DNA from: Alphaproteobacteria bacterium
GTDB taxonomy: Bacteria; Pseudomonadota; Alphaproteobacteria; Acetobacterales; Acetobacteraceae
Assembly (NCBI GenBank): GCA_016869715.1
Contig: VGDM01000001.1
Span: 186,001-250,000 of the forward strand
Length of the DNA stretch: 64,000 bases
Direction of reading: 5' to 3'
The position numbers and the translations under genes are program-made. The notes beneath the pieces were generated by a model. That model saw only the letters and a list, made by a program, of their open reading frames with translations, did no database searches and had not been told where the DNA came from. This document shows positions 1-64,000 of the stretch, piece by piece; within the stretch, counting starts at the first letter, position 1; each line of letters starts with the position of its first letter.

Positions 1-173
1 TGCGGCGCCGCGCGGTGTCAGCGCGGTGGACGGGCGATGATGCGGTGTTCACGCGCCGCAAGGGGATTGAAAGCCCATCTGCCTCCGCGAGTGCCCCGGC
101 GTATGGTGCCCCGATGGATAGTGAGGTGTTACCGGTGGTTTGGCGGGCGGCTTAGCGCGGAAGCGATAGGGCG

Positions 174-1058
174 TTACCGATCAATGCGCAGCGCCTCACG
201 GAAATCGGCCGTTGCGCCAGCGCGGTCACCCAAGGCGGAACGCGCATCTGCGCGGTTATTGAAAGCATCGGTGTTTTTTGGGTCAAGGCGGATGGCCTCA
301 TTGTAGTCGGCGATTGCGCCTGTGAAATCCTTGGGCGCAGCGCGTGAGAAGCCGCGATTATTGAAAGCCTGGGCGAATTGGAGATTGAGCCGGATTGCTT
401 CGGTTTAGTCAGCAATGGTGCCGGCGTGGTCACCTTGGTCAGCACGAACTCTACCGCGGTTGTTGAAGGCATTGAAAAGTTGTGGATTAATCCTGATCGC
501 CTCAGTGTAATCTGCGATGGCACCTGCATGGTCGCCCTGGTCTGCACGGGCGAGACCTCGGTTGCTGTAAGCAATCGCGTATTGCGGGCCAAGGCGAATG
601 GCTTCGGTATAGTCAGCAATCCTGCCCGCGCGGTCACCCTGTCCGGCACCCGCGAAGCCGCTGCTATTAAAGGCTTCGGCGGCTTGAGGGTTCAGGCGAA
701 TAGCCTCAGTGTAATCGGTGATTTCCCGGGCGCGGTCGCCCTGGGCTGCGCGCAACAGGCCGCGAAGACTGAAGCTTGTGGTATTTTGCGGATTTGCGCG
801 TATGGCTTCGGTGTAATCGTTCATGGCGCCGGCTTGGTCGCGCAGGGTGGCACGGGCGATGCCGCGACTATTGAGGGCGATTGCTTGATACTGGGGAGTC
901 TCTTGGCCTGACCCGATCAGCCAAGAGCAACCAGCGATCTGCGTTTCCCGAGAAATGCTCGCATCCTGCCATCCGCACCGTTGCCATGCTTTGTCACACG
1001 ACGACTGCGCCCCCGCCATGCAGGGCAGCAGCGCCAAGGCAATGATCCATGCTTTCAT
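174..1058 (-). pseudogene. TPR-repeat secreted protein, interrupted by an in-frame stop
   Basis: The reading frame starts at an ATG followed by a hydrophobic signal peptide (MKAWIIALALLPCMAGAQ) and then about seven 34-residue tetratricopeptide repeats with the recurring core DYTEAIRLNPQ and FNNRG. The frame is stopped by TAA at 405-407, exactly where the repeat consensus has Tyr (IADY becomes IAD-stop). Downstream the same frame continues without shift as TEAIRLN, FNNRGFSRA and DYNEAIRLDPK up to a natural stop at 174-176. One base change TAC to TAA explains the break. TPR arrays normally bind partner proteins; here a periplasmic scaffold is the likely ancestral role. A sequencing error or a truncated but still exported five-repeat protein cannot be excluded. 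The 173 bases before it to the window edge show no gene I can support. Confidence 0.8.
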
Positions 1059-1137
1059 CAGCGCCCCCACATGCCTCAGCAATTTCTGCCGAAAGCCGAT
1101 GCGGAATGGAAGCGAAATGCAGCTGGGAAAAGGCGGC

Positions 1138-1549
1138 TCAACCCACCAACGCCACCACCAAAAACCCAAGCCCCGCAAAACTCGCCGCCGCGCCCATCGC
1201 CGGGCGCAGCCAACGCGCGCGCGTCGCTTCCCGCGCCAGCGCCATGGCGCCCAGCATCAGCGCGCCCTGGATCATGGCAAGCCCGGCCATATGAAGCGCG
1301 AGGCCCGCCATGCCGGCCACCAGGAAGCCCGCCACCGCGCGCAAGGCCTGACTGCGCGGCAGGGTCGCGGCCAGCATGCCGGCAGCCAGCAGAAAGGCCA
1401 AATGATCGAGCCCAATCACCGGATGGCCGATGCACGGAGCAAAACCCTTGCCAGAGTGTCTCCGGCATGGCACCCGCCATCGGGTGATGCGCCGCAGCCG
1501 GCAGGGGCAGCAGGGCCAAAAGGCTCAGGACAGAAATTTGGCGACGCAT
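1138..1549 (-). pseudogene. HupE/UreJ-family membrane protein, frameshifted
   Basis: The first frame gives a signal-like start (MRRQISVLSLLALLPLPAAA) and the typical HP-x-AG...ETLWQGF segment. The family motif GHPVIGLDHLAFLLAAG follows in another frame, along with further hydrophobic segments that end in FLVVALVG. The frames meet at a run of four T on the coding strand (forward AAAA 1441-1444); removing one T joins QGF to APCIGHPVIGLDH. HupE/UreJ proteins are nickel or cobalt permeases or accessories of hydrogenase and urease, with conserved His/Asp in the HP..GLDH motif. The joined product would be about 136 residues, shorter than the usual 180-200, so the C terminus may also be lost. No hydrogenase or urease gene is nearby. 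Confidence 0.7.
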
Positions 1550-1688
1550 CGTGACTCATCGGCGATGATCCCCCCGCACGCTTGCTGCTTCGGGGCGCAA
1601 TGCAAGCCGGGCGCGGTTGGACCGGCGCGGTGTAGCCATCATGCATATCCGCTTCGCCTCCGCTCATCGGGTATGCACTACACCGTTG

Positions 1689-1740
1689 TTTGGTCGCATT
1701 TCCCGAGTCGCCAAGCGATTCCGCTTGGCTCGGAAATGCT
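1689..1740 (+). repeat. Dispersed palindromic repeat, family 1, copy A
   Basis: A long hairpin: outer arms GCATTTCCCGAG and CTCGGAAATGC (one bulged C), inner arms CCAAGCG and CGCTTGG. It is preceded by TTTGGTC. The same layout recurs at 33117, 36870 (reverse), 46500 (reverse) and 48441. The candidate ATG at 1736 of the next gene lies inside the right arm, so that start is doubtful. Confidence 0.75.
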
Positions 1741-1753
1741 TTATATCCCCCCC

Positions 1754-2251
1754 GTGATCACACTCCGACAGCTTCCCCTCCTGCTTGGCCTGCTGCTGTT
1801 GGCTGGCCCCACCTTTGGCGCCTGCGCCGATCCCCCCGCGCCTGGCGTAGTCTGGCGGCAGTGCCTGCTGGATAATGCGGATTTCTTGGGCCGGGACCTG
1901 ACGGGGGCGACGCTCCGCGATACATTCTTCGCCCGGGCACGCTTTGTGGACGCGAAGCTAAATGGCGTTGATGCTTCCGATGCGCGTTTCAGCTTTGCCG
2001 ATATGACGCGCGCTGATCTGACTGGCACGACGCTGCGCAGCACCGATCTGAACCGCGCCGTGCTGGCCGGCGCCACGCTTAAAGGCGTTGATTTGCGCCG
2101 CGCGACGCTATTCCGCGCCGATTTGCGTGGCGCCGATCTGACCGGGGCGGAGTTGACCGGCGCCAATCTTTCCGGCGCTGATCTCAGCGGCGCGCGCTGG
2201 CTCGATGGGGAGAAGATTTACGGCACCAACGCCATCGGTTCCTGCCAGTGA
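1754..2251 (+). CDS. Exported pentapeptide-repeat protein
   Basis: From GTG 1754 the product begins with a signal peptide (ITLRQLPLLLGLLLLAGPTFGA) and is followed by tandem A(D/N)LxG pentapeptides such as DLTGATL, ADLRGADLTGAEL and NLSGADLSGARW. Such repeats fold into a right-handed quadrilateral beta-helix; the specific role of this one is unknown. Four Cys residues flank the repeats (CADPP, CLLDN near the start; GSCQ at the end) and may form disulphides in the periplasm. An upstream in-frame ATG at 1736 exists but sits in a dispersed repeat, so I prefer the GTG. Its stop overlaps the GTG start of the helicase gene (GTGA), suggesting coupled translation. Confidence 0.75.
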   Translation: MITLRQLPLLLGLLLLAGPTFGACADPPAPGVVWRQCLLDNADFLGRDLTGATLRDTFFARARFVDAKLNGVDASDARFSFADMTRADLTGTTLRSTDLNRAVLAGATLKGVDLRRATLFRADLRGADLTGAELTGANLSGADLSGARWLDGEKIYGTNAIGSCQ

Positions 2252-4437
2252 CTGAGGCGGATTACCTGGCGCGGCTCAATGCCGAACAACGTGCAGCGGT
2301 GGAAGCGCTGGATGGGCCGCTTTTGGTGCTGGCAGGTGCGGGCACTGGTAAGACACGCGTGCTGACCACGCGGTTTGCGCATCTGCTCCGCAGCCGCAAG
2401 GCTTTCCCATCCCAGGTGCTGGCCGTGACCTTTACCAATAAGGCCGCGCTGGAAATGCGCGAACGTGTTGGTGCGATGATGGGTGAGGCCGTGGAAGGGC
2501 TATGGCTTGGCACCTTCCATGCACTTACCGCGCGGATGCTGCGCCGTAATGCGGAACTTGTCGGGCTGACAGCGAATTTCACCATCCTGGATACGGATGA
2601 TCAGCTTCGCCTGCTGAAGCAGGTAATGGAAGCCGAGCATATTGACCTGAAGCGCTGGCCGGCCCCTGGCATGATGGCCATCATTCAGCGCTGGAAGGAT
2701 CGCGGGCTGACGCCGGATGCCATCATGCCTGCGGAGGATACGGATTACACTGGAGGCCGCGCGCGCAGCATTTATGAGGCGTATCAGGCGCGGTTGAAGG
2801 CACTCAATGCCGCAGATTTCGGCGATTTACTGTTGCATGTGGTGACCATCCTGCGCGGGCATCCGGAAGTGCTGGCGGATTATCAGCGGCGCTTTCGTTA
2901 TATTCTGGTGGATGAGTATCAGGATACCAATCTGGTGCAGTATTATTGGCTGCGCTTGTTGGCACAGGCGCATCGTAACATCTGCTGCGTTGGGGATGAT
3001 GACCAATCCATCTATTCCTGGCGCGGGGCAGAGATTGAAAACATCCTGCGGTTCGAGACGGATTTTCCAGGCGCGCAGATAGTACGGCTGGAAGCGAATT
3101 ACCGATCAACCAGGCCCATTCTGGCCGCCGCATCCGGGCTGATTGCGCATAACACCGGGCGGCTCGGCAAAACCCTGCGCCCTGGGCGCCATGATGCGGA
3201 TGGGGAGAAGGTCAGTGTCGTCTCAGTCTGGGACAGCGAAGAAGAAGCCCGCATGGTGGGGGACCGGATCGAAGCCGCGCGGCGTTCGGGTGAAAGCCTG
3301 GCCGAGATTGCCATTCTGATCCGCGCCGGTTTTCAGACCCGCGCTTTTGAAGAAAGGCTGATCACGCTTGGCCTGCCTTATCGCGTGGTGGGTGGGGCGC
3401 GATTTTATGAGCGGCAGGAAATCCGTGATGCCATGGCCTATTTCCGTGTGGTGGCGCAGCCCGCGGATGATCTTGCCTTTGAACGAATAATGAACCTGCC
3501 CAAACGCGGGCTTGGCGATACCGCGATGCGGGAGATGCATGCGCTGGCGCGCGCCGAAGCGGTGCCGCTTGCGATTGCCGCGGGGCTTGCCTTGGAAAAG
3601 GGCGTTATCAAACAGGCCAAGGCGCGCGCTGCCTTGGGTGAATTGTTGGAAGCCTTCGCCCGCTGGCGTGCCATGCTGCCCAACGAAGGCCATGTGGTGA
3701 TGGCGGCGATGCTGCTAGAAGAAAGCGGCTATACCGATATGTGGAAGCAGGATCGCAGTCCGGAAGCGCCGGGGCGGCTTGATAACCTCAAGGAATTACT
3801 TCGCGCCATGGCGGACTACGAAACGCTCGCCGGGTTTCTGGAACATGTCTCGCTCGTGATGGAAAATGACGAAGCGGCGGAGGGCCAGCGCGTTTCAATC
3901 ATGACACTGCACGGCGCCAAGGGTTTGGAATTTGATCGCGTGTTTCTGCCAGGCTGGGAAGAAGGCGTCTTTCCATCGCAGCGCAGCCTGGACGAAGGTG
4001 GTGAGCGCGCCTTGGAAGAAGAACGGCGCCTGGCTTACGTCGGCATCACGCGCGCGCGGCGCTTTGCCGTCATCAGCCACGCCGCCAATCGGCGGATTTA
4101 TGGCAATTGGCAGGCTTCGATCCCCTCGCGTTTCCTCGATGAATTGCCAGCGTCGGAGATCAAGCTGGAAGGCAATGCCGCGCGAGAAATGCGGGGTGCA
4201 AGTGTCTTCTTGGCCTCGGGCGGGCTTTATGGCCAGCGCCCGCTCGTGATTGAAGCGGGCGCCTGGGAAGTGAAGGAACGGCCCGCGAGTGCCGCGCGGT
4301 ATGCGGCTGGTGATCGCGTGTTTCACCAGAAATTCGGCTATGGCGAGGTGACGGGCGTAGATGACGACCGGCTGGATATCCGTTTTGACAAGGCCGGCGA
4401 GAAGCGCCTGATTGATCGTTTTGTGGAGAAAGCCTGA
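2248..4437 (+). CDS. uvrD: UvrD/PcrA-type ATP-dependent DNA helicase
   Basis: A superfamily 1A 3'-5' helicase that unwinds DNA during nucleotide-excision and mismatch repair and clears recombinase or stalled polymerase. Length (729 residues) fits the family. Visible motifs: Q-motif LNAEQRAAV, Walker A AGAGTGKT (about residues 30-37), motif Ia TFTNKAA, Walker B ILVDEYQDTN, motif III GDDDQSIYSWRGA, motif IV LEANYRST, motif V TLHGAKGLEFD and motif VI YVGITRARR. The C terminus (VFHQKFGYGEV...FDKAGEKRLI) is the Tudor-like tail that binds RNA polymerase in PcrA/UvrD. The GTG start overlaps the previous stop, and the stop TGA shares its last base with the ATG of prmA. Confidence 0.95.
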   Translation: MTEADYLARLNAEQRAAVEALDGPLLVLAGAGTGKTRVLTTRFAHLLRSRKAFPSQVLAVTFTNKAALEMRERVGAMMGEAVEGLWLGTFHALTARMLRRNAELVGLTANFTILDTDDQLRLLKQVMEAEHIDLKRWPAPGMMAIIQRWKDRGLTPDAIMPAEDTDYTGGRARSIYEAYQARLKALNAADFGDLLLHVVTILRGHPEVLADYQRRFRYILVDEYQDTNLVQYYWLRLLAQAHRNICCVGDDDQSIYSWRGAEIENILRFETDFPGAQIVRLEANYRSTRPILAAASGLIAHNTGRLGKTLRPGRHDADGEKVSVVSVWDSEEEARMVGDRIEAARRSGESLAEIAILIRAGFQTRAFEERLITLGLPYRVVGGARFYERQEIRDAMAYFRVVAQPADDLAFERIMNLPKRGLGDTAMREMHALARAEAVPLAIAAGLALEKGVIKQAKARAALGELLEAFARWRAMLPNEGHVVMAAMLLEESGYTDMWKQDRSPEAPGRLDNLKELLRAMADYETLAGFLEHVSLVMENDEAAEGQRVSIMTLHGAKGLEFDRVFLPGWEEGVFPSQRSLDEGGERALEEERRLAYVGITRARRFAVISHAANRRIYGNWQASIPSRFLDELPASEIKLEGNAAREMRGASVFLASGGLYGQRPLVIEAGAWEVKERPASAARYAAGDRVFHQKFGYGEVTGVDDDRLDIRFDKAGEKRLIDRFVEKA

Positions 4438-5408
4438 TGCGCCCGGCTGGCCCGGAGAGTGCGGGCGCGCTCTCCCGCCGCCGCGCTGAACCGCTGGAAG
4501 CGCTCAGCATTGGTGGGCTGCATGAGAAAGCGCTGCCCTTTTTCGAAGCGGCACTGCAACAGGTTTGCGGCACTGTCGCCTATTTCCGCGATGAGCTGAG
4601 CGATACCTGGCTTTTGGAAGGTTTGCGCGAAGCAGGCGCGGGGCAGGATGCTTTGGAAAGCGCGCTGGCCTTGGCATCGCTGGTGGCGGGTATCGCCCCG
4701 CCCGCAGTGCAGATTGCGCCAGTGGAAGCCGATGGTTGGCTTGCTCGCAATCTGCAGGCTTTTCCGGAACAACGCATCGGCCAGCGCTTCCTGATCCGCC
4801 CGACGCATGTTGCGGATCGGCGCTGTTTTGATCGGCTGGTGTTGAAGCTGGATGCGGGCCTTGCTTTCGGTTCGGGGGAGCACGCTTCGACGCAAGGTTG
4901 CCTGATGGCGTTTGAAGCGATCGCGCATCGCTGTCCTCGGCGCGTCATGGATCTCGGCAGTGGTTCTGGCATTCTCGCCATGGCGGCGGCGAAGCTTCTG
5001 CATGTGCCGGTGACGGCGACCGATATCGAACCCTGGTCGGTGCGTATTTGCGCGGAAAATGCGCGGTTGAATGGGCTGTCGGCGCAGATGCGCGCGCTAT
5101 TGGCGGATGGCTGGCGGGGTCGGCGCTTGCGGGGCAAGCGCTATGATCTGATTTTCGCGAATATCCTGGCGCGCCCGCTTTGCGCCATGGCGCGAGGATT
5201 GGCGGCGCATCTTGCACCGCAGGGAACGGCCATTTTGGCCGGGCTTCTCGGCACACAGGCGCGCATGGTGCTGGCGGCGCATCGCCGTCAGGGCCTGGTG
5301 CTTGAACGCAGAATAGATGTTGGGCCTTGGACTACTTTAATTCTTAGAAGACGCGGCTGTTTCACGGCTTCGGTCATTCGACCTGCGCCGGTCAGGCGCG
5401 CTGGTTAG
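4437..5408 (+). CDS. prmA: Ribosomal protein L11 methyltransferase PrmA
   Basis: SAM-dependent methylase that trimethylates ribosomal protein L11. The family features are AFGSGEHASTQGC (usual consensus AFGTGxHxTT), the SAM-binding motif I VMDLGSGSGILAMAAAKL, acidic motif TDIEPWSV and catalytic-region ANILARPL. The family normally ends just after the WTTLILRR segment. Here some 16 extra residues (GCFTASVIRPAPVRRAG) follow; they are encoded by a dispersed palindromic repeat (5352-5404), so the native stop has probably been replaced. Translation is coupled to uvrD by TGATG. The end overlaps by four bases with the convergent gene downstream. Confidence 0.92.
   Translation: MRPAGPESAGALSRRRAEPLEALSIGGLHEKALPFFEAALQQVCGTVAYFRDELSDTWLLEGLREAGAGQDALESALALASLVAGIAPPAVQIAPVEADGWLARNLQAFPEQRIGQRFLIRPTHVADRRCFDRLVLKLDAGLAFGSGEHASTQGCLMAFEAIAHRCPRRVMDLGSGSGILAMAAAKLLHVPVTATDIEPWSVRICAENARLNGLSAQMRALLADGWRGRRLRGKRYDLIFANILARPLCAMARGLAAHLAPQGTAILAGLLGTQARMVLAAHRRQGLVLERRIDVGPWTTLILRRRGCFTASVIRPAPVRRAG
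5352..5404 (+). repeat. Dispersed repeat, family 2, copy 1 (within prmA 3' end)
   Basis: The stretch from GCGGCTG to GCTGGTT aligns base for base with 55389-55443 (about three quarters identical by eye). The shared core is CGGTCATTCGACCT followed by CGC-G-TC-G-CGC. It is an imperfect palindrome (CGGTC...GACC...GGTC). Confidence 0.65.
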
Positions 5409-5719
5409 AACCCTCGGTTGAAGAGCCAATCCTCGGTCGCTGAGATGAAACGAAACGCTTTGGCATTGGCTTCATAAGCGCGTTTTGCGATCATGACGTC
5501 TTCAATGACCGTCTCCAGGGCTTCCTGCCCTTGATTGGCGGCAATGCCGGAATCGATGCCCTCTCGTGGTGGGGGCGAGACATAGGCAGGCGTGCCTGGC
5601 GCTGCGGTGGTATTGGCCAGGCGTATTGCCGCCATTTCCAGACGCTCCACGGCTCGCTGCATGCCGCTCAGCGTCGCATTCATCGCGGCATTGATGCCGC
5701 CGGGGATAGTTTTCGTCAT
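5405..5719 (-). CDS. Flagellar basal-body rod-like protein
   Basis: A 104-residue protein. The N terminus (NAAMNATLSGMQRAVERLEMAAIRLANTTA) matches the helical rod-type N-terminal segment, and the C terminus (ALETVIEDVMIAKRAYEANAKAFRF) matches the D0 helix of FlgB/FlgC/FlgG-family proteins. The large middle domain of those proteins is reduced to about 25 residues (PAYVSPPPREGIDSG). No other flagellar gene lies nearby, so it is an isolated rod-like protein or a remote relative with another role. Its last codons overlap the end of prmA on the other strand. Confidence 0.65.
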   Translation of the reverse strand: MTKTIPGGINAAMNATLSGMQRAVERLEMAAIRLANTTAAPGTPAYVSPPPREGIDSGIAANQGQEALETVIEDVMIAKRAYEANAKAFRFISATEDWLFNRGF

Positions 5720-5750
5720 GGGCCCAAGCTAGCCGAGATTCGTAAATAAA

Positions 5751-5777
5751 CCTCTAAAAATTCGCCACCTCTGGTGG
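5751..5777 (-). terminator. Weak intrinsic terminator candidate
   Basis: Read on the minus strand, downstream of the oxidoreductase gene: a five-pair stem CCACC-AGA-GGTGG followed by CGAATTTTTAG. The stem is short, so the call is tentative. Confidence 0.35.
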
Positions 5778-5808
5778 AAATTTACGCCGACCCCTCAGTT
5801 TTTTTGGT

Positions 5809-6918
5809 TCACTCTGCCGCCGCGCGCCGGTCCAGATGCTGGCGCAGCCTTGGCATGACTTCTTGCGCGAGCCGCGCCATGCTCTCAGCCTCCCAAGCGG
5901 CACTGGGGCCGGACCAATCAAGGCCGGCCATGAGGACGTGCCCATAGGGACCCGCTTCTTCCCGCAGCGCGATCAGCTTGTCGAGAACCGTGCGCGGGCT
6001 GCCGGCAATCACGCAGGCGTCAATCATATCCTCGGCCGTTGCGGCGTTATGGTCCATGTCGTCACGCGACGTCATGGTGGCGGCAAGGCCGGCGCGTTTC
6101 GCCAGACTCCCCAAATAGTCAAAGTAATAACGTGTGGCGCCTTCCGGTGCGGTGGCGCGGGCGCGGGCTTCGGTATCGGTCGCGGCAATCACGAAATTCC
6201 GCGCCATGCGCCAGCGCGCCACATCCGGCGCGTGCCCCGCTTCGCGCTGACCAGCGGCGAAGCTTTGCCAATGGCCGGCGAGAATCCGGTGCGCCACGAA
6301 ATTGGCGCTGATCACGCCCCAGCCGCGCCTGGCCGCCAGCGCCACACCTTGCGAATCCTTAGACCGCGCCGAGACATGAATGGAAGGCCCGCCCGGCTGG
6401 AAGGGCTTTGCCATAAAACCCACGCCATATTCGGGCAACACATTGCGGGAAATCTTCACCGGCCAGGTTTCGCCACCGACATCATAAGGTGGCTCGGCGG
6501 CCCAGATGCGCTGGATGGTCTCGATCGATTCCACCATGCGCTTGCCGCGCTCCTTGGGCTCGATATCGCCAAACAGCTCAAAATCCGAGGATAACCCGCC
6601 CGCGCCAATGCCCATCATGAAGCGCCCCTGCGCCATATGGTCGAATTGCGCGACCTCTGCCGCCACAATGGCCGGGTGGTGGTTCGGCAGATTGATCACG
6701 CCGGTGCCGAAGGTCAGGCTCGTGCGATGCACCAGCCCCGCCATGAACATCAAGGGGGAGGCAATGGGTTCTGAGGTGGCGGAGAAATGTTCCCCCACCC
6801 AGACCTCCTGAAAGCCCAGGCGGTCCGCGAGCAGGGATTTTTCCGTATCCTCTGCCAGGGTTTCATGCATGGGCCGCCCCGGCGGATGGAGCGGCATCAT
6901 GAACAAGCCAAGATGCAT
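5809..6918 (-). CDS. LLM-class flavin-dependent oxidoreductase
   Basis: A bacterial-luciferase-like monooxygenase of the TIM-barrel type that uses reduced FMN. The features are the N-terminal strand MHLGLFMMP, the DRLGFQEVWVGEHF segment, the LTFGTGVINLPNHHPAIVA segment, the phosphate-binding region GRFMMGIGAGGLSSDFELFG, and a C-terminal IAGSPRTVLDKLIAL segment typical of the family. Length of about 370 fits. The substrate cannot be told from sequence; related enzymes act on alkanes, alkanesulfonates or limonene. An ATG five codons upstream (6933) is possible; I prefer 6918 because the family begins directly with the first barrel strand. Confidence 0.85.
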   Translation of the reverse strand: MHLGLFMMPLHPPGRPMHETLAEDTEKSLLADRLGFQEVWVGEHFSATSEPIASPLMFMAGLVHRTSLTFGTGVINLPNHHPAIVAAEVAQFDHMAQGRFMMGIGAGGLSSDFELFGDIEPKERGKRMVESIETIQRIWAAEPPYDVGGETWPVKISRNVLPEYGVGFMAKPFQPGGPSIHVSARSKDSQGVALAARRGWGVISANFVAHRILAGHWQSFAAGQREAGHAPDVARWRMARNFVIAATDTEARARATAPEGATRYYFDYLGSLAKRAGLAATMTSRDDMDHNAATAEDMIDACVIAGSPRTVLDKLIALREEAGPYGHVLMAGLDWSGPSAAWEAESMARLAQEVMPRLRQHLDRRAAAE

Positions 6919-7043
6919 GCGGCGCTTCCTCAAGTCGTTTTGGGCGATGTGCCTCGCTATTCCCGATCGCAGCCTAGAACAAGGCAGCGCAAAAGGTGAA
7001 GGGGGTTGGCCTTGCCAGGGGGCACTTCTGCCGTGATGCTACC

Positions 7044-8372
7044 ATGGTGACCCCTTCCGCCAGACTGGCCGTGGCGACTGAGCTGCTCAGTGCGCTCGAA
7101 GCCCAATGCTTTGCCCCCGATGCCCGTCGCCGCCCCGCCGATGCCGTGGCGAGTGATTTTTTCCGCGCCCGGCGCTTTATTGGCGGGGGGGATCGGCGCA
7201 CGGTCAGCGAATGGGTCTGGGGCGTGGTGCGGCAAAGGCTGCGGCTTGATTGGAACCTGGCGCGGTTGCCGGCTAAACCCTCTCCGCGGCTTCTACTGCT
7301 CTCCTATCTGGTGCTGGTGGCGCGCTGGACAGAGGCCGATATCGGCCGGGGCTTTTCCGGCGAAGGCTATGGCGCTGCGCCCCTTAATGCCGGAGAAGCG
7401 CGCGCGGTACGGATCATGGCCGGGCGGGAGTTGCTGCACCCGGATATGCCGGAAGGGGTGCGCTTCAACCTGCCCGATTGGCTGTTGCCGGATTTCAAGG
7501 CGCGTTTCGGGGCGGATTTGGCCGCCGAAGCCGCTGCTATGGAAGAACCGGCCGGACTTGATCTGCGCGCCAATCTGCTGCGCGGTTCGCGCGAAGAAGC
7601 CGCTGCCGCCCTGGCGGCCGAGGGCATTGCCACGGAACCCACCCAATTTTCCCCCTGGGGGCTCCGCGTGCCATCGCGCCGGCCGGTCACGGGCACGGCG
7701 GCCTTCAAATCCGGCCTGATCGAAGTGCAGGATGAGGGCAGTCAATTGATTGCGCTTTTAGCTGATGCCCGCCCCGGCCTACGGGTCGCTGATTACTGTG
7801 CTGGCGCCGGGGGCAAGACACTCGCCATGGCGGCCACCATGGGCAATCGGGGCAAGATCACCGCCTGCGATACCTCGGCCCCCCGGCTGGAAGGGGCGGC
7901 TTTGCGCTTCCGGCGTGCTGGGGTTGATAATGCAGAGAGGCATTTGCTCGAGGCTGGTGACCGCTGGGCCAAGCGCCGCGCCGGCAGTTTTGATCGCGTT
8001 TTGGTGGATGCGCCCTGCACTGGCACCGGCACCTGGCGGCGCAACCCGGACGCTCGGCTGCGCACCCGCCCCGACGATTTGGCCGAGCTTGTTGCAGTGC
8101 AAAATACCATTCTCGACAGGGCAAGAGAATTGGTGCGTCCGGGCGGCAGATTGGTCTACGCTACCTGCTCCGTAGTGCCGGCAGAGAATGAGGAGCAGAT
8201 GGAAAGCTTCCTGGCAAACAACCCGGATTTCGCGCCAGTGGTGCTGGATGCGCTATGGCTCGCGCTATGCCCTGATGTCGCGCAGCCCTGCGCCGGGCCA
8301 TGGTTGCGCCTTTCCCCGAGCGCGCAAGGTACGGATGGTTTCTTCTGTGCTGTACTGGAAAGAAAGCCATGA
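7044..8372 (+). CDS. RsmB/NOP-family rRNA (cytosine-C5) methyltransferase
   Basis: Methylates a cytosine in RNA using SAM. The N-terminal half resembles the NusB-like RNA-binding domain of RsmB. The C-terminal half carries motif X/I (QDEGSQLIA, ADYCAGAGGKTLAMAA), the Cys motif IV VLVDAPCTGTGTWRRNPD and the catalytic motif VI VYATCSVVPAENEEQ, so both conserved cysteines are present. Length 442. A longer in-frame start at 6996 exists; 7044 ATG gives the normal N terminus. The stop overlaps the ATG of the acetyltransferase (ATGA), so the two are translated together. Confidence 0.88.
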   Translation: MVTPSARLAVATELLSALEAQCFAPDARRRPADAVASDFFRARRFIGGGDRRTVSEWVWGVVRQRLRLDWNLARLPAKPSPRLLLLSYLVLVARWTEADIGRGFSGEGYGAAPLNAGEARAVRIMAGRELLHPDMPEGVRFNLPDWLLPDFKARFGADLAAEAAAMEEPAGLDLRANLLRGSREEAAAALAAEGIATEPTQFSPWGLRVPSRRPVTGTAAFKSGLIEVQDEGSQLIALLADARPGLRVADYCAGAGGKTLAMAATMGNRGKITACDTSAPRLEGAALRFRRAGVDNAERHLLEAGDRWAKRRAGSFDRVLVDAPCTGTGTWRRNPDARLRTRPDDLAELVAVQNTILDRARELVRPGGRLVYATCSVVPAENEEQMESFLANNPDFAPVVLDALWLALCPDVAQPCAGPWLRLSPSAQGTDGFFCAVLERKP

Positions 8373-8947
8373 TCGCGATCCGCCGCGCCCGTGCCAGCGA
8401 TGCTGCCGCGATTGGTGCGCTGCATGTCGCGGTGTGGCGCAGCGCCTATGCCGGCATTCTGCCCGATGCCTATCTGGCCGGGCTTTCCGCAACGCGCCTG
8501 GCCGCTGGCTATCAGCGTGACATGTTTGATCGGCGCGGCGGCTATGCCGTGTTTGTCGCGGTCGCATCCGGTGATGACGCGCCGGAAGGCAGCGCCCCGG
8601 ATGAGGCGACGATCATCGGCTTTGCCTCTGGCGGGCGTTCCCGCCAAGAGGGGTTGGCGGATGGGGAGATCAACACGCTCTATCTAAATGAGGATTACCG
8701 GGACCGCGGCACGGGGCGGCGCCTGATGCGCGCGGCGGCGGCGCATTTGCGCGTGGTGGGCTGCCGTTCGGCCATGGTTTGGGTGCTGCGCGACAACCCA
8801 ACCCAATGGTTCTACCGCCATCTGGGCGGGCGGGTGGTCGCGCGCGGCCAGACCCGTGTCGGCGGCCAGCCGGTGGATCAGGTGGCAATGCTGTGGGAGC
8901 CGATTGACACGCTGCTGGCTGCGACCGCGGCGGCGCCAGAAGCGTAA
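8369..8947 (+). CDS. GNAT-family N-acetyltransferase
   Basis: A 192-residue acetyl-CoA-dependent acyltransferase. The N terminus [24 protein letters not shown] is the usual first strand and helix. [20 protein letters not shown] contains the acetyl-CoA pyrophosphate-binding motif R-x-x-G-x-G, and [10 protein letters not shown] is the characteristic C-terminal segment. The substrate is not evident. It overlaps the rRNA methylase gene by four bases and lies just before guaA. Confidence 0.85.
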
Positions 8948-8982
8948 CTTGCCCGACGGCGCGGCTTGTGGTGCAAGCCCGC

Positions 8983-10563
8983 ATGGCCGCTCAACTGCAC
9001 GACTCCTCCCCCCGGCACGATCATGTGCTGATCCTCGATTTCGGTAGCCAGGTGACGCAGTTGATTGCGCGCCGCGTGCGGGAATCCGGCGTCTATTGCG
9101 AAGTTTGGCCCTTTCATCATGCGCCAGAGGCGCGCATCCGCGCCTTTGCGCCGCGCAGCATTATCCTATCCGGCGGGCCGGCGAGTGTGAATGAGGGTGA
9201 AAGCCCACGCGCGCCGGAAGCGGTCTTCGCGCTTGGTGTGCCGGTTTTAGGGATTTGTTACGGGCAGCAAACTATGGCGGCGCAGCTGGGCGGACTGGTG
9301 GAGCCTTCAGATCATCGCGAATTCGGCCGCGCCTTTGTGGACGTAACTGGCGAATGCGCCATCACGCGCGGGGTTTGGGCCAAGGGCGCGCGTGAACAGG
9401 TATGGATGAGCCATGGTGATCGCATCACCGCGCTACCGCCTGGGTTTCGGAGCGTTGCGAGCAGTGAGGGCGCAGCCTTCGCCGTGATCGCCGATGATGC
9501 GCGGCAATTTTACGGCACCATGTTCCACCCGGAAGTGGTGCATACCCCGCAGGGCGCGGCGCTGCTCAAAAACTTTACCCATGGTGTTTGCGGCTGCGCT
9601 GGCGATTGGACCATGGCCGGCTTCCGCCAGGAAGCGGTGGCGCGCATTCGTGCCCAGGTCGGCAAAGGGCGCGTGGTGTGTGGGCTTTCCGGCGGCGTTG
9701 ATAGCTCGGTCGCCGCAGTGCTGATTCATGAGGCGATCGGCGATCAATTGACCTGCATTTATGTGGATCACGGCCTAATGCGCGCCAATGAAAGCGAACA
9801 GGTGGTAAGCACCTTTCGTGATCGCTTCAACATCAAGCTGATCCATCGCGATGCATCGGATTTGTTTCTGGGCCAGCTTTCGGGCGTGACGGATCCGGAG
9901 GTGAAGCGCAAGACCATAGGGCGGTTGTTCATTGACGTGTTTGAGGATGAACAGGACAAGCTGGGGGGCGCGGATTTCCTCGCACAAGGCACGCTTTATC
10001 CGGATGTGATTGAAAGTGTCTCGGCAACCGGCGGGCCATCGGTCACAATCAAATCGCACCATAATGTCGGCGGCCTGCCCGCGCATATGCGCATGCAGCT
10101 GGTCGAGCCGCTGCGCGACCTGTTCAAGGATGAGGTTCGTGCGCTGGGGCGAGAGCTTGGCATCCCGGAAGAAATTGTGGGCCGCCATCCCTTCCCGGGG
10201 CCGGGCCTGGCCATTCGCATCCCCGGCGAGGTGACGCGCGAAAAGGCCGATCTGCTGCGCCGCGTGGATAGCGTGTTCCTGGAAGAAATCCGCAATGCCG
10301 GTTTGTATGACGCGATCTGGCAGGCTTTTGCGGTGCTGCTGCCTGTCCGCACCGTGGGCGTGATGGGCGATGGGCGGAGTTATGATCAGGCTTGTGCGCT
10401 ACGTGCTGTGACCAGCACCGATGGCATGACAGCGGATGTCTATCCGTTTGATATGGGCTTCCTCAATCGCGTTGCGGTGCGGATTGTGAATGAAGTGCGC
10501 GGGATCAATCGCGTTACCTATGACATCACGAGCAAGCCGCCGGGGACGATCGAGTGGGAGTGA
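8983..10563 (+). CDS. guaA: GMP synthase (glutamine-hydrolysing)
   Basis: Converts XMP to GMP with ATP and glutamine in the cytoplasm. The class I glutamine amidotransferase domain comes first: [18 protein letters not shown], nucleophile Cys in GICYGQQ, and the His/Glu pair in [12 protein letters not shown]. The ATP-pyrophosphatase domain follows with the P-loop [12 protein letters not shown]. The dimerisation domain has [18 protein letters not shown] and ends with the invariant [12 protein letters not shown] 8968 is an alternative start five codons upstream. No partner purine gene is adjacent. Confidence 0.97.
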
Positions 10564-10700
10564 GGGGGTAGCCCTTGATCCACTCAGACTTCCGGCATCA
10601 TCACGCGCAACGCCAAGCCTGGCACCCAGAATTTCATTGACGATCCCGCCCGCCGCCCGATAGACTTCCGCAAAACGAAGAATGGTGGCGAAGGAATGCA

Positions 10701-11678
10701 ATGATCGGGAAGATCAATCGTCGCAATATCCTGCTTGGCGGGTTGGGGGCGACGCTGCCGCTGCCTGCCATTGCGCAGGGCGAATATCCAAGCCGGCCCG
10801 TCCGTTTAGTGATTGGCTTCCCGCCTGGTGGCGGGTTGGATACGATCGGGCGGCCCACCTTTCAGCGGCTCAGCCAAAGGCTCGGCCAGCCAATCGCCAT
10901 TGATAATCGCGCTGGCAATAACGGCAATATCGCCATGGATCACGTGACGAAATCACCAGCCGATGGCTATACGCTGTTTTTTGGCAATGTCGGCAATTAC
11001 ACTACGCAAGCGCTGTTTCCCAATCTCGGCTTCGATACCTTGCGTGATTTCGCCTATGTTGGACGTGTCACCCTGGGTCCGCTAGCCATCGCCGTACCGG
11101 CGGATTCCCCGGCGCGCAGTTTGCAAGAATTGTTGGATATCGCGCGTCTTCGGCCTGGCGAATTGAATTTCGGTTCGGGTGGTTCGGGCGGCGTGCCGCA
11201 TTTTGCCTTTGAAATATTGGTTCGCCGTACAGGCGTTGATATCGTCCATGTGCCTTATCGCGGCAGTGGCCCGGCCTTGCAGGATCTGCTGGGCGGGCGC
11301 TTGCAGATGATGGTGGATGGCTATGGGCTGATGCGCGGCGCGCATGAAGCGGGGCGCATTCGTGTTCTTGCCATGACATCGCGCCAACGGCATCCCAATC
11401 TGCCCGATGTGCCAACCGTAGATGAAGCAGGCGTAGCCGGCTATGAATTCGTCTCCTGGACGGCGCTTGCGGCGCCAGCAGCAACCCCGCCTGCCATTCT
11501 ACGACGCCTGGAAGATGCCATGCGCTGGACCATGGAGAATACCGATCTGCCGCAAACCCTGCTTGGCTTCGGCACCTTCCCGGCCTTTGCGCCTGGGGCC
11601 GAAGTGCGTGAGACCTTGGTGAAGGATCGCGAGACTTGGACCCGCATCGCGCGGGAGGCGAATATCCGCGCCGACTGA
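10701..11678 (+). CDS. Tripartite tricarboxylate transporter substrate-binding protein (Bug family)
   Basis: A periplasmic extracytoplasmic solute receptor of the TctC/Bug family, which captures carboxylates such as citrate. The Arg-rich twin-arginine-like start INRRNILLGGLGATLPLPAIAQ is an export signal. Family hallmarks: YPSRPVRLVIGFPPGGGLD, DNRAGNNGNIA, PADGYTLFFGNVGNYT, VPYRGSGPALQDLLGGRLQMM and LPDVPTVDEAGVAGYEFVSW. The membrane partners TctA and TctB are absent here; Bug proteins are often orphaned and numerous in such genomes. A large stem-loop lies about 90 bases downstream. Confidence 0.93.
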   Translation: MIGKINRRNILLGGLGATLPLPAIAQGEYPSRPVRLVIGFPPGGGLDTIGRPTFQRLSQRLGQPIAIDNRAGNNGNIAMDHVTKSPADGYTLFFGNVGNYTTQALFPNLGFDTLRDFAYVGRVTLGPLAIAVPADSPARSLQELLDIARLRPGELNFGSGGSGGVPHFAFEILVRRTGVDIVHVPYRGSGPALQDLLGGRLQMMVDGYGLMRGAHEAGRIRVLAMTSRQRHPNLPDVPTVDEAGVAGYEFVSWTALAAPAATPPAILRRLEDAMRWTMENTDLPQTLLGFGTFPAFAPGAEVRETLVKDRETWTRIAREANIRAD

Positions 11679-11769
11679 TTGGCAAGCTAGTGGTGCGATT
11701 AATGCTGAGCTATCCCCTGCCAAAAAAGCCCCCGCGCAGCACTAGCCGTATATTTGGTGGGCGGATTCG

Positions 11770-11796
11770 CGCCGCTGTCGGGAACCGACAGCGGCG
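11770..11796 (+). other. Perfect 12-base-pair stem with GAA loop
   Basis: Arms 11770-11781 and 11785-11796 (CGCCGCTGTCGG / CCGACAGCGGCG) are exactly complementary around a three-base loop. No T run follows, so a classic intrinsic terminator is not shown; a Rho-independent-like stop or mRNA-end stabiliser for the Bug gene are options. The rest of the 214-base gap around it holds nothing else that I recognise. Confidence 0.6.
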
Positions 11797-11892
11797 ATCG
11801 GACCACTAGGCGTTCTGCGGTCGTGTCTTTCTGCGCTGCGCCAAGCGTGTCATGAAATTACCTCGATTTGCGGCTTGTCTTGTTTCAGGCAA

Positions 11893-12216
11893 ATGAAGGA
11901 TCGCCCGATGATGCTACTGCGCGCCACGTTTCTTGCACTACTCGTCACCACCAGCACTGCCATGGCGCAGCAAATGGTCCCCGCGCATAATGGTTCCTGC
12001 CCATCGGGTTCCAGCCATGCGGGGTCCGGCTATTGCCGATCTTCCTCTGGCGCGGGGTTTGTCGCGGCGCAGAACGGGTCCTGCCCTTCCGGCACCAGCC
12101 ATGCGGGGGCGGGCTATTGCCGCACGGATGGCCGCACCGAATATGTGCCAAGCCGGAAAGGTTCCTGCCCATCGGGGACCAGCCATGCCGGGGCGGGGTA
12201 TTGCAAGGGGCGGTAA
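11893..12216 (+). CDS. Small exported cysteine-repeat protein
   Basis: From ATG 11893 (108 residues; ATG 11908 also possible) the product has a signal peptide MMLLRATFLALLVTTSTAMA. Three copies of a roughly 17-residue unit follow, NGSCPSGSSHAGSGYCR, NGSCPSGTSHAGAGYCR and KGSCPSGTSHAGAGYCK, separated by short linkers. Each unit holds two Cys, which suggests one disulphide per unit in the periplasm. Similar short NGSCPSGY-type proteins are widespread in Acetobacteraceae and Bradyrhizobium and have no known function. Function unknown. Confidence 0.75.
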   Translation: MKDRPMMLLRATFLALLVTTSTAMAQQMVPAHNGSCPSGSSHAGSGYCRSSSGAGFVAAQNGSCPSGTSHAGAGYCRTDGRTEYVPSRKGSCPSGTSHAGAGYCKGR

Positions 12217-12245
12217 ACTAGCGTTGTCGAAGAAGGGAAGCATTC

Positions 12246-12431
12246 ATGCAGGGCATCGGCAAGGCGCTCGGCCAAAGCCTCGATCAGGCGACCTATGCGG
12301 GCTATCGGCTGGGCTTTGAAGCGGCGCGGGAAGAAGCGGCCTTGCTCGCGGAATTGGCCGGGCAGGGGGCCTTGGCCGCGCAGCTTCGCGCCATGCGGCC
12401 CTTACCGGATAAGCATGAAAAGACGGCATGA
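12246..12431 (+). CDS. Small hypothetical protein (61 residues)
   Basis: A mostly helical, Ala-rich protein (MQGIGKALGQSLDQATYAGY, then FEAAREEAALLAELAGQG). There is no signal peptide or membrane segment. I do not recognise the family. Its stop overlaps the next ATG (ATGA), and three tiny genes follow one another with the same orientation, so they look like one transcription unit. GAAGGGAAGC a few bases before the ATG is a good ribosome-binding site. Confidence 0.55.
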   Translation: MQGIGKALGQSLDQATYAGYRLGFEAAREEAALLAELAGQGALAAQLRAMRPLPDKHEKTA

Positions 12432-12580
12432 CCCCGCGTGAGGTGATTGCATGCCCCCATTGCGGGGAGGTGACGCAGGTGAACCGACTGCCCCAGGGCA
12501 GCGCCTTTTGTTCCTGCACGGCGCAAAGGCCCTTGCCTCCAACCGGTGCTGCCGAGGATAATCAGCGCCCCAAGCAATAG
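12428..12580 (+). CDS. Very small zinc-ribbon-like protein (50 residues)
   Basis: ATG at 12428 overlaps the previous stop. The product reads MTPREVIACPHCGEVTQVNR, then LPQGSAFCSCTAQRPLPPTG and a short polar tail. The Cys pattern C-x2-C and C-x-C (ACPHCG, FCSC) looks like a metal-binding knuckle. The reading frame is too short for default gene callers, but its position between two coupled small genes and the Cys pairs support it. Function unknown. Confidence 0.5.
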   Translation: MTPREVIACPHCGEVTQVNRLPQGSAFCSCTAQRPLPPTGAAEDNQRPKQ

Positions 12581-12589
12581 GACACGCTG

Positions 12590-12781
12590 ATGATCTTGCC
12601 GAGATTGGCCTGCGGGCTTGCCATCATCCCACTTGCGGGCGCTGCTGCGCTTGGGCTCGCGGGGCTTGGTGCGGCGGGGATTGGCGCGGCTTATCTGCTG
12701 CGCCAACGGATGAAGCAAAGCACCGATTGGGCGGAAGAAAACCGCTCACCTGCGCCGGATGTGCCTGCTGATCCTGAGTAG
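12590..12781 (+). CDS. Small single-pass membrane protein (63 residues)
   Basis: The first 37 residues form a long Gly/Ala/Leu-rich hydrophobic stretch (LACGLAIIPLAGAAALGLAGLGAAGIGAAYLL). A positive stop signal RQRMK and an acidic Pro-rich tail follow (NRSPAPDVPADPE). The positive-inside rule puts the C terminus in the cytoplasm if the first part spans the membrane once. It lies ten bases after the zinc-ribbon-like gene. Family not recognised. Confidence 0.5.
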   Translation: MILPRLACGLAIIPLAGAAALGLAGLGAAGIGAAYLLRQRMKQSTDWAEENRSPAPDVPADPE

Positions 12782-12787
12782 GCTGCG

Positions 12788-13537
12788 CTACAGGCGCCAC
12801 CCTCCATGCATGGCGACAATGCCGCCCGATAGGTTGCGATACGAAACGCGTGCCAGCCCCGCGCAGCGCATCATGCCCGCCAGCGTTTCCTGGTCCGGGA
12901 ACATGCGAATGCTCTCGGCCAAATATTCATAGGAAGCGCGGTCCTTCGCGACATATTCGCCAATCACCGGCAGCGCCTTGAAGGACCAGGCATCATAAAG
13001 CGCGTCCAGCGCCGCGACCTCCAGCTTCGAAAATTCCAGGCAATGAAAGCGCCCACCGGGGCGGAGCACGCGCCGCGCCTCGGCCAGCACCGCATCCTTG
13101 TCGGTGCAATTGCGGAGCCCAAAGGCGATGGACACACGCTCCACACTTCGATCAGGCAGCGGAATATGCTCAGCATCCACGCACATGCAGGAGAGGCCAT
13201 TGACCAACCCGCGCGACAAGGCGCGGCCCTGCGCCACTTCCAGCATGGCGGGGTTCACATCGGTCAGGATCACCCGCCCCGCGCCGCGTTCCAGCGCGAG
13301 GAAGGAGATATCGCCGGTGCCTCCCGCAAGATCGAGCAAAGTATCATGTGGCCCGGCGCCAATGGCATTGACAAAAATGCGCTTCCAGACCCGATGCACG
13401 CCTAGCGACATCAGATCATTCATCACGTCATATTTGGGGGCGACGCTTTCAAACACGGCGCGCACCATGCTGGCCTTTTCGGCCTTGGGGATTTTGCGGT
13501 AACCGAAATCAGTCTCTGCGGCGCCGGTGACGTTCAT
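12788..13537 (-). CDS. ubiE: Ubiquinone/menaquinone biosynthesis C-methyltransferase UbiE
   Basis: SAM-dependent C-methylation of the benzoquinol ring in ubiquinone synthesis. The family signatures are FGYRKI, VRAVFESVAPKYDVMNDLMSLGVHR, motif I LLDLAGGTGDIS and the UbiE signatures AFGLRNCTDKDAVLAEARRVLRPGGR and SYEYLAESIRMFPDQ; the end is the usual GIVAMHGGWRL. The longer frame starts at 13579, overlapping the divergent mutM start; ATG 13537 gives the normal N terminus and leaves 41 bases for divergent promoters. Confidence 0.93.
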   Translation of the reverse strand: MNVTGAAETDFGYRKIPKAEKASMVRAVFESVAPKYDVMNDLMSLGVHRVWKRIFVNAIGAGPHDTLLDLAGGTGDISFLALERGAGRVILTDVNPAMLEVAQGRALSRGLVNGLSCMCVDAEHIPLPDRSVERVSIAFGLRNCTDKDAVLAEARRVLRPGGRFHCLEFSKLEVAALDALYDAWSFKALPVIGEYVAKDRASYEYLAESIRMFPDQETLAGMMRCAGLARVSYRNLSGGIVAMHGGWRL

Positions 13538-13578
13538 TACGCTAACATAGGCGCCAATCGGCGGAAAGGGGAGGGGCA

Positions 13579-14475
13579 ATGCCCGAATTGCCGGAAGTGG
13601 AAACCGTAATGCGCGGGCTTCAGGCCGTGCTGGAAGGTGAGCGTATCGTCTGGGCGGAGGCGCGGCGCGATGGCATGCGCTTTCCTTTCCCGCCGCGGCT
13701 GGCCGAACGGCTGTGCGGGCGGCGGGTTATCGGGTTTGGTCGCCGCGCGAAATACATCCTGATGCGGCTCGACGGCGGCGAAAGCTTGCTGATCCATCTT
13801 GGCATGTCAGGCCGCATGGTCGCGCGGCGCGAAGGTGCGGCTCCAGCGCCACGCACCGGCAAGCAGGGCATCTTTTCTGACGCGCGTGGCCATAACGCGC
13901 CCCCCGAGGCACATGAACACTTGGCCTTCGGGACCGAGGGCGGCTGGCATATCGGCTTTGTGGACCCGCGCCGCTTCGGCAGCGTGGATTTGGTGGCAAC
14001 GGCGGATGAGGATTACCACAAGCTTTTGGCCGGCCTTGGCCCAGAACCGCTGGGGCCCGAGATCACCCCAGCCTGGCTTTCCAATGTGCTGGCGTGCAAG
14101 CGCACCCCGATCAAGGCCGCACTTTTGGATCAGCGCGTCATCGCCGGGCTTGGCAATATCTATGTCTGTGAGGCGCTGTACCGTGCCGGCATCTCGCCCC
14201 GCCGTTCCGCCCATACGGCGGCGGGGGCGCGGGCAGCGCGGTTGGCGCCCGCCATCAAGGCCGTGCTGACGGAAGCGATTGCCGCCGGCGGGTCCAGCCT
14301 GCGCGATTATGTCCAGGCAGATGGCGAAATTGGGCGCTTTCAGGAGAATTTCGCGGTCTATGGTCGGGAAGGGGAGGCCTGCCCTGGCTGTCTTGGCCAG
14401 CCGGAATGCCCCGGGATCAAGCGCATTATGCAATCCGGGCGATCAAGCTTTTTCTGCCCGGTGAGGCAGCGCTGA
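13579..14475 (+). CDS. mutM: Formamidopyrimidine-DNA glycosylase Fpg/MutM
   Basis: Removes 8-oxoguanine and formamidopyrimidines from DNA and nicks the abasic site. It begins with the catalytic [13 protein letters not shown] (Pro after Met removal acts as the nucleophile). The Lys of [25 protein letters not shown] and the helix-two-turn-helix [20 protein letters not shown] are in place. The C-terminal zinc finger is unusual: Cys268, Cys271 and Cys293 are present, but the fourth ligand position 296 is Arg (FFCPVRQR against the usual FFCPxCQR). An extra Cys at 277 lies in an inserted LGQPECPG segment. Length 298. Divergent from ubiE. Confidence 0.93.
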
Positions 14476-14522
14476 GCCTGTGCTAGAAGCCTATTCATAA
14501 CAACAGATGAAGGAGAACCGCC

Positions 14523-15299
14523 ATGGCCCCTGAAATGATCCTGGTTGAAACCCACGGCGAGACCGGGCTGGTCCGGCTGAACCGGCCGCAAGCGCTGAAT
14601 GCGCTATGTGATCAGTTGATGATCGAACTCGGCACTGCCCTGCGCGCCTTTGACAAGGACCCGGCGATTGCCGCCATCGTCATCACCGGCAGCGAAAAGG
14701 CTTTCGCGGCGGGCGCTGATATCAAGGAAATGAAGGGACGCAATTTCCCCGGCGTCTATTTCAATGATTTCATCGGCGCCAATTGGGAAACCGTGCTGGA
14801 AATCCAAAAGCCCGTGATTGCCGCCGTGGCCGGCTTTGCGCTGGGCGGTGGCTGCGAATTGGCGATGATGTGCGATCTGATTATTGCGGCTGATACGGCG
14901 CGCTTCGGCCAGCCGGAAATCAATCTGGGCATTATCCCCGGCGCCGGCGGCACGCAGCGGCTCACGCGCGCCATCGGCAAATCCAAGGCCATGGAAATGA
15001 TCCTGACCGCGCGCATGATGAATGCCGAGGAAGCGGAACGCGCCAATCTGGTCTGCCGCGTGGTGCCGGCGGCGGATCTGGTCGCCGAAGCGCTGAAGAT
15101 TGGTGAGAGGATCGCTGCCCTCTCCGGGCCTTCGGTGGCCATGGCGAAGGAAGCCGTGAAGGCCGCCTTTGAAAGCAGCCTGACGGAAGGTGTGCGCACC
15201 GAACGGCGGCTATTCCTGTCGCTGTTTGCGACTGCGGATCAGAAGGAAGGCATGGCGGCTTTCGCCGAAAAGCGGAAGGCCGTTTTTACGAATCGGTAA
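14523..15299 (+). CDS. Enoyl-CoA hydratase
   Basis: Crotonase-fold enzyme hydrating trans-2-enoyl-CoA in beta-oxidation. It has the CoA-binding [12 protein letters not shown], the oxyanion-hole [14 protein letters not shown] with the first catalytic Glu, and the second catalytic Glu in [18 protein letters not shown]. Length 258 fits mitochondrial-type short-chain hydratase. A strong ribosome-binding site (GAAGGAGAACC) precedes the ATG. It stands alone after mutM; functional partners (ETF, 3-hydroxyacyl-CoA dehydrogenase) lie 5 kb downstream. Confidence 0.95.
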
Positions 15300-15530
15300 T
15301 GGCGTCTGCCCCCTGTGCCCCCTGATGTGGCACGGAGGGCAGAACCCATGGTTGAATGGAAATAAATGCAATTTTACCTTAAGTTTTATTTGTATAATTT
15401 CAGTCGAAAAAATTGCTGACAAAACAGTATCTTCAAAAAATGCAGAGAAGTTATTATTTTTCGAAGGATTTTGCCGGTAATATTTTTTAACCCGTATCAG
15501 ACTTCGGTTAACCAAGCGGAGACCGGAGCG
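15300..15530 (+). other. AT-rich intergenic stretch
   Basis: Between 15355 and 15500 the composition drops sharply in GC compared with all surroundings (runs such as TTTTATTTGTATAATTTC, AAAAAATTGC, TATTTTTTAACCC). No reading frame of interest crosses it. It probably carries the promoter of the gene at 15531 (a TATAAT-like element is at about 15392-15397, but no clear -35 partner is seen). Confidence 0.4.
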
Positions 15531-15842
15531 ATGAGCGCATCCACCCTCACCCTGCCAGAAACCCAAGCCAAAGCGGCGGGAATCGTCGCCTTCCCGCAGC
15601 GCCCGCAGGATCGGCTGCGCATCGCGCTGCACAAGCTTGATGAAGCGCTCTGCGCCCAGGCCCGCGCGACGTCGGATTTCCGCTCTGCCATGGGGGAGTT
15701 GAAATCCAAGGTCGGCGGCATGCAGGATGGCATGATGGCCTATCGCGATGCGCTTGATCGTACCGCAACCGAAATTGATCGCGCGGTAAAGAAGGCCAAG
15801 GAATTGCGGGAAACCGAGCGCCGCACGGCGCCACATGGGTGA
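15531..15842 (+). CDS. Small hypothetical protein, coiled-coil-like
   Basis: A 103-residue soluble protein. The second half is helical and charged (ELKSKVGGMQDGMMAYRDAL, then RTATEIDRAVKKAKELRETE) with heptad-like spacing of Leu/Met/Ala, which suggests a coiled coil. No catalytic motif is seen and I do not recognise the family. It is preceded by an AT-rich leader and followed by a repeat, so it is a single-gene unit. Earlier in-frame start at 15471 would lie in the AT-rich leader; ATG 15531 follows GGAGACCGGAGCG. Confidence 0.6.
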   Translation: MSASTLTLPETQAKAAGIVAFPQRPQDRLRIALHKLDEALCAQARATSDFRSAMGELKSKVGGMQDGMMAYRDALDRTATEIDRAVKKAKELRETERRTAPHG

Positions 15843-15888
15843 AGCAAAAGCGCAGGCGGGCTTATCGCCTGCCCAAGCTGTACTCTTT

Positions 15889-15994
15889 ACTCAGAGCGTG
15901 TTGCGGTCACATGTGTTCACGCCACCCGCTCTACCTCATTGTTTTTCGAGCATCTTCACACCTTCAGATCATTCCATCTGAAGGTGATCTGCTC
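15889..15994. repeat. Double hairpin between convergent genes
   Basis: The first, imperfect hairpin runs from AGAGCG to CGCTCT (15895-15932). The second, strong one runs from GAGCA (15948-15952) to TGCTC (15990-15994), with inner arms TCACaCCTTCAGAT and ATCTGAAGGTGA around CATTCC. The right arm touches the TAG stop of the mechanosensitive channel gene. Placement between two gene ends suggests a bidirectional terminator derived from a dispersed repeat. Confidence 0.55.
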
Positions 15995-18288
15995 TACCTT
16001 GCAGCCGGAGTCTCCGGCGCCGCACTTGCCGTTTGTGCGGGATGCTTTTCTTCCAGCACCAGCTTTTGGTGCGGGTAGGGAATTTCGATCCCACGCTCAT
16101 CAAAGCGCCGCTTGATCCGGCGATTGAGTTCACGCGCGACCGCCCAGCGCTGTGATGGGTCCGTCTTTAGCCGCACGCGGATCACCACACCTGAATCAGC
16201 AAGTCGTTCCACGCCCATCACATCCAGATCATCGCGGATCACCGGTCGCCAACGCGGGTCTTCGCGCATTTCCGCACTTAGGCTGCGCAGAACCTCAGCG
16301 ACCTTGTCGGTATCCTCGCGGTAATCAATATTCACATCAATCACGGCAAAGGCGAAGTCGCGCGTTTGGTTCGTGACACTTGTCACCGCGCTGAAGGGGA
16401 TGATGTGCAGGCTTCCATCCACGGCGCGGAGCTTGATGGACCGGATGGAAAGATGTTCCACAACGCCACTCAAGCCACCCAATTGCACCACATCCCCCAC
16501 CGCAACCGCATCCTCAAACAGCAGGAAAATCCCGGTGATGACATCCTGTACCAGGCGCTGGCTGCCAAAACCAACCGCAATGCCGACCACCCCGGCACCG
16601 GCAATGAGTGGCGCGACATTGACGCCGATTTCAGTCAGCACCGATAGCACCACAAAAATCAGGATCACCGCCAACAACGCCGTGCGCAGCATGGGCAACA
16701 GCGTGCGCACACGGGCACTCTGAGCCGCCTTGGCATCGCGTGAGAGTTTTTCGAGGTGCCGTTGGATGACGGCATTGATCCCTTCCCAGATAACCAACGC
16801 AATGGTGATGGTCAACGCTATGGACACCAGGGACGACACCAGCCGATTGCCCAGCTTGCCATGGCCGAACCAGGCAAAGGCCTCAAGGCCCCAGCTTTCA
16901 AGAAGAAACAGCAGGGCGATGCCGCCAATCGCCATGCTCACGCTGCCCTTCAATACCGGCAAATAGCGATTGGCGCGCGCTTCCAGCCCCGGGTAGCGCG
17001 CGGATAGATCGGGCGTGATCCGAAAGGCGCGCTGGATGACGCGGCGGATGGCCATATCGGCGAATTTGGCCACCGAGAGAATGAGGATGGTGCTGACGGA
17101 AACCCTGATCAGCCGCCAGAAACCATGCTGGATTTCAAGCGCCCAGACCCCCCAGGCCGCGATCAGCCAGGCGATTGCCACCAAATGCCAGATATCGGCA
17201 GCGCGGTCGCGCAGCACGCGAAAGAACATGCGCGCGCGGTCTGGTTGTTCACCCTCCGCCAACTCCGGCGCGCGCAATAGATCCGAAACCGCCTGCCGGT
17301 TCTGCAGAATGATAATCACCAGGAACAGCGTGACCAAAAGCAGTGCAATGCGCAGAATGGAATCATATGCCGACCAGGGCAGGCCGAATTGCAAGCCGGC
17401 TTCGGCCACCGCGTAGCTTGTGATCAGGACCACCACGATGCGCCTCAGCCAAATGGTCCCATAGGCTGCGGTTTCATCTGTCACCGGCAGCAGGCGCAAA
17501 TGCGTCGAAGCCGGGGAGAACAGCATGCGCGCCGCCGCCATCACTGCGCGTGACGCTATATAGGCATTATTCGCGGTCAGCATGACAAGCTGCGTGGTGG
17601 GCAGCGGATTCACGACCGTGATCAAGCCATAGGAAATCACGGCAAAAGCAGCGATCGGCACCAGATCCAGCCCAAGCCTTGCCAGCACCAATGGTACGCG
17701 CTGCAGCCTAGCCCAGCCAGCGAGTTCAGCCGGTGCATGGTCATCCAACCGATCCCGAAACCGGCCAAGAAAACGCGTTGCCGCCCATTCGGCCAGCAAG
17801 CCGAGCCCAAGGACCAGAATGACCTTCCAGAAAGCATCCAATACGCGGCTTTGCGTAATGGGATCACGCGCAAGGGAGGTGAGCCAATTCAGGACCGCCG
17901 GCAGATCGGCAATGGTGCGCACGGTGGCCACAAGCTGATCAGATACGCCGGCCAGGCGCTGCGATGCCCCCTGCAGCAATTGCGCGCCGAGCGTATCGGG
18001 CGTGAGCAAGGCAGGTTCCGCGCTGGCGGGTGCGGCGGGTGCAGCGCCTTCCGCTTCAGGTGCGGCCGCGCGCAGCGCGCGGATCAATTCGGCGCGGCGC
18101 GCATCATCCTGCAAAATCTTGAGCAGCGCTTCCACTTCGGGCGACGGCGCGCCGCTGGCCGAGGCGGGTACGGATGGCGGCGGTTCCGCGACCGGATTGC
18201 CAGGTTCCGCCTGCGCCCATGCATGGCCAGTCAGCAGCACGAAGCCCATCATCAACATGAAACGCCGCGATGCGTGGAGGATGCTCAT
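15994..18288 (-). CDS. Mechanosensitive ion channel, MscS family (large)
   Basis: Opens under membrane tension to release solutes during hypo-osmotic shock. A signal peptide (MLMMGFVLLTGHAWAQ) and an Ala/Pro-rich periplasmic region come first. Multiple membrane helices follow, and then the MscS core: pore helix region APLIAGAGVVGIAVGFGSQRLVQDVITGIFLLFE with Gly/Ala packing, and beta domain DVVQLGGLSGVVEHLSIRSIKLRAVDG. The end is the C-terminal ferredoxin-like part with the final RGIEIPYPHQ. Length of about 764 places it with the multi-domain YbdG/MscM-like group. ATG 18288 is preferred over 18324 because it gives a clean signal peptide. Confidence 0.92.
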   Translation of the reverse strand: MSILHASRRFMLMMGFVLLTGHAWAQAEPGNPVAEPPPSVPASASGAPSPEVEALLKILQDDARRAELIRALRAAAPEAEGAAPAAPASAEPALLTPDTLGAQLLQGASQRLAGVSDQLVATVRTIADLPAVLNWLTSLARDPITQSRVLDAFWKVILVLGLGLLAEWAATRFLGRFRDRLDDHAPAELAGWARLQRVPLVLARLGLDLVPIAAFAVISYGLITVVNPLPTTQLVMLTANNAYIASRAVMAAARMLFSPASTHLRLLPVTDETAAYGTIWLRRIVVVLITSYAVAEAGLQFGLPWSAYDSILRIALLLVTLFLVIIILQNRQAVSDLLRAPELAEGEQPDRARMFFRVLRDRAADIWHLVAIAWLIAAWGVWALEIQHGFWRLIRVSVSTILILSVAKFADMAIRRVIQRAFRITPDLSARYPGLEARANRYLPVLKGSVSMAIGGIALLFLLESWGLEAFAWFGHGKLGNRLVSSLVSIALTITIALVIWEGINAVIQRHLEKLSRDAKAAQSARVRTLLPMLRTALLAVILIFVVLSVLTEIGVNVAPLIAGAGVVGIAVGFGSQRLVQDVITGIFLLFEDAVAVGDVVQLGGLSGVVEHLSIRSIKLRAVDGSLHIIPFSAVTSVTNQTRDFAFAVIDVNIDYREDTDKVAEVLRSLSAEMREDPRWRPVIRDDLDVMGVERLADSGVVIRVRLKTDPSQRWAVARELNRRIKRRFDERGIEIPYPHQKLVLEEKHPAQTASAAPETPAAR

Positions 18289-18377
18289 GCCAGACTTCGG
18301 AGCCCATTGGCGGGCGCGGGTCAAGTCTTTCCAGCATCCCGATTGCCCGAAGGGGGTCGCACCGTTACACCGCGCCC

Positions 18378-19592
18378 ATGCTGGCTTCCCCTTCCGTCTG
18401 GACCGTCATGATCGCCCTATTGTGGACGCATCTGGCGGGGATGGGCGTTTTCCTGACCGTGCCGGTACTCGCCCCCGCCATTGCGGCAGAGCTCGGCATC
18501 GCGGCATCGCTGGCGGGGGTGCATACGGCGCTGGTCTATCTGGGGGCCATGGTGTCGGGGCCCTTGGCAGAGGCCTTTATTCATCGCTTTGGCGGCATTC
18601 GGGTCTTGCAGGCGGGAATGCTGATTTCGGCCTTCGGCATAGCACTCGCCATGCTGGGCCACCCGGCCGCACTTTTTGCCTCGGCGGTGATTGCCGGGCT
18701 CGGCCATGGGCCGGTCACGCCAGCAGGCAGCCATTTGCTCGCAGCCCGCACCCCGGCGCGGCGGCGGGGCCTCATCTTTAGCTTGAAACAATGCGGCGTG
18801 CCGGCGGGTGCCATGTTGATTGCCGCCGCTGTGCCGCCCATTGCTGTTGCCGCCGGCTGGCGCCAGGGCGTGCTGGCGGTGGTGGTTTTTCTTGCGTTTT
18901 CAGCACTTTGCCTGCAATCCCTACGCGCCGCGCTGGATGCAGAACGCGACCCAAAGGCCGCTATCCGGGGCCTTGGGCAGATTTGGGGGGCGGCGGCGTC
19001 CAGCCTTGGCCTGCTTCGCCAATTCCCGGTACTGCGCCGCATGACGATCATGTCGGCGCTATTCGGCGTTTCCCAATTCTGTTTTTCGACGTTTTTCGTG
19101 GTGTTTCAGGTGGCAAGCTTGGGCGCATCGCTTACCGAGGCTGGGATGCGCCTGGCTCTGGCCCAGGCAGCTGGGGTGGCGGGGCGCGTGCTTTGGGGCC
19201 TGGTCGCAGACCGCAGGGGCGCTGCGCCGGTCTTCGCTGGGCTAGGCATTGGTGCGGCGGTGGCCGGGCTGGCGCTATCGCTCGCTGGGCCGGGCTGGCC
19301 GGGCTTGGTCATCATCCTAGCCGGCATGCTGATGGGCGCGACCGCGATTGGCTGGAATGGCGTATTTTTGGCCGAAATGGCACGGCTGGCGCCCGCAGGG
19401 CAGGTCGGGGGCACAACGGCGGCTGCGGGCTTTGTCTTTGGTCTTTCCATGCTGGTTACACCGGCCTTCTTCTCCCTCCTTGTGGACCTGACGGGCGGTT
19501 ATGCGGCCGGGTTTGCGCTGTGTGTGATCACGGCGCTGGTCGGCGCGGCGCTGGCCTGGTCCGTGCGGGGCAGGGCTGTCTCCCGCCGCTGA
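18378..19592 (+). CDS. MFS transporter
   Basis: A 404-residue, twelve-helix major facilitator protein of the inner membrane. Helix 1 starts at VWTVMIALLWTHLAGMGVF; the loop between helices 2 and 3 is the degenerate EAFIHRFGGIRVLQ. A second-half counterpart LWGLVADRRGAAPVFAG matches the A-like motif G-x-x-x-D-R-x-G. The substrate is unknown; the overall type resembles small-molecule exporters. It is divergent from the MscS gene with about 90 bases between starts. Confidence 0.85.
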   Translation: MLASPSVWTVMIALLWTHLAGMGVFLTVPVLAPAIAAELGIAASLAGVHTALVYLGAMVSGPLAEAFIHRFGGIRVLQAGMLISAFGIALAMLGHPAALFASAVIAGLGHGPVTPAGSHLLAARTPARRRGLIFSLKQCGVPAGAMLIAAAVPPIAVAAGWRQGVLAVVVFLAFSALCLQSLRAALDAERDPKAAIRGLGQIWGAAASSLGLLRQFPVLRRMTIMSALFGVSQFCFSTFFVVFQVASLGASLTEAGMRLALAQAAGVAGRVLWGLVADRRGAAPVFAGLGIGAAVAGLALSLAGPGWPGLVIILAGMLMGATAIGWNGVFLAEMARLAPAGQVGGTTAAAGFVFGLSMLVTPAFFSLLVDLTGGYAAGFALCVITALVGAALAWSVRGRAVSRR

Positions 19593-19611
19593 AAGCGTGT
19601 ATCATATTTGT

Positions 19612-19806
19612 ATGACGACACTTCTCACCATTCTGGTTGCGCTTGCCATGCTGGCCACGGTTGGCGTGCTTTTTGCCGGGATCCTCGGCATGGCGGGCGG
19701 CAAGGCCAATCCCAAAACCGCCAATTGGCTCATGCGCTGGCGCATTATGTTTCAATTCCTTGCGGTTGGGCTTTTCGTCATTCTGCTTTTGCTGCTGAGA
19801 GCCTGA
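19612..19806 (+). CDS. HIG1-domain-like twin-transmembrane protein
   Basis: A 64-residue protein with two hydrophobic helices (LLTILVALAMLATVGVLFAGILGM and FQFLAVGLFVILLLLL). A short loop carries GGKANPKTANWLMRWRI, which matches the G-x-(A/S)N-P...N-x-LMR-x-R core of the HIG1/twin-transmembrane family of alphaproteobacteria and mitochondria. Mitochondrial members modulate cytochrome oxidase; the bacterial role is not known. ATG 19612 is preferred over the ATG five codons earlier. Confidence 0.75.
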   Translation: MTTLLTILVALAMLATVGVLFAGILGMAGGKANPKTANWLMRWRIMFQFLAVGLFVILLLLLRA

Positions 19807-19946
19807 AACAGAAGGGCTGACCCAGCCTTGCCGCGCCCGGCGCGGGGCTTTAATAGACAAGGGCCGTCGAACGGGACGCAAGACCCTGGACGCCCGGCAT
19901 TCCAGCGCCAATCGGCGCCCCATTTCCTGAAGGCTATGGTTGCATC

Positions 19947-20696
19947 ATGAGGCTGCTGGTCCCCGTCAAGCGGGTGGTGGATTACAACGTGAAGGTCCGC
20001 GTGAAGGCGGATGGCACAGGTGTTGAAACCGTCAATGTCAAAATGTCCATGAACCCCTTTGACGAAATCGCGGTGGAAGAAGCCGTGCGTTTGAAGGAAA
20101 AGGGTATCGCCACCGAAATCATCGCAGTTTCCGCCGGCCCAGCCGTGGCGCAGGAACAAATCCGCACGGCGCTCGCGATGGGTGCTGATCGCGGCATTTT
20201 AGTTGAGCATGATGGCATGCTGGAACCGCTCGCGGTTGCCAAAATTCTGAAGGCAATTATAGCCAAGGAAGCGCCTGATCTGGTGATTTTGGGCAAGCAG
20301 GCGATTGATGATGACATGAACGCAACCGGCCAGATGCTGGCGGCGCTGATGGGCTGGCCGCAAGGCACCTTCGCGTCCAAGGTTGAAGCCGTGGATGGCT
20401 CGCTGAACATCACGCGCGAAGTGGATGGTGGCCTGCAAAAGCTGGCGCTGAAGCTGCCGGCGATCATCACCACTGATCTGCGCTTAAATGAGCCGCGTTA
20501 TGCGTCGCTGCCCAATATCATGAAGGCGCGCAAGAAGCCGATTGAAACCGTGAAGCCCGCTGATCTGGGTGTTGATCCCGCGCCGCGGCTGACCGTGCTG
20601 AAGGTGGAAGAACCGCCCAACCGCCAGGCCGGCAAGAAGGTGGGCTCCGTTCAGGAACTTGTTGAAAAACTGCGCAATGAAGCAAAGGTGATTTGA
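19947..20696 (+). CDS. etfB: Electron transfer flavoprotein beta subunit
   Basis: Beta subunit of the soluble ETF heterodimer, which takes electrons from acyl-CoA dehydrogenases to ETF-quinone oxidoreductase. Recognised by [40 protein letters not shown], the AMP-binding [21 protein letters not shown] and the signature [30 protein letters not shown]. Length 249 fits. etfA follows after two bases, so the subunits are co-translated. Confidence 0.97.
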
Positions 20697-20698
20697 CC

Positions 20699-21634
20699 AT
20701 GGCGGTGCTTGTTTTTGCCGATCATCAGGACGGCGCGCTGACCCAGCCAACCCGCAGCACGGTCGCCGCCGCTTCCAAGCTTGGCGATGTGCATGTGCTG
20801 ATCGCCGGCGGCGCCACTGGCGCTTCTGCTGCCGCCGCTGCCAAGCTGCCTTCGGTCGCCAAGGTGCTGACCGCCGAGGCTGACATTTATGCCCATGGCC
20901 TGGCCGAGCCCATGGCCGCCTTGCTGGTGGCGCTTGCACCCGGCTATTCACATTTGCTGGCGCCGGCTTCGGCTGGCGGCAAGAATGTCATGCCGCGCGC
21001 TGCCGCTTTGCTTGATGTACAGATCCTGTCTGACATTTCTGATGTGGTGGATGCCGATACCTTTATCCGCCCGATCTATGCCGGCAATGCGCTCGCCACC
21101 GTGAAATCCGCCGATGCGAAAAAGGTGATCACGGTGCGCGCTGCGTCCTTTGATCCTGTGCCCGCCGAAGGTGGTGCGGCGCCGATTGAAGCCGCGGCGA
21201 CCGCTGGCGATCCTGGTCTTTCGCGCTTCCTGGGCGCCGAGATTGTCAAAAGCGAACGCCCGGAACTAACCGCGGCGCGCATTGTGGTCTCGGGCGGGCG
21301 CGCCATGGGCTCGGCAGAGAATTTCGGGATTGTCGAAAAGGTCGCTGATAAGCTCGGCGCCGCCATTGGCGCTTCGCGCGCCGCGGTGGATGCGGGCTAT
21401 GCGCCCAACGACCATCAAGTCGGCCAGACGGGCAAGATTGTTGCGCCGGAGCTTTATATCGCCGTTGGTATCTCTGGTGCCATCCAGCATCTGGCCGGCA
21501 TGAAGGACAGCAAGGTGATCGTTGCCATCAACAAGGATGAAGAGGCGCCGATTTTCCAGGTGGCCGATTTCGGGCTGGTTGCCGATCTCTTCAAGGCCAT
21601 GCCGGAATTAGAAGCCGAACTCGACAAGAAGTGA
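20699..21634 (+). CDS. etfA: Electron transfer flavoprotein alpha subunit
   Basis: FAD-binding alpha subunit of ETF. The C-terminal FAD domain is clear: [54 protein letters not shown], and [26 protein letters not shown]. Length 311 from ATG 20699; a TTG two codons earlier is also in frame. Forms an operon with etfB and the following 3-hydroxyacyl-CoA dehydrogenase, consistent with beta-oxidation or butyrate-type metabolism. Confidence 0.97.
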
Positions 21635-21685
21635 TTTGCCTGCTCGGGGCGTGCCCCGAATGTTGCAGCAAAAGGAGCATCCATC

Positions 21686-22564
21686 GTGGCGGCAATCAAT
21701 AAACTCGGCGTGATTGGCGCGGGGCTGATGGGAAATGGCATCGCCCATGTGGCGGCGCTTTCCGGCATTTCGGTGGTGCTGATGGATGTGCAGCAGCAGG
21801 CACTCGACCGCGCGCTGGCGACCATGGCGAAGAACATGGACCGGCAAGTGAGCAAGGGCAGCGTGAGTAGCGTTGACCGTGATGCCGCGCTCGCGCGCAT
21901 TGTGACGGCGACCGATAATAGCGCCTTCGCCGATTGCGACCTGGTGATTGAAGCGGTAACCGAGAATGAGGAGATCAAGAAAAAGATCTTCGCTAGCCTT
22001 TGCCCGGTGCTGAAGCCGGATGCGCTGCTCGCTTCCAATACATCATCCATTCCAATCACGCGGCTTGCGGCGGCGACCGATCGGCCCGGCTGCTTTATCG
22101 GCATGCATTTCTTCAATCCCGTGCCGATGATGAAGCTGGTTGAGATCATTCGTGGCCTGGCCACGCAAGATGCGACATATCAGGCCGTGGAAGCACTGGC
22201 GAAGCGCATGGGCAAGGCGCCGGTCATGGCGCAGGATTGGCCGGGCTTTGTCGTCAACCGTATCCTCTGCCCCATGATCAATGAGGCTATTCAGGCACTC
22301 ATGGAGGGGGTTGGCGATGTGGCGGCGATTGATGCTGGCATGAAGCTTGGCGCCAATCACCCGATGGGGCCTTTGGAGCTCGCGGATTTCGTGGGGCTCG
22401 ATACGCTCTATTCGGTGATGAAAGTGCTGCATGAGGGTTTGGGTCATTCCAAATATCGGCCTTCGCCCTTGCTCGCGAAATATGTCGAAGCTGGCTGGTA
22501 TGGCCGCAAATCCGGGCGCGGCTTTTACGATTACAGCACCACGCCGCCCACGCCGACACGCTGA
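21686..22564 (+). CDS. 3-hydroxybutyryl-CoA dehydrogenase
   Basis: NAD(P)-dependent oxidation of 3-hydroxyacyl-CoA. The N-terminal Rossmann fold has [31 protein letters not shown] and the signature [21 protein letters not shown] carry the catalytic His, and [16 protein letters not shown] is the usual C terminus. Length 292 matches the monofunctional short-chain type. It starts at GTG with a good ribosome-binding site (AAAGGAGCATCC). Placed directly after etfBA, a common arrangement in alphaproteobacteria. Confidence 0.95.
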
Positions 22565-22576
22565 CGCGCCGGCACC

Positions 22577-23363
22577 ATGACAGGCGTGGTGCAGTTTCAG
22601 AGCTGGCGGCTCAAGCTGCGGGAGCTTTTCTTCGGCCATTCTGATGCCGCGCGGCGCTTTCTCTACGGGATCATCTTTTTTGATCTACTGACGCTGCTTT
22701 TCGTCATCAGCACGTCCTTCCTGCCGCGCAAACCCTGGATCGGCATGGTGGATGTGGCGATTGGGCTGGTGCTGGCCGCCGAATTTGCCGTGCATCTGGC
22801 GGCGCATCGCGCACCGGCGCGTTAGGCGCTGACATTTTCAAGCCTGATTGATCTTGTTGCTGTGCTGCCTTTCCTCGCGCCGCTGACCGGTGAGGGATTT
22901 GGCTTCTGCGCGTTTTGCGTAAGCTTCGGCTATTTCATACCTATGGGACGCTGATAGAACTCCGCCAGGATATGTCCTTCTTTCGCCTGCATGAGGAACC
23001 GTTGATTGCGGGTGTGCAGCCGGCGGTTTTTGTCTTTGTCATGACAGCGCTGGTATATGAAACCCAGCGCGCAATGAATCCAAAAATCGCTGATTACGCC
23101 GATGCGCTTTATTTCACGTTGGCAACGCTGACCACGACTAAGTTTGGCGACATTACCTTGGAGGACAAATTCGGTGAGCTGCTTTCCGTGTTTATCATGG
23201 TTTGCGGCGTAACGCTGTTTTACGCCTTGCGCAGGCGATGTTTCGCCTGCGCAAGGTATGCTTTCCCTGCCCAAGCTGCGGGCTGAAACGCCATGATCCG
23301 GATGCGGTGCATTGCAAGGCTTGCGGAACAAGGCTTGCCTTTCCGGATGAGGGGCGCGACTAA
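22577..23363 (+). pseudogene. Decayed voltage-gated-type potassium channel with zinc ribbon tail
   Basis: The frame begins as an ion-channel family protein (RELFFGHSDAARRFLYGIIF) and meets a TAG at 22823-22825. The same frame then continues (SSLIDLVAVLPFLAPLTGEG) until a missing base near 22907 shifts it. The next frame holds KLRLFHTY, the pore helix region YADALYFTLATLTTTKFGD and VFIMVCGVTLF. A missing T in TTTT 23218-23221 shifts it again, and the remaining frame gives MFRLRKVCFPCPSCGLKRHD...VHCKACG, a four-Cys zinc ribbon, and ends at TAA. The filter position normally Gly (TTGFGD) is Lys (AAG at 23140). Three lesions plus a lost filter residue mark a dead gene. The ancestor would have conducted potassium across the inner membrane. 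Confidence 0.85.
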
Positions 23364-23371
23364 ACAGTGGT

Positions 23372-24295
23372 TCAAACCGGCGTGCGCCATTCCGCATGGG
23401 CATTGGTGGTGCCGCGCACAACGCTTTCATAAGCCTCCTGCAAGCGCATGGTGATCGCGCCTGGCTTGCCATCACCGACCGGAAGCTTGTCCACACTCGT
23501 GATCGGCAGCAATTCCTGACCGGTGCCGCAAAAAAACAGCTCATCGGCGATATATAGTTCCGTGCGGTCAATTATGCCTTGCTCTACACTCAGGCTGTGT
23601 TCGGCAGCGAGGTGTATAATAGTATCGCGCGTGACGCTCTCCAGAATGTCATTCTCTCGTGATGGGGTAATCAATTTCCCATCGCGCACCATGAACAGGC
23701 AGGCGCCGGTGCCTTCGCTGATCTTGCCGGCACGGGTCATCAGCAGCGCATTGTCATATCCATCGGCCTTGGCCTGCAACATGGCGATTCGCCCGGCATG
23801 ATAATTCGCGGTCGCCTTAATGCGCGGCGGCATGGTCGTATCCGTGATGCGCGTCCAGGAGGAAACATGAACGGAAAGCCCGCTGCTGCGTTTGGCATTG
23901 CGTTCACGCGGCATGGCCCCGCAAGCCCAACCGACACTGCCCGTGGAGGCCATGGACCCCAGGCTTTCAATATGGACCTGGATGCGAATATAGGCATCAT
24001 CATCCGGGTCATTGACACGCACCGCATCCAGCACTGCCTCGCGCATTCGATCGCGCGAGGGCGGATTGTCGAAGCGCATGAACTTCATGCCCTGATCCAG
24101 CCGCACCAGATGTTCTTCCAGCCGGAACACCGCAAGCTTGCCTGTGCTATAATTCATATAAGCGCGGATGCCTTCAAACACCGTGCCGCCATAAGCATGC
24201 CCGACCGAGAATGGATGCACGCGCGCCTCATCAAAACCAATCTTCTTGCCGTTCTGGATGATGTATTTTGCTGTCCAGGCCATTGATTTCCTCAT
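23372..24295 (-). CDS. ilvE: Branched-chain amino acid aminotransferase
   Basis: PLP enzyme making Leu, Ile and Val from their 2-oxo acids with glutamate. Visible: AKYIIQNGKKIGFDEARVHPFSVGHAYGGTVFEGIRAY, the PLP Lys in IKATANYHAGRIAMLQAK, and the signature ...TDTTMPPRIKATAN to EGTGACLFMVRDG. ELFFCGTGQELLPITSVD and PGAITMRLQEAYESVVRG close the protein. Length 307 fits fold-type IV enzymes. The ATG at 24295 overlaps the stop of the preceding gene (ATGA); an inner ATG at 24283 has its own ribosome-binding site. Acetolactate synthase genes of the same pathway are at 52-54 kb. Confidence 0.95.
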   Translation of the reverse strand: MRKSMAWTAKYIIQNGKKIGFDEARVHPFSVGHAYGGTVFEGIRAYMNYSTGKLAVFRLEEHLVRLDQGMKFMRFDNPPSRDRMREAVLDAVRVNDPDDDAYIRIQVHIESLGSMASTGSVGWACGAMPRERNAKRSSGLSVHVSSWTRITDTTMPPRIKATANYHAGRIAMLQAKADGYDNALLMTRAGKISEGTGACLFMVRDGKLITPSRENDILESVTRDTIIHLAAEHSLSVEQGIIDRTELYIADELFFCGTGQELLPITSVDKLPVGDGKPGAITMRLQEAYESVVRGTTNAHAEWRTPV

Positions 24296-25035
24296 TTATC
24301 CTTAGAGTTTTTTGCTGCGGCCTCGTCAAAACCGCCCTGGCCGGTCAGCGCCGCCCAGGCGCGGTAGCGGTCTGATGCCGCAACGCCACCCTTGGCGATC
24401 AATTCCCGCCAAACACCGCAAGCTTCGACAAAGCGTGGAATGGAACCGGGGAACATCGCAAGCGTCATGGCCTCGGCGATATCATCTTCCGGCACCTGAT
24501 CCGCATAGGCGGCTTCGATTTGCCATTCGAGTAGCCGCCAACGGGCTCGACAAACCTGCACGGCGCATTGCGCCAAATGCACCAGGCGCCGAGGTGCCGC
24601 GGGGGCAATGCGCGCTGCCGCTTCCAGATAGGCGGCGCGGGGATCAAAGGGCGCCAGTTGCGCGCCCCAGCGATGGGCCGCGAAATCAAAGGCCTCGGCG
24701 CCGATGGCCAAGGCGGCGGCGCTGAACGCAGCGCCAATCAGCGCGTCATCGCCACCGGCGGCGCGGAATTTGGCGATGTGATGCGTCGCCAAAGCCTCAT
24801 CAGTCGCGGCCAGCACGGCAAGCCAGACGAATTCGCGGTCGTGATGCGACAGCACGCGATCATCCAAGGCCATGGCGGAATAGGCAGCGTCATAGCCTTC
24901 CAGCAGGCGAGGGAAGGCCAGCGCCAGCAGCCCGTGATGCGGCAGCAGATAGCCGCGCTTGGCCTTGACGGCGGCGAGCCGCGCTTCCAGCGCCGCAGTG
25001 GTCTCGGCGCTGGCGTTTTCTCCTTGGTCATTCAT
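24292..25035 (-). CDS. AhpD/carboxymuconolactone decarboxylase-like protein
   Basis: A 247-residue all-helical protein with two AhpD-type halves (HHDREFVWLAVLAATDEALATHHIAKFRAAGG, and in the second half YADQVPEDDIAEAMTLAMFPGSIPRFVEAC). The spacing matches the carboxymuconolactone decarboxylase fold, but the redox C-x-x-C of AhpD is not present in the first motif, so peroxidase function is unlikely. The role is unknown. Its stop overlaps the ATG of ilvE, so the two are translationally linked; whether that is functional is not clear. Confidence 0.6.
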   Translation of the reverse strand: MNDQGENASAETTAALEARLAAVKAKRGYLLPHHGLLALAFPRLLEGYDAAYSAMALDDRVLSHHDREFVWLAVLAATDEALATHHIAKFRAAGGDDALIGAAFSAAALAIGAEAFDFAAHRWGAQLAPFDPRAAYLEAAARIAPAAPRRLVHLAQCAVQVCRARWRLLEWQIEAAYADQVPEDDIAEAMTLAMFPGSIPRFVEACGVWRELIAKGGVAASDRYRAWAALTGQGGFDEAAAKNSKDK

Positions 25036-25101
25036 GCTGGGGGCAGGCTATACCGCTTCCTGGCCCTTGTAATCCCCCGCGCTGGGCAGAAATATTCTGC
25101 C

Positions 25102-25917
25102 ATGTCCAAGACAGACCTTCAAAACGCCCCCATCCTGCTGCGGGAAGACCGCCCCGGCGGGATTTGCGTCATCACGCTGAACCAGCCCGCCCAGCGCAAT
25201 AGCCTTTCTCGCGCGCTTTTGCAGGTGCTGGAGAAAATGCTGGCCGACATCGCCGCCGATAAAACCTGCCGCGTTGTTGTGCTAGCGGGGGCGGGCACGG
25301 TGTTTTGTGCCGGGCATGATTTGCGCGAAATTACCGAGCATCGCGCTGATGCGGATGGTGGGCGCGGTTTTTTCGCTGATGCCATGGCGGCCTGCGCACG
25401 GGTGATGCAAGGGATTGTGGCGCTGCCTCAGCCGGTGATTGCGGCGGTGCAAGGGGTGGCGACCGCTGCCGGCTGCCAATTGGTTGCGAGCTGCGATTTG
25501 GCGGTGGCGGCGGAAGATGCGCGGTTTTGCACGCCTGGTGTGGATATCGGGTTGTTCTGCTCAACGCCCGCGGTGGCGCTTGCGCGCGCCGTGCCGCGCA
25601 AGGCCGCGATGGAAATGCTGCTTTTGGGTGAGATGGTGCCGGCGGATGAGGCTCAGCGCCTTGGCCTGGTGAACCGCTTGGCACCGCGTGAGGCTTTGAT
25701 GGAAACTGCGCTGGGTCTGGCGGCGCGCATTGCCGCCCATTCGGCGATTACGGTGCGCATGGGCAAGCGCGGCTTCAACAGACAAATCGAATTGCCGCTG
25801 GCGGAGGCTTATTGCGAAGCAGCTTCGGTCATGACGGAAAATCTGATGGCGCGGGATGCGGCGGAAGGCATTGGTGCCTTCCTGGAAAAGCGCCATCCGC
25901 AATGGGAAGACAGGTGA
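25102..25917 (+). CDS. Enoyl-CoA hydratase/isomerase family protein, ECHDC3-like
   Basis: Crotonase-fold protein of 271 residues with GTVFCAGHDLREI (CoA binding) and GVATAAGCQLVASCDLAVAAEDARF. Both positions that are catalytic Glu in true hydratases differ: GCQL has Gln, and TPGVDIGLFCSTP has no Glu. This is the pattern of the ECHDC3 group, whose reaction is unresolved. It overlaps the next gene, an acyl-CoA synthetase, at GTGA, so both probably act on the same CoA substrate. Confidence 0.88.
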   Translation: MSKTDLQNAPILLREDRPGGICVITLNQPAQRNSLSRALLQVLEKMLADIAADKTCRVVVLAGAGTVFCAGHDLREITEHRADADGGRGFFADAMAACARVMQGIVALPQPVIAAVQGVATAAGCQLVASCDLAVAAEDARFCTPGVDIGLFCSTPAVALARAVPRKAAMEMLLLGEMVPADEAQRLGLVNRLAPREALMETALGLAARIAAHSAITVRMGKRGFNRQIELPLAEAYCEAASVMTENLMARDAAEGIGAFLEKRHPQWEDR

Positions 25918-27557
25918 GCAAGAAGGCCTTGAACAAGTACGAAAATGGGCTTGGGCAGAACGCGGCCAATCATCAACCGCTAACGCCACTTTTGTTTCTG
26001 GAACGCGCTGCGCAGGTATATCCGGATTATCCTGCCGTAGTGCATGGCGCGGTGAAGCGCGATTACGCCAGCCTGCGTAACCGTTCCGTACAATTGGCGC
26101 ATGCGCTGACCAAGCGCGGCATTGGACGTGGCGATACAGTGGCGGCGATTTTGCCGAATATTCCGGAGATGCTTGAATGCCATTACGGCGTACCGATGGC
26201 GGGTGCCGTTTTGAACACCATCAACACGCGGCTCGATGCGCCGACCGTGGCCTATATCCTCGATCACGGGGAAGCCAAGGCAGTGGTGGTGGACCGCGAA
26301 TTCATGCCAGTGCTGCGTGCTGCCTTGGCAGAATGCGCGGCGAAGCCGATCATCATTGAAGTGCAGGATGCGCTGGCGCCGGAAGCGGTGCATGGCGAAA
26401 GCCTGGGCGGGCAGGAATATGAAAGCTTCATTGATCAAGGCTGCGCCGATTTCGCTTGGGTGATGCCAGGCGATGAATGGGACGCGATTACGCTGAACTA
26501 CACGTCAGGCACCACCGGCAAGCCCAAGGGCGTTGTCTATCATCATCGCGGCGCCTGTCTTTTGGCGACCGGCAATGTGCTTTCCGCCGGCATGGGCAAG
26601 CATCCATCCTATTTGTGGACGCTGCCGATGTTTCATTGCAATGGCTGGTGTTTTCCCTGGACTGTGACGGCGCAGGCCGGCTTGCATGTATGCCTTCGCG
26701 CCGTGCGTGGGCCCGATATGTGGCGGCTGATGGCCGAACATGCGGTGACGCATATGTGTGGCGCGCCGATTGTGATGGCGACGTTGCTCGCGACACCAGC
26801 CGCCGAAAAACGGCCACTTACATATCAGGTACAATTCGTGGTCGCTGGTGCGCCGCCGCCGGAAGCCGTTCTCGCGGCCATGAAGGAAGCGGGTTTTGCG
26901 GTCTGCCATGTCTATGGCCTGACAGAGGTGTATGGCCCGGCCGTGGTGAATGAATGGCACAGCGAATGGGGCGCCAAGCCCGCGGCGGAACAGGCCGCAC
27001 TGATGGCACGCCAGGGCGTGCGCTACCTGGCGCTTGAAGGGCTTGATGTGATGGACCCTGAAACCATGGCGCCCGTACCCGCCGATGGCGCGACGATGGG
27101 TGAGGTCATGATGCGCGGCAATGTTGTCATGAAAGGCTACTTGAAGGATGCCGCCGCCACGCAATCCGCTTTTGCGGGTGGGTGGTTTCATACCGGTGAC
27201 CTCGCGGTGAAATATCCGGATGGGTATATTCAGCTCAAGGATCGGTCGAAGGATATCATCATCTCGGGCGGTGAGAATATCAGTAGCATCGAAGTGGAAG
27301 ATGCGCTTTACAAGCACCCATCGGTTGCCGTGGTGGCTGTGGTGGCGAAGCCTGATGAGAAATGGGGCGAAACCCCCTGCGCCTTTGTGGAATTGAAGCT
27401 AGGCATGGCTGCAACGCCTGAGGACCTGATCAATTTCGCGCGCCAGCATTTGGCGGCCTTCAAGCTGCCGCGCCATATTGTCTTTGCGGAACTGCCGAAG
27501 ACCTCCACCGGGAAGATCCAAAAGCATGTACTGCGCGCGCAGGCGCGGGCGCAGTAG
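25914..27557 (+). CDS. Acyl-CoA synthetase (AMP-dependent)
   Basis: Activates a carboxylic acid to its CoA thioester through an acyl-adenylate. The P-loop-like A3 motif is YTSGTTGKPKGVVYHHRGA. HVYGLTEVYGPAV is the A5 region, GWFHTGDLAVKYPDGYIQLKDRSKDII covers A7/A8, and the invariant lysine lies in LPKTSTGKIQKHVLR. Length 547 from GTG 25914, which overlaps the previous stop. Best matched in general form to medium-chain or short-chain fatty acyl-CoA ligases; the exact acid is not determined. Confidence 0.93.
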   Translation: MSKKALNKYENGLGQNAANHQPLTPLLFLERAAQVYPDYPAVVHGAVKRDYASLRNRSVQLAHALTKRGIGRGDTVAAILPNIPEMLECHYGVPMAGAVLNTINTRLDAPTVAYILDHGEAKAVVVDREFMPVLRAALAECAAKPIIIEVQDALAPEAVHGESLGGQEYESFIDQGCADFAWVMPGDEWDAITLNYTSGTTGKPKGVVYHHRGACLLATGNVLSAGMGKHPSYLWTLPMFHCNGWCFPWTVTAQAGLHVCLRAVRGPDMWRLMAEHAVTHMCGAPIVMATLLATPAAEKRPLTYQVQFVVAGAPPPEAVLAAMKEAGFAVCHVYGLTEVYGPAVVNEWHSEWGAKPAAEQAALMARQGVRYLALEGLDVMDPETMAPVPADGATMGEVMMRGNVVMKGYLKDAAATQSAFAGGWFHTGDLAVKYPDGYIQLKDRSKDIIISGGENISSIEVEDALYKHPSVAVVAVVAKPDEKWGETPCAFVELKLGMAATPEDLINFARQHLAAFKLPRHIVFAELPKTSTGKIQKHVLRAQARAQ

Positions 27558-27570
27558 GAAATAGCCAAAC

Positions 27571-28473
27571 ATGTCGGAATTTCACGGGGTTTTCCCCTAT
27601 CTTGTCTCGCCCGTGGCACCGGATGGCACGGTGCTGGAAGCCGAATTGCGCCGGCTGGTGGATCATCTGATCGCATCCGGCGTTCATGGGCTGACACCCT
27701 TGGGCAGTACGGGTGAGTTCGCTTATCTGGATGCAGCGCAGCGGCGGCGGATTGTGGAGATTGTCGTCTCCCAAAATGCGGGCCGCGTGCCGGTGGTGGC
27801 TGGTGTGGCGGCGACCACAATTGCGGATGCGGAACGTCAGGCGCGTGATTACGCGGCGATTGGCGCGGATGGTATCCTCGCCATTCTGGAAGCCTATTTC
27901 CCATTGAATGATGCGGCGGTGGTTTCTTATTTCACCGCCATTGCGGATGCCACTGAATTGCCGACGGTGCTCTACACCAATCCGAATTTCCAGCGTTCCG
28001 ATCTTTCACTGCCGGCGATTGAAAGGCTTTCCCATCATCCGCGCATTTGCCTGATCAAGGATGCCTCCACAAATACCGGGCGCTTGCTGTCCATCATCAA
28101 CCGCACGCAAGGGTGCATCGGCGTGTTTGCGGCATCTGCCCATATACCAGCGGCGGTAATGCTGATTGGCGGCAAGGGCTGGATGGCTGGGCCGGCCTGC
28201 GCCATTCCGCGCGAAAGCGTGCGACTTTATGAGCTGTGCCGCGCCGGGCATTGGGATGCGGCCATGGCGCTGCAACGCGCGCTGTGGCGGGTGAATGAAT
28301 TATTTGCCGCGCATTCGCTGGCCGCTTGCATCAAGGGTGCCCTGCAAATTCAGGGTTTTGCGGTGGGTGATCCGATCCTGCCGCAGGCCCCTTTGTCACT
28401 CGAAGGGCGCGTCGCAGTCGAAGCGGCGCTCAAGTTGGCGGCGGAGGCTTTTGCCGCCGCGCCCGAAATCTGA
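27571..28473 (+). CDS. Dihydrodipicolinate synthase (DapA) family lyase
   Basis: A class I aldolase of the DapA/NAL superfamily. Seen: [20 protein letters not shown] (substrate carboxylate-binding GxTGE), the catalytic Tyr in [17 protein letters not shown] and the Schiff-base Lys in [14 protein letters not shown]. Length 300. The genuine lysine-pathway DapA usually has YNxP and a different C terminus; here YTNPNF and the catabolic neighbours (acyl-CoA synthetase, exporter) favour a 2-keto-3-deoxy-acid or similar aldolase. Substrate unassigned. Confidence 0.88.
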
Positions 28474-28477
28474 GGGT

Positions 28478-29659
28478 CTGAGTATTCCGCAAAAGCGCCT
28501 GCCCTTCATCCTGGGCGCGATGGCGGCCATTGGGCCGTTTTCAATTGATATGTATCTGCCGGCGCTGCCGATGCTGGGCCAGGCCCTTGGCACCACGGCA
28601 GGGGCTGCGCAGGCGAGCCTTGCGGTATTTTTCCTTGGCATGTCGCTGGGGCAGATTTTTTATGGGCCGCTTGCGGATCGGTATGGGCGGCGCCTGCCGC
28701 TCTTTATCGGGCTTGGCGTCTACACTGCCGCCTCGCTGATCTGCGCTTTGGCGCCCAATATCGAAAGCCTGATCGCAGCGCGGCTGATGCAGGCACTTGG
28801 CGGTTGTGCGGGCATGGTGATTGCGCGGGCCGTGGTGCGCGATGTTGCCGATGAACGCGGCGCGATCCGCCTGATGGCGCGCCTGATGCTGGTGATGGGT
28901 GTGGCGCCGATCATCGCGCCTATCATTGGCGGCGTGCTTTTGGGCGTGATTGGCTGGCGTGGGATATTCCTGTGTCTTGCGGCTTATGGCTCGATTTTAT
29001 TATTGGTGATTGGGCTTTTTCTGCCTGAAACTTTGCCGGTTGAACGCCGCCGTCGCGATGGTTTGCGTCAGGTCTTTGGTGTTTGGCGGCGCTTGCTCGG
29101 TAATGGCTATTTCATGGGTCATGCGCTGGCGGGCGGCCTCGTGATCGGGGGAATGTTCGCCTATATCGCAGGTTCGCCCTTTGTCTTCATGGAAATATAC
29201 GGTGTGCGGGCGGAGGATTACGGATTTTATTTCGGTGCCAACGCCATCGGCATCATGCTGGTTGGGCAAGTCACGGCGCGGCTGGTGGATAGGGTGGCAC
29301 CAGCGCGGATGCTGACGTTTGCGCTTTCCATCAGCGCGGTATCGGGCCTCCTGCTGCTTGGTGTGACCAGCAGCGGCTTTGGTGGTTTTGCCGTGTTGAT
29401 TGCAGCACTATTCGTTTATGTTTCCATGATCGGTGCGGTGATGCCGCTGACTGCCGCGCGCGCTATGGCACCGCATGGCGCGATTGCGGGCAATGCCTCG
29501 GCGCTGATGGGCACGCTGCAATTCGGCGCAGGTGCGCTGGCGGGTATCGCACTCGGCGCGCTGCAAAACGGGACGGCCTTGCCGATGGCGCTGGTGATCG
29601 CGCTTTGCGGTGCGGGCGGCTTTGTGGTGCGGCGCTTATTGGTTCGGGGGATCTCATGA
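28478..29659 (+). CDS. Bcr/CflA-type multidrug efflux MFS transporter
   Basis: Proton-driven drug exporter of the DHA1 group, twelve helices. The family marks are LGAMAAIGPFSIDMYLPALPML in helix 1, GQIFYGPLADRYGRRLPLF (motif A) and RLMQALGGCAGMVIARAVVRDV (motif B/C region). No ATG, GTG or TTG is found just after the preceding stop; a CTG at 28478 gives the full helix 1, while the first ATG (28520) cuts into it. The start is therefore unsettled. The stop overlaps the glycosyltransferase start. Confidence 0.87.
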   Translation: MSIPQKRLPFILGAMAAIGPFSIDMYLPALPMLGQALGTTAGAAQASLAVFFLGMSLGQIFYGPLADRYGRRLPLFIGLGVYTAASLICALAPNIESLIAARLMQALGGCAGMVIARAVVRDVADERGAIRLMARLMLVMGVAPIIAPIIGGVLLGVIGWRGIFLCLAAYGSILLLVIGLFLPETLPVERRRRDGLRQVFGVWRRLLGNGYFMGHALAGGLVIGGMFAYIAGSPFVFMEIYGVRAEDYGFYFGANAIGIMLVGQVTARLVDRVAPARMLTFALSISAVSGLLLLGVTSSGFGGFAVLIAALFVYVSMIGAVMPLTAARAMAPHGAIAGNASALMGTLQFGAGALAGIALGALQNGTALPMALVIALCGAGGFVVRRLLVRGIS

Positions 29660-30651
29660 CAGGCGATATCTTCCTCACCAATCGCAAGGAAAGGGCCGCA
29701 ATGCCCAATAGCTCCTACGTGGTCACGCTCTATCAGAAACTCAGCTTCCTGCCTTTTCTTTGCAGGGGGCTGGGGGCGCAGTGCGGCGGAATGCGGAAGG
29801 AGTTCATCTTCATTGATGATGGCTCCAGCGATGGCACGCCGGAAGCCTTGCGCGAACGCATCGCGTCTTGGCCTGAAGTATTGATCATTCGCCAACGGAA
29901 TACCGGCTCGGCGCCGGCGCTCAATCGCGGTCTGGCACTGGCGCGCGGGCGCTACATCAAGCCGATGGATGGGGATGATATTCTGCTGCCCTGGGCGTCA
30001 GAGCGTATGCTGAGGGCCATGCTTGGCGCCAAGGCAGACGCTGCCTTGGGGCAGGGTGATGAGCGATCAATCTATGCGCCGGCTGAAACCCGGGCCGATG
30101 ACATCGCCGCATTACCAGCGCCTGATGAAATACCCGCGGCAGCCAATTCACTTCTGGAAAAAAGGCTGCGCTGCACTCAGGCTTCTCTATCCCAATGGAT
30201 GTTCGAAGCAACGCTACTGCCGCAGATCAAGGGCTGTGATCCTAGCGTTTTCATCCAAAATTATTCTCAGGAATTGGAAATCGCTCTGGCCAGCAAGGTC
30301 GCCATTGTGCGGGGGCTATTGCTGCTCATACCCGCCTCTGCACCCGGTCGGTTTTCCGATAATGAGGGCCAGATCCTGCACGACATCAATCTGGCGCTGC
30401 TGCGTTTTTGGCGCCGGCATCCGGATTTGTCATTGAGGCTCCGCCGGTTCGCACTGCAACGCGCCGTGCAGCGCGCGGCAAGTTGGACCTTTCGGCGCGG
30501 CGGAGCGAACTTGCTGCATCCGGTATCGCTGTTGCGTGTGCCGGCAGCGCTTGGCCTGTTGAAGCCTGATTTGGCCGTGCATAAGCAGGTTTGTGACGTT
30601 TTCCGTGCCACTCATTCCATCCGGCCGATGCCCGGCGCTGACCAGGTTTAG
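29656..30651 (+). CDS. Glycosyltransferase family 2
   Basis: GT-A fold enzyme transferring a sugar from a nucleotide donor, probably to a surface polysaccharide or glycolipid. The N-terminal strand is YVVTLYQKLSFLPFLCRGL; FIFIDDGSSDGTPEAL and the metal-binding MDGDD motif (IKPMDGDDILLP) are in place. The C-terminal part is helical and basic (RFALQRAVQRAASWTFRR). ATG 29656 overlaps the exporter stop; a later ATG at 29701 would also keep the domain. In line with the coupled run from 25.1 kb, although a functional link to those CoA genes is not evident. Confidence 0.85.
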   Translation: MTGDIFLTNRKERAAMPNSSYVVTLYQKLSFLPFLCRGLGAQCGGMRKEFIFIDDGSSDGTPEALRERIASWPEVLIIRQRNTGSAPALNRGLALARGRYIKPMDGDDILLPWASERMLRAMLGAKADAALGQGDERSIYAPAETRADDIAALPAPDEIPAAANSLLEKRLRCTQASLSQWMFEATLLPQIKGCDPSVFIQNYSQELEIALASKVAIVRGLLLLIPASAPGRFSDNEGQILHDINLALLRFWRRHPDLSLRLRRFALQRAVQRAASWTFRRGGANLLHPVSLLRVPAALGLLKPDLAVHKQVCDVFRATHSIRPMPGADQV

Positions 30652-30661
30652 AAGGCGCACC

Positions 30662-31426
30662 TCACGTCATTTTCTTGCCCAGTGTCCATCCGCCATCCAC
30701 CGTCAGCACCGCGCCGGTAGTGAAGGAGCTTTCCTCGCTCGCCAGGAACATCATGGCATTGGTGACTTCATGGGTTTCGCCGGAACGCCCCATGGCGTGG
30801 AGTTCCTGGATCTTCCGCGCAACATCCGCATCCTGGAAATAGCGCTCCGTCATCGGTGTGCGGATCACGCCGGGGGCTACCGCATTCACGCGAATACCGC
30901 GCGGGGCCAATTCCATCGCCAACGCCTTGGTCAGCCCCACCACCGCATGCTTCGATGTTACATAAGCAACCCGTTCCGGTGTTGCGACTAGGCCGAGGGT
31001 GGAGGCGATATTCACAATCCGCCCTGTCTTGCCAAGCGCAATCAGCCGCCGCGCAAAAGCTTGTGAGGGCAAGAAGCTGCCGGTCACATTGATGCTCATG
31101 GTGCGCTGCCAATCCTCAAAGGAAAGATCGAGCAGCGGGCTGATTTCACGCACGCCGGCGCAATTCGCAAGAACATCCAAGCGCTCAAGCACGGCTTCAG
31201 CGCCGGCAATGAAATCACGCACGGCATCGGGCTTCACCACATCCAGTACAAAGGGATGCGCTTCGCCATCGCGCTTGCGGATATCGGCCGCGGTCGCTTC
31301 CAACGCTGCCTTGTCAATATCGGCAATCGCAAGCCGCGCACCTTCCTCAGCAAGGGCAATTGCCAATTGGCGGCCAATGCCGCTTGCGGCGCCGGTCACC
31401 AATACACCTTGATTCTGAAATCTCAT
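30662..31426 (-). CDS. SDR-family oxidoreductase
   Basis: Short-chain dehydrogenase/reductase using NAD(P). The cofactor motif is VTGAASGIGRQLA; NCAGV (usual NNAG) follows, and the catalytic Ser-Tyr-Lys set is IASTLGL, with YVTSKHAVVGLTKALA. The C terminus GVIRTPMTERYF, FLASEESSFTTGAVLTVDGGW is classical. The substrate is unknown. Acidic Asp after strand 2 (AIADIDKAAL) points to NAD. It ends just after, and convergent with, the GT2 gene and follows the GMC oxidoreductase on the same strand with 18 bases between, so these two may act on one alcohol substrate. Confidence 0.9.
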   Translation of the reverse strand: MRFQNQGVLVTGAASGIGRQLAIALAEEGARLAIADIDKAALEATAADIRKRDGEAHPFVLDVVKPDAVRDFIAGAEAVLERLDVLANCAGVREISPLLDLSFEDWQRTMSINVTGSFLPSQAFARRLIALGKTGRIVNIASTLGLVATPERVAYVTSKHAVVGLTKALAMELAPRGIRVNAVAPGVIRTPMTERYFQDADVARKIQELHAMGRSGETHEVTNAMMFLASEESSFTTGAVLTVDGGWTLGKKMT

Positions 31427-31444
31427 TCGCTCTCTCCCCAAATG

Positions 31445-33049
31445 TTATGCTGCGATCAGATCAGCGGCTTTTTCAGCAATCATATTGGTGGCGGCATAGG
31501 TATTGCCGGAAACCATGGTCGGCATGCAGGAAGCATCCGCCACACGCAACCCCTCAAGCCCGATCACCTTCATGGTCGCAGGATCGACCACCGCCATGGG
31601 ATCGATGCCCATCTTGCAGGACCCGATAGGGTGATAGGTGGTGGAACCCGTCGCCCGTGCATGAGCCATCCATTGCTCATCGGTTTGCACGGCGGAGCCT
31701 GGGAAATTCTCGGCCACCACGTAACCGGCCAAGGGACGCGTCTGCAGCAATTGCCGCATATATTTCATCGCCGCCAGCAGCGCGTCACGGTCCATCTCAT
31801 CCTGCAAGTAATTCGGCTGAATCTCCGGCTTGGCGCGCGGGTCCGCCGATAGCGCCTTCAGCCAGCCCTTGCTTTCCGGGCGGAGCTGCGAACAGCCAAG
31901 CGTCATGCCGGGCTTGGTATCGAGATCCGTCACACCAAAGCGCCCGGTCGGGTAGCTCGCCGGCGCGAAGTAAAGCTGCATATCGGGGGTGGCAAGACCC
32001 TCACGCGTTTTGAAATAACCGCCGGCATGGCTTGGGCTTGCCGTCAGCAGCCCCTTGCGACTGAACGCGTAGCGCAGCACTTCCATCGCCAAACGCAGGC
32101 CACGCGAGCGTTCATTGAGCGAACCGGCACCCTTCACCAAAGCCGAAACACGCACCGCATAATGGTCGCGCAAATTCTTGCCGACCCCTGGCAGCGCATG
32201 CACAACATCAACGCCAATACCGGCAAGCCATTCCGGATCACCAACGCCCGAGATTTGTAAAAGCTGCGGCGTATTAATCGAACCGCCTGAGAGGATTACA
32301 TCGCGCCGTGCACGAATGGTGATCGGCGCGCTGCCTTCCTGCGTATAGCGAATGCCGATGGCGCGCTTACCTTCAAAGACAATCGCTTCCGCCAGCGCGC
32401 GCTGGATCAGTTTCAGATTGGGCCGCGAAAGGGCAGGGCGGAGATAGGCATCCGCCGGGCTCCAGCGCCGGCCCCCGCGCATCATTTGCTGATAAAGGAA
32501 GGTACCTTCCTGATTGCCGGAATTGTAATCCGGCGTGCGAGGCAGGCCGAGAGCCTCATTGGCCGCGATATAGGCTTCAGACAATTCATGCGGGTCGCGC
32601 TGATCTTCGATGGAAAGCGGGCCATTATTGCCGCGCACCGAGGGATCGCCACCGCCATTGCCGCGGGTTTCCGCGCGCTTGAAATAGGGCAGCACATCAT
32701 CCCAGGCCCAACCGCGGCAGCCAAGCTGCGCCCACATATCGTAATCCGCGGATTGGCCGCGCACATAAAGATGCCCGTTGATGGAACCGGACCCACCCAA
32801 AACCTTGCCGCGCGGGAAAGGGATTCTGCGATTGTCAATGTAGGGGCCTGGCGCTGTTTCATAGCCCCAATTCAGCTTGGGGTTATAGACGGTCTTGTTG
32901 AAGCCGGCTGGGATTTTGATGAAGATGTTATTATCCTTGCCGCCCGCTTCCAGAATGGCGACGCTATGCTTACCCGAAGCGGTCAGCCGATTGGCCAGCA
33001 CGCAACCAGCGGCGCCCGCGCCCACAATCACATAGTCAAATTCTTCCAT
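31445..33049 (-). CDS. GMC-family choline dehydrogenase-like oxidoreductase
   Basis: FAD-dependent alcohol dehydrogenase/oxidase. Rossmann motif YVIVGAGAAGCVLANRLTASG, GMC signature 1 (PRGKVLGGSGSINGHLYVRG) and signature 2 (LSGGSINTPQLLQISGVG) are visible, as are the active-site His in STTYHPIGSCKMG and the second pair GNTYAATNMIAEKAADLI. Length 534 fits. Choline itself is possible, but the family covers many alcohols, so no gene symbol is given. Its start faces a dispersed repeat. Confidence 0.92.
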   Translation of the reverse strand: MEEFDYVIVGAGAAGCVLANRLTASGKHSVAILEAGGKDNNIFIKIPAGFNKTVYNPKLNWGYETAPGPYIDNRRIPFPRGKVLGGSGSINGHLYVRGQSADYDMWAQLGCRGWAWDDVLPYFKRAETRGNGGGDPSVRGNNGPLSIEDQRDPHELSEAYIAANEALGLPRTPDYNSGNQEGTFLYQQMMRGGRRWSPADAYLRPALSRPNLKLIQRALAEAIVFEGKRAIGIRYTQEGSAPITIRARRDVILSGGSINTPQLLQISGVGDPEWLAGIGVDVVHALPGVGKNLRDHYAVRVSALVKGAGSLNERSRGLRLAMEVLRYAFSRKGLLTASPSHAGGYFKTREGLATPDMQLYFAPASYPTGRFGVTDLDTKPGMTLGCSQLRPESKGWLKALSADPRAKPEIQPNYLQDEMDRDALLAAMKYMRQLLQTRPLAGYVVAENFPGSAVQTDEQWMAHARATGSTTYHPIGSCKMGIDPMAVVDPATMKVIGLEGLRVADASCMPTMVSGNTYAATNMIAEKAADLIAA

Positions 33050-33116
33050 GGCGATTTCCCCTCAACCTTTAAGAGCGATTCCCGTTCACCTTCGTTCGCA
33101 GGAGCCGCTTTAAAAC

Positions 33117-33171
33117 TTTTTTGGTTGCGTTTTCCGAGTTGCCAAGTGATACCACTTGCCTTAAAAACGCT
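33117..33171 (+). repeat. Dispersed palindromic repeat, family 1, copy B
   Basis: TTTTGGTTGCGTTTTCCGAG, then TTGCCAAGTGATACCACTTGCC and TTAAAAACGCT. The inner arms CAAGTG/CACTTG and outer arms GCGTTT/AAACGC form a hairpin with the same order of elements as copy A. Lies between the GMC gene start and yacG end. A possible degenerate family 2 element precedes it at 33075-33112. Confidence 0.65.
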
Positions 33172-33210
33172 CCAAACAAGGCTAGGACGGTCGGAGCCAC
33201 GCGGAAAGGG

Positions 33211-33387
33211 CTAATACTCGGTTTTTTCGGGCGTTACGGCGGCTGGGATGGCATAGGCTTCAGTCATCCAGCGGCCCAAATCCTTCTGCCTGCAGCGATC
33301 AAAAAAAAGGGGGCGCTGTTCTGGTGCGGGGGCGCGGCCGCAAATCGGGCAGCGTGGGCGGCGCGGTTTTTTCTCGGTGTCAGTCAC
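33211..33387 (-). CDS. yacG: DNA gyrase inhibitor YacG
   Basis: A 58-residue zinc-finger protein of the YacG family, which binds GyrB and blocks gyrase. The C-x2-C pair is RCPICGRAP, and the family signature DRCRQKDLGRWMTEAYAIP follows. Four Cys normally bind zinc; here the third position is Phe28 (LFFDRC instead of xFCSxRC) while Cys13, Cys16 and Cys32 remain. The GTG start overlaps the end of the RNase gene by eight bases (GTGACTGA). Being short and starting at GTG, it is easily missed. The order infA-maf-rng-yacG is a typical alphaproteobacterial block. Confidence 0.85.
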   Translation of the reverse strand: MTDTEKKPRRPRCPICGRAPAPEQRPLFFDRCRQKDLGRWMTEAYAIPAAVTPEKTEY

Positions 33388-34507
33388 GCGGCACCTCCCA
33401 GTTCTGCGCTGGGCCCGATGCGAGGCTCTGTAATTCCAACATGTGCCCTGTTAGCGCCGTGTATTCATCCAAGGCGCCAGGCAAATCGCGCAAAGCTGCG
33501 ATTATCTCTGGCCGCGCTTGCAGCATCAGCCGTGCGGCGGGGCGCGCAGCTGCATCATGCGCGGCCTGACGCAAGGCGGCCAAGCCTTCCGCCAAGGGTG
33601 TGTGCAGCATGTCAGTCAAAGGCGGATAGATGCGATCACGCACCACTTCCACGAGGCCAAGCCCGGTCAGCCCAACCAGCCGCGTGAGCCGATCAGGCGA
33701 AAGGGCAGCACGTAGCGGCTCCAGCAGCGCCTGGCGGCGTTTGGCGGAAAGCCCCGCCACATCCAGCAGAATGGCACCCGAGAGATTACGCAGTCTGATC
33801 TGCCGCGCAATTTCTGGCAAAGCGATTTCATTGAAGCGCGCCAAGCCATCGCCTGCGCCGCCACTATCCACATCAAGCGCCGTCAGCGCGCGCGTGGTTT
33901 GGATATGCAGCACACCGCCGCCTGGCAAGGCGACCGCGTTTTCGGCAAGTTCGGCGAATTCGCCTTCAATCGCCTCATCAAATACCGCGCCATGCTGCCC
34001 CTGCAAACGGTCCCCGAGCACCGCGCGCAGCCGTGCCACCAGCGCCGCGCCTGAGAGGCGAATCACCGCCTGCGGATAGCGCGCTGCGAGGCGCTGAATG
34101 GCGCATGGCCCGCGCGCCACAAGGCGCGGCGCGCCGGGGGGCGCGGCAGCGATTAGCGCGGCTTCGGCATCGGTCAGCAAAGCGGAAAGCCTTGGCCCCT
34201 TGCCCGCCTGCGCGGCGCGCGTCACGCGCAGGCCCAGGATCTGCCCTTCCTGCACGGCTTGTTTGATCGGCTGGCGCGGTACGTTCGCTGCGCTTTCCGG
34301 CAGGAAGCCGGTTTCATTGCCCGCCAGCGCCACGAAGGCGCCGGACATGGCCGCCGAAATCGCCACCACGCGCCCGCGCTGCAGATCACCTACGCCGTCA
34401 GGCCGCGCCGGGCGTTCCACCCAGGCTTCGGTCAGCCGCCCATCCAGCAATAGCGCGGTCCGCACTTCGCCCGGTGAGGCTTCTGCCAGGATCAGGGCTT
34501 CAACCAC
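33380..34507 (-). CDS. rng: Ribonuclease E/G family protein
   Basis: Endoribonuclease for rRNA processing and mRNA decay. The S1-like part is RGRVVAISAAMSGAFVAL. The DNase I-like catalytic domain has both magnesium-binding aspartates: ALTALDVDSGG and LSGAILLDVAGL. The C-terminal zinc-link (CPxC) and long scaffold of RNase E are absent; the length of 375 matches the short form encoded after maf in alphaproteobacteria. The GTG at 34507 lies within the end of maf (16-base overlap), so longer frames upstream are unlikely. Confidence 0.87.
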   Translation of the reverse strand: MVEALILAEASPGEVRTALLLDGRLTEAWVERPARPDGVGDLQRGRVVAISAAMSGAFVALAGNETGFLPESAANVPRQPIKQAVQEGQILGLRVTRAAQAGKGPRLSALLTDAEAALIAAAPPGAPRLVARGPCAIQRLAARYPQAVIRLSGAALVARLRAVLGDRLQGQHGAVFDEAIEGEFAELAENAVALPGGGVLHIQTTRALTALDVDSGGAGDGLARFNEIALPEIARQIRLRNLSGAILLDVAGLSAKRRQALLEPLRAALSPDRLTRLVGLTGLGLVEVVRDRIYPPLTDMLHTPLAEGLAALRQAAHDAAARPAARLMLQARPEIIAALRDLPGALDEYTALTGHMLELQSLASGPAQNWEVPRD

Positions 34508-35079
34508 CCGATCCCTCGCAGCATTTGCGCGGCCTCGAACAGGGGCAGGCCGACCACATTGGAATGGCTGCCCGAGATGAAGCGCGTGAAGGCCTCGGCC
34601 CGGCCCTGGATGGCATATGCGCCGGCCTTGCCCTGCCATTCGCCGGAAGCGATGTAATCTTCCATCTGCGCTTGGGTCAGGCGCTGGAAGGTGACGTTGG
34701 TTTCAACCAGCCGCTTGATCCGCCGCCCATCCGGCAAAGCCAGCACCACACCCGTGGTAACGCAATGCCGCCGGCCAGACAGCAACGCCAGGCATTGCCG
34801 TACATCAGCCTCGGTCTCACCCTTCGGCAGGATGCGCCGACCGGCACCGACCACGGTATCGGCGGCCAGGACTAAGGCGCCTTTGGCCAAGGGCACCGCC
34901 GCTTCCGCCTTGGCGAGCGATAGCCGCGCGGCCAAGGCGCGCGGTTGTTCGGCCTTTAGTGGTGTTTCATCAATATCGGTCGCGATCACGCGCGCGGGCG
35001 TAATGCCCAGCCGCGCCAGCAAATCCAGGCGGCGGGGGCTGGCGCTCGCCAATACCAGCGGCAAGCGCGCGATATCCAT
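34492..35079 (-). CDS. maf: Maf-like nucleotide pyrophosphatase
   Basis: House-cleaning nucleoside triphosphate pyrophosphatase acting on modified or canonical pyrimidine NTPs. Features: LPLVLASASPRRLDLLARLG, the Asp-rich ATDIDETP, ALVLAADTVVGAGRRILPKG and the YAIQGRAEAFTRFISGSHSNVVGLPL signature. Length 195. Ten bases separate it from infA. Confidence 0.94.
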   Translation of the reverse strand: MDIARLPLVLASASPRRLDLLARLGITPARVIATDIDETPLKAEQPRALAARLSLAKAEAAVPLAKGALVLAADTVVGAGRRILPKGETEADVRQCLALLSGRRHCVTTGVVLALPDGRRIKRLVETNVTFQRLTQAQMEDYIASGEWQGKAGAYAIQGRAEAFTRFISGSHSNVVGLPLFEAAQMLRGIGWLKP

Positions 35080-35089
35080 ATGCGCTGCG

Positions 35090-35308
35090 TTACTTGAAGC
35101 GGAAGGTGATGCGGCCCTTGGTCAGATCATAGGGCGTCATTTCAACATTGACGCGATCACCGGCCAGCACGCGAATGCGGTTCTTGCGCATCTTCCCGCT
35201 AGTATGCGCCAGGACCATATGGTCATTATCCAGTTTCACACGGAACATGGCGTTAGGCAGAAGTTCCACCACCTCTCCGCTGAACTCCATCATATCTTCT
35301 TTGGGCAT
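35090..35308 (-). CDS. infA: Translation initiation factor IF-1
   Basis: Small OB-fold protein that blocks the ribosomal A site during initiation. The 72-residue product reads [40 protein letters not shown] and [18 protein letters not shown], as expected for IF-1. The first gene of the infA-maf-rng-yacG unit. Confidence 0.97.
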
Positions 35309-35430
35309 CGGGCCTCAATCATAGGGCGCAGGCAGCGCCGGGGTTGCAGCATTGCGACGCAAAATGATCCCATGGCCCCGCCGGGTCAAGCGCGACCTGG
35401 GCGCGGGCAGGGGCTTTCCGCATGAAAGCG

Positions 35431-36078
35431 TTATTTGGCGAGTGCCACCGTGTAATCCGCTTCGGTCTTTTGGCGCATCTCAGCCTCGGTCACGCCGGGG
35501 GCGAGTTCCACCAGCTTCATTGCGGCCGGGCCGCGCCGGGCGATTTCAAACACGCCAAGATCGGTGATCACCATATCCACCACACGGCTGCCAGTCAGCG
35601 GCAGGGCGCATTGCCTCAGCAGCTTGGGCTTGCCGCCGGCGGTATGTTCCATCAGCACAATCACGCGCTTGACCCCGGCAACAAGGTCCATGGCACCGCC
35701 CATGCCCTTCACCATCTTGCCCGGGATCATCCAATTGGCGAGGTCGCCATTTTCCGCCACCTGCAAGGCGCCCAGGATGGAAAGGTCAATATGGCCACCG
35801 CGGATCATGCCGAAGGATTGCGCGGAATCGAAGAAGGAACTGGTCGGCAGCTGCGTAATGGTCTGCTTGCCGGCGTTGATCAGATCGGCATCTTCTTCTC
35901 CCTCATAGGGGAAGGGGCCAAGGCCCAGCATGCCGTTTTCGCTTTGCAGCTGCACATTGAACCCGGCGGGGACGTGATTGGCGACCAGAGTCGGAATGCC
36001 AATGCCAAGGTTCACATAAAAGCCATCTTGCAATTCGCGCGCCGCACGGGCGGCCATCTCATCGCGGTTCCAGGCCAT
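35431..36078 (-). CDS. scoB: 3-oxoacid CoA-transferase subunit B
   Basis: Beta subunit of a type I CoA-transferase, moving CoA from succinyl-CoA or a related thioester to a 3-oxoacid such as acetoacetate. Seen: [20 protein letters not shown], the catalytic Glu in the [13 protein letters not shown] motif, [13 protein letters not shown] and [18 protein letters not shown]. Length 215. Translation follows subunit A after 11 bases. Confidence 0.94.
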
Positions 36079-36089
36079 GGCTCTTCTCC

Positions 36090-36827
36090 TTACCGCTCGG
36101 ACTCGGCGCGGGCCGCAGCGGCGGGCGCGTGCTTACGGACGGTGCGCTGTTCAATGCGCTTTTCGTAGCCGGGCGGGCAGGTGATCATGCGTTTGACGAA
36201 AATGCCCGGCGTGTGGATGTGGTCCGCATCAATCTCGCCAGGGCGGACTAGATGTTCCACCTGCGCGACGGTTACGCGCGCCGCCGTTGCCATCATCGGG
36301 TTGAAGTTCCGTGCCGTTTTTCGATAGACCAGATTGCCTTCATGATCGCCCATATAGGCGTGGATGATGGCGAGGTCCGCGACAATGCCGCGTTCCATGA
36401 CATAGGTCTCGCCATCGAATTCTCGCGTTTCCTTGCCCTTGGCGACTTCCGTGCCAACGCCGGTTTTCGTAAAAAAGGCGGGAATGCCTGCGCCGCCGGC
36501 ACGAATACGCTCGGCGAGGGTGCCTTGCGGGTTGAATTCAATCTCCAACTCACCGGCCAGATATTGCCGGGCGAATTCAGCGTTTTCGCCGACATAGCTT
36601 GATATCATTTTGCGGATCTGGCGGGTCTTCAGCAGCAGGCCGAGGCCCGCATCATCCACCCCGGCGTTGTTGGACACGACCGTGAGGTCCTTCACGCCAG
36701 AATCGCGAATGGCTTCAATCAGCAGGGTCGGAATGCCGGAAAGCCCGAAGCCGCCAGAATGGATCACCATGCAATCGTGCAATAGGCCAGAAAGCGCCGC
36801 CTTGGCGTCCGGGTAGATTTTCTTCAT
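36090..36827 (-). CDS. scoA: 3-oxoacid CoA-transferase subunit A
   Basis: Alpha subunit of the CoA-transferase. The CoA-binding region is [83 protein letters not shown] and [11 protein letters not shown] follow the family in order. ATG 36827 is chosen (a frame opens at 36842). A slightly long basic tail ([13 protein letters not shown]) follows the usual end. Confidence 0.94.
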
Positions 36828-36869
36828 GGGCCTTGTCCCCAATCTTTGCCGTTCCGGGGGGTGTCTAAA

Positions 36870-36965
36870 GCATTTTCAAGCCAAGAGGAAACTCTTGGCG
36901 GCTCGGAAAATGCGACCCAGTTAAGCGCCTATTTTCAAGCCAAAAGAAAACTCTTTGCGGCGCTG
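36870..36965 (-). repeat. Dispersed palindromic repeat, family 1, copies C and C2
   Basis: Copy C (36870-36919) is the reverse complement of the copy A layout: GCATTTTCAAGCCAAGAG, GAAA loop, CTCTTGGCGGCTCGGAAAATGCGACCCA. A second, incomplete copy follows at 36931-36965 (ATTTTCAAGCCAAAAGAAAA, CTCTTTGCGGCGCTG). The tandem pair lies between scoA and the first broken glycosyltransferase. Confidence 0.7.
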
Positions 36966-36975
36966 CCTCTCGTCT

Positions 36976-38110
36976 CTACCGAATCGTAAGGCCCACGGGC
37001 GGGGGCCAGTGTAGGCGCGGCCAAAGGCCATGGCTCGCCGTGCTCTCCGCCGCTGCCTCGACAGCATTGGCCCGGGTGAATTTGGCGCGCAGAGTGCGGC
37101 TTGCCGCCAGCCCCTTTTGCCGCCACTCCTCGTAACGGGCGATCATAACGCGCATTTTCTGCGCAAGATCATCAACATCCGCTTCGGCCCAATGGCCCAA
37201 ATCCCCTTCGCGGCGCAGCACGATCCGCTGGTAATCACGACCCGTGATCGGCACCAGCCTATGGGCAATCGGCGAGAAATACCCCTCTACCGGCTTCAGA
37301 AATTCGGTATGGCCCGAATAATTCGTCGTGATCGCCGGTAATCCGGTGGCCATGGCTTCAAGCAGCGGCAGCCCCCAGCCTTCGGCGCGGCTCAGGAAAA
37401 CAAAGGCATCGGCCATGCTGTAAATGAGGAAAAGCTCTTGTCGGGTCATGGCGCCGCAGAGCAGCTTTACATTCGGCACGCCGAAACCCCTGATAAAATC
37501 AAGCAGCGCCGCGCCCTTACGTTCTTGACCAAATATGAAATAATCGCTCTTAATTAGAAGTTCGACCTTCGGGTCCCCGCCGAAGGCCTTCGCAAAAGTC
37601 TGGAGAAGCTGGGTATGGCCCTTTCGCTCCTCAAACTTGCCGATCATCAGAAATTGGAAGGTCTTTGGCTTCGGTGAGGCCGGCGCGAGGCGGGCGAAGG
37701 GGTGAAAGGTTCCCGTGTCCACACCTTCGGCAATCACATCAAGCTTGGCTGACGATATGCCCTGGCCTTGCAGAATGCCCTTGGCCCAGGCGCTTGGCGT
37801 CCACACCAGATCGGCGCGCTGAAGTTGCGGAACATGGCCGGGCGAGAGCCTGTCATGTTCAAAAACCGCCCAGACGATATCGCGTCCCTGTGTTTTTATG
37901 GTCGCTGGCCGCGCGAAGGCATAGAACCAGATATTAATGTCTGTCGGCTGCGCTGCCTGCACCAGGCGTTCGGCGGATGCTTCATCCGAGAGCAGATGTT
38001 CAGCCCAAAACTCCATCTGGCAGGGTAAGTTTCTCGAACTGATCGCAAAACCCGGCGAAATGCGTCCCAAAGCACAGAACATTGCGCTGCCCGATCAGGT
38101 TGATCTTCAT
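36976..38110 (-). pseudogene. GT4-type glycosyltransferase, frameshifted near the start (copy 1)
   Basis: The main frame carries a GT-B group 1 enzyme: INIWFYAFARPATI, DLVWTPSAWAKGIL, EGVDTGTFHP, FQFLMIGKFEERKGHTQLLQ, the donor-binding AFVFLSRAEGWGLPLLEAMA and a C-terminal helical tail. The first 33 residues (MKINLIGQRNVLCFGTHFAG, then FCDQFEKLTLP) lie in another frame starting at ATG 38110. The frames part near 38017-38022, where the paralogue at 39.6 kb is in one frame. An internal ATG at 38016 could still give a product without the first Rossmann strand. A short leader peptide frame (38166-38108) overlaps at ATGA. Sugar and acceptor unknown. Confidence 0.7.
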
Positions 38111-38361
38111 CGGCGCGCATCGCTGGCATCTGAGAAGGACCTCTTGCGGGCGAGAGCGGCGGTCATGGCTTCCTCCTGATCCGGTTTTGGAGAAAGTGGA
38201 TTGGGCTTTCCCGCAGAACCCTCAAGGGGTGCGCCATGACACTGTCTTTACCGGCCTGACCGCGGATCATTGGTAAGCGAAACAACGGGATTGTTGCCAG
38301 CACGACCGAAGGGTTGGGCGAGCCCGGCCTGCGATTGCCCCGCGAGGGGTGGAGCGCCCCC

Positions 38362-38390
38362 TTGCCGAGGCAGTCCTTGGGCGCTAATAC
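38362..38390 (+). promoter_or_regulatory. Putative sigma-70-type promoter of the tRNA-Ala gene
   Basis: TTGCCG (38362-38367) and TAATAC (38385-38390) are separated by exactly 17 bases, and the tRNA 5' end follows 15 bases after the -10 element. The rest of the 38111-38404 gap shows no gene that I can support. Confidence 0.5.
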
Positions 38391-38404
38391 CGCGTTGTTT
38401 TTGG

Positions 38405-38480
<76 letters not shown>

Positions 38481-38493
38481 CCATCAAACACAT

Positions 38494-39626
38494 TCATCTG
38501 ATCGCAAGGTTGGGCGGGAGTTGAAACCCCGCAGGCGGCAGCATAGCTCGGCGGATCAAGCTTTCCAAGGCGATATCGGTCGCCGCCGCCCACGGAAATT
38601 TGGCCCGAAGGATTTGGCTCGCCCGCAACCCTTTTCGCCGCCACACTGGGAAAATGCCCACCATCTCCTGCATCTTTTGGGCAAGATCATCGACATCCGC
38701 TTCGGCCCAACGCCCCTAATCGCCTTCATGTCCCAGGGCAAATTGCTGGTATTCGGGATCATTGATCGGCACCAGCCTATGCGCGACCGGCATGAAATGC
38801 CCCTCCACCTCCTTGAGGAATTCCGTCTGGCCCGAATAATTGACGGCAATGGTAGGTAAGCCGCAGGCCATGGCCTCGATAAGCGGAAGCTCCCAGCCTT
38901 CAGCCCGGCTCGGGAAAACGAAGGCATCGGCGGCATTGTAGATCATGAAAAGGTCTTCGCGGGATGCATCTCCGGTCAGCAACCGGATGTTTGGAGCGTC
39001 CGCACGCTTCACAAGGTCAAGAAGCTTGGCGCCCCTGACTTCTCCTCCCTGGTGGAAGAAATCACCCTTGATCAGAAGCTCTACGTTCGGGTCGTTGCCG
39101 AAGGCTTTGACGAAGGCTTCAACAAGTTGCGTGTAGCCCTTTCGCGCCTCAAATTTTCCCACCATCAGGAAACGGAATGTGTCGCGGCTGCGTGCTCTGT
39201 GCCACGCCCGGCAGGAGGGATGGAAAATGTTAGGATCAACGCCTTCAGGCACCAGGTCCACTTTTCGGGCGGCAAACCCTGCCGTTCCAATATGCCCTTG
39301 GCTCAACTGCTCGGAGTCCAGATCAAGTCCGCTCTTGAAAGCTTGTTCAAATAGGCTGGTGCCAGCCTGTCTTGCTCAAAGATCGCCCAGACCACGTTTT
39401 GCCCCCTGGTCAGCAAGGTGCCAGGGCGTGCAAAGGCGTAGAACCATATATTGATGTCGCGCGGTGTCGCGCTTTGGACCAAGTGCTCGACCGAGGCCTC
39501 GTCAGTCAGGCGATATTCAAAGATTTCACTTTCAAGATAGGCGTACTTCTTGAGGTGCCCACAAAAGGCGGAAAAATGATTGCCGAAACCTGTCGGATGA
39601 TGCTGACCGATGACATTGATCTTCAT
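38494..39626 (-). pseudogene. GT4-type glycosyltransferase, multiply disrupted (copy 2)
   Basis: A paralogue of the gene at 37-38 kb, aligned over its whole length. It begins MKINVIGQHHPTGFGNHFSA at ATG 39626. TGA at 39303-39305 replaces the Trp codon of DLIWTPSxWAKGIL. A frameshift between about 39250 and 39290 follows, before VDLVPEGVDPNIFHP. TAG at 38716-38718 replaces the Leu codon of EGDLGHWAEADVDDL, after which the frame continues to a natural end (PPNLAIR) near the tRNA. Donor-site region AFVFPSRAEGWELPLIEAMA is still legible. Three independent lesions make it non-functional. Confidence 0.85.
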
Positions 39627-39729
39627 GCCATCAAGGCCCTTCGCTGTTGCTGCCTGATGTCCTTGTCGCGGGAACTGGATGATTTTGGATGTAATGTCGT
39701 TCGTAACGATTGCATCTCGAGTCAAAGCG

Positions 39730-40107
39730 CTAGCGCTGCCCCACCCCCACAATCCGATAATCAAACACCCCGCCATCGGGTTCCGTCACCGCCACATGTT
39801 CCCCTGGCCGAATCGGGCTGCTGCCGGGATCGAAATGCGCCTCAGGCGCATCAAAGCGCTCCTCCAAGCTGCCGCTGAAGCGTATGAACCAGCCATTATC
39901 GCCATCATATTGCACATCACCCTGTTCGGGTGGTGTGTCCGGGCGATAGCGCCGCGCGCGCCAGGGGGCGGGGTCCTCGGCCCAGGCCTTCGCATCGGGG
40001 TGCCCGCCCGCATCCAGGGCCAGTTCAATCTCATAACGACGATCCAAGCAGCCCGTGGGCAAGCCCGGCCCCGCCACAAGGGAGAGTGTCACCAGCATTC
40101 GCTCCAT
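39730..40107 (-). CDS. Hypothetical protein, possibly exported
   Basis: A 125-residue protein with a short hydrophobic start MERMLVTLSLVAGPGLPTGC, which could be a weak lipoprotein signal ending at Cys20. A polar region with RYEIELALDAGG, YDGDNGWFIRFSGSL and a C-terminal GEHVAVTEPDGGVFDYRIVG segment that looks like beta strands follows. I do not recognise a family. It lies between the second broken glycosyltransferase and kup, in the same direction as both. Confidence 0.55.
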   Translation of the reverse strand: MERMLVTLSLVAGPGLPTGCLDRRYEIELALDAGGHPDAKAWAEDPAPWRARRYRPDTPPEQGDVQYDGDNGWFIRFSGSLEERFDAPEAHFDPGSSPIRPGEHVAVTEPDGGVFDYRIVGVGQR

Positions 40108-40141
40108 GTGCGTCTCCTCAATTGGGGCTGCACCGCCCCAA

Positions 40142-42025
40142 TCAGATCGCGACTTTCACGCCCAATTCAACCACGCGATCCGATGGGATGCGGAAGAATT
40201 CAGTGGCCGAGAGCGAATTGCGGCTGAGCAACATAAACAGCCATTGCCGCCAGCGCGACATTTTCGGCACCGCCGCCGCCACTACCGTCTCCCGCCCCAG
40301 GAAATAGGAGGTTTGCATCGGTTCATAGGGAATGCCCAGATCAGCCAGGGCTTCAAGCTCACGCGGAATATTGGGGCTTTCCTGGAAACCGTAGCGTAGC
40401 GCCACGCGATAGATATTGGGTGCCAATTCCTCCACGGCGCGGCGCCGATCAGCGCCCACTTGCGGCACATCCTCATTGGTGACGGTCAGGAATAGCACAC
40501 GTTCATGCAAAACCTTGTTGTGCTTTAAGTTATGCAACAAGGCACCGGGCAGGAATTCCGCCTGGCGGGTCATAAACACCGCCGTGCCAGGTACACGCAT
40601 AGTGCGTGATTGCGGCAGGCGCGCGATGAAGGATTTGAGCGGCAGTCCATCCTGACGGATGCGCGCAAACAGCAATTCCCGTCCGCGATGCCAGGTCAGC
40701 ATTACGGTGAACAGCACAACACCCAGCACCAGCGGTACATAACCGCCATCGGGGATTTTCAGCACATTGGAAACGAAGAACGCGAGATCAAGCGCCAGCA
40801 GTGGCAGGAAAACGCCAAGCGCACCGATCAAGGGCCAGACGAACTTCCGCTGAAATACCACCATGGCAAGGCAGGAGGTGCAGACAAAAGTGCCGGTCAC
40901 CGCTATGCCATAAGCTGCCGCCAGGCGCTCCGAATCGCGAAAGGTCACCACTAGAATCAACACGCCAATCAGCAGCGCAAAATTCACCTGCGGCATATAG
41001 ATCTGGCCTTCCTCTGTCTCGCTCGTATGGCGCACCACCAGTCGCGGCAGGAAGCCAAGCTGCACGCATTGCCGCGCAATGGTATAGGCGCCCGAGATCA
41101 TCGCCTGGCTCGCAATAATGGTGGCGGCTGTGGCCAGGAACACGAGCGGCAGGCGGAACCATTCCGGCGCAAGCAAAAAGAATGGATTTTCTAGCGAAGC
41201 CGGATCACGCAGCAAAAGCGCTCCTTGGCCAAGGTAATTAAGCACCAGCGCCGGCAACACAATCACCATCCAGGCCCAGCGGATCGGGCGGCGCCCGAAA
41301 TGCCCCATATCGGCGTAAAGCGCTTCCGCCCCCGTCACCGCCAGCACCACGGAGCCAAAGGCAATGAAGGCCATTAGCCGGTAATGCAGGCAGAAGCTGA
41401 TCGCCCAATGCGGTGAAATCGCCGCCAGCACGCCCGGGTTGTGCAGCACTTCCCACAGCCCAAGCAGCCCAATCACCAAAAACCAGGCCGCACAAATGGG
41501 CCCAAAGATTGCCCCCATCTTCGCCGTGCCGCGATATTGCATCAGGAACAGCGCCAACAGGATCACAATTGAAATCGGCAAGACCGCCTTTTCCAAATGC
41601 GGCGAGACAACCTTGAGCCCCTCCACCGCCGACAACACCGAAATCGCCGGCGTGATGATGCCATCACCAAAGAACAGGCAGGCCCCGGCAATGCCGATCA
41701 ACGCCAATATCCAGCGCGTCCGCGGGCTTTCCACACTCCGCTGCGCCAATGCCATGAGTGCCAGGATACCACCCTCACCCCGGTTATCGGCACGCAGCAC
41801 GAAGGCGACATATTTCACCGTGACCGTCAGAATGAGCGACCAGATGATTAGACTCAGCAGACCTAGCACTTCCCAGGATTCGACGCCGCCTTCCTCAAAA
41901 TGATTGACGGCGGCGCGCATGGCGTAAAGGGGCGAAGTGCCGATATCCCCATAAACAACACCCAGAACCGCCAGGATCAGGGCGAGTGAGGGCGCGGAAC
42001 GGCACTCGGTGGCGGGGCTACTCAT
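40142..42025 (-). CDS. kup: Low-affinity potassium transporter Kup
   Basis: Proton-coupled potassium uptake at the inner membrane. The N-terminal signature [20 protein letters not shown] is diagnostic. The further conserved pieces are [56 protein letters not shown] and YLGQGALLL. About twelve helices and a C-terminal cytoplasmic domain ([20 protein letters not shown]) follow. Length 627 is normal. Confidence 0.96.
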
Positions 42026-42121
42026 GGCGATGCGCTCAGGCGGAACATCATGGGGGGTCGCTCTGCGCTTTTAGCGCAGGGATGCAAGGGCTTTGACTCG
42101 CATTCCGCGCATGGCGAGTAT

Positions 42122-42913
42122 TCAATGCCCGCGCAGAATTTGGCTCAGGAAAAGCTTCAACCGATCGGTCCTTGGTGCATTGAAGATCTGCTCGGGCGTG
42201 CCGACCTCAACCACCTCACCCTGATCCATAAACACCACGCGGTCGGCGACCTGGCGGGCAAAGCCCATTTCATGCGTCACGACCATCATGGTCATGCCCG
42301 TGCCGGCCAATTCCACCATCACATCCAGCACTTCCTTGATCATTTCGGGATCAAGCGCGGAGGTCGGTTCGTCAAAAAGCATGATCTTGGGGCGCATGCA
42401 AAGCGCGCGGGCAATTGCCACGCGCTGCTGCTGCCCGCCGGAAAGCTGGCCCGGATATTTCTTAGCCTGCTCAGGGATCTTGACGCGCGCGAGCAATTCC
42501 ATGGCCAATTCTTCCGCGTCCTTCTTCGGCATGCGCCGCACCCAGATCGGCGCCAGGGTGCAGTTTTCCAGCACCGTTAGATGCGGGAAAAGATTGAAGG
42601 ACTGAAAAACCATGCCAACCTCGCGGCGGATCGCATCCAAGGCGCGCACATCATCGGTCAGTTCAATGCCTTCCACCGCAATGCGGCCTTCCTGGTGGAT
42701 TTCAAGGCGATTGATGCAGCGGATCATGGTGGATTTGCCGGAGCCGGAAGGCCCGCACACCACCACGCGTTCACCGGGCGCCACGGCAAGGTTCACATCG
42801 CGCAGCACATGCAGCGCGCCAAACCATTTATTCACGCCGGCCAATTTAATGGCGGGCGGCGCATCGGCCTGGACGGCAGAGGCAAGATGGTCGATTTCAG
42901 CGGAAGCGCTCAT
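42122..42913 (-). CDS. aapP: Amino-acid ABC transporter ATP-binding protein
   Basis: ATPase subunit of a polar amino-acid importer (AapP/GlnQ type). Walker [14 protein letters not shown]-loop [17 protein letters not shown] signature [19 protein letters not shown], Walker [16 protein letters not shown] and H-loop [15 protein letters not shown] are all present. Length 263. It follows the two permease genes on the same strand. Confidence 0.93.
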
Positions 42914-42930
42914 TTGATTGTTCCCGGATG

Positions 42931-44052
42931 TCAGCGTTGGCGATGGCGATTCAACTCCGCCTCTAACCCGCGGCTGTATTTGGACATGGCATAGCAGAAA
43001 ACCAGATAGATGCTGCCGATAAAGACATAGACCTCAACACCGAAGCCCTGCCAGGCGGGCTCCACAATCGCGGTCTTGCCGGCAGTGAGCAGATCGAAAA
43101 TGCCGATGATCAGCACAAGCGACGTATCCTTGAAGAAGCCGATGAAGGTATTGACCAAGGGCGGGATCACCATGCGCAAAGCCTGCGGCAGAATGATCAA
43201 CCCGGTCTTTTGCCAGAAGGACAGCCCCATCGCATCGGCGGCTTCATATTGCCCCTTCGGCAGGGCTTGCAGCCCACCGCGCACCACCTCCGCCAGATAG
43301 GCGCCGGCAAACAGGATAATGGCGATCTGCGCGCGTAGCAGCTTATCAATATTCATCCCCTCCGGCAGGAACAGGGGAAACATGACGCTCGCCATGAATA
43401 GCAAGCTGATCAGCGGCACACCGCGTATCAGCTCCACATACAAAACGCACAGCACCTTGATCGCTGGGAGCGACGAACGCCTGCCAAGCGCGACCAGGAT
43501 CGAAAGCGGGAAAGCGAAAGCGAGCCCAAAGGTCGCCAGGATCAGCGTGATCGGCAAGCCCCCCCAGCGTTCCTGTGGCACATGGGGCAGGCCGAAGACG
43601 CCGCCCCACATGAGCACGCCGATCGCGGTCAGCATCCCTACCCAAATCAGCGCCAATTCCCAACGCCAGAAGCGCCGCACGGCAGAAATGATGTAGAGCA
43701 GCACGAAAAGCACACAGGCCAGGGCCGGGCGCCAATGCTGTTCATAGGGATAGGTGCCAAACAGCATGAAGCGGTGCTTTTCGCCGATCACCGCCCAGCA
43801 GGCGCCAGAACCCTGCAAATCCCGGCAGCCCTGCGTCTGCGGCCCCTGTGCATTGGACGGCACGGACCAGATCGCCTTCACGAAGGCCCAATCAATGAAG
43901 GACAGAGCCATCGTGATCAGCAGATAGCCCATGGCCAGCGTCACAGCCGTGGAAAGCCAGCCGGAAAAGAGATTGGCCCTGGCCCAGGCGATCGGCCCCA
44001 CCGCTGTGATCGGCGACTTGCGCGGGCCCGTGGAAATGCTGGCGTCGCTCAT
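42931..44052 (-). CDS. aapM: Amino-acid ABC transporter permease (AapM-like)
   Basis: Integral membrane subunit of the polar amino-acid transporter. The large size (373 residues), extra N-terminal helices and periplasmic loop ([15 protein letters not shown]) are AapM features. The C-terminal permease domain has the loop [39 protein letters not shown] that contacts the ATPase. A gap of 11 bases follows aapQ. Confidence 0.92.
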
Positions 44053-44063
44053 GGCTGGCCCCC

Positions 44064-45266
44064 TTATCGTTCAACCAGCGCGATGCGCGCATTATACCAA
44101 TTCATGAAGAGGCTGATCGAAAGACTGATCGAAAGATAGACCACCATGATGATTGCAATGCCTTCAATTGCCTGCCCCGTCTGATTGAGCGTGGTATTCG
44201 TGATGGACACGATGTCCTGGTAGCCTATTGCAACCGCGAGCGACGAGTTTTTCGTGAGATTCAGATAGTTTGACGTCATGGGCGGAATAATGACCCGGAG
44301 TGCCTGCGGCATCACAATCAGGCGCAGCACAGGACCTTGCTTGAGCCCGAGCGCCTGCGCCGCCTCCACCTGGCCGTGGCTTACGGACATGATGCCCGCG
44401 CGCACCACTTCCGCGATGAAGCCCGCTGTATAGGTGACAAGGCCGATCAGCAACGCGAAATATTCGGGGCTGACATTGATCCCGCCACGGAAATTGAAGC
44501 CGCGCAGCACGGGGTATTCAATCTCCCACGGTGCGCCGAGCGCATACCAAACCACTGCCGGCAAAACCAAAATCATCCCAAGCGCGGCAGGCCAGACCTT
44601 GCGCGGCTGGCCATCTGCCATCTGCTTGGCGCGTGCCATGCGCGCATAGACCCAGGTTGCGACAACGCCGAGAAGACAAACAACCAAAGCCGCCGTATGC
44701 GGATTTTCCCAAACCAGCGCCGGCAGCTTGAGGCCGCGATTGGACAGTACCACGCCTTCCATGGGCTTCAGCGCCTGGCGCGGCCCGGGTAGGCCTTGCA
44801 GGATAGTGTACCAGAACAGCAATTGCAGCAGCAGCGGCAGATCGCGAATGATCTCGATATAAGCGCCAGCAATGCGTGACAGCAGGAAATTATTGGAAAG
44901 CCGCGCAATGCCAATCGCGGTGCCAAGTATGGTGGCCAAGACGATCCCAATCACAGCCACCTTCAGCGTATTCAGCAAGCCAACAAACAGCGCGCGGGCA
45001 TAGGTATTGGTGGGATCATAGGGGATAAGGCTTTCGGCAATCGGCAAGCCGGCTTCACGATCCAGAAAGCCAAAGCCGGTCGCAATGCGCCGAACAGCCA
45101 GATTGTGAGAGGTATTGCTCCAGAGCCAATAGATCATGCTGCCGACCGCAGCGACCACCACGATTTGCCAGAATATGCCGCGCACCCGTTCATCCGACCA
45201 GGAAAACCGAAGCGGGCGTTTGGGCGGGAGCCGTTTATAGCGCGGAACGCTCGCCGTGTCTGACAT
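44064..45266 (-). CDS. aapQ: Amino-acid ABC transporter permease (AapQ-like)
   Basis: First permease of the aapQMP set: 400 residues, with the FGFLDREAGLPIAESLIPYD segment characteristic of AapQ and the coupling loop EVVRAGIMSVSHGQVEAAQALGLKQG followed by VMPQALRVIIPP. In most genomes aapJ, the periplasmic binding protein, lies just upstream; here the upstream DNA instead leads to a divergent ornithine cyclodeaminase-family gene. Confidence 0.92.
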   Translation of the reverse strand: MSDTASVPRYKRLPPKRPLRFSWSDERVRGIFWQIVVVAAVGSMIYWLWSNTSHNLAVRRIATGFGFLDREAGLPIAESLIPYDPTNTYARALFVGLLNTLKVAVIGIVLATILGTAIGIARLSNNFLLSRIAGAYIEIIRDLPLLLQLLFWYTILQGLPGPRQALKPMEGVVLSNRGLKLPALVWENPHTAALVVCLLGVVATWVYARMARAKQMADGQPRKVWPAALGMILVLPAVVWYALGAPWEIEYPVLRGFNFRGGINVSPEYFALLIGLVTYTAGFIAEVVRAGIMSVSHGQVEAAQALGLKQGPVLRLIVMPQALRVIIPPMTSNYLNLTKNSSLAVAIGYQDIVSITNTTLNQTGQAIEGIAIIMVVYLSISLSISLFMNWYNARIALVER

Positions 45267-45571
45267 TATGCGCCTCTCCTGACCTTTATCCTGGCGCTGG
45301 GGGCCGGGTCGTGCCGGTGCCGCGCCCAGCCTGCCACAAACGAAGGCAAAGCGTTACCGGATAGCAGGCCATTCCCGCAAGCGCCTCGGCTTAGGGATCT
45401 CGCCCGGTCCTCGCCTAGGCTGTGCGGCGCGGCGGCTAATGGCATGGTCAAGCGCGGTTCTCCGATTGGGCGCGGGTGCATCCATTTGTAAGGTCAGCAA
45501 TTCCCGCGCCAAAGCTTCCCAACCCCCGGCGGCAATGCCACATGCCCATCAGGAATGGTGGAGGCAGAAGC
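45267..45571. other. Divergent intergenic region without recognisable aapJ
   Basis: The 305 bases between the starts of aapQ and the cyclodeaminase gene hold promoters for both directions by position, but I could not pick out clear -35/-10 pairs. A distant inverted repeat GCCTGC...GCAGGC (about 45330-45370) is seen. No fragment of a solute-binding protein is visible in any frame. Confidence 0.4.
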
Positions 45572-46510
45572 ATGCGGCAGATGGACAAGGCAGCAATCCG
45601 GGCGGCCCTGCCCTGGGATCGGCTGATCGAAGCCCTCGCCGAGATGTTCCGGCAGGGCTGCGAAGCGCCGCTTCGGCACCGCCACGGCTGGGATGATGGC
45701 GCCGGGGCGCAAAACACCCTGCTGCTGATGCCGGCCTGGCGCGCGGGCGGGCATTACGGCGTCAAGATTGTGCATGTCGCGCCAGGCAATGATGCGCGCG
45801 CCCTGCCTGCCGTTCATGCCAGCTATTTGCTGTCCGATGCCACCACCGGTGCACCGCTCGCCATGCTCGATGGCGGCGAATTAACGGATCGGCGCACGGC
45901 AGCGGCCAGTCTTCTCGCCGCGCGCTATCTGGCCCGGCCCGAGAGCTCTCGCCTGCTGCTGCTGGGCAGCGGCAGGGTCGCCCATGCCCTGGCCGAGGCT
46001 TATGCTGCCTGTTTTCCAATCACGGATATCGCGATCTGGTCACGCAAGGGCGAAAATGCCGCGCGTTTGGCCGGGCAGCTTGCCGCGCATGGAATGCCGG
46101 CGCTGGCGGTGGCTGAGCCGGATTTCGCCGCCGCCGATATCATTAGCGCCGCCACGCTCGCTACCGATGCGCTGATCCCCGGCGCGGCGCTCAAGCCCGG
46201 CGTGCATCTTGATCTGGTCGGCGCCTATCGGCCCGATATGCGCGAAGCCGATGCGCTGGCGCTGAAGCGCGCCCTTTTGGTGGTGGATACCCGCGCCGGG
46301 AGCCTGGCTGAAGCCGGCGATGTGGTGCAGGCCATCGCTGAGGGTGCGATTGCAGCGGAACATGTTGCGGCGGATTTGGCGCAACTTTGCCGTGGCGCCC
46401 ATCCGGGCCGACAAGACGCGGATCAGATCACTGCCTTCAAATCCGTGGGCTGGGCCGGGGAGGATTTGGCGGCCGCGATACTGGCTTATGAGGGGGTAAG
46501 CATTTTCTAG
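45572..46510 (+). CDS. Ornithine cyclodeaminase/mu-crystallin family protein
   Basis: NAD(P)-dependent enzyme of the ornithine cyclodeaminase, alanine dehydrogenase or ketimine reductase group. Seen: GGHYGVKIVHVAPGNDARALP, LAMLDGGELTDRRTAAASLLAARYLA, the Rossmann motif LLLLGSGRVAHALAEAY and HLDLVGAYRPDMREAD. Length 312 from ATG 45572 with a GGTGGAGG ribosome-binding site. The last codons (VSIF and TAG) lie inside a dispersed repeat. Adjacent to an amino-acid importer, which suits an amino- or imino-acid substrate. Confidence 0.9.
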   Translation: MRQMDKAAIRAALPWDRLIEALAEMFRQGCEAPLRHRHGWDDGAGAQNTLLLMPAWRAGGHYGVKIVHVAPGNDARALPAVHASYLLSDATTGAPLAMLDGGELTDRRTAAASLLAARYLARPESSRLLLLGSGRVAHALAEAYAACFPITDIAIWSRKGENAARLAGQLAAHGMPALAVAEPDFAAADIISAATLATDALIPGAALKPGVHLDLVGAYRPDMREADALALKRALLVVDTRAGSLAEAGDVVQAIAEGAIAAEHVAADLAQLCRGAHPGRQDADQITAFKSVGWAGEDLAAAILAYEGVSIF

Positions 46511-46552
46511 TCAAGCGGTTTCGCTCGGCGGCTCGGAAAATGCGACCAAAAT
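46500..46552 (-). repeat. Dispersed palindromic repeat, family 1, copy D
   Basis: GCATTTTCTAGTCAAGCGGT, then TTCGCTCGGCGGCTCGGAAAATGCGACCAAAAT. It is the reverse-oriented form of copy A. Its left arm supplies the TAG stop of the cyclodeaminase gene. Confidence 0.7.
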
Positions 46553-46588
46553 CACCAAGCGCGTTCCGCGTGAAACTATTTCTATAGC

Positions 46589-48364
46589 CTACCGCCGCCC
46601 AAACATCCGCCCCAACCCCGCCGCATCCAGCTTCAACACCGTCGGCCTGCCATGGCTGCAGGTCGCGGCGCGCGGGGTCGCTTCCATCTGGCGCAACAGC
46701 GCATCCATCTCGGCCGCATTCAACCGCCGCCCAGCGCGAATGCTGCCATGGCAGGCAAGCCGCGCAATCGCCGCATCTAGCTTGCGTTCCAAGGCGATGC
46801 TTTCCGCATCCACTGCCAATTCCTCGGCTATGTCGCGCAGCAGCGGCGCGGGATCGGCGGCGCCGAGCAAGACCGGCAGGCTGCGAACCAGCACCGCCCC
46901 CGCGCCGAAGCCTTCAATTTCCAGCCCCAGCCGCACGAGTGCTTCCGCAGCCCCCAACAAGAGCGCCGCATCGGCGGGCGCCATATCCACCACCGCCGGC
47001 ACCAGCAAGGGCTGCGCCGACACGCCGCCATCACGCAGCTGCGCACTCAGCGCCTCATGCGTCAGGCGTTCATGCGCAGCGTGCTGATCCACCAGCACCA
47101 AGGCGCCATCCGCCGCTTCGGCGATGATGTAGGTGTCGAGTATCTGCGCCACGGCACGGCCCAGCGGATGCGCGGCATCCAAAGGCATGGCTGAGGGCGG
47201 CGGCGGCAGGCTTGGCGGGCGAAAGCCCATGGGCAGGCGCGGCTGCGGCAGCCCAGCCGGGCGCGGCATGGATTGGGGTAAAACAGGCAGCGCTTCGCTG
47301 AAGCCGCTCACGGGTGCCGCGCCGGTTAGGGAGGGCACCGCCACCACTGTCCCGGCCCCGATCGCGAGTGCCTTGCGCAAGCTGGAAATCAGGGCCCCAC
47401 GCACCGCTTCGCCATCGCGGAAGCGAAGCTCGGTCTTCATTGGATGCACATTCACATCCACGGATTCCGGCGGCACTTGCAGGAAAAGCGCCGCTGCAGG
47501 GTGGCGGCCTTGCGGGATCACATCACGGTAGGCCACGCGCAAAGCCACACGCAGCAGCGGTTCACGCACCGGGCGGCGGTTCACCACCAGATGCTGGCCA
47601 AGCGTGGTCGGGCGATGATGTGAAGGCAGCGCCGCCAAGCCGCTGATATCCAGGGTTGCGGAAACCGCTTCCACCGGAACTGCCGCGGCGGCGAAATCTG
47701 GCCCCAGCACTTGCCTGATGCGGCCTTCCTGATCGGCTGTCGGCAGGGACAGCACCTCCCGCCCATCGCTTTGCACGCGAAAAGCCACTTCTGGCCAAGC
47801 CAGCGCCAGGCGGCGCACTGCTTCCACAGCGTGTTCAGCTTCCGTCCGAGGATGGCGTAGGAATTTCCGCCTTGCCGGGGTGGCGAAAAACAAATCCCTT
47901 ACCTCAACCCGCGTGCCAGGCGCGCCCGAGGCCGGGGCGACATCGCCCTTCACGCCCCCTTCCACACTGATCCAATGCGCGGTGCCACCCTGCGGGCAAG
48001 ACGTAATGGCAACCCGCGCCACCGCGCCGATGGAGGGCAAGGCCTCCCCCCGGAAGCCCAGCGTCGCGATGCGGAACAAGGTGGTTTCTTCCGGCAATTT
48101 GGAGGTGGCGTGGCGCTCGACAGCCAGAGCCAGATCATCCGGCCCCATGCCAATGCCATCATCTTCTACCAAAATACGGTCCATGCCGCCGCCTTCAAGG
48201 GTCACGGCAATGCGCCGCGCCCCGGCATCCAAGGCGTTTTCGACAATTTCCTTAAGCGCAGCAGCCGGGCGTTCCACCACCTCACCGGCCGCGATGCGGT
48301 TCGCGGTGGTCTCGGGCAGCAGGCGAATGGCCGGGCGCGGGGCGCTGATCGGGGCGGCGAACAT
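46589..48364 (-). CDS. mutL: DNA mismatch repair protein MutL
   Basis: Links MutS mismatch recognition to strand removal. The GHKL ATPase N terminus is complete: IRLLPETTANRIAAGEVVERPAAALKEIVENALDAGA, DDGIGMGPDDL, RHATSK, TLGFRGEALPSIGAVA and GTRVEVRDLFFATPARRKFL. The C-terminal dimerisation domain has LVDQHAAHERLTHEAL and ends at CSHGRPTV...LGRMFGRR. The endonuclease motif DQHAxxE is present as DQHAAHER. The frame is open upstream to 48628, but ATG 48364 gives the conserved start (591 residues). Confidence 0.95.
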   Translation of the reverse strand: MFAAPISAPRPAIRLLPETTANRIAAGEVVERPAAALKEIVENALDAGARRIAVTLEGGGMDRILVEDDGIGMGPDDLALAVERHATSKLPEETTLFRIATLGFRGEALPSIGAVARVAITSCPQGGTAHWISVEGGVKGDVAPASGAPGTRVEVRDLFFATPARRKFLRHPRTEAEHAVEAVRRLALAWPEVAFRVQSDGREVLSLPTADQEGRIRQVLGPDFAAAAVPVEAVSATLDISGLAALPSHHRPTTLGQHLVVNRRPVREPLLRVALRVAYRDVIPQGRHPAAALFLQVPPESVDVNVHPMKTELRFRDGEAVRGALISSLRKALAIGAGTVVAVPSLTGAAPVSGFSEALPVLPQSMPRPAGLPQPRLPMGFRPPSLPPPPSAMPLDAAHPLGRAVAQILDTYIIAEAADGALVLVDQHAAHERLTHEALSAQLRDGGVSAQPLLVPAVVDMAPADAALLLGAAEALVRLGLEIEGFGAGAVLVRSLPVLLGAADPAPLLRDIAEELAVDAESIALERKLDAAIARLACHGSIRAGRRLNAAEMDALLRQMEATPRAATCSHGRPTVLKLDAAGLGRMFGRR

Positions 48365-48440
48365 GCGCCTATATAGCAGAAGCTTCGAGTCGCGAATGAG
48401 GGCGATTGCCATCCACAATCCTTCACGTAAACTGCATAGG

Positions 48441-48503
48441 TTTTGGTTGATCGCATTTTCCGAGTAGTCAAGTGAGTCCACTTGGATCGAGCATGTTCTA
48501 CAC
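48441..48503 (+). repeat. Dispersed palindromic repeat, family 1, copy E
   Basis: TTTTGGTTGATCGCATTTTC, CGAGTAGTCAAGTGAGTCCA, CTTGGATCGAGCATGTTCTACAC. The inner arms TCAAGTG/CACTTGGA are intact, the outer right arm is diverged. It covers the TAG stop of the MOSC gene (48498-48500). The end GAGCATGTTCTAC resembles the second hairpin at 15948, so the families may be related. Confidence 0.6.
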
Positions 48504-49043
48504 TGGCAGCAAGGGCCGATGCGGACCGGCGGGCGGGATGACGATGATCGGATTACCCAGGCGCAGCACGCCACCTTGCAGCACAATCGCCATGACCCCG
48601 GATTTGCGGATAAACCCGCCCGCTGCATCGCGCCCGAGCATGGCCGCCATCAACCCTGCCTGGAAATGATCAAGCTGCGCGCAGGGATTGCGGAGTCCGG
48701 TGATTTCCAAGACCGCTTCTGTCCCCAGACACAGCCGCGTGCCGGTGCCAAGCCCGAGCAGATCAAGCCCGCGCGTTGTCACATTCTCACCAATATCGCC
48801 GGGCTTGAGCGCAAAACCCTGGGGCGCGAGGTCTTCAAAGATTTCCGAATGCAGCAAATGCAGCTGGCGCAGATTGGGCTGCGATGGATCGTGCGCGACG
48901 CGGGAGCGATGCTTTACCGTCACACCAGCATGTGCATCACCTTCCACGCCAAACCCCTTCAGCAGTGTCGGGCTTTGCGCTGTTTGCTTGCTGAAGCGAT
49001 GCGCGCCGTCGTGGGCAAGTGCTTGGATATAAGGCGCGGTCAT
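48498..49043 (-). CDS. MOSC domain-containing protein
   Basis: A 181-residue protein with the MOSC fold (molybdenum cofactor sulfurase C-terminal), found in enzymes that handle Moco-bound sulfur. GFGVEGDAHAG, LHLLHSEIFEDL, GDIGENVTTRGLDLLGL and the conserved Cys in EITGLRNPCAQLDHFQ are seen. The stop codon and probably the last residues come from a dispersed repeat. Its ATG overlaps the stop of pgi (ATGA). Confidence 0.88.
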   Translation of the reverse strand: MTAPYIQALAHDGAHRFSKQTAQSPTLLKGFGVEGDAHAGVTVKHRSRVAHDPSQPNLRQLHLLHSEIFEDLAPQGFALKPGDIGENVTTRGLDLLGLGTGTRLCLGTEAVLEITGLRNPCAQLDHFQAGLMAAMLGRDAAGGFIRKSGVMAIVLQGGVLRLGNPIIVIPPAGPHRPLLPV

Positions 49044-50689
49044 GCGCGACCTTCCGGCCACAGCGCCGCCAGCTTGCCGATCAGCCCGGCGGTTGACGCA
49101 TCATGCGGCTTTTGCGCCGCGCCGGCGCTCATTTCCGGTAGGATGACGTTGGCGAGTTGCTTGCCAAGCTCCACCCCCCATTGATCGAAGGGATTGATCC
49201 CCCAAAGCGCGCCGAGCACCGCGACCTTGTGTTCATAAAGGGCGACCAATTGGCCAAGCGTGAAGGCATCAAGTTGCGGCAGCAGCATGGTCACGCTTGG
49301 CCGATCACCAGGGAAAACGCGATGTGGCAAAAGGCGTGTGATTTCGGCCTCTGCCATACCAGCGCTCCGCATTTCGGTAATGACGGCCGCTTCATCCTTG
49401 CCCATCAGCAGCGCTTCGGCTTGCGCAAGACCATTTGCGAGAAGTTTGCGATGGCTATCGGCATGGGCGTGATCTGGCCGTGCCACCAGAATGAAATCGA
49501 CCGGCACCGGCGTGGTGCCCTGATGGAGCAATTGCATGAAAGAATGCTGCGCATTGGTGCCTGTTTCACCAAACACCACGGGACCAGACGCGCGCTGCAA
49601 TGGTGCACCGGAAAGCGCCACACGCTTGCCGAGGCTTTCCATTTCCACCTGCTGCAAATGCGCGGGCAAGCGCGCGAGGCGTTCATCATAGGCAAGCACG
49701 GCGCGGCGTTGATAACCCAACCCGTTTACATGCCACACTTCCACCAGCGCCAGCAGCACCGGCAGGTTTTCGGTGAGTGGAGCGTCTCGGAAATGCTGAT
49801 CCATCACGCGTGCGCCAGCAAGCAGCCGCGCAAAAGCATTCCAGCCAAGCGCTAGCGCCAGCGAAAGCCCAATCGCACTCCAGAGCGAAAACCGCCCGCC
49901 CACCCAATCGCGAAACCCAAAAACGCGATCAGGCAAAATGCCGAAAGCGCCGGCTGCGGCAAGATTGGTGGAAAGGGCCGCCATATGCTGGGAAGCACCA
50001 GCCTCACACAAGGCAGCGCGCAACCAATCGCGCGCCAGCGCGGCGTTGGTCATGGTTTCTTGCGTGGTAAAGGTTTTGGAGGCAACCAACACCAGTGTGC
50101 GCGCGGGATCAAGCTTCGCTTGCATCTCCGCCCAGGCATGGCCATCTACATTCGTCAAATAATGCCCGCGCAGCGGTGCATCAGGAGTCCACAATGCGCG
50201 CGCCACCATGGCCGGGCCAAGGTCCGATCCGCCGATGCCGATATTCAGCACATCGGTGAAGCGCTCACCCTTAGCTGTCGGAATGCGCCCCTCATGTACC
50301 GCGCGGGTGAAGGCCTCAATCCGCGCGCGCACCGCAAGCAGTTCGGGCATGATGTTTTCAGTGCCCGCGCTGAATTGATCTTCGGGCGCGGCACGCAGCG
50401 CCATATGGAGCGCGGCGCGGCCTTCCGTTGCATTAATCGCCGCACCCGCGAAAAGCCGCGCGCGGAAGCCCGCGACATCGCGTGCTTCCGCCAGCGCAAG
50501 CAAGGCGGCCAGTACGTCATCCGACAGCGCGGTTTTGGAAAAATCGGATAAGATATCACCGGCCTGGCGTGAATACCGCGCGAAACGATCAGGATCAGCG
50601 GCGAAAAGTGGGCGAATTTCCGCCGCCCCCGGCCGCGCCGCCAAAGCCATCAGCGCCGCCCAGGCGGCCTCAGATTGATCCCCTGCCAT
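49040..50689 (-). CDS. pgi: Glucose-6-phosphate isomerase
   Basis: Interconverts glucose 6-phosphate and fructose 6-phosphate. Seen: VLNIGIGGSDLGPAMVARAL, VASKTFTTQETMTNA, the signature DWVGGRFSLWSAIGLSLALAL, the active-site region FGETGTNAQHSFMQLLHQG with catalytic Glu/His, and the second signature INPFDQWGVELGKQLA. Length 549 is typical. Coupled to the MOSC gene downstream. Confidence 0.97.
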   Translation of the reverse strand: MAGDQSEAAWAALMALAARPGAAEIRPLFAADPDRFARYSRQAGDILSDFSKTALSDDVLAALLALAEARDVAGFRARLFAGAAINATEGRAALHMALRAAPEDQFSAGTENIMPELLAVRARIEAFTRAVHEGRIPTAKGERFTDVLNIGIGGSDLGPAMVARALWTPDAPLRGHYLTNVDGHAWAEMQAKLDPARTLVLVASKTFTTQETMTNAALARDWLRAALCEAGASQHMAALSTNLAAAGAFGILPDRVFGFRDWVGGRFSLWSAIGLSLALALGWNAFARLLAGARVMDQHFRDAPLTENLPVLLALVEVWHVNGLGYQRRAVLAYDERLARLPAHLQQVEMESLGKRVALSGAPLQRASGPVVFGETGTNAQHSFMQLLHQGTTPVPVDFILVARPDHAHADSHRKLLANGLAQAEALLMGKDEAAVITEMRSAGMAEAEITRLLPHRVFPGDRPSVTMLLPQLDAFTLGQLVALYEHKVAVLGALWGINPFDQWGVELGKQLANVILPEMSAGAAQKPHDASTAGLIGKLAALWPEGRA

Positions 50690-50742
50690 GTAGGGTTAGT
50701 CGCACGCATCCGCGGCGGGACTATGGCAGAGGCAAGCGGATT

Positions 50743-52008
50743 TTAACCATGGCGCGCCACGCGCATGGGCGCCAGGATGGCCGCACCAAGGGCGAGGAAG
50801 GCGATCACGGTCGCAAGGCCCCAGGCCTGGCTTCCGGTGGCTTCGGTGACCAGCGCCAAGACCGCCGGGCCAAGAAACCCCGTCACGCGGCCAGAAAGCG
50901 CGAAAAGCCCGAAATGCGCTGCCACTTCCTCCGGCGGGGCCATACGCGCCATCAGCGTGCGGGACGCCGCCTGGGCAGGCCCCATAAACAGCGCCAGCGC
51001 CATGGCCAGGACCCAGAACAAGGTCTTGTCATTGCTCATCAGCAGGAAACTGCCCAGTACAATCATGGCGCCAAGCGCCATCAGCACGGTGGGCTTGGCG
51101 CCCAGCCGATCCTCGATCAGCCCGAAACCTGCGGCACCCAAACCCGCCGTGACATTCATCGCAATGCCGAACAGCAGAATTTCCTCAAACCCCATGCCAT
51201 GCACACCGGCGGCATAGATCGCGCCGAAGGCAAATAGCGTATTGAGGCCATCGGTATAAAACAGCCGAGCCAACAAAAACCGCGCCATGTTTGGGTGCTG
51301 CGGCAGGCCGCGCAGAATGCTGCGTGTCTCAGCGAGGCCAGCGCGCATGGCCGACCGCAGCCCAGGCCGCGGCCTGGCAGGGTCAGGGAGCGCTAGCAGC
51401 ACCGGCCAGCCAAACACCAAGATCCAAACCGCCACCAGCAGCGCCGTGGCGCGCACATGCTCCGCGGCGCTGCGATCAAGGCCAAAGGAGGATGGGTTGG
51501 GCTGAATGAACAGCACCAGCGAAAGCAAAAGGCAGGCGAGCCCACCCGCATAGCCAAGCCCCCAAGCCAGGCCCGAAAGCCTTCCCATGCGTTCTTCCGG
51601 CACCAGGCCGGGCAGCATGGCGTTGTAGAACACCGTGCCCAATTCAAAGGCGATGGTCGCAAGCCCGATGCAGATCAGCGCATAGAGCGCATCGGCTGGG
51701 TCGGGCCGCGCGAACCAGATCAGCGCGGTGAAGCTTGCCGTCAGCAGCGTACAAAGCGCCAGCATGGCGCGCCGCCGTCGCCCCTTATCGGCAATAGAAC
51801 CCAATACGGGCGAAAGCAGCGCAATGGCGAAGGCAGCGAGGGTCTGCATCCAACCCCATTGCGCCTGACCTGTCACTGGATCGGGCGCGATGCCTTGCGT
51901 GAAATAGGCCGCGATGACGAAAGTCGAAACCACCGTCGGGAAGGCGCTATTGGCCCAATCATACAGCGCCCAGGCAAAAGCCTTTGTCTTGCCCGGGGCT
52001 TCCGCCAC
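50743..52008 (-). CDS. UMF1/Atg22-like MFS transporter
   Basis: Membrane transporter of 421 residues, twelve helices. The start WALYDWANSAFPTVVSTFVIAAYFT is the mark of the UMF1 (Atg22-like) family, and SPVLGSIADKGRRRRAM and GTVFYNAMLPGLVPEERMGRLSGLAWGLGYAGG are further matches. Fungal Atg22 exports amino acids from the vacuole; bacterial members are uncharacterised. It sits six bases downstream of ilvH, an amino-acid biosynthesis gene, so amino-acid export is a reasonable guess. Confidence 0.88.
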   Translation of the reverse strand: MAEAPGKTKAFAWALYDWANSAFPTVVSTFVIAAYFTQGIAPDPVTGQAQWGWMQTLAAFAIALLSPVLGSIADKGRRRRAMLALCTLLTASFTALIWFARPDPADALYALICIGLATIAFELGTVFYNAMLPGLVPEERMGRLSGLAWGLGYAGGLACLLLSLVLFIQPNPSSFGLDRSAAEHVRATALLVAVWILVFGWPVLLALPDPARPRPGLRSAMRAGLAETRSILRGLPQHPNMARFLLARLFYTDGLNTLFAFGAIYAAGVHGMGFEEILLFGIAMNVTAGLGAAGFGLIEDRLGAKPTVLMALGAMIVLGSFLLMSNDKTLFWVLAMALALFMGPAQAASRTLMARMAPPEEVAAHFGLFALSGRVTGFLGPAVLALVTEATGSQAWGLATVIAFLALGAAILAPMRVARHG

Positions 52009-52013
52009 CTGCG

Positions 52014-52538
52014 TTATTCCATGATTCCCTTGGGCCCGCGTGCTATGGCCACCGCACCGGTGCGCGAAACCTCAGTGAGGCCAATCGGACGCATCAGGGC
52101 CACGAAAGCGTCAATCTTGTCGGCATTGCCGGTCATCTCAAGCACGAAGCTTTCTGTTGTGGCATCAACCACACGTGCGCGGAAGGCATCGGCCAGGCGC
52201 AACACCTCCATGCGGTTGTCGCCCTTGCCGACAATCTTGATCAGCGCCAATTCGCGCGTCAGATGCGGGCCTTCGATCGTAAGGTCGGAAACCTTATGCA
52301 CCGGCACAAGCCTGTCCAATTGCGCCTTGATTTGTTCAATCACCATATCCGTGCCGCTGGTGACGACCGTGATGCGTGAGATCCGCCCGGTTTCATCCAC
52401 CGGCGCGACCGTCAGGCTATCGATATTATAGCCACGGCCGGAAAACAGGCCAATCACGCGGGCCAATACGCCCGCTTCGTTTTCAACAAGTACAGCAATG
52501 GTCGCGGCGCGTTGGCCATTTTTCAGATCAGACATCAC
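52014..52538 (-). CDS. ilvH: Acetolactate synthase small (regulatory) subunit
   Basis: Regulatory ACT-domain subunit that activates the large subunit and gives valine feedback inhibition. AVLVENEAGVLARVIGLFSGRGYNIDSLTVAP is the first ACT domain; RISRITVVTSGT, LVPVHKVSDLT and RELALIKI continue the family pattern. Length 174. It follows the large subunit after eight bases. Confidence 0.96.
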   Translation of the reverse strand: MMSDLKNGQRAATIAVLVENEAGVLARVIGLFSGRGYNIDSLTVAPVDETGRISRITVVTSGTDMVIEQIKAQLDRLVPVHKVSDLTIEGPHLTRELALIKIVGKGDNRMEVLRLADAFRARVVDATTESFVLEMTGNADKIDAFVALMRPIGLTEVSRTGAVAIARGPKGIME

Positions 52539-52546
52539 AGCGCTCC

Positions 52547-54346
52547 TCAGACCAGGACCTTGCCTTCATCGGTAACGCCGGCGACCCCACCTTCCTGCCC
52601 TGGTGCCAGGATCATTTCATTATGCGCGGCCCCTGATGGGATCATGGGGAAGCAGTTTTCATCCTTCGCAACACAGATATCGGCAATCACGGGCTTGTCT
52701 ATCGCGATCATTTCACGGATCACGCGATCAAGATCATCAATGCCTTCGGCGCGCATGCCAACCGCATGGAAGCTTTCCGCCAGCTTCACAAAATCTGGCA
52801 GCGATGCCGAATAGCTCTCAGAATAGCGCCCGCCATGCAGCAATTCCTGCCATTGGCGCACCATGCCCATATATTCATTATTCAGAATGAACACCTTCAC
52901 CGGCAGGCGATATTGCGCGAGTGTGCCCATTTCCTGAATATTCATCAGGATCGAAGCCTCGCCGGCAATATCAATCACTAGTGCATCGGGGTGCGCGATC
53001 TGCACGCCCATGGCTGCCGGCAGCCCATAGCCCATGGTGCCAAGCCCGCCCGAGGTCATCCAGCGATTGGGCTTGTCAAAGCCGAAATATTGCGCGGCCC
53101 ACATCTGGTGCTGACCAACTTCGGTGGTGACGAAGGTCTCACGCCCCAATTCGCGGGTGATCTCATAAAGCCGCTTCACTGCATGCTGCGGCTTGATGAT
53201 TTTGCTTTCCTGGCGATAGGCCAAGCACTGCTTGCCACGCCATTCATCAATCTGGCGCCACCAGGCGGCGATGGCGCCCTTATCCTGCGCCGCTTCATCC
53301 GCCTTCCAAGCCTCGATCATGGCGGCGAGTACGGCGCGCGCATCGCCCACAATCGGCACATCCACCGCGACATTCTTGTTGATGGAAGACGGATCAATAT
53401 CCGCATGGATCTTCTTCGACGCGGGTGAGAAGGCATTGAGCCTGCCCGTCACGCGGTCATCGAAACGTGCGCCGATATTGAACATGACATCGCAGCCATG
53501 CATCGCCAGATTAGCTTCATAAGTACCGTGCATGCCAAGCATCCCAAGAAATTGTGGGTCTTCCGCCGGATAGGCGCCAAGCCCCATCAGCGTATTGGTG
53601 CACGGCATCCCTGTCGTGCGCACAAACTCACGCAGCAGGCGGGATGCTTCCGGCCCGGCATTGATCACGCCTCCCCCGGCATAGATAATCGGGCGCCGTG
53701 CGCGCTTCAACAGGCGCACCGCATCATGAATGCCCTTGGCATCGGGTTCCGTGCGCGGGCGATAGGAACGATGGCTTTGCGTGGTTGCTTCCCGATAGGG
53801 CGCTTTGTTGATCAGAATATCCTTGGGCAGATCAACCACTACCGGGCCGGGGCGGCCGGATTTCGCGACGTAAAATGCCTCGTGCATCACGCGTGCGAGG
53901 TCTTCCGATTTCTTGACCAAATAATTATGCTTAGTCGCGGGGCGAGTAATTCCGGTGGTATCAGCTTCCTGGAAGGCATCATTGCCGATCAGATGGGTCG
54001 GCACCTGGCCGGTCAGGCAGATCACCGGGATGGAATCCATCAGCGCATCCACAAGGCCTGTCACGGCATTGGTCGCGCCGGGGCCAGAGGTCACAAGCAC
54101 CACGCCAACCTTGCCGGTGGACCGCGCATAGCCTTCCGCCGCATGCACCGCCGCCTGTTCATGGCGCACCAGAATGTGGCGAATGGCGTTTTGCTGGAAA
54201 ATCGCATCATAGATCGGCAGCACCGCGCCGCCGGGATAGCCGAAGATCACCTCAACGCCGCTATCCTTCAGCGCGCGCAATACAACCTCGGCACCCGACA
54301 TGGTCAGGGCATCGGAGGCGGGCGGGGCTTCGGTCGCGGCGGACAT
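52547..54346 (-). CDS. ilvI: Acetolactate synthase large subunit
   Basis: TPP enzyme that condenses pyruvate (or pyruvate and 2-oxobutyrate), first step to Val, Leu and Ile. Seen: VEVIFGYPGGAVLPIYDAIF, the catalytic Glu in RHEQAAVHAAEGYAR, SGPGATNAVTGLVDALMDS, FAD-contact GARFDDRVTG and the TPP motif IDIAGEASILMNIQEMGTLAQ...ILNNEYMGMVRQWQ. Length 599. The second position of the TPP motif is Glu (GEAS) instead of the usual GDGS/GDAS. Confidence 0.96.
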   Translation of the reverse strand: MSAATEAPPASDALTMSGAEVVLRALKDSGVEVIFGYPGGAVLPIYDAIFQQNAIRHILVRHEQAAVHAAEGYARSTGKVGVVLVTSGPGATNAVTGLVDALMDSIPVICLTGQVPTHLIGNDAFQEADTTGITRPATKHNYLVKKSEDLARVMHEAFYVAKSGRPGPVVVDLPKDILINKAPYREATTQSHRSYRPRTEPDAKGIHDAVRLLKRARRPIIYAGGGVINAGPEASRLLREFVRTTGMPCTNTLMGLGAYPAEDPQFLGMLGMHGTYEANLAMHGCDVMFNIGARFDDRVTGRLNAFSPASKKIHADIDPSSINKNVAVDVPIVGDARAVLAAMIEAWKADEAAQDKGAIAAWWRQIDEWRGKQCLAYRQESKIIKPQHAVKRLYEITRELGRETFVTTEVGQHQMWAAQYFGFDKPNRWMTSGGLGTMGYGLPAAMGVQIAHPDALVIDIAGEASILMNIQEMGTLAQYRLPVKVFILNNEYMGMVRQWQELLHGGRYSESYSASLPDFVKLAESFHAVGMRAEGIDDLDRVIREMIAIDKPVIADICVAKDENCFPMIPSGAAHNEMILAPGQEGGVAGVTDEGKVLV

Positions 54347-54371
54347 GGGTGACTTCCTTCATGAAGAACAA

Positions 54372-54395
54372 CCGGCCCAAATGGTGCCGGGCCGG
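54372..54395 (-). promoter_or_regulatory. Stem-loop in the ilvI leader
   Basis: CCGGCCC (54372-54378) and GGGCCGG (54389-54395) form a seven-pair GC-only stem just upstream of ilvI on its transcript. Neither a T run nor a Leu/Val/Ile-rich leader peptide is visible in the 84-base gap, so attenuation is only a possibility; it may simply end the miaA transcript. Confidence 0.35.
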
Positions 54396-54430
54396 CGACG
54401 GCGGCCTGTTAGACCCTCGAATCGGGGGCG

Positions 54431-55456
54431 TCAACGGGTAAAATCAAGAAATGCGAAAAATTTGGCTACTTTGCTTTCCGAAAATTGCGTCAAATCTTTA
54501 AATCGCGTATTTATGATATAGGTACGCTCAGGTGCGGCCAGTTCATGGTGCCGGAACCAGGTGGCCTGCCGCTTGGTGTATTGCCCGGTCGCCAGGATGG
54601 CGCGGGCAGAGGCTTCGTCTGCCGTCAGCTTCCCGGCCAGCATGGCCGAGAGTTCCGGCACGCCATGGGCGCGCATGGCAGGCAGGCTCGGATCAAGCCC
54701 TTGCGCCAGCAGGGCGCGCACTTCCGCCACCGCGCCGGCCTCGATCATCGCCGCCCAACGCTGGGCGATGGCAGCGCGCAGTTCCGCCCGTGGCGGATCG
54801 AGCAGAATGGCGGCTAAGCCCCAGGGTGCGGGGGCGGCGCTGGCTTCCGCCTGCCAAGCCGCAATGCCACGCCCGGTGCCGCGCCAAACCTCCCAGGCGC
54901 GGGCCAAGCGCTGGCTGTCACTGGGGTGGAGCCGCGCGGCGGAGGCAGGGTCTTCAGCCGCGAGCCGCGCATGCAGGGCGGCCGCGCCTTCTTCGGCCAG
55001 AAGGCGCCGGGCTTCTTCCCGCGCCGGCAGCGGGATGGGCGGGATGGCGGCGATGCCTTGCGTGAGGGCAGCGCAATACATGCCTGTGCCACCGCAAATA
55101 ATCGGGAGCCGCCCGGCGGCGCGCGCTTCATCCATGGCGTTGAGCGCGGCAACGCGCCACCAGGCGACCGAGGCGGCCTCAGCGGCAGGGCGCACGCCGT
55201 AAAGCAGATGCGGCGCGCGGGCCTCATCCACCGCACTCGGGCGGGCGGTGATGATGTGGAGTTCCCGATAAAGCTGCATGCTATCGGCATTGATGATGGC
55301 GCCGCCGAGGCGTTCAGCGATGGCCAGCGCAAGGTCGGATTTGCCGGACGCCGTCGGGCCAACCACGAATAGCGCCTTTGGTAGTTGAGCGGCCGATTTA
55401 ACGCTCCGGTCATTCGACCTCCGCGGATCGGACGCTCTAGGTTGAAACTCCTTCAT
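54431..55456 (-). CDS. miaA: tRNA dimethylallyltransferase MiaA
   Basis: Adds the isopentenyl group to A37 of tRNAs reading UNN codons. P-loop LFVVGPTASGKSDLALAIAE, INADSMQLYRELHIITARP, the ICGGTGMYCAALTQG segment and the C-terminal YTKRQATWFRHH are seen. The N terminus has about 24 extra residues (MKEFQPRASDPRRSNDRSVK) before the first strand; DNA 55389-55443 coding for most of it is a dispersed repeat shared with the end of prmA. No other usable start is found between the repeat and the P-loop except a GTG within the strand. Confidence 0.93.
   Translation of the reverse strand: MKEFQPRASDPRRSNDRSVKSAAQLPKALFVVGPTASGKSDLALAIAERLGGAIINADSMQLYRELHIITARPSAVDEARAPHLLYGVRPAAEAASVAWWRVAALNAMDEARAAGRLPIICGGTGMYCAALTQGIAAIPPIPLPAREEARRLLAEEGAAALHARLAAEDPASAARLHPSDSQRLARAWEVWRGTGRGIAAWQAEASAAPAPWGLAAILLDPPRAELRAAIAQRWAAMIEAGAVAEVRALLAQGLDPSLPAMRAHGVPELSAMLAGKLTADEASARAILATGQYTKRQATWFRHHELAAPERTYIINTRFKDLTQFSESKVAKFFAFLDFTR
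55389..55443 (-). repeat. Dispersed repeat, family 2, copy 2 (within miaA 5' end)
   Basis: GCGGCCGATTTAACGCTCCG, GTCATTCGACCTCCGCGGAT, CGGACGCTCTAGGTT on the plus strand, aligning with 5352-5404 over the full length. The ends (AACGCTCCGGTC and GATCGGACGCT) are nearly inverted copies. Confidence 0.65.
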
Positions 55457-55476
55457 GGCGCGGGCATAGGCCGGAT

Positions 55477-56448
55477 ATGGAAAAAGTTTTGACCCTGATC
55501 GCGCCGCGCGGCGCGCTTGTCCCGGAACATCAGGCCAAGGTTGCCGCGGCGCTGCGCGATGCAGGCGCTGAAGTCAGTGCCGTGGCGCCGCTTGCCGCGC
55601 ATGAGGCCGCAGATATCCCCTTCGCCGGCCTGCCGCTGGATTACGCGGATCGCGCGGCGCGTGCGGCGCTGGAAGGCAGCCCGGTGGATGCCATCGCGCA
55701 GGAGGCAGCCGGGCGGCGCAAGCGGCTGCTCATTGCCGATATGGACAGCACCATGGTCACCAGTGAAACACTCGATGAGCTGGCGGGTGAGGCTGGGCTC
55801 AAGGACGAAATCTCGGCCATTACGCGCCGCGCCATGAATGGCGAATTGGATTTCGAAGGCGCGCTGCGGGAACGCGTTGGCATGCTGAAGGGCCTGGCGC
55901 TGGAGGCTTTGGAGCGCACCTGGGCCACCACCGCGCTGATGCCCGGCGCCGAGGAATTGGTGGCGACCATGCGTGCCCATGGCGCGCGCTGCGCCCTGGT
56001 GTCGGGTGGCTTCACCTTTTTCACGGGCCGGGTCGCGGAACGGCTCGGCTTTCATGAACATTACTCCAATACCCTGTTGCATGAGGCCGGCCGGCTGACC
56101 GGCCAGGTAGGCGAGCCCATTTTGGGCCGCAACGCCAAGCTGGTTACGCTGAAGCGCCTGGCAGCGGAAGAAGGGCTTGATCTGGCGGCGAGCCTGGCCG
56201 TGGGTGATGGCGCGAATGATCTATCCATGCTGGGCGAGGCTGGGCTCGGCATTGCCTTCAAGGCCAAGCCCGTGGTGGCGGCAGCAGCGCGGGCGCGGGT
56301 GGATCACGCGGATTTGCGGGCGCTTTTGTTCGCGCAGGGGTATCGGGGGGAAGAGTTTCGGCGGGGGGGGGTGAAGCTTCAGCCTTCCGAGCATACGATT
56401 GGTGTCGCAACAAAAGTTTGCATCGCAGGATCAGCAAATGGAAACTGA
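55477..56448 (+). CDS. serB: Phosphoserine phosphatase
   Basis: HAD-family enzyme for the last step of serine synthesis. Motif I IADMDSTMVTSETLDELA (nucleophile Asp), motif II LVSGGFTFFTG, and motif III/IV KLVTLKRLAAEEG with VGDGANDLSMLGEAGLGIAFKAKP are complete. A run of nine G at 56363-56371 follows residues EEFRR. With eight G the frame would stop at once (TGA), giving a 298-residue protein of normal length; with nine G it gains 25 residues (VKLQPSEHTIGVATKV...). The true end is therefore uncertain. Confidence 0.93.
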   Translation: MEKVLTLIAPRGALVPEHQAKVAAALRDAGAEVSAVAPLAAHEAADIPFAGLPLDYADRAARAALEGSPVDAIAQEAAGRRKRLLIADMDSTMVTSETLDELAGEAGLKDEISAITRRAMNGELDFEGALRERVGMLKGLALEALERTWATTALMPGAEELVATMRAHGARCALVSGGFTFFTGRVAERLGFHEHYSNTLLHEAGRLTGQVGEPILGRNAKLVTLKRLAAEEGLDLAASLAVGDGANDLSMLGEAGLGIAFKAKPVVAAAARARVDHADLRALLFAQGYRGEEFRRGGVKLQPSEHTIGVATKVCIAGSANGN

Positions 56449-56587
56449 AGCCTTGGAGCGCGCGGCGCTTGCGGAAATGCTCGAGCAGCGGCGTGCCGGC
56501 TGGTTCATCTCGGCAGAGGAAATGGATCATCGCCTTGAGGAAATTCTCAAGGCGAAGCTGGCATGGCTTGGTTCACGTAAAGATTGA
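56438..56587 (+). CDS. Small hypothetical helical protein
   Basis: From ATG 56438 a 49-residue product: METEALERAALAEMLEQRRA, then GWFISAEEMDHRLEEILKAK and LAWLGSRKD. The frame is open upstream to 56399. It overlaps the (possibly artificial) end of serB and, at its 3' end, the convergent TauE gene by 15 bases. It looks like a short amphipathic helical protein; no family recognised. Confidence 0.4.
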   Translation: METEALERAALAEMLEQRRAGWFISAEEMDHRLEEILKAKLAWLGSRKD

Positions 56588-57205
56588 CCAAAACATCCGC
56601 GCACTCGTGATTGCCAGAAACACCGCGAAGGCGCGCGTCAGCACCAAAGGCGGGATGCTATGCGCAAGCTTCACGCCCCAAGGGGTTCTGATGATTGACG
56701 TGGGCGCAATCAGCGCAAAGCCGATCAGGCTGATATAGCCGAATGAGAAGCGCGGCACGCGCGGATAGCTCCACCCGCCCCAGATCCGGCCAATCGTCGC
56801 TGGAATGGCGATAATCACGCCAAAGGCCGATGCGGTCGCGACTGCGGCGCGGATGAGGTAGCCAAGCAAGGACAGCAAAGGCACCCCAAGCGTGCCGCCG
56901 CCAATGCCCATCATGGCGCTGACCGAACCAATGCCAAAGCCAAGTGCGGTGCGCGGCGCGCCTTCCGGCACGCGATCGGTCAATATATCCATCGCCTCCG
57001 TCGCGCTGTGCTTCCGCGCCGATTGGATAGAGGTTGGGAGAATGGTAGCGAGGGAGGTCGCGACGGCGACCTTCATCTGCACCGCCTCAGGAATGCCAAA
57101 AAGCGGAAAAACATTGAACAGCAGCGGCACAATCACGATGACACCACCAACGCCAAGCAAGCCCGCCAGCGTGCTGGAAGCCAAACCGGTTGCTTCCATG
57201 GTCAA
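56573..57205 (-). pseudogene. TauE/SafE-type sulfite exporter, internally deleted
   Basis: Clear TauE/SafE pieces: ATGLASSTLAGLLGVGGVIVIVPLLF, VAVATSLATILPTSIQSARKH and SVSAMMGIGGGTLGVPLLSLLGY, with the end GVKLAHSIPPLVLTRAFAVFLAITSARM. Between SARKH and the DRVPEG segment the family has about 55-60 more residues (two helices); here only nine residues join them, in frame. Upstream the same frame encodes DPLWLGALALTM, normal for the family, but has no ATG; only TTG 57205 or a CTG can start it. The protein probably cannot fold as an eight-helix exporter. Confidence 0.7.
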
Positions 57206-57344
57206 AGCCAGGGCGCCGAGCCAAAGCGGATCGTTTAAATATGTCAGGTTATCTCACTAACGCTGTGCCGTCCTCAAGCGGCGTGGCATAAAGCGCTGTG
57301 GCTTGCGCGTCACCCCATGGGGGCGCGCCAAGGGGATGTTTTCA

Positions 57345-58046
57345 ATGGCTGACGCGCGAATCCTGGGCGTTTTGGGCGGCATGGGGCCGCTCGCAAGTGC
57401 ATGTTTCGTGCAGCGCCTCACGCTGCTGACACCGGCAGAGCGTGATCAGGACCATATCCCGACGATCCTGTGGTCTGACCCGCGCGTACCGGACCGCACG
57501 GCGGCGCGGGTTGCCGGCGGGGAAGACCCCTTGCCCGCGCTGGTGCGCGGCATTCGCGGGCTGGAAGCCGCCGGCTGTGGCGCCATCGCCATTCCCTGCA
57601 ATACCGCCCATGGCTGGTATGATGGCATGCGTGCCGCGACTAACCTGCCCATTCTGCATATTGTGGATGCGGCGGGCGCGGAATTGCAGCGGCTTGGCGT
57701 GGCCGGCGGGCGCATTGGCGTGATGGGCACGGCGGGCACGCTCGCGATGCGGCTTTATCAGCAAAGGCTGGATGGGCTCGGCTATGAATGCCTGACACCG
57801 AGCGAGGCCGAAATGCAAAGCCGCGTGACGCCAGCGGTTACGGCGGTGAAGGCGAATGGGCTGGCGGAATCCTATGAACCGCTCGCGGAAGTGGCGCGCA
57901 GCCTGATGGCGCGCGGCGCGCGGGCGGTGGTGCTGGGGTGTACGGAAATACCGCTTGGCATCGCGGCGGGGCCGGCGCTGCCCTTTCCAGTGGCAGATAC
58001 GATTGATGCGCTGGCGCGGGCGGCGATTGGCTGGGCAAAACCGTAA
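57345..58046 (+). CDS. Aspartate/glutamate racemase family protein
   Basis: Cofactor-independent amino-acid racemase with two catalytic Cys. ILGVLGGMGPLASACFVQRL is the start, the first Cys is in AIPCNTAHGWYD and the second in VVLGCTEIPLGI. Length 233 from ATG 57345, which has an AAGGGG site at good distance; 57336 and 57303 are in-frame alternatives. It may provide D-Asp or D-Glu for cell-wall synthesis or act on hydantoins; not decided. Confidence 0.9.
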   Translation: MADARILGVLGGMGPLASACFVQRLTLLTPAERDQDHIPTILWSDPRVPDRTAARVAGGEDPLPALVRGIRGLEAAGCGAIAIPCNTAHGWYDGMRAATNLPILHIVDAAGAELQRLGVAGGRIGVMGTAGTLAMRLYQQRLDGLGYECLTPSEAEMQSRVTPAVTAVKANGLAESYEPLAEVARSLMARGARAVVLGCTEIPLGIAAGPALPFPVADTIDALARAAIGWAKP

Positions 58047-58050
58047 CGCG

Positions 58051-58962
58051 TCACTTCCCCGCCAACATCGCCTCCACCATCGCACGATACGGCGTTGTGC
58101 CATCGCGGGCGCGCAAGGCGCCCGCCGCGGAGGCGAAACGCAGCGCGGCTTCAATCGGCATGCGCTCCGCCATCGCCAAGGCACAGGAGCCGTGGAACAC
58201 ATCGCCCGCGCCGGTAGTATTGGTGGCCTCAACCGGAAAGGCCGGGATTTCCTGCGGCGCGGCCATGCTGGGGGCCAGCCATAGCGTACCTTTCTCAACG
58301 CGCGTCACGGCGGCAAGCTTCACCGGGCCTGAGGCCAAGGCGCGGCGCAGCCCTTCTTCCGGCGCGCAACCAGGTGCGAAATTCTGCAAGCCGGTGACCG
58401 AGAAAATTGCGTGATCCACGCGCGGCACCAAATCCACCAGAAGGCGCGTTTCGCTTTTCTCGCCGTCCAGCACCACGGGAATGCCAAGCCGACGCGCCTC
58501 GGCAGCGGCGGCGGCGACACCTTCGGGCCAGCGCGGATCGCAACACAAGGCCCCGGCGCCGACCAGCGTTTCCAAGGGCAGCCAGCCAGGGTCTATCCCC
58601 AGATCAGCGCCGCGAAAGCCGGTAATGGTGCGCTCCCCATGGCGGTCCACCAGCACGGCGGAAACCGGGCTTCGCCCACCCCCCACGCGCTTGAGGCCGG
58701 CAGTCTTCACGCCATCCGCTTCCAGGGCAGCGGCCAGCAAGGGCGCCTTCAAATCATCGCCAACGCGGCCCCAGAAATGCGCGCGACCACCAAGGCGGGT
58801 CACGGAAATCACCTCATTGGCCGCCATGCCGCCGGCATTCAGCACATAGGATCGGGCGGCGATTTTCGCGGGCGGTTGAGGTATATCCATCACCCGGAAC
58901 ACATGATCGGCGACAACATTGCCAAGGCAGACAACACGCGGCGGAGGAAGGGGAGCGGCCAT
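58051..58962 (-). CDS. PfkB-family carbohydrate kinase
   Basis: Ribokinase-fold sugar kinase of 303 residues. VVCLGNVVADHVFRV, the first signature AGGMAANEVISVTRLGGRAHFWGRVGDD and the second signature with the catalytic base, ATNTTGAGDVFHGSCALAMA, are complete. The sugar is unknown. It is convergent with the racemase gene, and its ATG shares two bases with the ATG of the divergent pseudouridine synthase (CATG at 58960-58963). Confidence 0.9.
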   Translation of the reverse strand: MAAPLPPPRVVCLGNVVADHVFRVMDIPQPPAKIAARSYVLNAGGMAANEVISVTRLGGRAHFWGRVGDDLKAPLLAAALEADGVKTAGLKRVGGGRSPVSAVLVDRHGERTITGFRGADLGIDPGWLPLETLVGAGALCCDPRWPEGVAAAAAEARRLGIPVVLDGEKSETRLLVDLVPRVDHAIFSVTGLQNFAPGCAPEEGLRRALASGPVKLAAVTRVEKGTLWLAPSMAAPQEIPAFPVEATNTTGAGDVFHGSCALAMAERMPIEAALRFASAAGALRARDGTTPYRAMVEAMLAGK

Positions 58963-59665
58963 GTTGGGGCAAAGCCTGTCACGGCAAGCCAGGTTTGGCC
59001 AAGTGCCCGATCAGGTTGCATCCCGCATCCTGCTGCTGCGGGATGATGCGCTGGTGCTGAACAAGCCGGCGGGGCTTGCGACACATCGCGGGCCGCGCGG
59101 TAGTGCCTCGGTGGAAGATTGGTTGCCCGCTTTGCAAATGGGCAGGCGCCATTTGCCGCAGCCAGCGCATCGGTTGGATCAGGATACGGCGGGTTGCCTG
59201 GTGCTGGGGCGCACCAAGCCGGCCTTGGCAGCGCTTGGCGCCATTTTCGCCAAGGGCTCGGCAGCGAAGACCTATTGGGCGGTGGTGCAAGGCGGCCCGG
59301 AGGATGATGCGGGGGAAATCGCCTTGCCGATCCGCAAGATCAGCTCTCGCGCGCAGGGCTGGCGGATGGAAGCGCATGCAGATGGGCTGGCTTCACTGAC
59401 ACGCTGGCGCTGCGTGGGGCGCGGCGCTGGCATGGCCTGGCTGGAATTGGTGCCGGAGACCGGGCGGACGCATCAATTACGCGTGCACTGCGCGGCGATG
59501 GGGTGGCCGATTTTGGGCGATGCGCTTTACGGCGCGGGAGGGGCTGGCGGCTTGCATTTGCTGGCGCGGGCGATTGCGCTGCCGCTGGAACCGCCCTTGC
59601 AGGCGGAAGCGCCTCCGCCGCCGCATATGGCGGGTGCATTGCGTGGATGTGGCTGGCACGCGTAG
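58961..59665 (+). CDS. RluA-family pseudouridine synthase
   Basis: Isomerises uridine in rRNA or tRNA. DDALVLNKPAGLATHRG, the catalytic Asp in AHRLDQDTAGCLVLGRT and the C-terminal TGRTHQLRVHCAAMGWPILGDALYG are the RluA signatures. The N-terminal S4 domain is lacking, as in the RluA/RluC-short types. Length 234 from ATG 58961; the frame is open to 58919. Target uridine unknown. Confidence 0.92.
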   Translation: MLGQSLSRQARFGQVPDQVASRILLLRDDALVLNKPAGLATHRGPRGSASVEDWLPALQMGRRHLPQPAHRLDQDTAGCLVLGRTKPALAALGAIFAKGSAAKTYWAVVQGGPEDDAGEIALPIRKISSRAQGWRMEAHADGLASLTRWRCVGRGAGMAWLELVPETGRTHQLRVHCAAMGWPILGDALYGAGGAGGLHLLARAIALPLEPPLQAEAPPPPHMAGALRGCGWHA

Positions 59666-59807
59666 GTGTAGTGGCTGCGTTCATTTTATGGCGAAAGATC
59701 CTCCAACCATGACGGAAAGCGGCCAGTCATTTTGAAGAAAGCCATCGTGAAGTTTGCGAATACAACTGGCAAAAGATACCGGGGAAATGCATGTGCCAAT
59801 GGTAGAC

Positions 59808-60446
59808 CTAGAGGGAAAAATATCGCCATAGGATATACAGAAGCACACGATGCGCGCCGATCGGTGTGGCGAGTTCGCTATTCACGCCTTCAAACACCAC
59901 GGAAATCTTACGGCGAAAAATCTCGGGAAAGCGGCTCCATTGAAACTGCGTGGGGCTCACACCCCAATCCATCGCCTCCAGCGCCGGGGCTTGCGGCAGG
60001 TTAAATAGCCGCGTGCGTGCGGCTTCATCCAACTGCACCTTGCGCGCCGGGTTGAAGTCGACATCGCCGCCTGAGGATGAAAAATGATATTCGCAGTGTT
60101 GCAGCAATTTCGCGCGCGGGAAAAGATCGCGTAGGAACATGCCTTCTCTCCAGCCTGGATGGCAGCAGATGGTATCGGGGCGGAAGCCTTCGCTGCGCAG
60201 ATCAACTAAGGCCCGCGCGACGGCCTGCGCACGTCGGCTGGAAGCCTCCATCGGGCGCAGATAGCGATGTGTTTGCTCGCCCGCCCCTTGCGGTTCCGGG
60301 TAGCGGATGTGGGTGACACTAGGCAGCGCGATATTCTCCCGCTCCCCAAGGCCAATCACCCGCGCGCCGGGGCGCGCGGCAATCATCGGCGCCAAATGGC
60401 GATACTGGCCGGGGAAATTTTGGTGAATGAAGAGCGCCTGAACCAA
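59808..60446 (-). pseudogene. Truncated GT4-type glycosyltransferase (N-terminal domain only)
   Basis: The legible part begins at TTG 60446: VQALFIHQNFPGQYRHLAPM, then HIRYPEPQGAG, CCHPGWREGMFLRDLFPRAK, LQHCEYHFSSSGGDVDFNP and PALEAMDWGVSPTQFQWSRFP. These match the first domain of a family of about 400-residue glycosyltransferases. After SVVFEGVNSELATPIG the match ends and ten unrelated residues (HRVLLYILWR) lead to a stop, so the donor-binding C-terminal domain is gone. The 140 bases beyond (59666-59807) are relatively AT-rich, contain no recognised gene, and may mark the deletion joint. Confidence 0.7.
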
Positions 60447-60567
60447 GCCAACCCATCCTGAAGCCAACTGCCGCGAAAACCGGCATTTGCCGGGCGCGCG
60501 CAATTGCCCCCTTGGCGGGGCGGCGCGAAGCCCTGACAATGGCGCCTAATCAGGAGAGAAAGGCCCC

Positions 60568-61317
60568 ATGACATTTAATTTCACCGGCAAGAAGGTTTTG
60601 GTCGCAGGCGGCAGCCGCGGCATTGGGCGTTCTATTGCGCTGGGCTTCGCTGCCGGCGGGGCTGCGGTTTCCATCTGCGCCCGTGGCGCTGCCGGGCTGG
60701 AAGCCACGCGGGCGGAGATTGCTGCCCATGGTGTCGCGGCCCATGTCATGCCCGCAGACCTTGCCAATCAGGCGCAGATTGAAGCCTGGGTGGCGGCTGC
60801 GGCTGCGGCGCTCGGCGGCGTGGATGTGCTAGTGAATAATGCCTCGGGCTTTGGCATGGCCGATACGGAAGATGGCTGGCAGAAAAGCCTGGATGTGGAT
60901 GTGATGGCGACGGTCCGCGCCTCCCGCGCCGCGCTGCCTTTTTTGCGCGCGGCTAAGGGGTGCATCGTGAATACCACCTCCATCTCCGGCCTTGGGCCTT
61001 CGGTGCGCACGCCGGCCTATGCGGCGGTGAAGGCGCTGGTCATCAATTACACGGCATCCCAGGCGGCGGGCCTCGCCAAGGATGGCGTGCGCGTGAATGC
61101 CATTGCGCCGGGATCCATCGAATTCCCGGGCGGCATGTGGGAAGAACGCAAAACCACCGACCCCACACTATACGGGCGAATCTTGGCGAGTATCCCCTTC
61201 GGCCGCTACGGCACGCCAGAAGAAGTGGCCAATGCTGCGCTGTTCCTGGCATCCCCCCTCGCGGGCTGGATCACGGGGCAGACCCTTGTCGTGGATGGCG
61301 GCCAGACCCTGACCTGA
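60568..61317 (+). CDS. SDR-family oxidoreductase
   Basis: A 249-residue NAD(P)-dependent reductase. Cofactor motif VAGGSRGIGRSIALGF, NNASGFG, NTTSISGLGPSVRTPAYAAVKALVINYT with catalytic Ser, Tyr and Lys, and the tail FLASPLAGWITGQTLVVDGGQTLT. The Arg after strand 2 (SICARGAAGL) favours NADPH. The substrate is not evident. A single gene between the broken glycosyltransferase and katG. Confidence 0.92.
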   Translation: MTFNFTGKKVLVAGGSRGIGRSIALGFAAGGAAVSICARGAAGLEATRAEIAAHGVAAHVMPADLANQAQIEAWVAAAAAALGGVDVLVNNASGFGMADTEDGWQKSLDVDVMATVRASRAALPFLRAAKGCIVNTTSISGLGPSVRTPAYAAVKALVINYTASQAAGLAKDGVRVNAIAPGSIEFPGGMWEERKTTDPTLYGRILASIPFGRYGTPEEVANAALFLASPLAGWITGQTLVVDGGQTLT

Positions 61318-61469
61318 TGGATCATCCAGCCCGTGAATTAAAAACTTCAAAATTATGAGTTAGACAGTTTGCCTAGGCTGGCCTAGTCACTTTCGCAGAG
61401 TGCCGGGACGTCTGGGCAAGGCGTGATCCGGCGCCATGTCAGCGGGGCGGGCTTCGCCCCGAACCATAG

Positions 61470-63692
<2,223 letters not shown>

Positions 63693-63717
63693 GGTTGCAA
63701 TGCAGGAATTTTACCGG

Positions 63718-63748
63718 GGGCGTCGGTTTGAAGCCGGCGCCCTTTTTT
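63718..63748 (+). terminator. Intrinsic terminator of katG
   Basis: Stem GGGCGTCGG (63718-63726) with CCGGCGCCC (63734-63742), one G-T pair, loop TTTGAAG, followed directly by six T. It lies 25 bases after the katG stop. Confidence 0.85.
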
Positions 63749-63817
63749 CATGCTTGACGCGTGGCATGGGTCAGGGGACGCTCAACCCCTACGAAGCCTG
63801 TCTTGGGAGAGACCCCT

Positions 63818-64000
63818 ATGCCCGAACCCGACCCCGAAACCGAATTCGATATCGCGCTGGCGCGCGCCGGGGTAGTTGTACCACCGGGACGGCGGGCCGC
63901 GATGATGGAAGGCTTTCGCGCATGGCTTGACATGCGGAAGCTTCTCAATGAAGCCATGCCGCTCACGACTGAACCTGCTTTCGCGCTGACGCAGCCGGCG
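63818..64000 (+). CDS. AtzG-like/DUF4089 protein, 5' part
   Basis: Open to the window edge. The product begins MPEPDPETEFDIALARAGVV, then PPGRRAAMMEGFRAWLDMRK and LLNEAMPLTTEPAFALTQPA. This layout (acidic start, central helix pair, short Pro/Ala-rich tail with FxLxxP) resembles the small subunit AtzG/DUF4089, which forms a transamidosome-like complex with an amidase. If correct, an amidase gene (AtzE/GatA-like) should follow directly outside the window. Preceded by GGGAGAG, a good ribosome-binding site. Confidence 0.55.
   Translation, partial: MPEPDPETEFDIALARAGVVVPPGRRAAMMEGFRAWLDMRKLLNEAMPLTTEPAFALTQPA

Follow-up and report, generated by a model that had tools for sequence, protein, structure and literature searches.

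A dispersed palindromic repeat of the Acetobacteraceae lies within the reading frames of miaA, prmA and other genes

We find that two unrelated proteins encoded in a 64,000-nt stretch of an Acetobacteraceae genome (the window), the methyltransferase PrmA and the tRNA-modifying enzyme MiaA, carry residues whose derivation from one dispersed repeat is supported by comparison with related genomes. Both stretches are very probably copies of one palindromic element, non-autonomous and dispersed through genomes of this bacterial family, that lies in frame in several genes. An earlier note on this DNA had aligned positions 5352-5404 with 55389-55443 over about 54 bases; the alignment holds, and its core is now refined to 47 nt (Table 1). 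In a repeat search of the window, 5353-5410 and 55389-55446 form an ungapped direct repeat of 58 nt at 74% identity. prmA reads the repeat from one strand and miaA from the other, each in a different frame.

Table 1. Coordinates of the features discussed (window positions unless a contig or locus is named)
Feature	Position	Strand	Basis or remarks
prmA, ribosomal protein L11 methyltransferase, 323 aa	4437..5408	+	domain match, orthologue 3' ends
prmA end past the usual stop	5358..5408	+	TGT 5358-5360, 16 codons, TAG 5406-5408
Repeat copy 1, 47-nt core	5353..5399	+	codes PrmA residues 306-321
Repeat copy 2, 47-nt core	55389..55435	+	minus strand codes MiaA residues 8-23
miaA, tRNA dimethylallyltransferase, 341 aa	54431..55456	-	net 20-codon insertion after residue 6
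Approximate insertion limits in miaA, 67 nt vs 7 nt in contig C88	55372..55438	-	aligned blocks stop at 55371, resume at 55439
Second palindromic family	1689-1741, 36868-36917, 46498-46550, 48447-48503		repeat search
Copies upstream of lipoyl synthase	L065, L069, L072, L074, L075, L077, L172, L175, L207, L259; own genome C22:11391-11443 (L057)

With 101 bases around each copy as query, a DNA search of the genome recovered the other copy (E = 0.001) and further genome copies with E-values down to 6e-10 (copy 1) and 1.4e-8 (copy 2). The 13-mer common to both copies, CGGTCATTCGACC, was found three times in the window at up to two mismatches, against 1.7 expected, which is not beyond chance; the case for a repeat therefore rests on the whole family. 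In the genome itself the 13-mer core at one mismatch has nine places, compared with three for the reversed pattern, and four of the nine are clear copies by eye; a covariance model was used instead. This model (R1), built from eight copies that include both window copies, scores those two at 69.4 and 73.1 bits, and the next match in the window at 17.3 bits. The earlier note had proposed a genome-wide search; with R1, the genome that contains the window gives 15 matches at E ≤ 2.1e-5 and three weaker ones below a limit of E = 5, 18 in all.

The eight copies align over the 47-nt core, with the consensus GCGGCTGATTCACCGCTTCGGTCATTCGACCTnCGCGGATCAGACGC. The repeat is ~47-57 nt long, the tandem period is 55-60 nt in most arrays, and the ends of the element are inverted repeats. 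Three stacked helices of 8, 4, and 4 pairs are separated by loops, and the terminal GCG pairs with CGC. The hairpin of copy 1 has a folding energy of -20.9 kcal/mol (z = -2.4 on the plus strand, -2.5 on the minus strand), and that of copy 2 on the plus strand -19.7 kcal/mol (z = -2.3; minus strand, z = -1.6). Across the eight aligned copies 92.1% of 126 cells are paired, a share that drops to 32-39% when the partner is slid by one to three columns. Four pairs vary on both sides; in helix 2, for example, C-G and G-C are swapped between five and three of the eight copies. When the 3' letters were shuffled, the observed value was reached in 33 of 500 shuffles for pairs changed on both sides, in 36 of 500 for pair types, and in one to six of 500 for three other measures. 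Covariation is thus clear but modest with eight sequences, and the tested structure was derived from the same eight copies, which favours it. A run of T sits before the hairpin, not after it (alignment by eye). At its gathering score, Rfam matched only tRNA in the window and contributed no described RNA family for the repeat. The minus-strand frame, ASDPRRSNDRSGESAA, is stop-free in nearly every copy.

Copy 2 had been described in the earlier note as encoding residues ahead of the MiaA P-loop; we confirm this and can specify it as an insertion in frame (Table 1). The TIGR00174 match begins only at MiaA residue 29. The N terminus in the window reads MKEFQP-RASDPRRSNDRSVKSAAQLPK-ALFVVGPTASGKS, and that of the MiaA on contig C88 of the same assembly, which has no insert, reads MKEFQP-L-ALFVVGPTASG. 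Among 31 miaA loci, 26 are empty (C88 included), four have one in-frame copy (G000, G020, G033, and G025), and one, in G029, has three in-frame tandem copies with a period of 57 nt. At least three in-frame tandem copies also follow MNKDQP in the miaA of G002, a locus at a contig end and outside the 31. In the five filled loci, the stretch from insert to P-loop offers a single in-frame start codon, a GTG that lies one or two codons ahead of the P-loop; G029 additionally has a TTG within its first copy. Since that GTG is too close to the P-loop for a normal MiaA, the insert should be translated.

Contig C88 (locus L263 of genome G000) is 4.5 kb long and collinear with window positions 54414-58036, in four blocks that are 91-94% identical. 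It would be either a duplicate or the counterpart from a sister strain in the same bin.

At the other end of the comparison, PrmA carries copy 1 as its last 16 or 17 residues, past its usual end as had been claimed, and orthologues without the repeat lack these residues. The Pfam domain PF06325 stops at residue 305, immediately before the part encoded by the repeat core; the last two codons before the TAG fall outside that core. Matches to the NCBIfam PrmA models lie under their cut-offs. Most PrmA orthologues of the genus terminate in ..LRKR* or ..RRRG* and similar. Two relatives, G015 and G008, have a copy at the corresponding position of prmA that supplies the stop itself (GAC TGA and GGC TGA, respectively). 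The window copy has GGC TGT in place of the TGA, and the frame continues, adding CFTASVIRPAPVRRAG after RRRG. The motif CTGTTT at the stop position occurs in three of 164 scored copies (of 168 examined), the window copy included. Of 30 prmA loci given, one is cut by a contig end; among the 29 3' ends read, the tail is present only in the window and the 28 others are without it. The PrmA of G007 has an unrelated extension with no repeat, and in G013 copies lie 20 nt beyond the stop. Several outgroup genomes already carry GCGGCTGA at the end of prmA, so only an approximate left edge can be given for the insertion. The tail is read from the plus strand, in another frame than MiaA. According to the earlier note, the same tails in repeat-free orthologues would speak against a common origin; none were found for either protein in the loci read.

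The copies read in frame extend beyond these two genes. We considered 133 loci, made up of the 15 copies of the genome itself and the best genus matches listed (172 hits in 132 places; L076 and L226 are one place, and L250 is the place of L071). A gene caller based on codon scores called 113 of the 133 arrays intergenic, 11 partial, and nine within genes; it misplaces starts, and the miaA copies landed among the intergenic ones. After the frames were read, coding places numbered 17 of the 132 among the matches listed: six in miaA, seven in a gene for a Rieske-domain protein (PF00355), two in a gene for a FadH/OYE-like oxidoreductase, and one each in prmA and a gene for a XerD-type recombinase. 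All except prmA read one same frame of the repeat. The Rieske gene is filled in seven of 30 loci, and the remaining 23 read straight through (..EAGASL-VEGPYQAET..); G027 has two in-frame tandem copies there, spaced by 57 nt. At the C terminus of the FadH/OYE-like oxidoreductase two of 18 loci are filled and 16 empty, and one XerD-type locus has an in-frame copy in its tail, in MiaA's frame. Many copies are orthologous and hence not independent: the coding cases amount to five genes, and the coding tandem arrays to three in two genes.

The single-copy insert in the Rieske protein comprises 31 residues, a second palindrome included. This in-frame palindrome, CACCATCCATGCCGATGGATGGTG, is present in G020, G026, and G031 and altered in the other filled loci (the filled loci with it are L056, L083, L177, L186, L187, L257, and L076). 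With up to three mismatches it was found in nine of 35 genomes, in seven of the nine at the Rieske gene; away from that gene, G006 and G017 each have a single palindromic place. We considered it as a further dispersed element and rejected this, as it looks local.

All three coding tandem arrays (in miaA of G029 and G002 and in the Rieske gene of G027) have a period of 57 nt. Among 24 non-coding arrays with copies in the same orientation, the period is not divisible by three in 19 and divisible in five (the main spacing and copy counts cover 168 of the 172 hits, with L226 and L071 left out; L071, viewed separately, has a period of 64 nt). Frame-shifted copies (..VNQ..) make up 35 of 127 anchored non-coding copies, compared with none of 20 coding copies. 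The frame is stop-free in 126 of the 127 anchored non-coding copies too. Openness alone is therefore no sign of selection for coding, and the stop-free frame is a property of the element.

Copies are widespread in the genus, in at least 32 of 35 genomes at E ≤ 0.01, with none in G014, G021, and G022. In 24 genomes from other genera of the class, the covariance model found no copy at E ≤ 0.01 under strict filters. At the level of the family Acetobacteraceae, at least 86 of 299 sampled genomes and at least 34 of 102 genera have copies at E ≤ 1e-4; owing to the strict filters and capped scoring, the true genus and family counts may be higher. When named genomes were scanned for the exact pattern, 15 stretches came up in MAGs labelled Asaia bogorensis (six), Roseomonas sp. 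(five), Rhodospirillales (three), and Alphaproteobacteria (one). The genomes are mostly drafts, and the one that contains the window has 5.08% contamination. A search of an open-access library for work on Roseomonas or Acetobacteraceae repeats found no paper on this repeat.

Most copies in the loci examined are intergenic, often so near the 3' end of a gene that the edge of the element holds the stop codon. With a simple gene caller, the stop codon of a neighbour lies within the array edge in 47 of 115 non-coding arrays. Both neighbours were called for 110 non-coding arrays: 37 of these lie between convergent genes, 57 between genes in the same direction, and 16 between divergent genes. In FastTree trees of miaA, prmA, and a Rieske segment, filled and empty loci are interspersed, with several low support values; repeated insertion, precise loss, or recombination may have produced this pattern. 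A MITE would have terminal inverted repeats, a target site duplication, and a related autonomous transposon; the ends of this element are inverted repeats, and by eye no clean target duplication was seen at the junctions of the miaA and Rieske sites. A RAYT-type transposase (PF01797), present in five of 14 control genomes, was found in one of the 35 genus genomes and not in the genome that contains the window; we accordingly rejected it as the mover. The earlier note's view that two unrelated proteins share residues from one repeat stands. Its word "mobile" is supported as far as filled and empty sites between close relatives go (miaA, Rieske, and FadH/OYE-like genes); neither transposition nor a mover was found.

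We propose that a copy entering in the stop-free minus-strand frame, and changing the length by a multiple of three, would add a short polar segment and leave the gene open. Such in-frame entry would have occurred in miaA and, among relatives or at other places of this genome, in the genes for the Rieske protein, the FadH/OYE-like oxidoreductase, and the XerD-type recombinase. In prmA the element would have come to overlap the stop codon; with TGT here in place of the TGA of two relatives, translation would continue for 16 further codons. The filled MiaA and Rieske products, if translated, would include the peptide ASDLRRSNDRSSESAA. Judging from the reading frames, the extra residues are probably translated; they may persist because terminal or loop positions tolerate them, and mobilisation would presumably depend on a factor supplied in trans. 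A stronger version, which we consider doubtful, is that the element acts as a portable polar peptide, its stop-free frame and 57-nt coding period permitting entry into, tandem multiplication within, and exit from housekeeping enzyme genes across the family without breakage of the frame, and a factor other than RAYT spreading it.

The position of many copies invites a different explanation: that selection keeps the repeats as RNA or DNA signals with a function at the ends of genes (a terminator, an mRNA 3' stabiliser, or a protein-binding site) and are coding only by accident. The conserved hairpin, the neighbours' stops within array edges, and the 94 of 110 arrays between convergent or same-direction genes would suit such a role. 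However, the in-frame inserts within the Rieske gene and at the start of miaA are away from gene 3' ends, the T-run precedes the hairpin by eye, unlike in an intrinsic terminator, and presence is scattered between close relatives; on this evidence we judge a selected gene-end signal rather unlikely.

More improbable still is that the coding status of the two window copies is an artefact, with MiaA starting downstream of an untranslated insert and the PrmA tail produced by a one-base sequencing or assembly error. The tail does hang on one base, in a variant this rare among the scored copies, and the assembly is a draft; yet the filled miaA loci, five in number, have no usable in-frame start from the insert to the P-loop, and in tandem arrays of as many as three copies the frame is maintained. 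That two 54-base stretches resemble each other by chance we regard as vanishingly improbable. The pairwise identity is just 74%, and the 13-mer common to both is not unusual once mismatches are allowed, but there are 15 copies with compensatory changes in a family that has spread through the genus, and the hairpin covariation together with the 15 copies in one genome led us to rule chance out. A dispersed palindromic element that entered reading frames is the account we prefer.

Palindromes that code for protein are known above all from the intracellular Rickettsia. The Rickettsia palindromic elements (RPEs) of Ogata and coworkers are introduced as 100-150 bp repeats of Rickettsia and Wolbachia, one listed insert being given as 84 (PMC3767692). 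As described there, RPEs resemble the present element as short dispersed palindromes in an alphaproteobacterium, some of them in reading frames left unbroken, with orthologous sites filled or empty (PMC3767692). The present element is likewise a dispersed palindrome in frame within genes whose orthologues are without a copy, but by description it differs from RPEs in length (core 47 nt, ~47-57 nt overall, tandem period 55-60 nt) and belongs to another bacterial family.

REPs, according to PMC3733652, measure 20-40 bp and carry an unpaired GTAG or CGTC tag; those with CGTC have a stem of 8-9 bp, a loop of 4-5 nt, and a tail that is mostly CCA, RPE-4 and RPE-6 are counted among them, and they are missing from several families, Acetobacteraceae included. 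The same paper describes REPs as mostly intergenic near gene 3' ends, with some intragenic and some grouped, and GTAG REPs as giving stop codons to neighbours through their edges, as do those of the present element (PMC3733652). Compared with these REPs, the present element is longer and has three stacked helices; its helices of 8, 4, and 4 pairs with loops and its terminal GCG, paired with CGC, depart from the CGTC-tagged definition. By eye there is no GTAG at either end of the consensus, and the RAYT transposase associated with GTAG REPs was not found (PF01797) in the genome that contains the window.

PARCEL elements are dyad-symmetric DNA in tandem coding units that specify 25-residue amphipathic domains in ORFs without assigned functions (PMC2996958). 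Dyad-symmetric DNA in tandem coding units is common to both; the present units differ from that description in contributing ~19 polar residues (19-residue units) within recognisable enzymes. The present repeat is best regarded as a new family of the same kind as intragenic RPEs and intragenic REPs, the latter being reported in bacteria other than Rickettsia (PMC3733652). A comparable coding palindrome family is now seen in a different family of Alphaproteobacteria, where close relatives show one site filled, empty, or in tandem. Comparing such site states makes it possible to ask how elements enter and exit, whether proteins make use of the peptide or simply tolerate it, and what the mover is.

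Two further observations concern palindromes outside the five genes. Upstream of lipoyl synthase, the copy in relatives, not in the genome that contains the window, holds an in-frame ATG (MTEAVNQPLK.. and alike), and may supply the start codon of that gene there. The window also contains a second palindromic family, AAGCATTTTC...CGGAAAATGCGACC, at four positions (Table 1), the sequence of which is unlike that of the present repeat.
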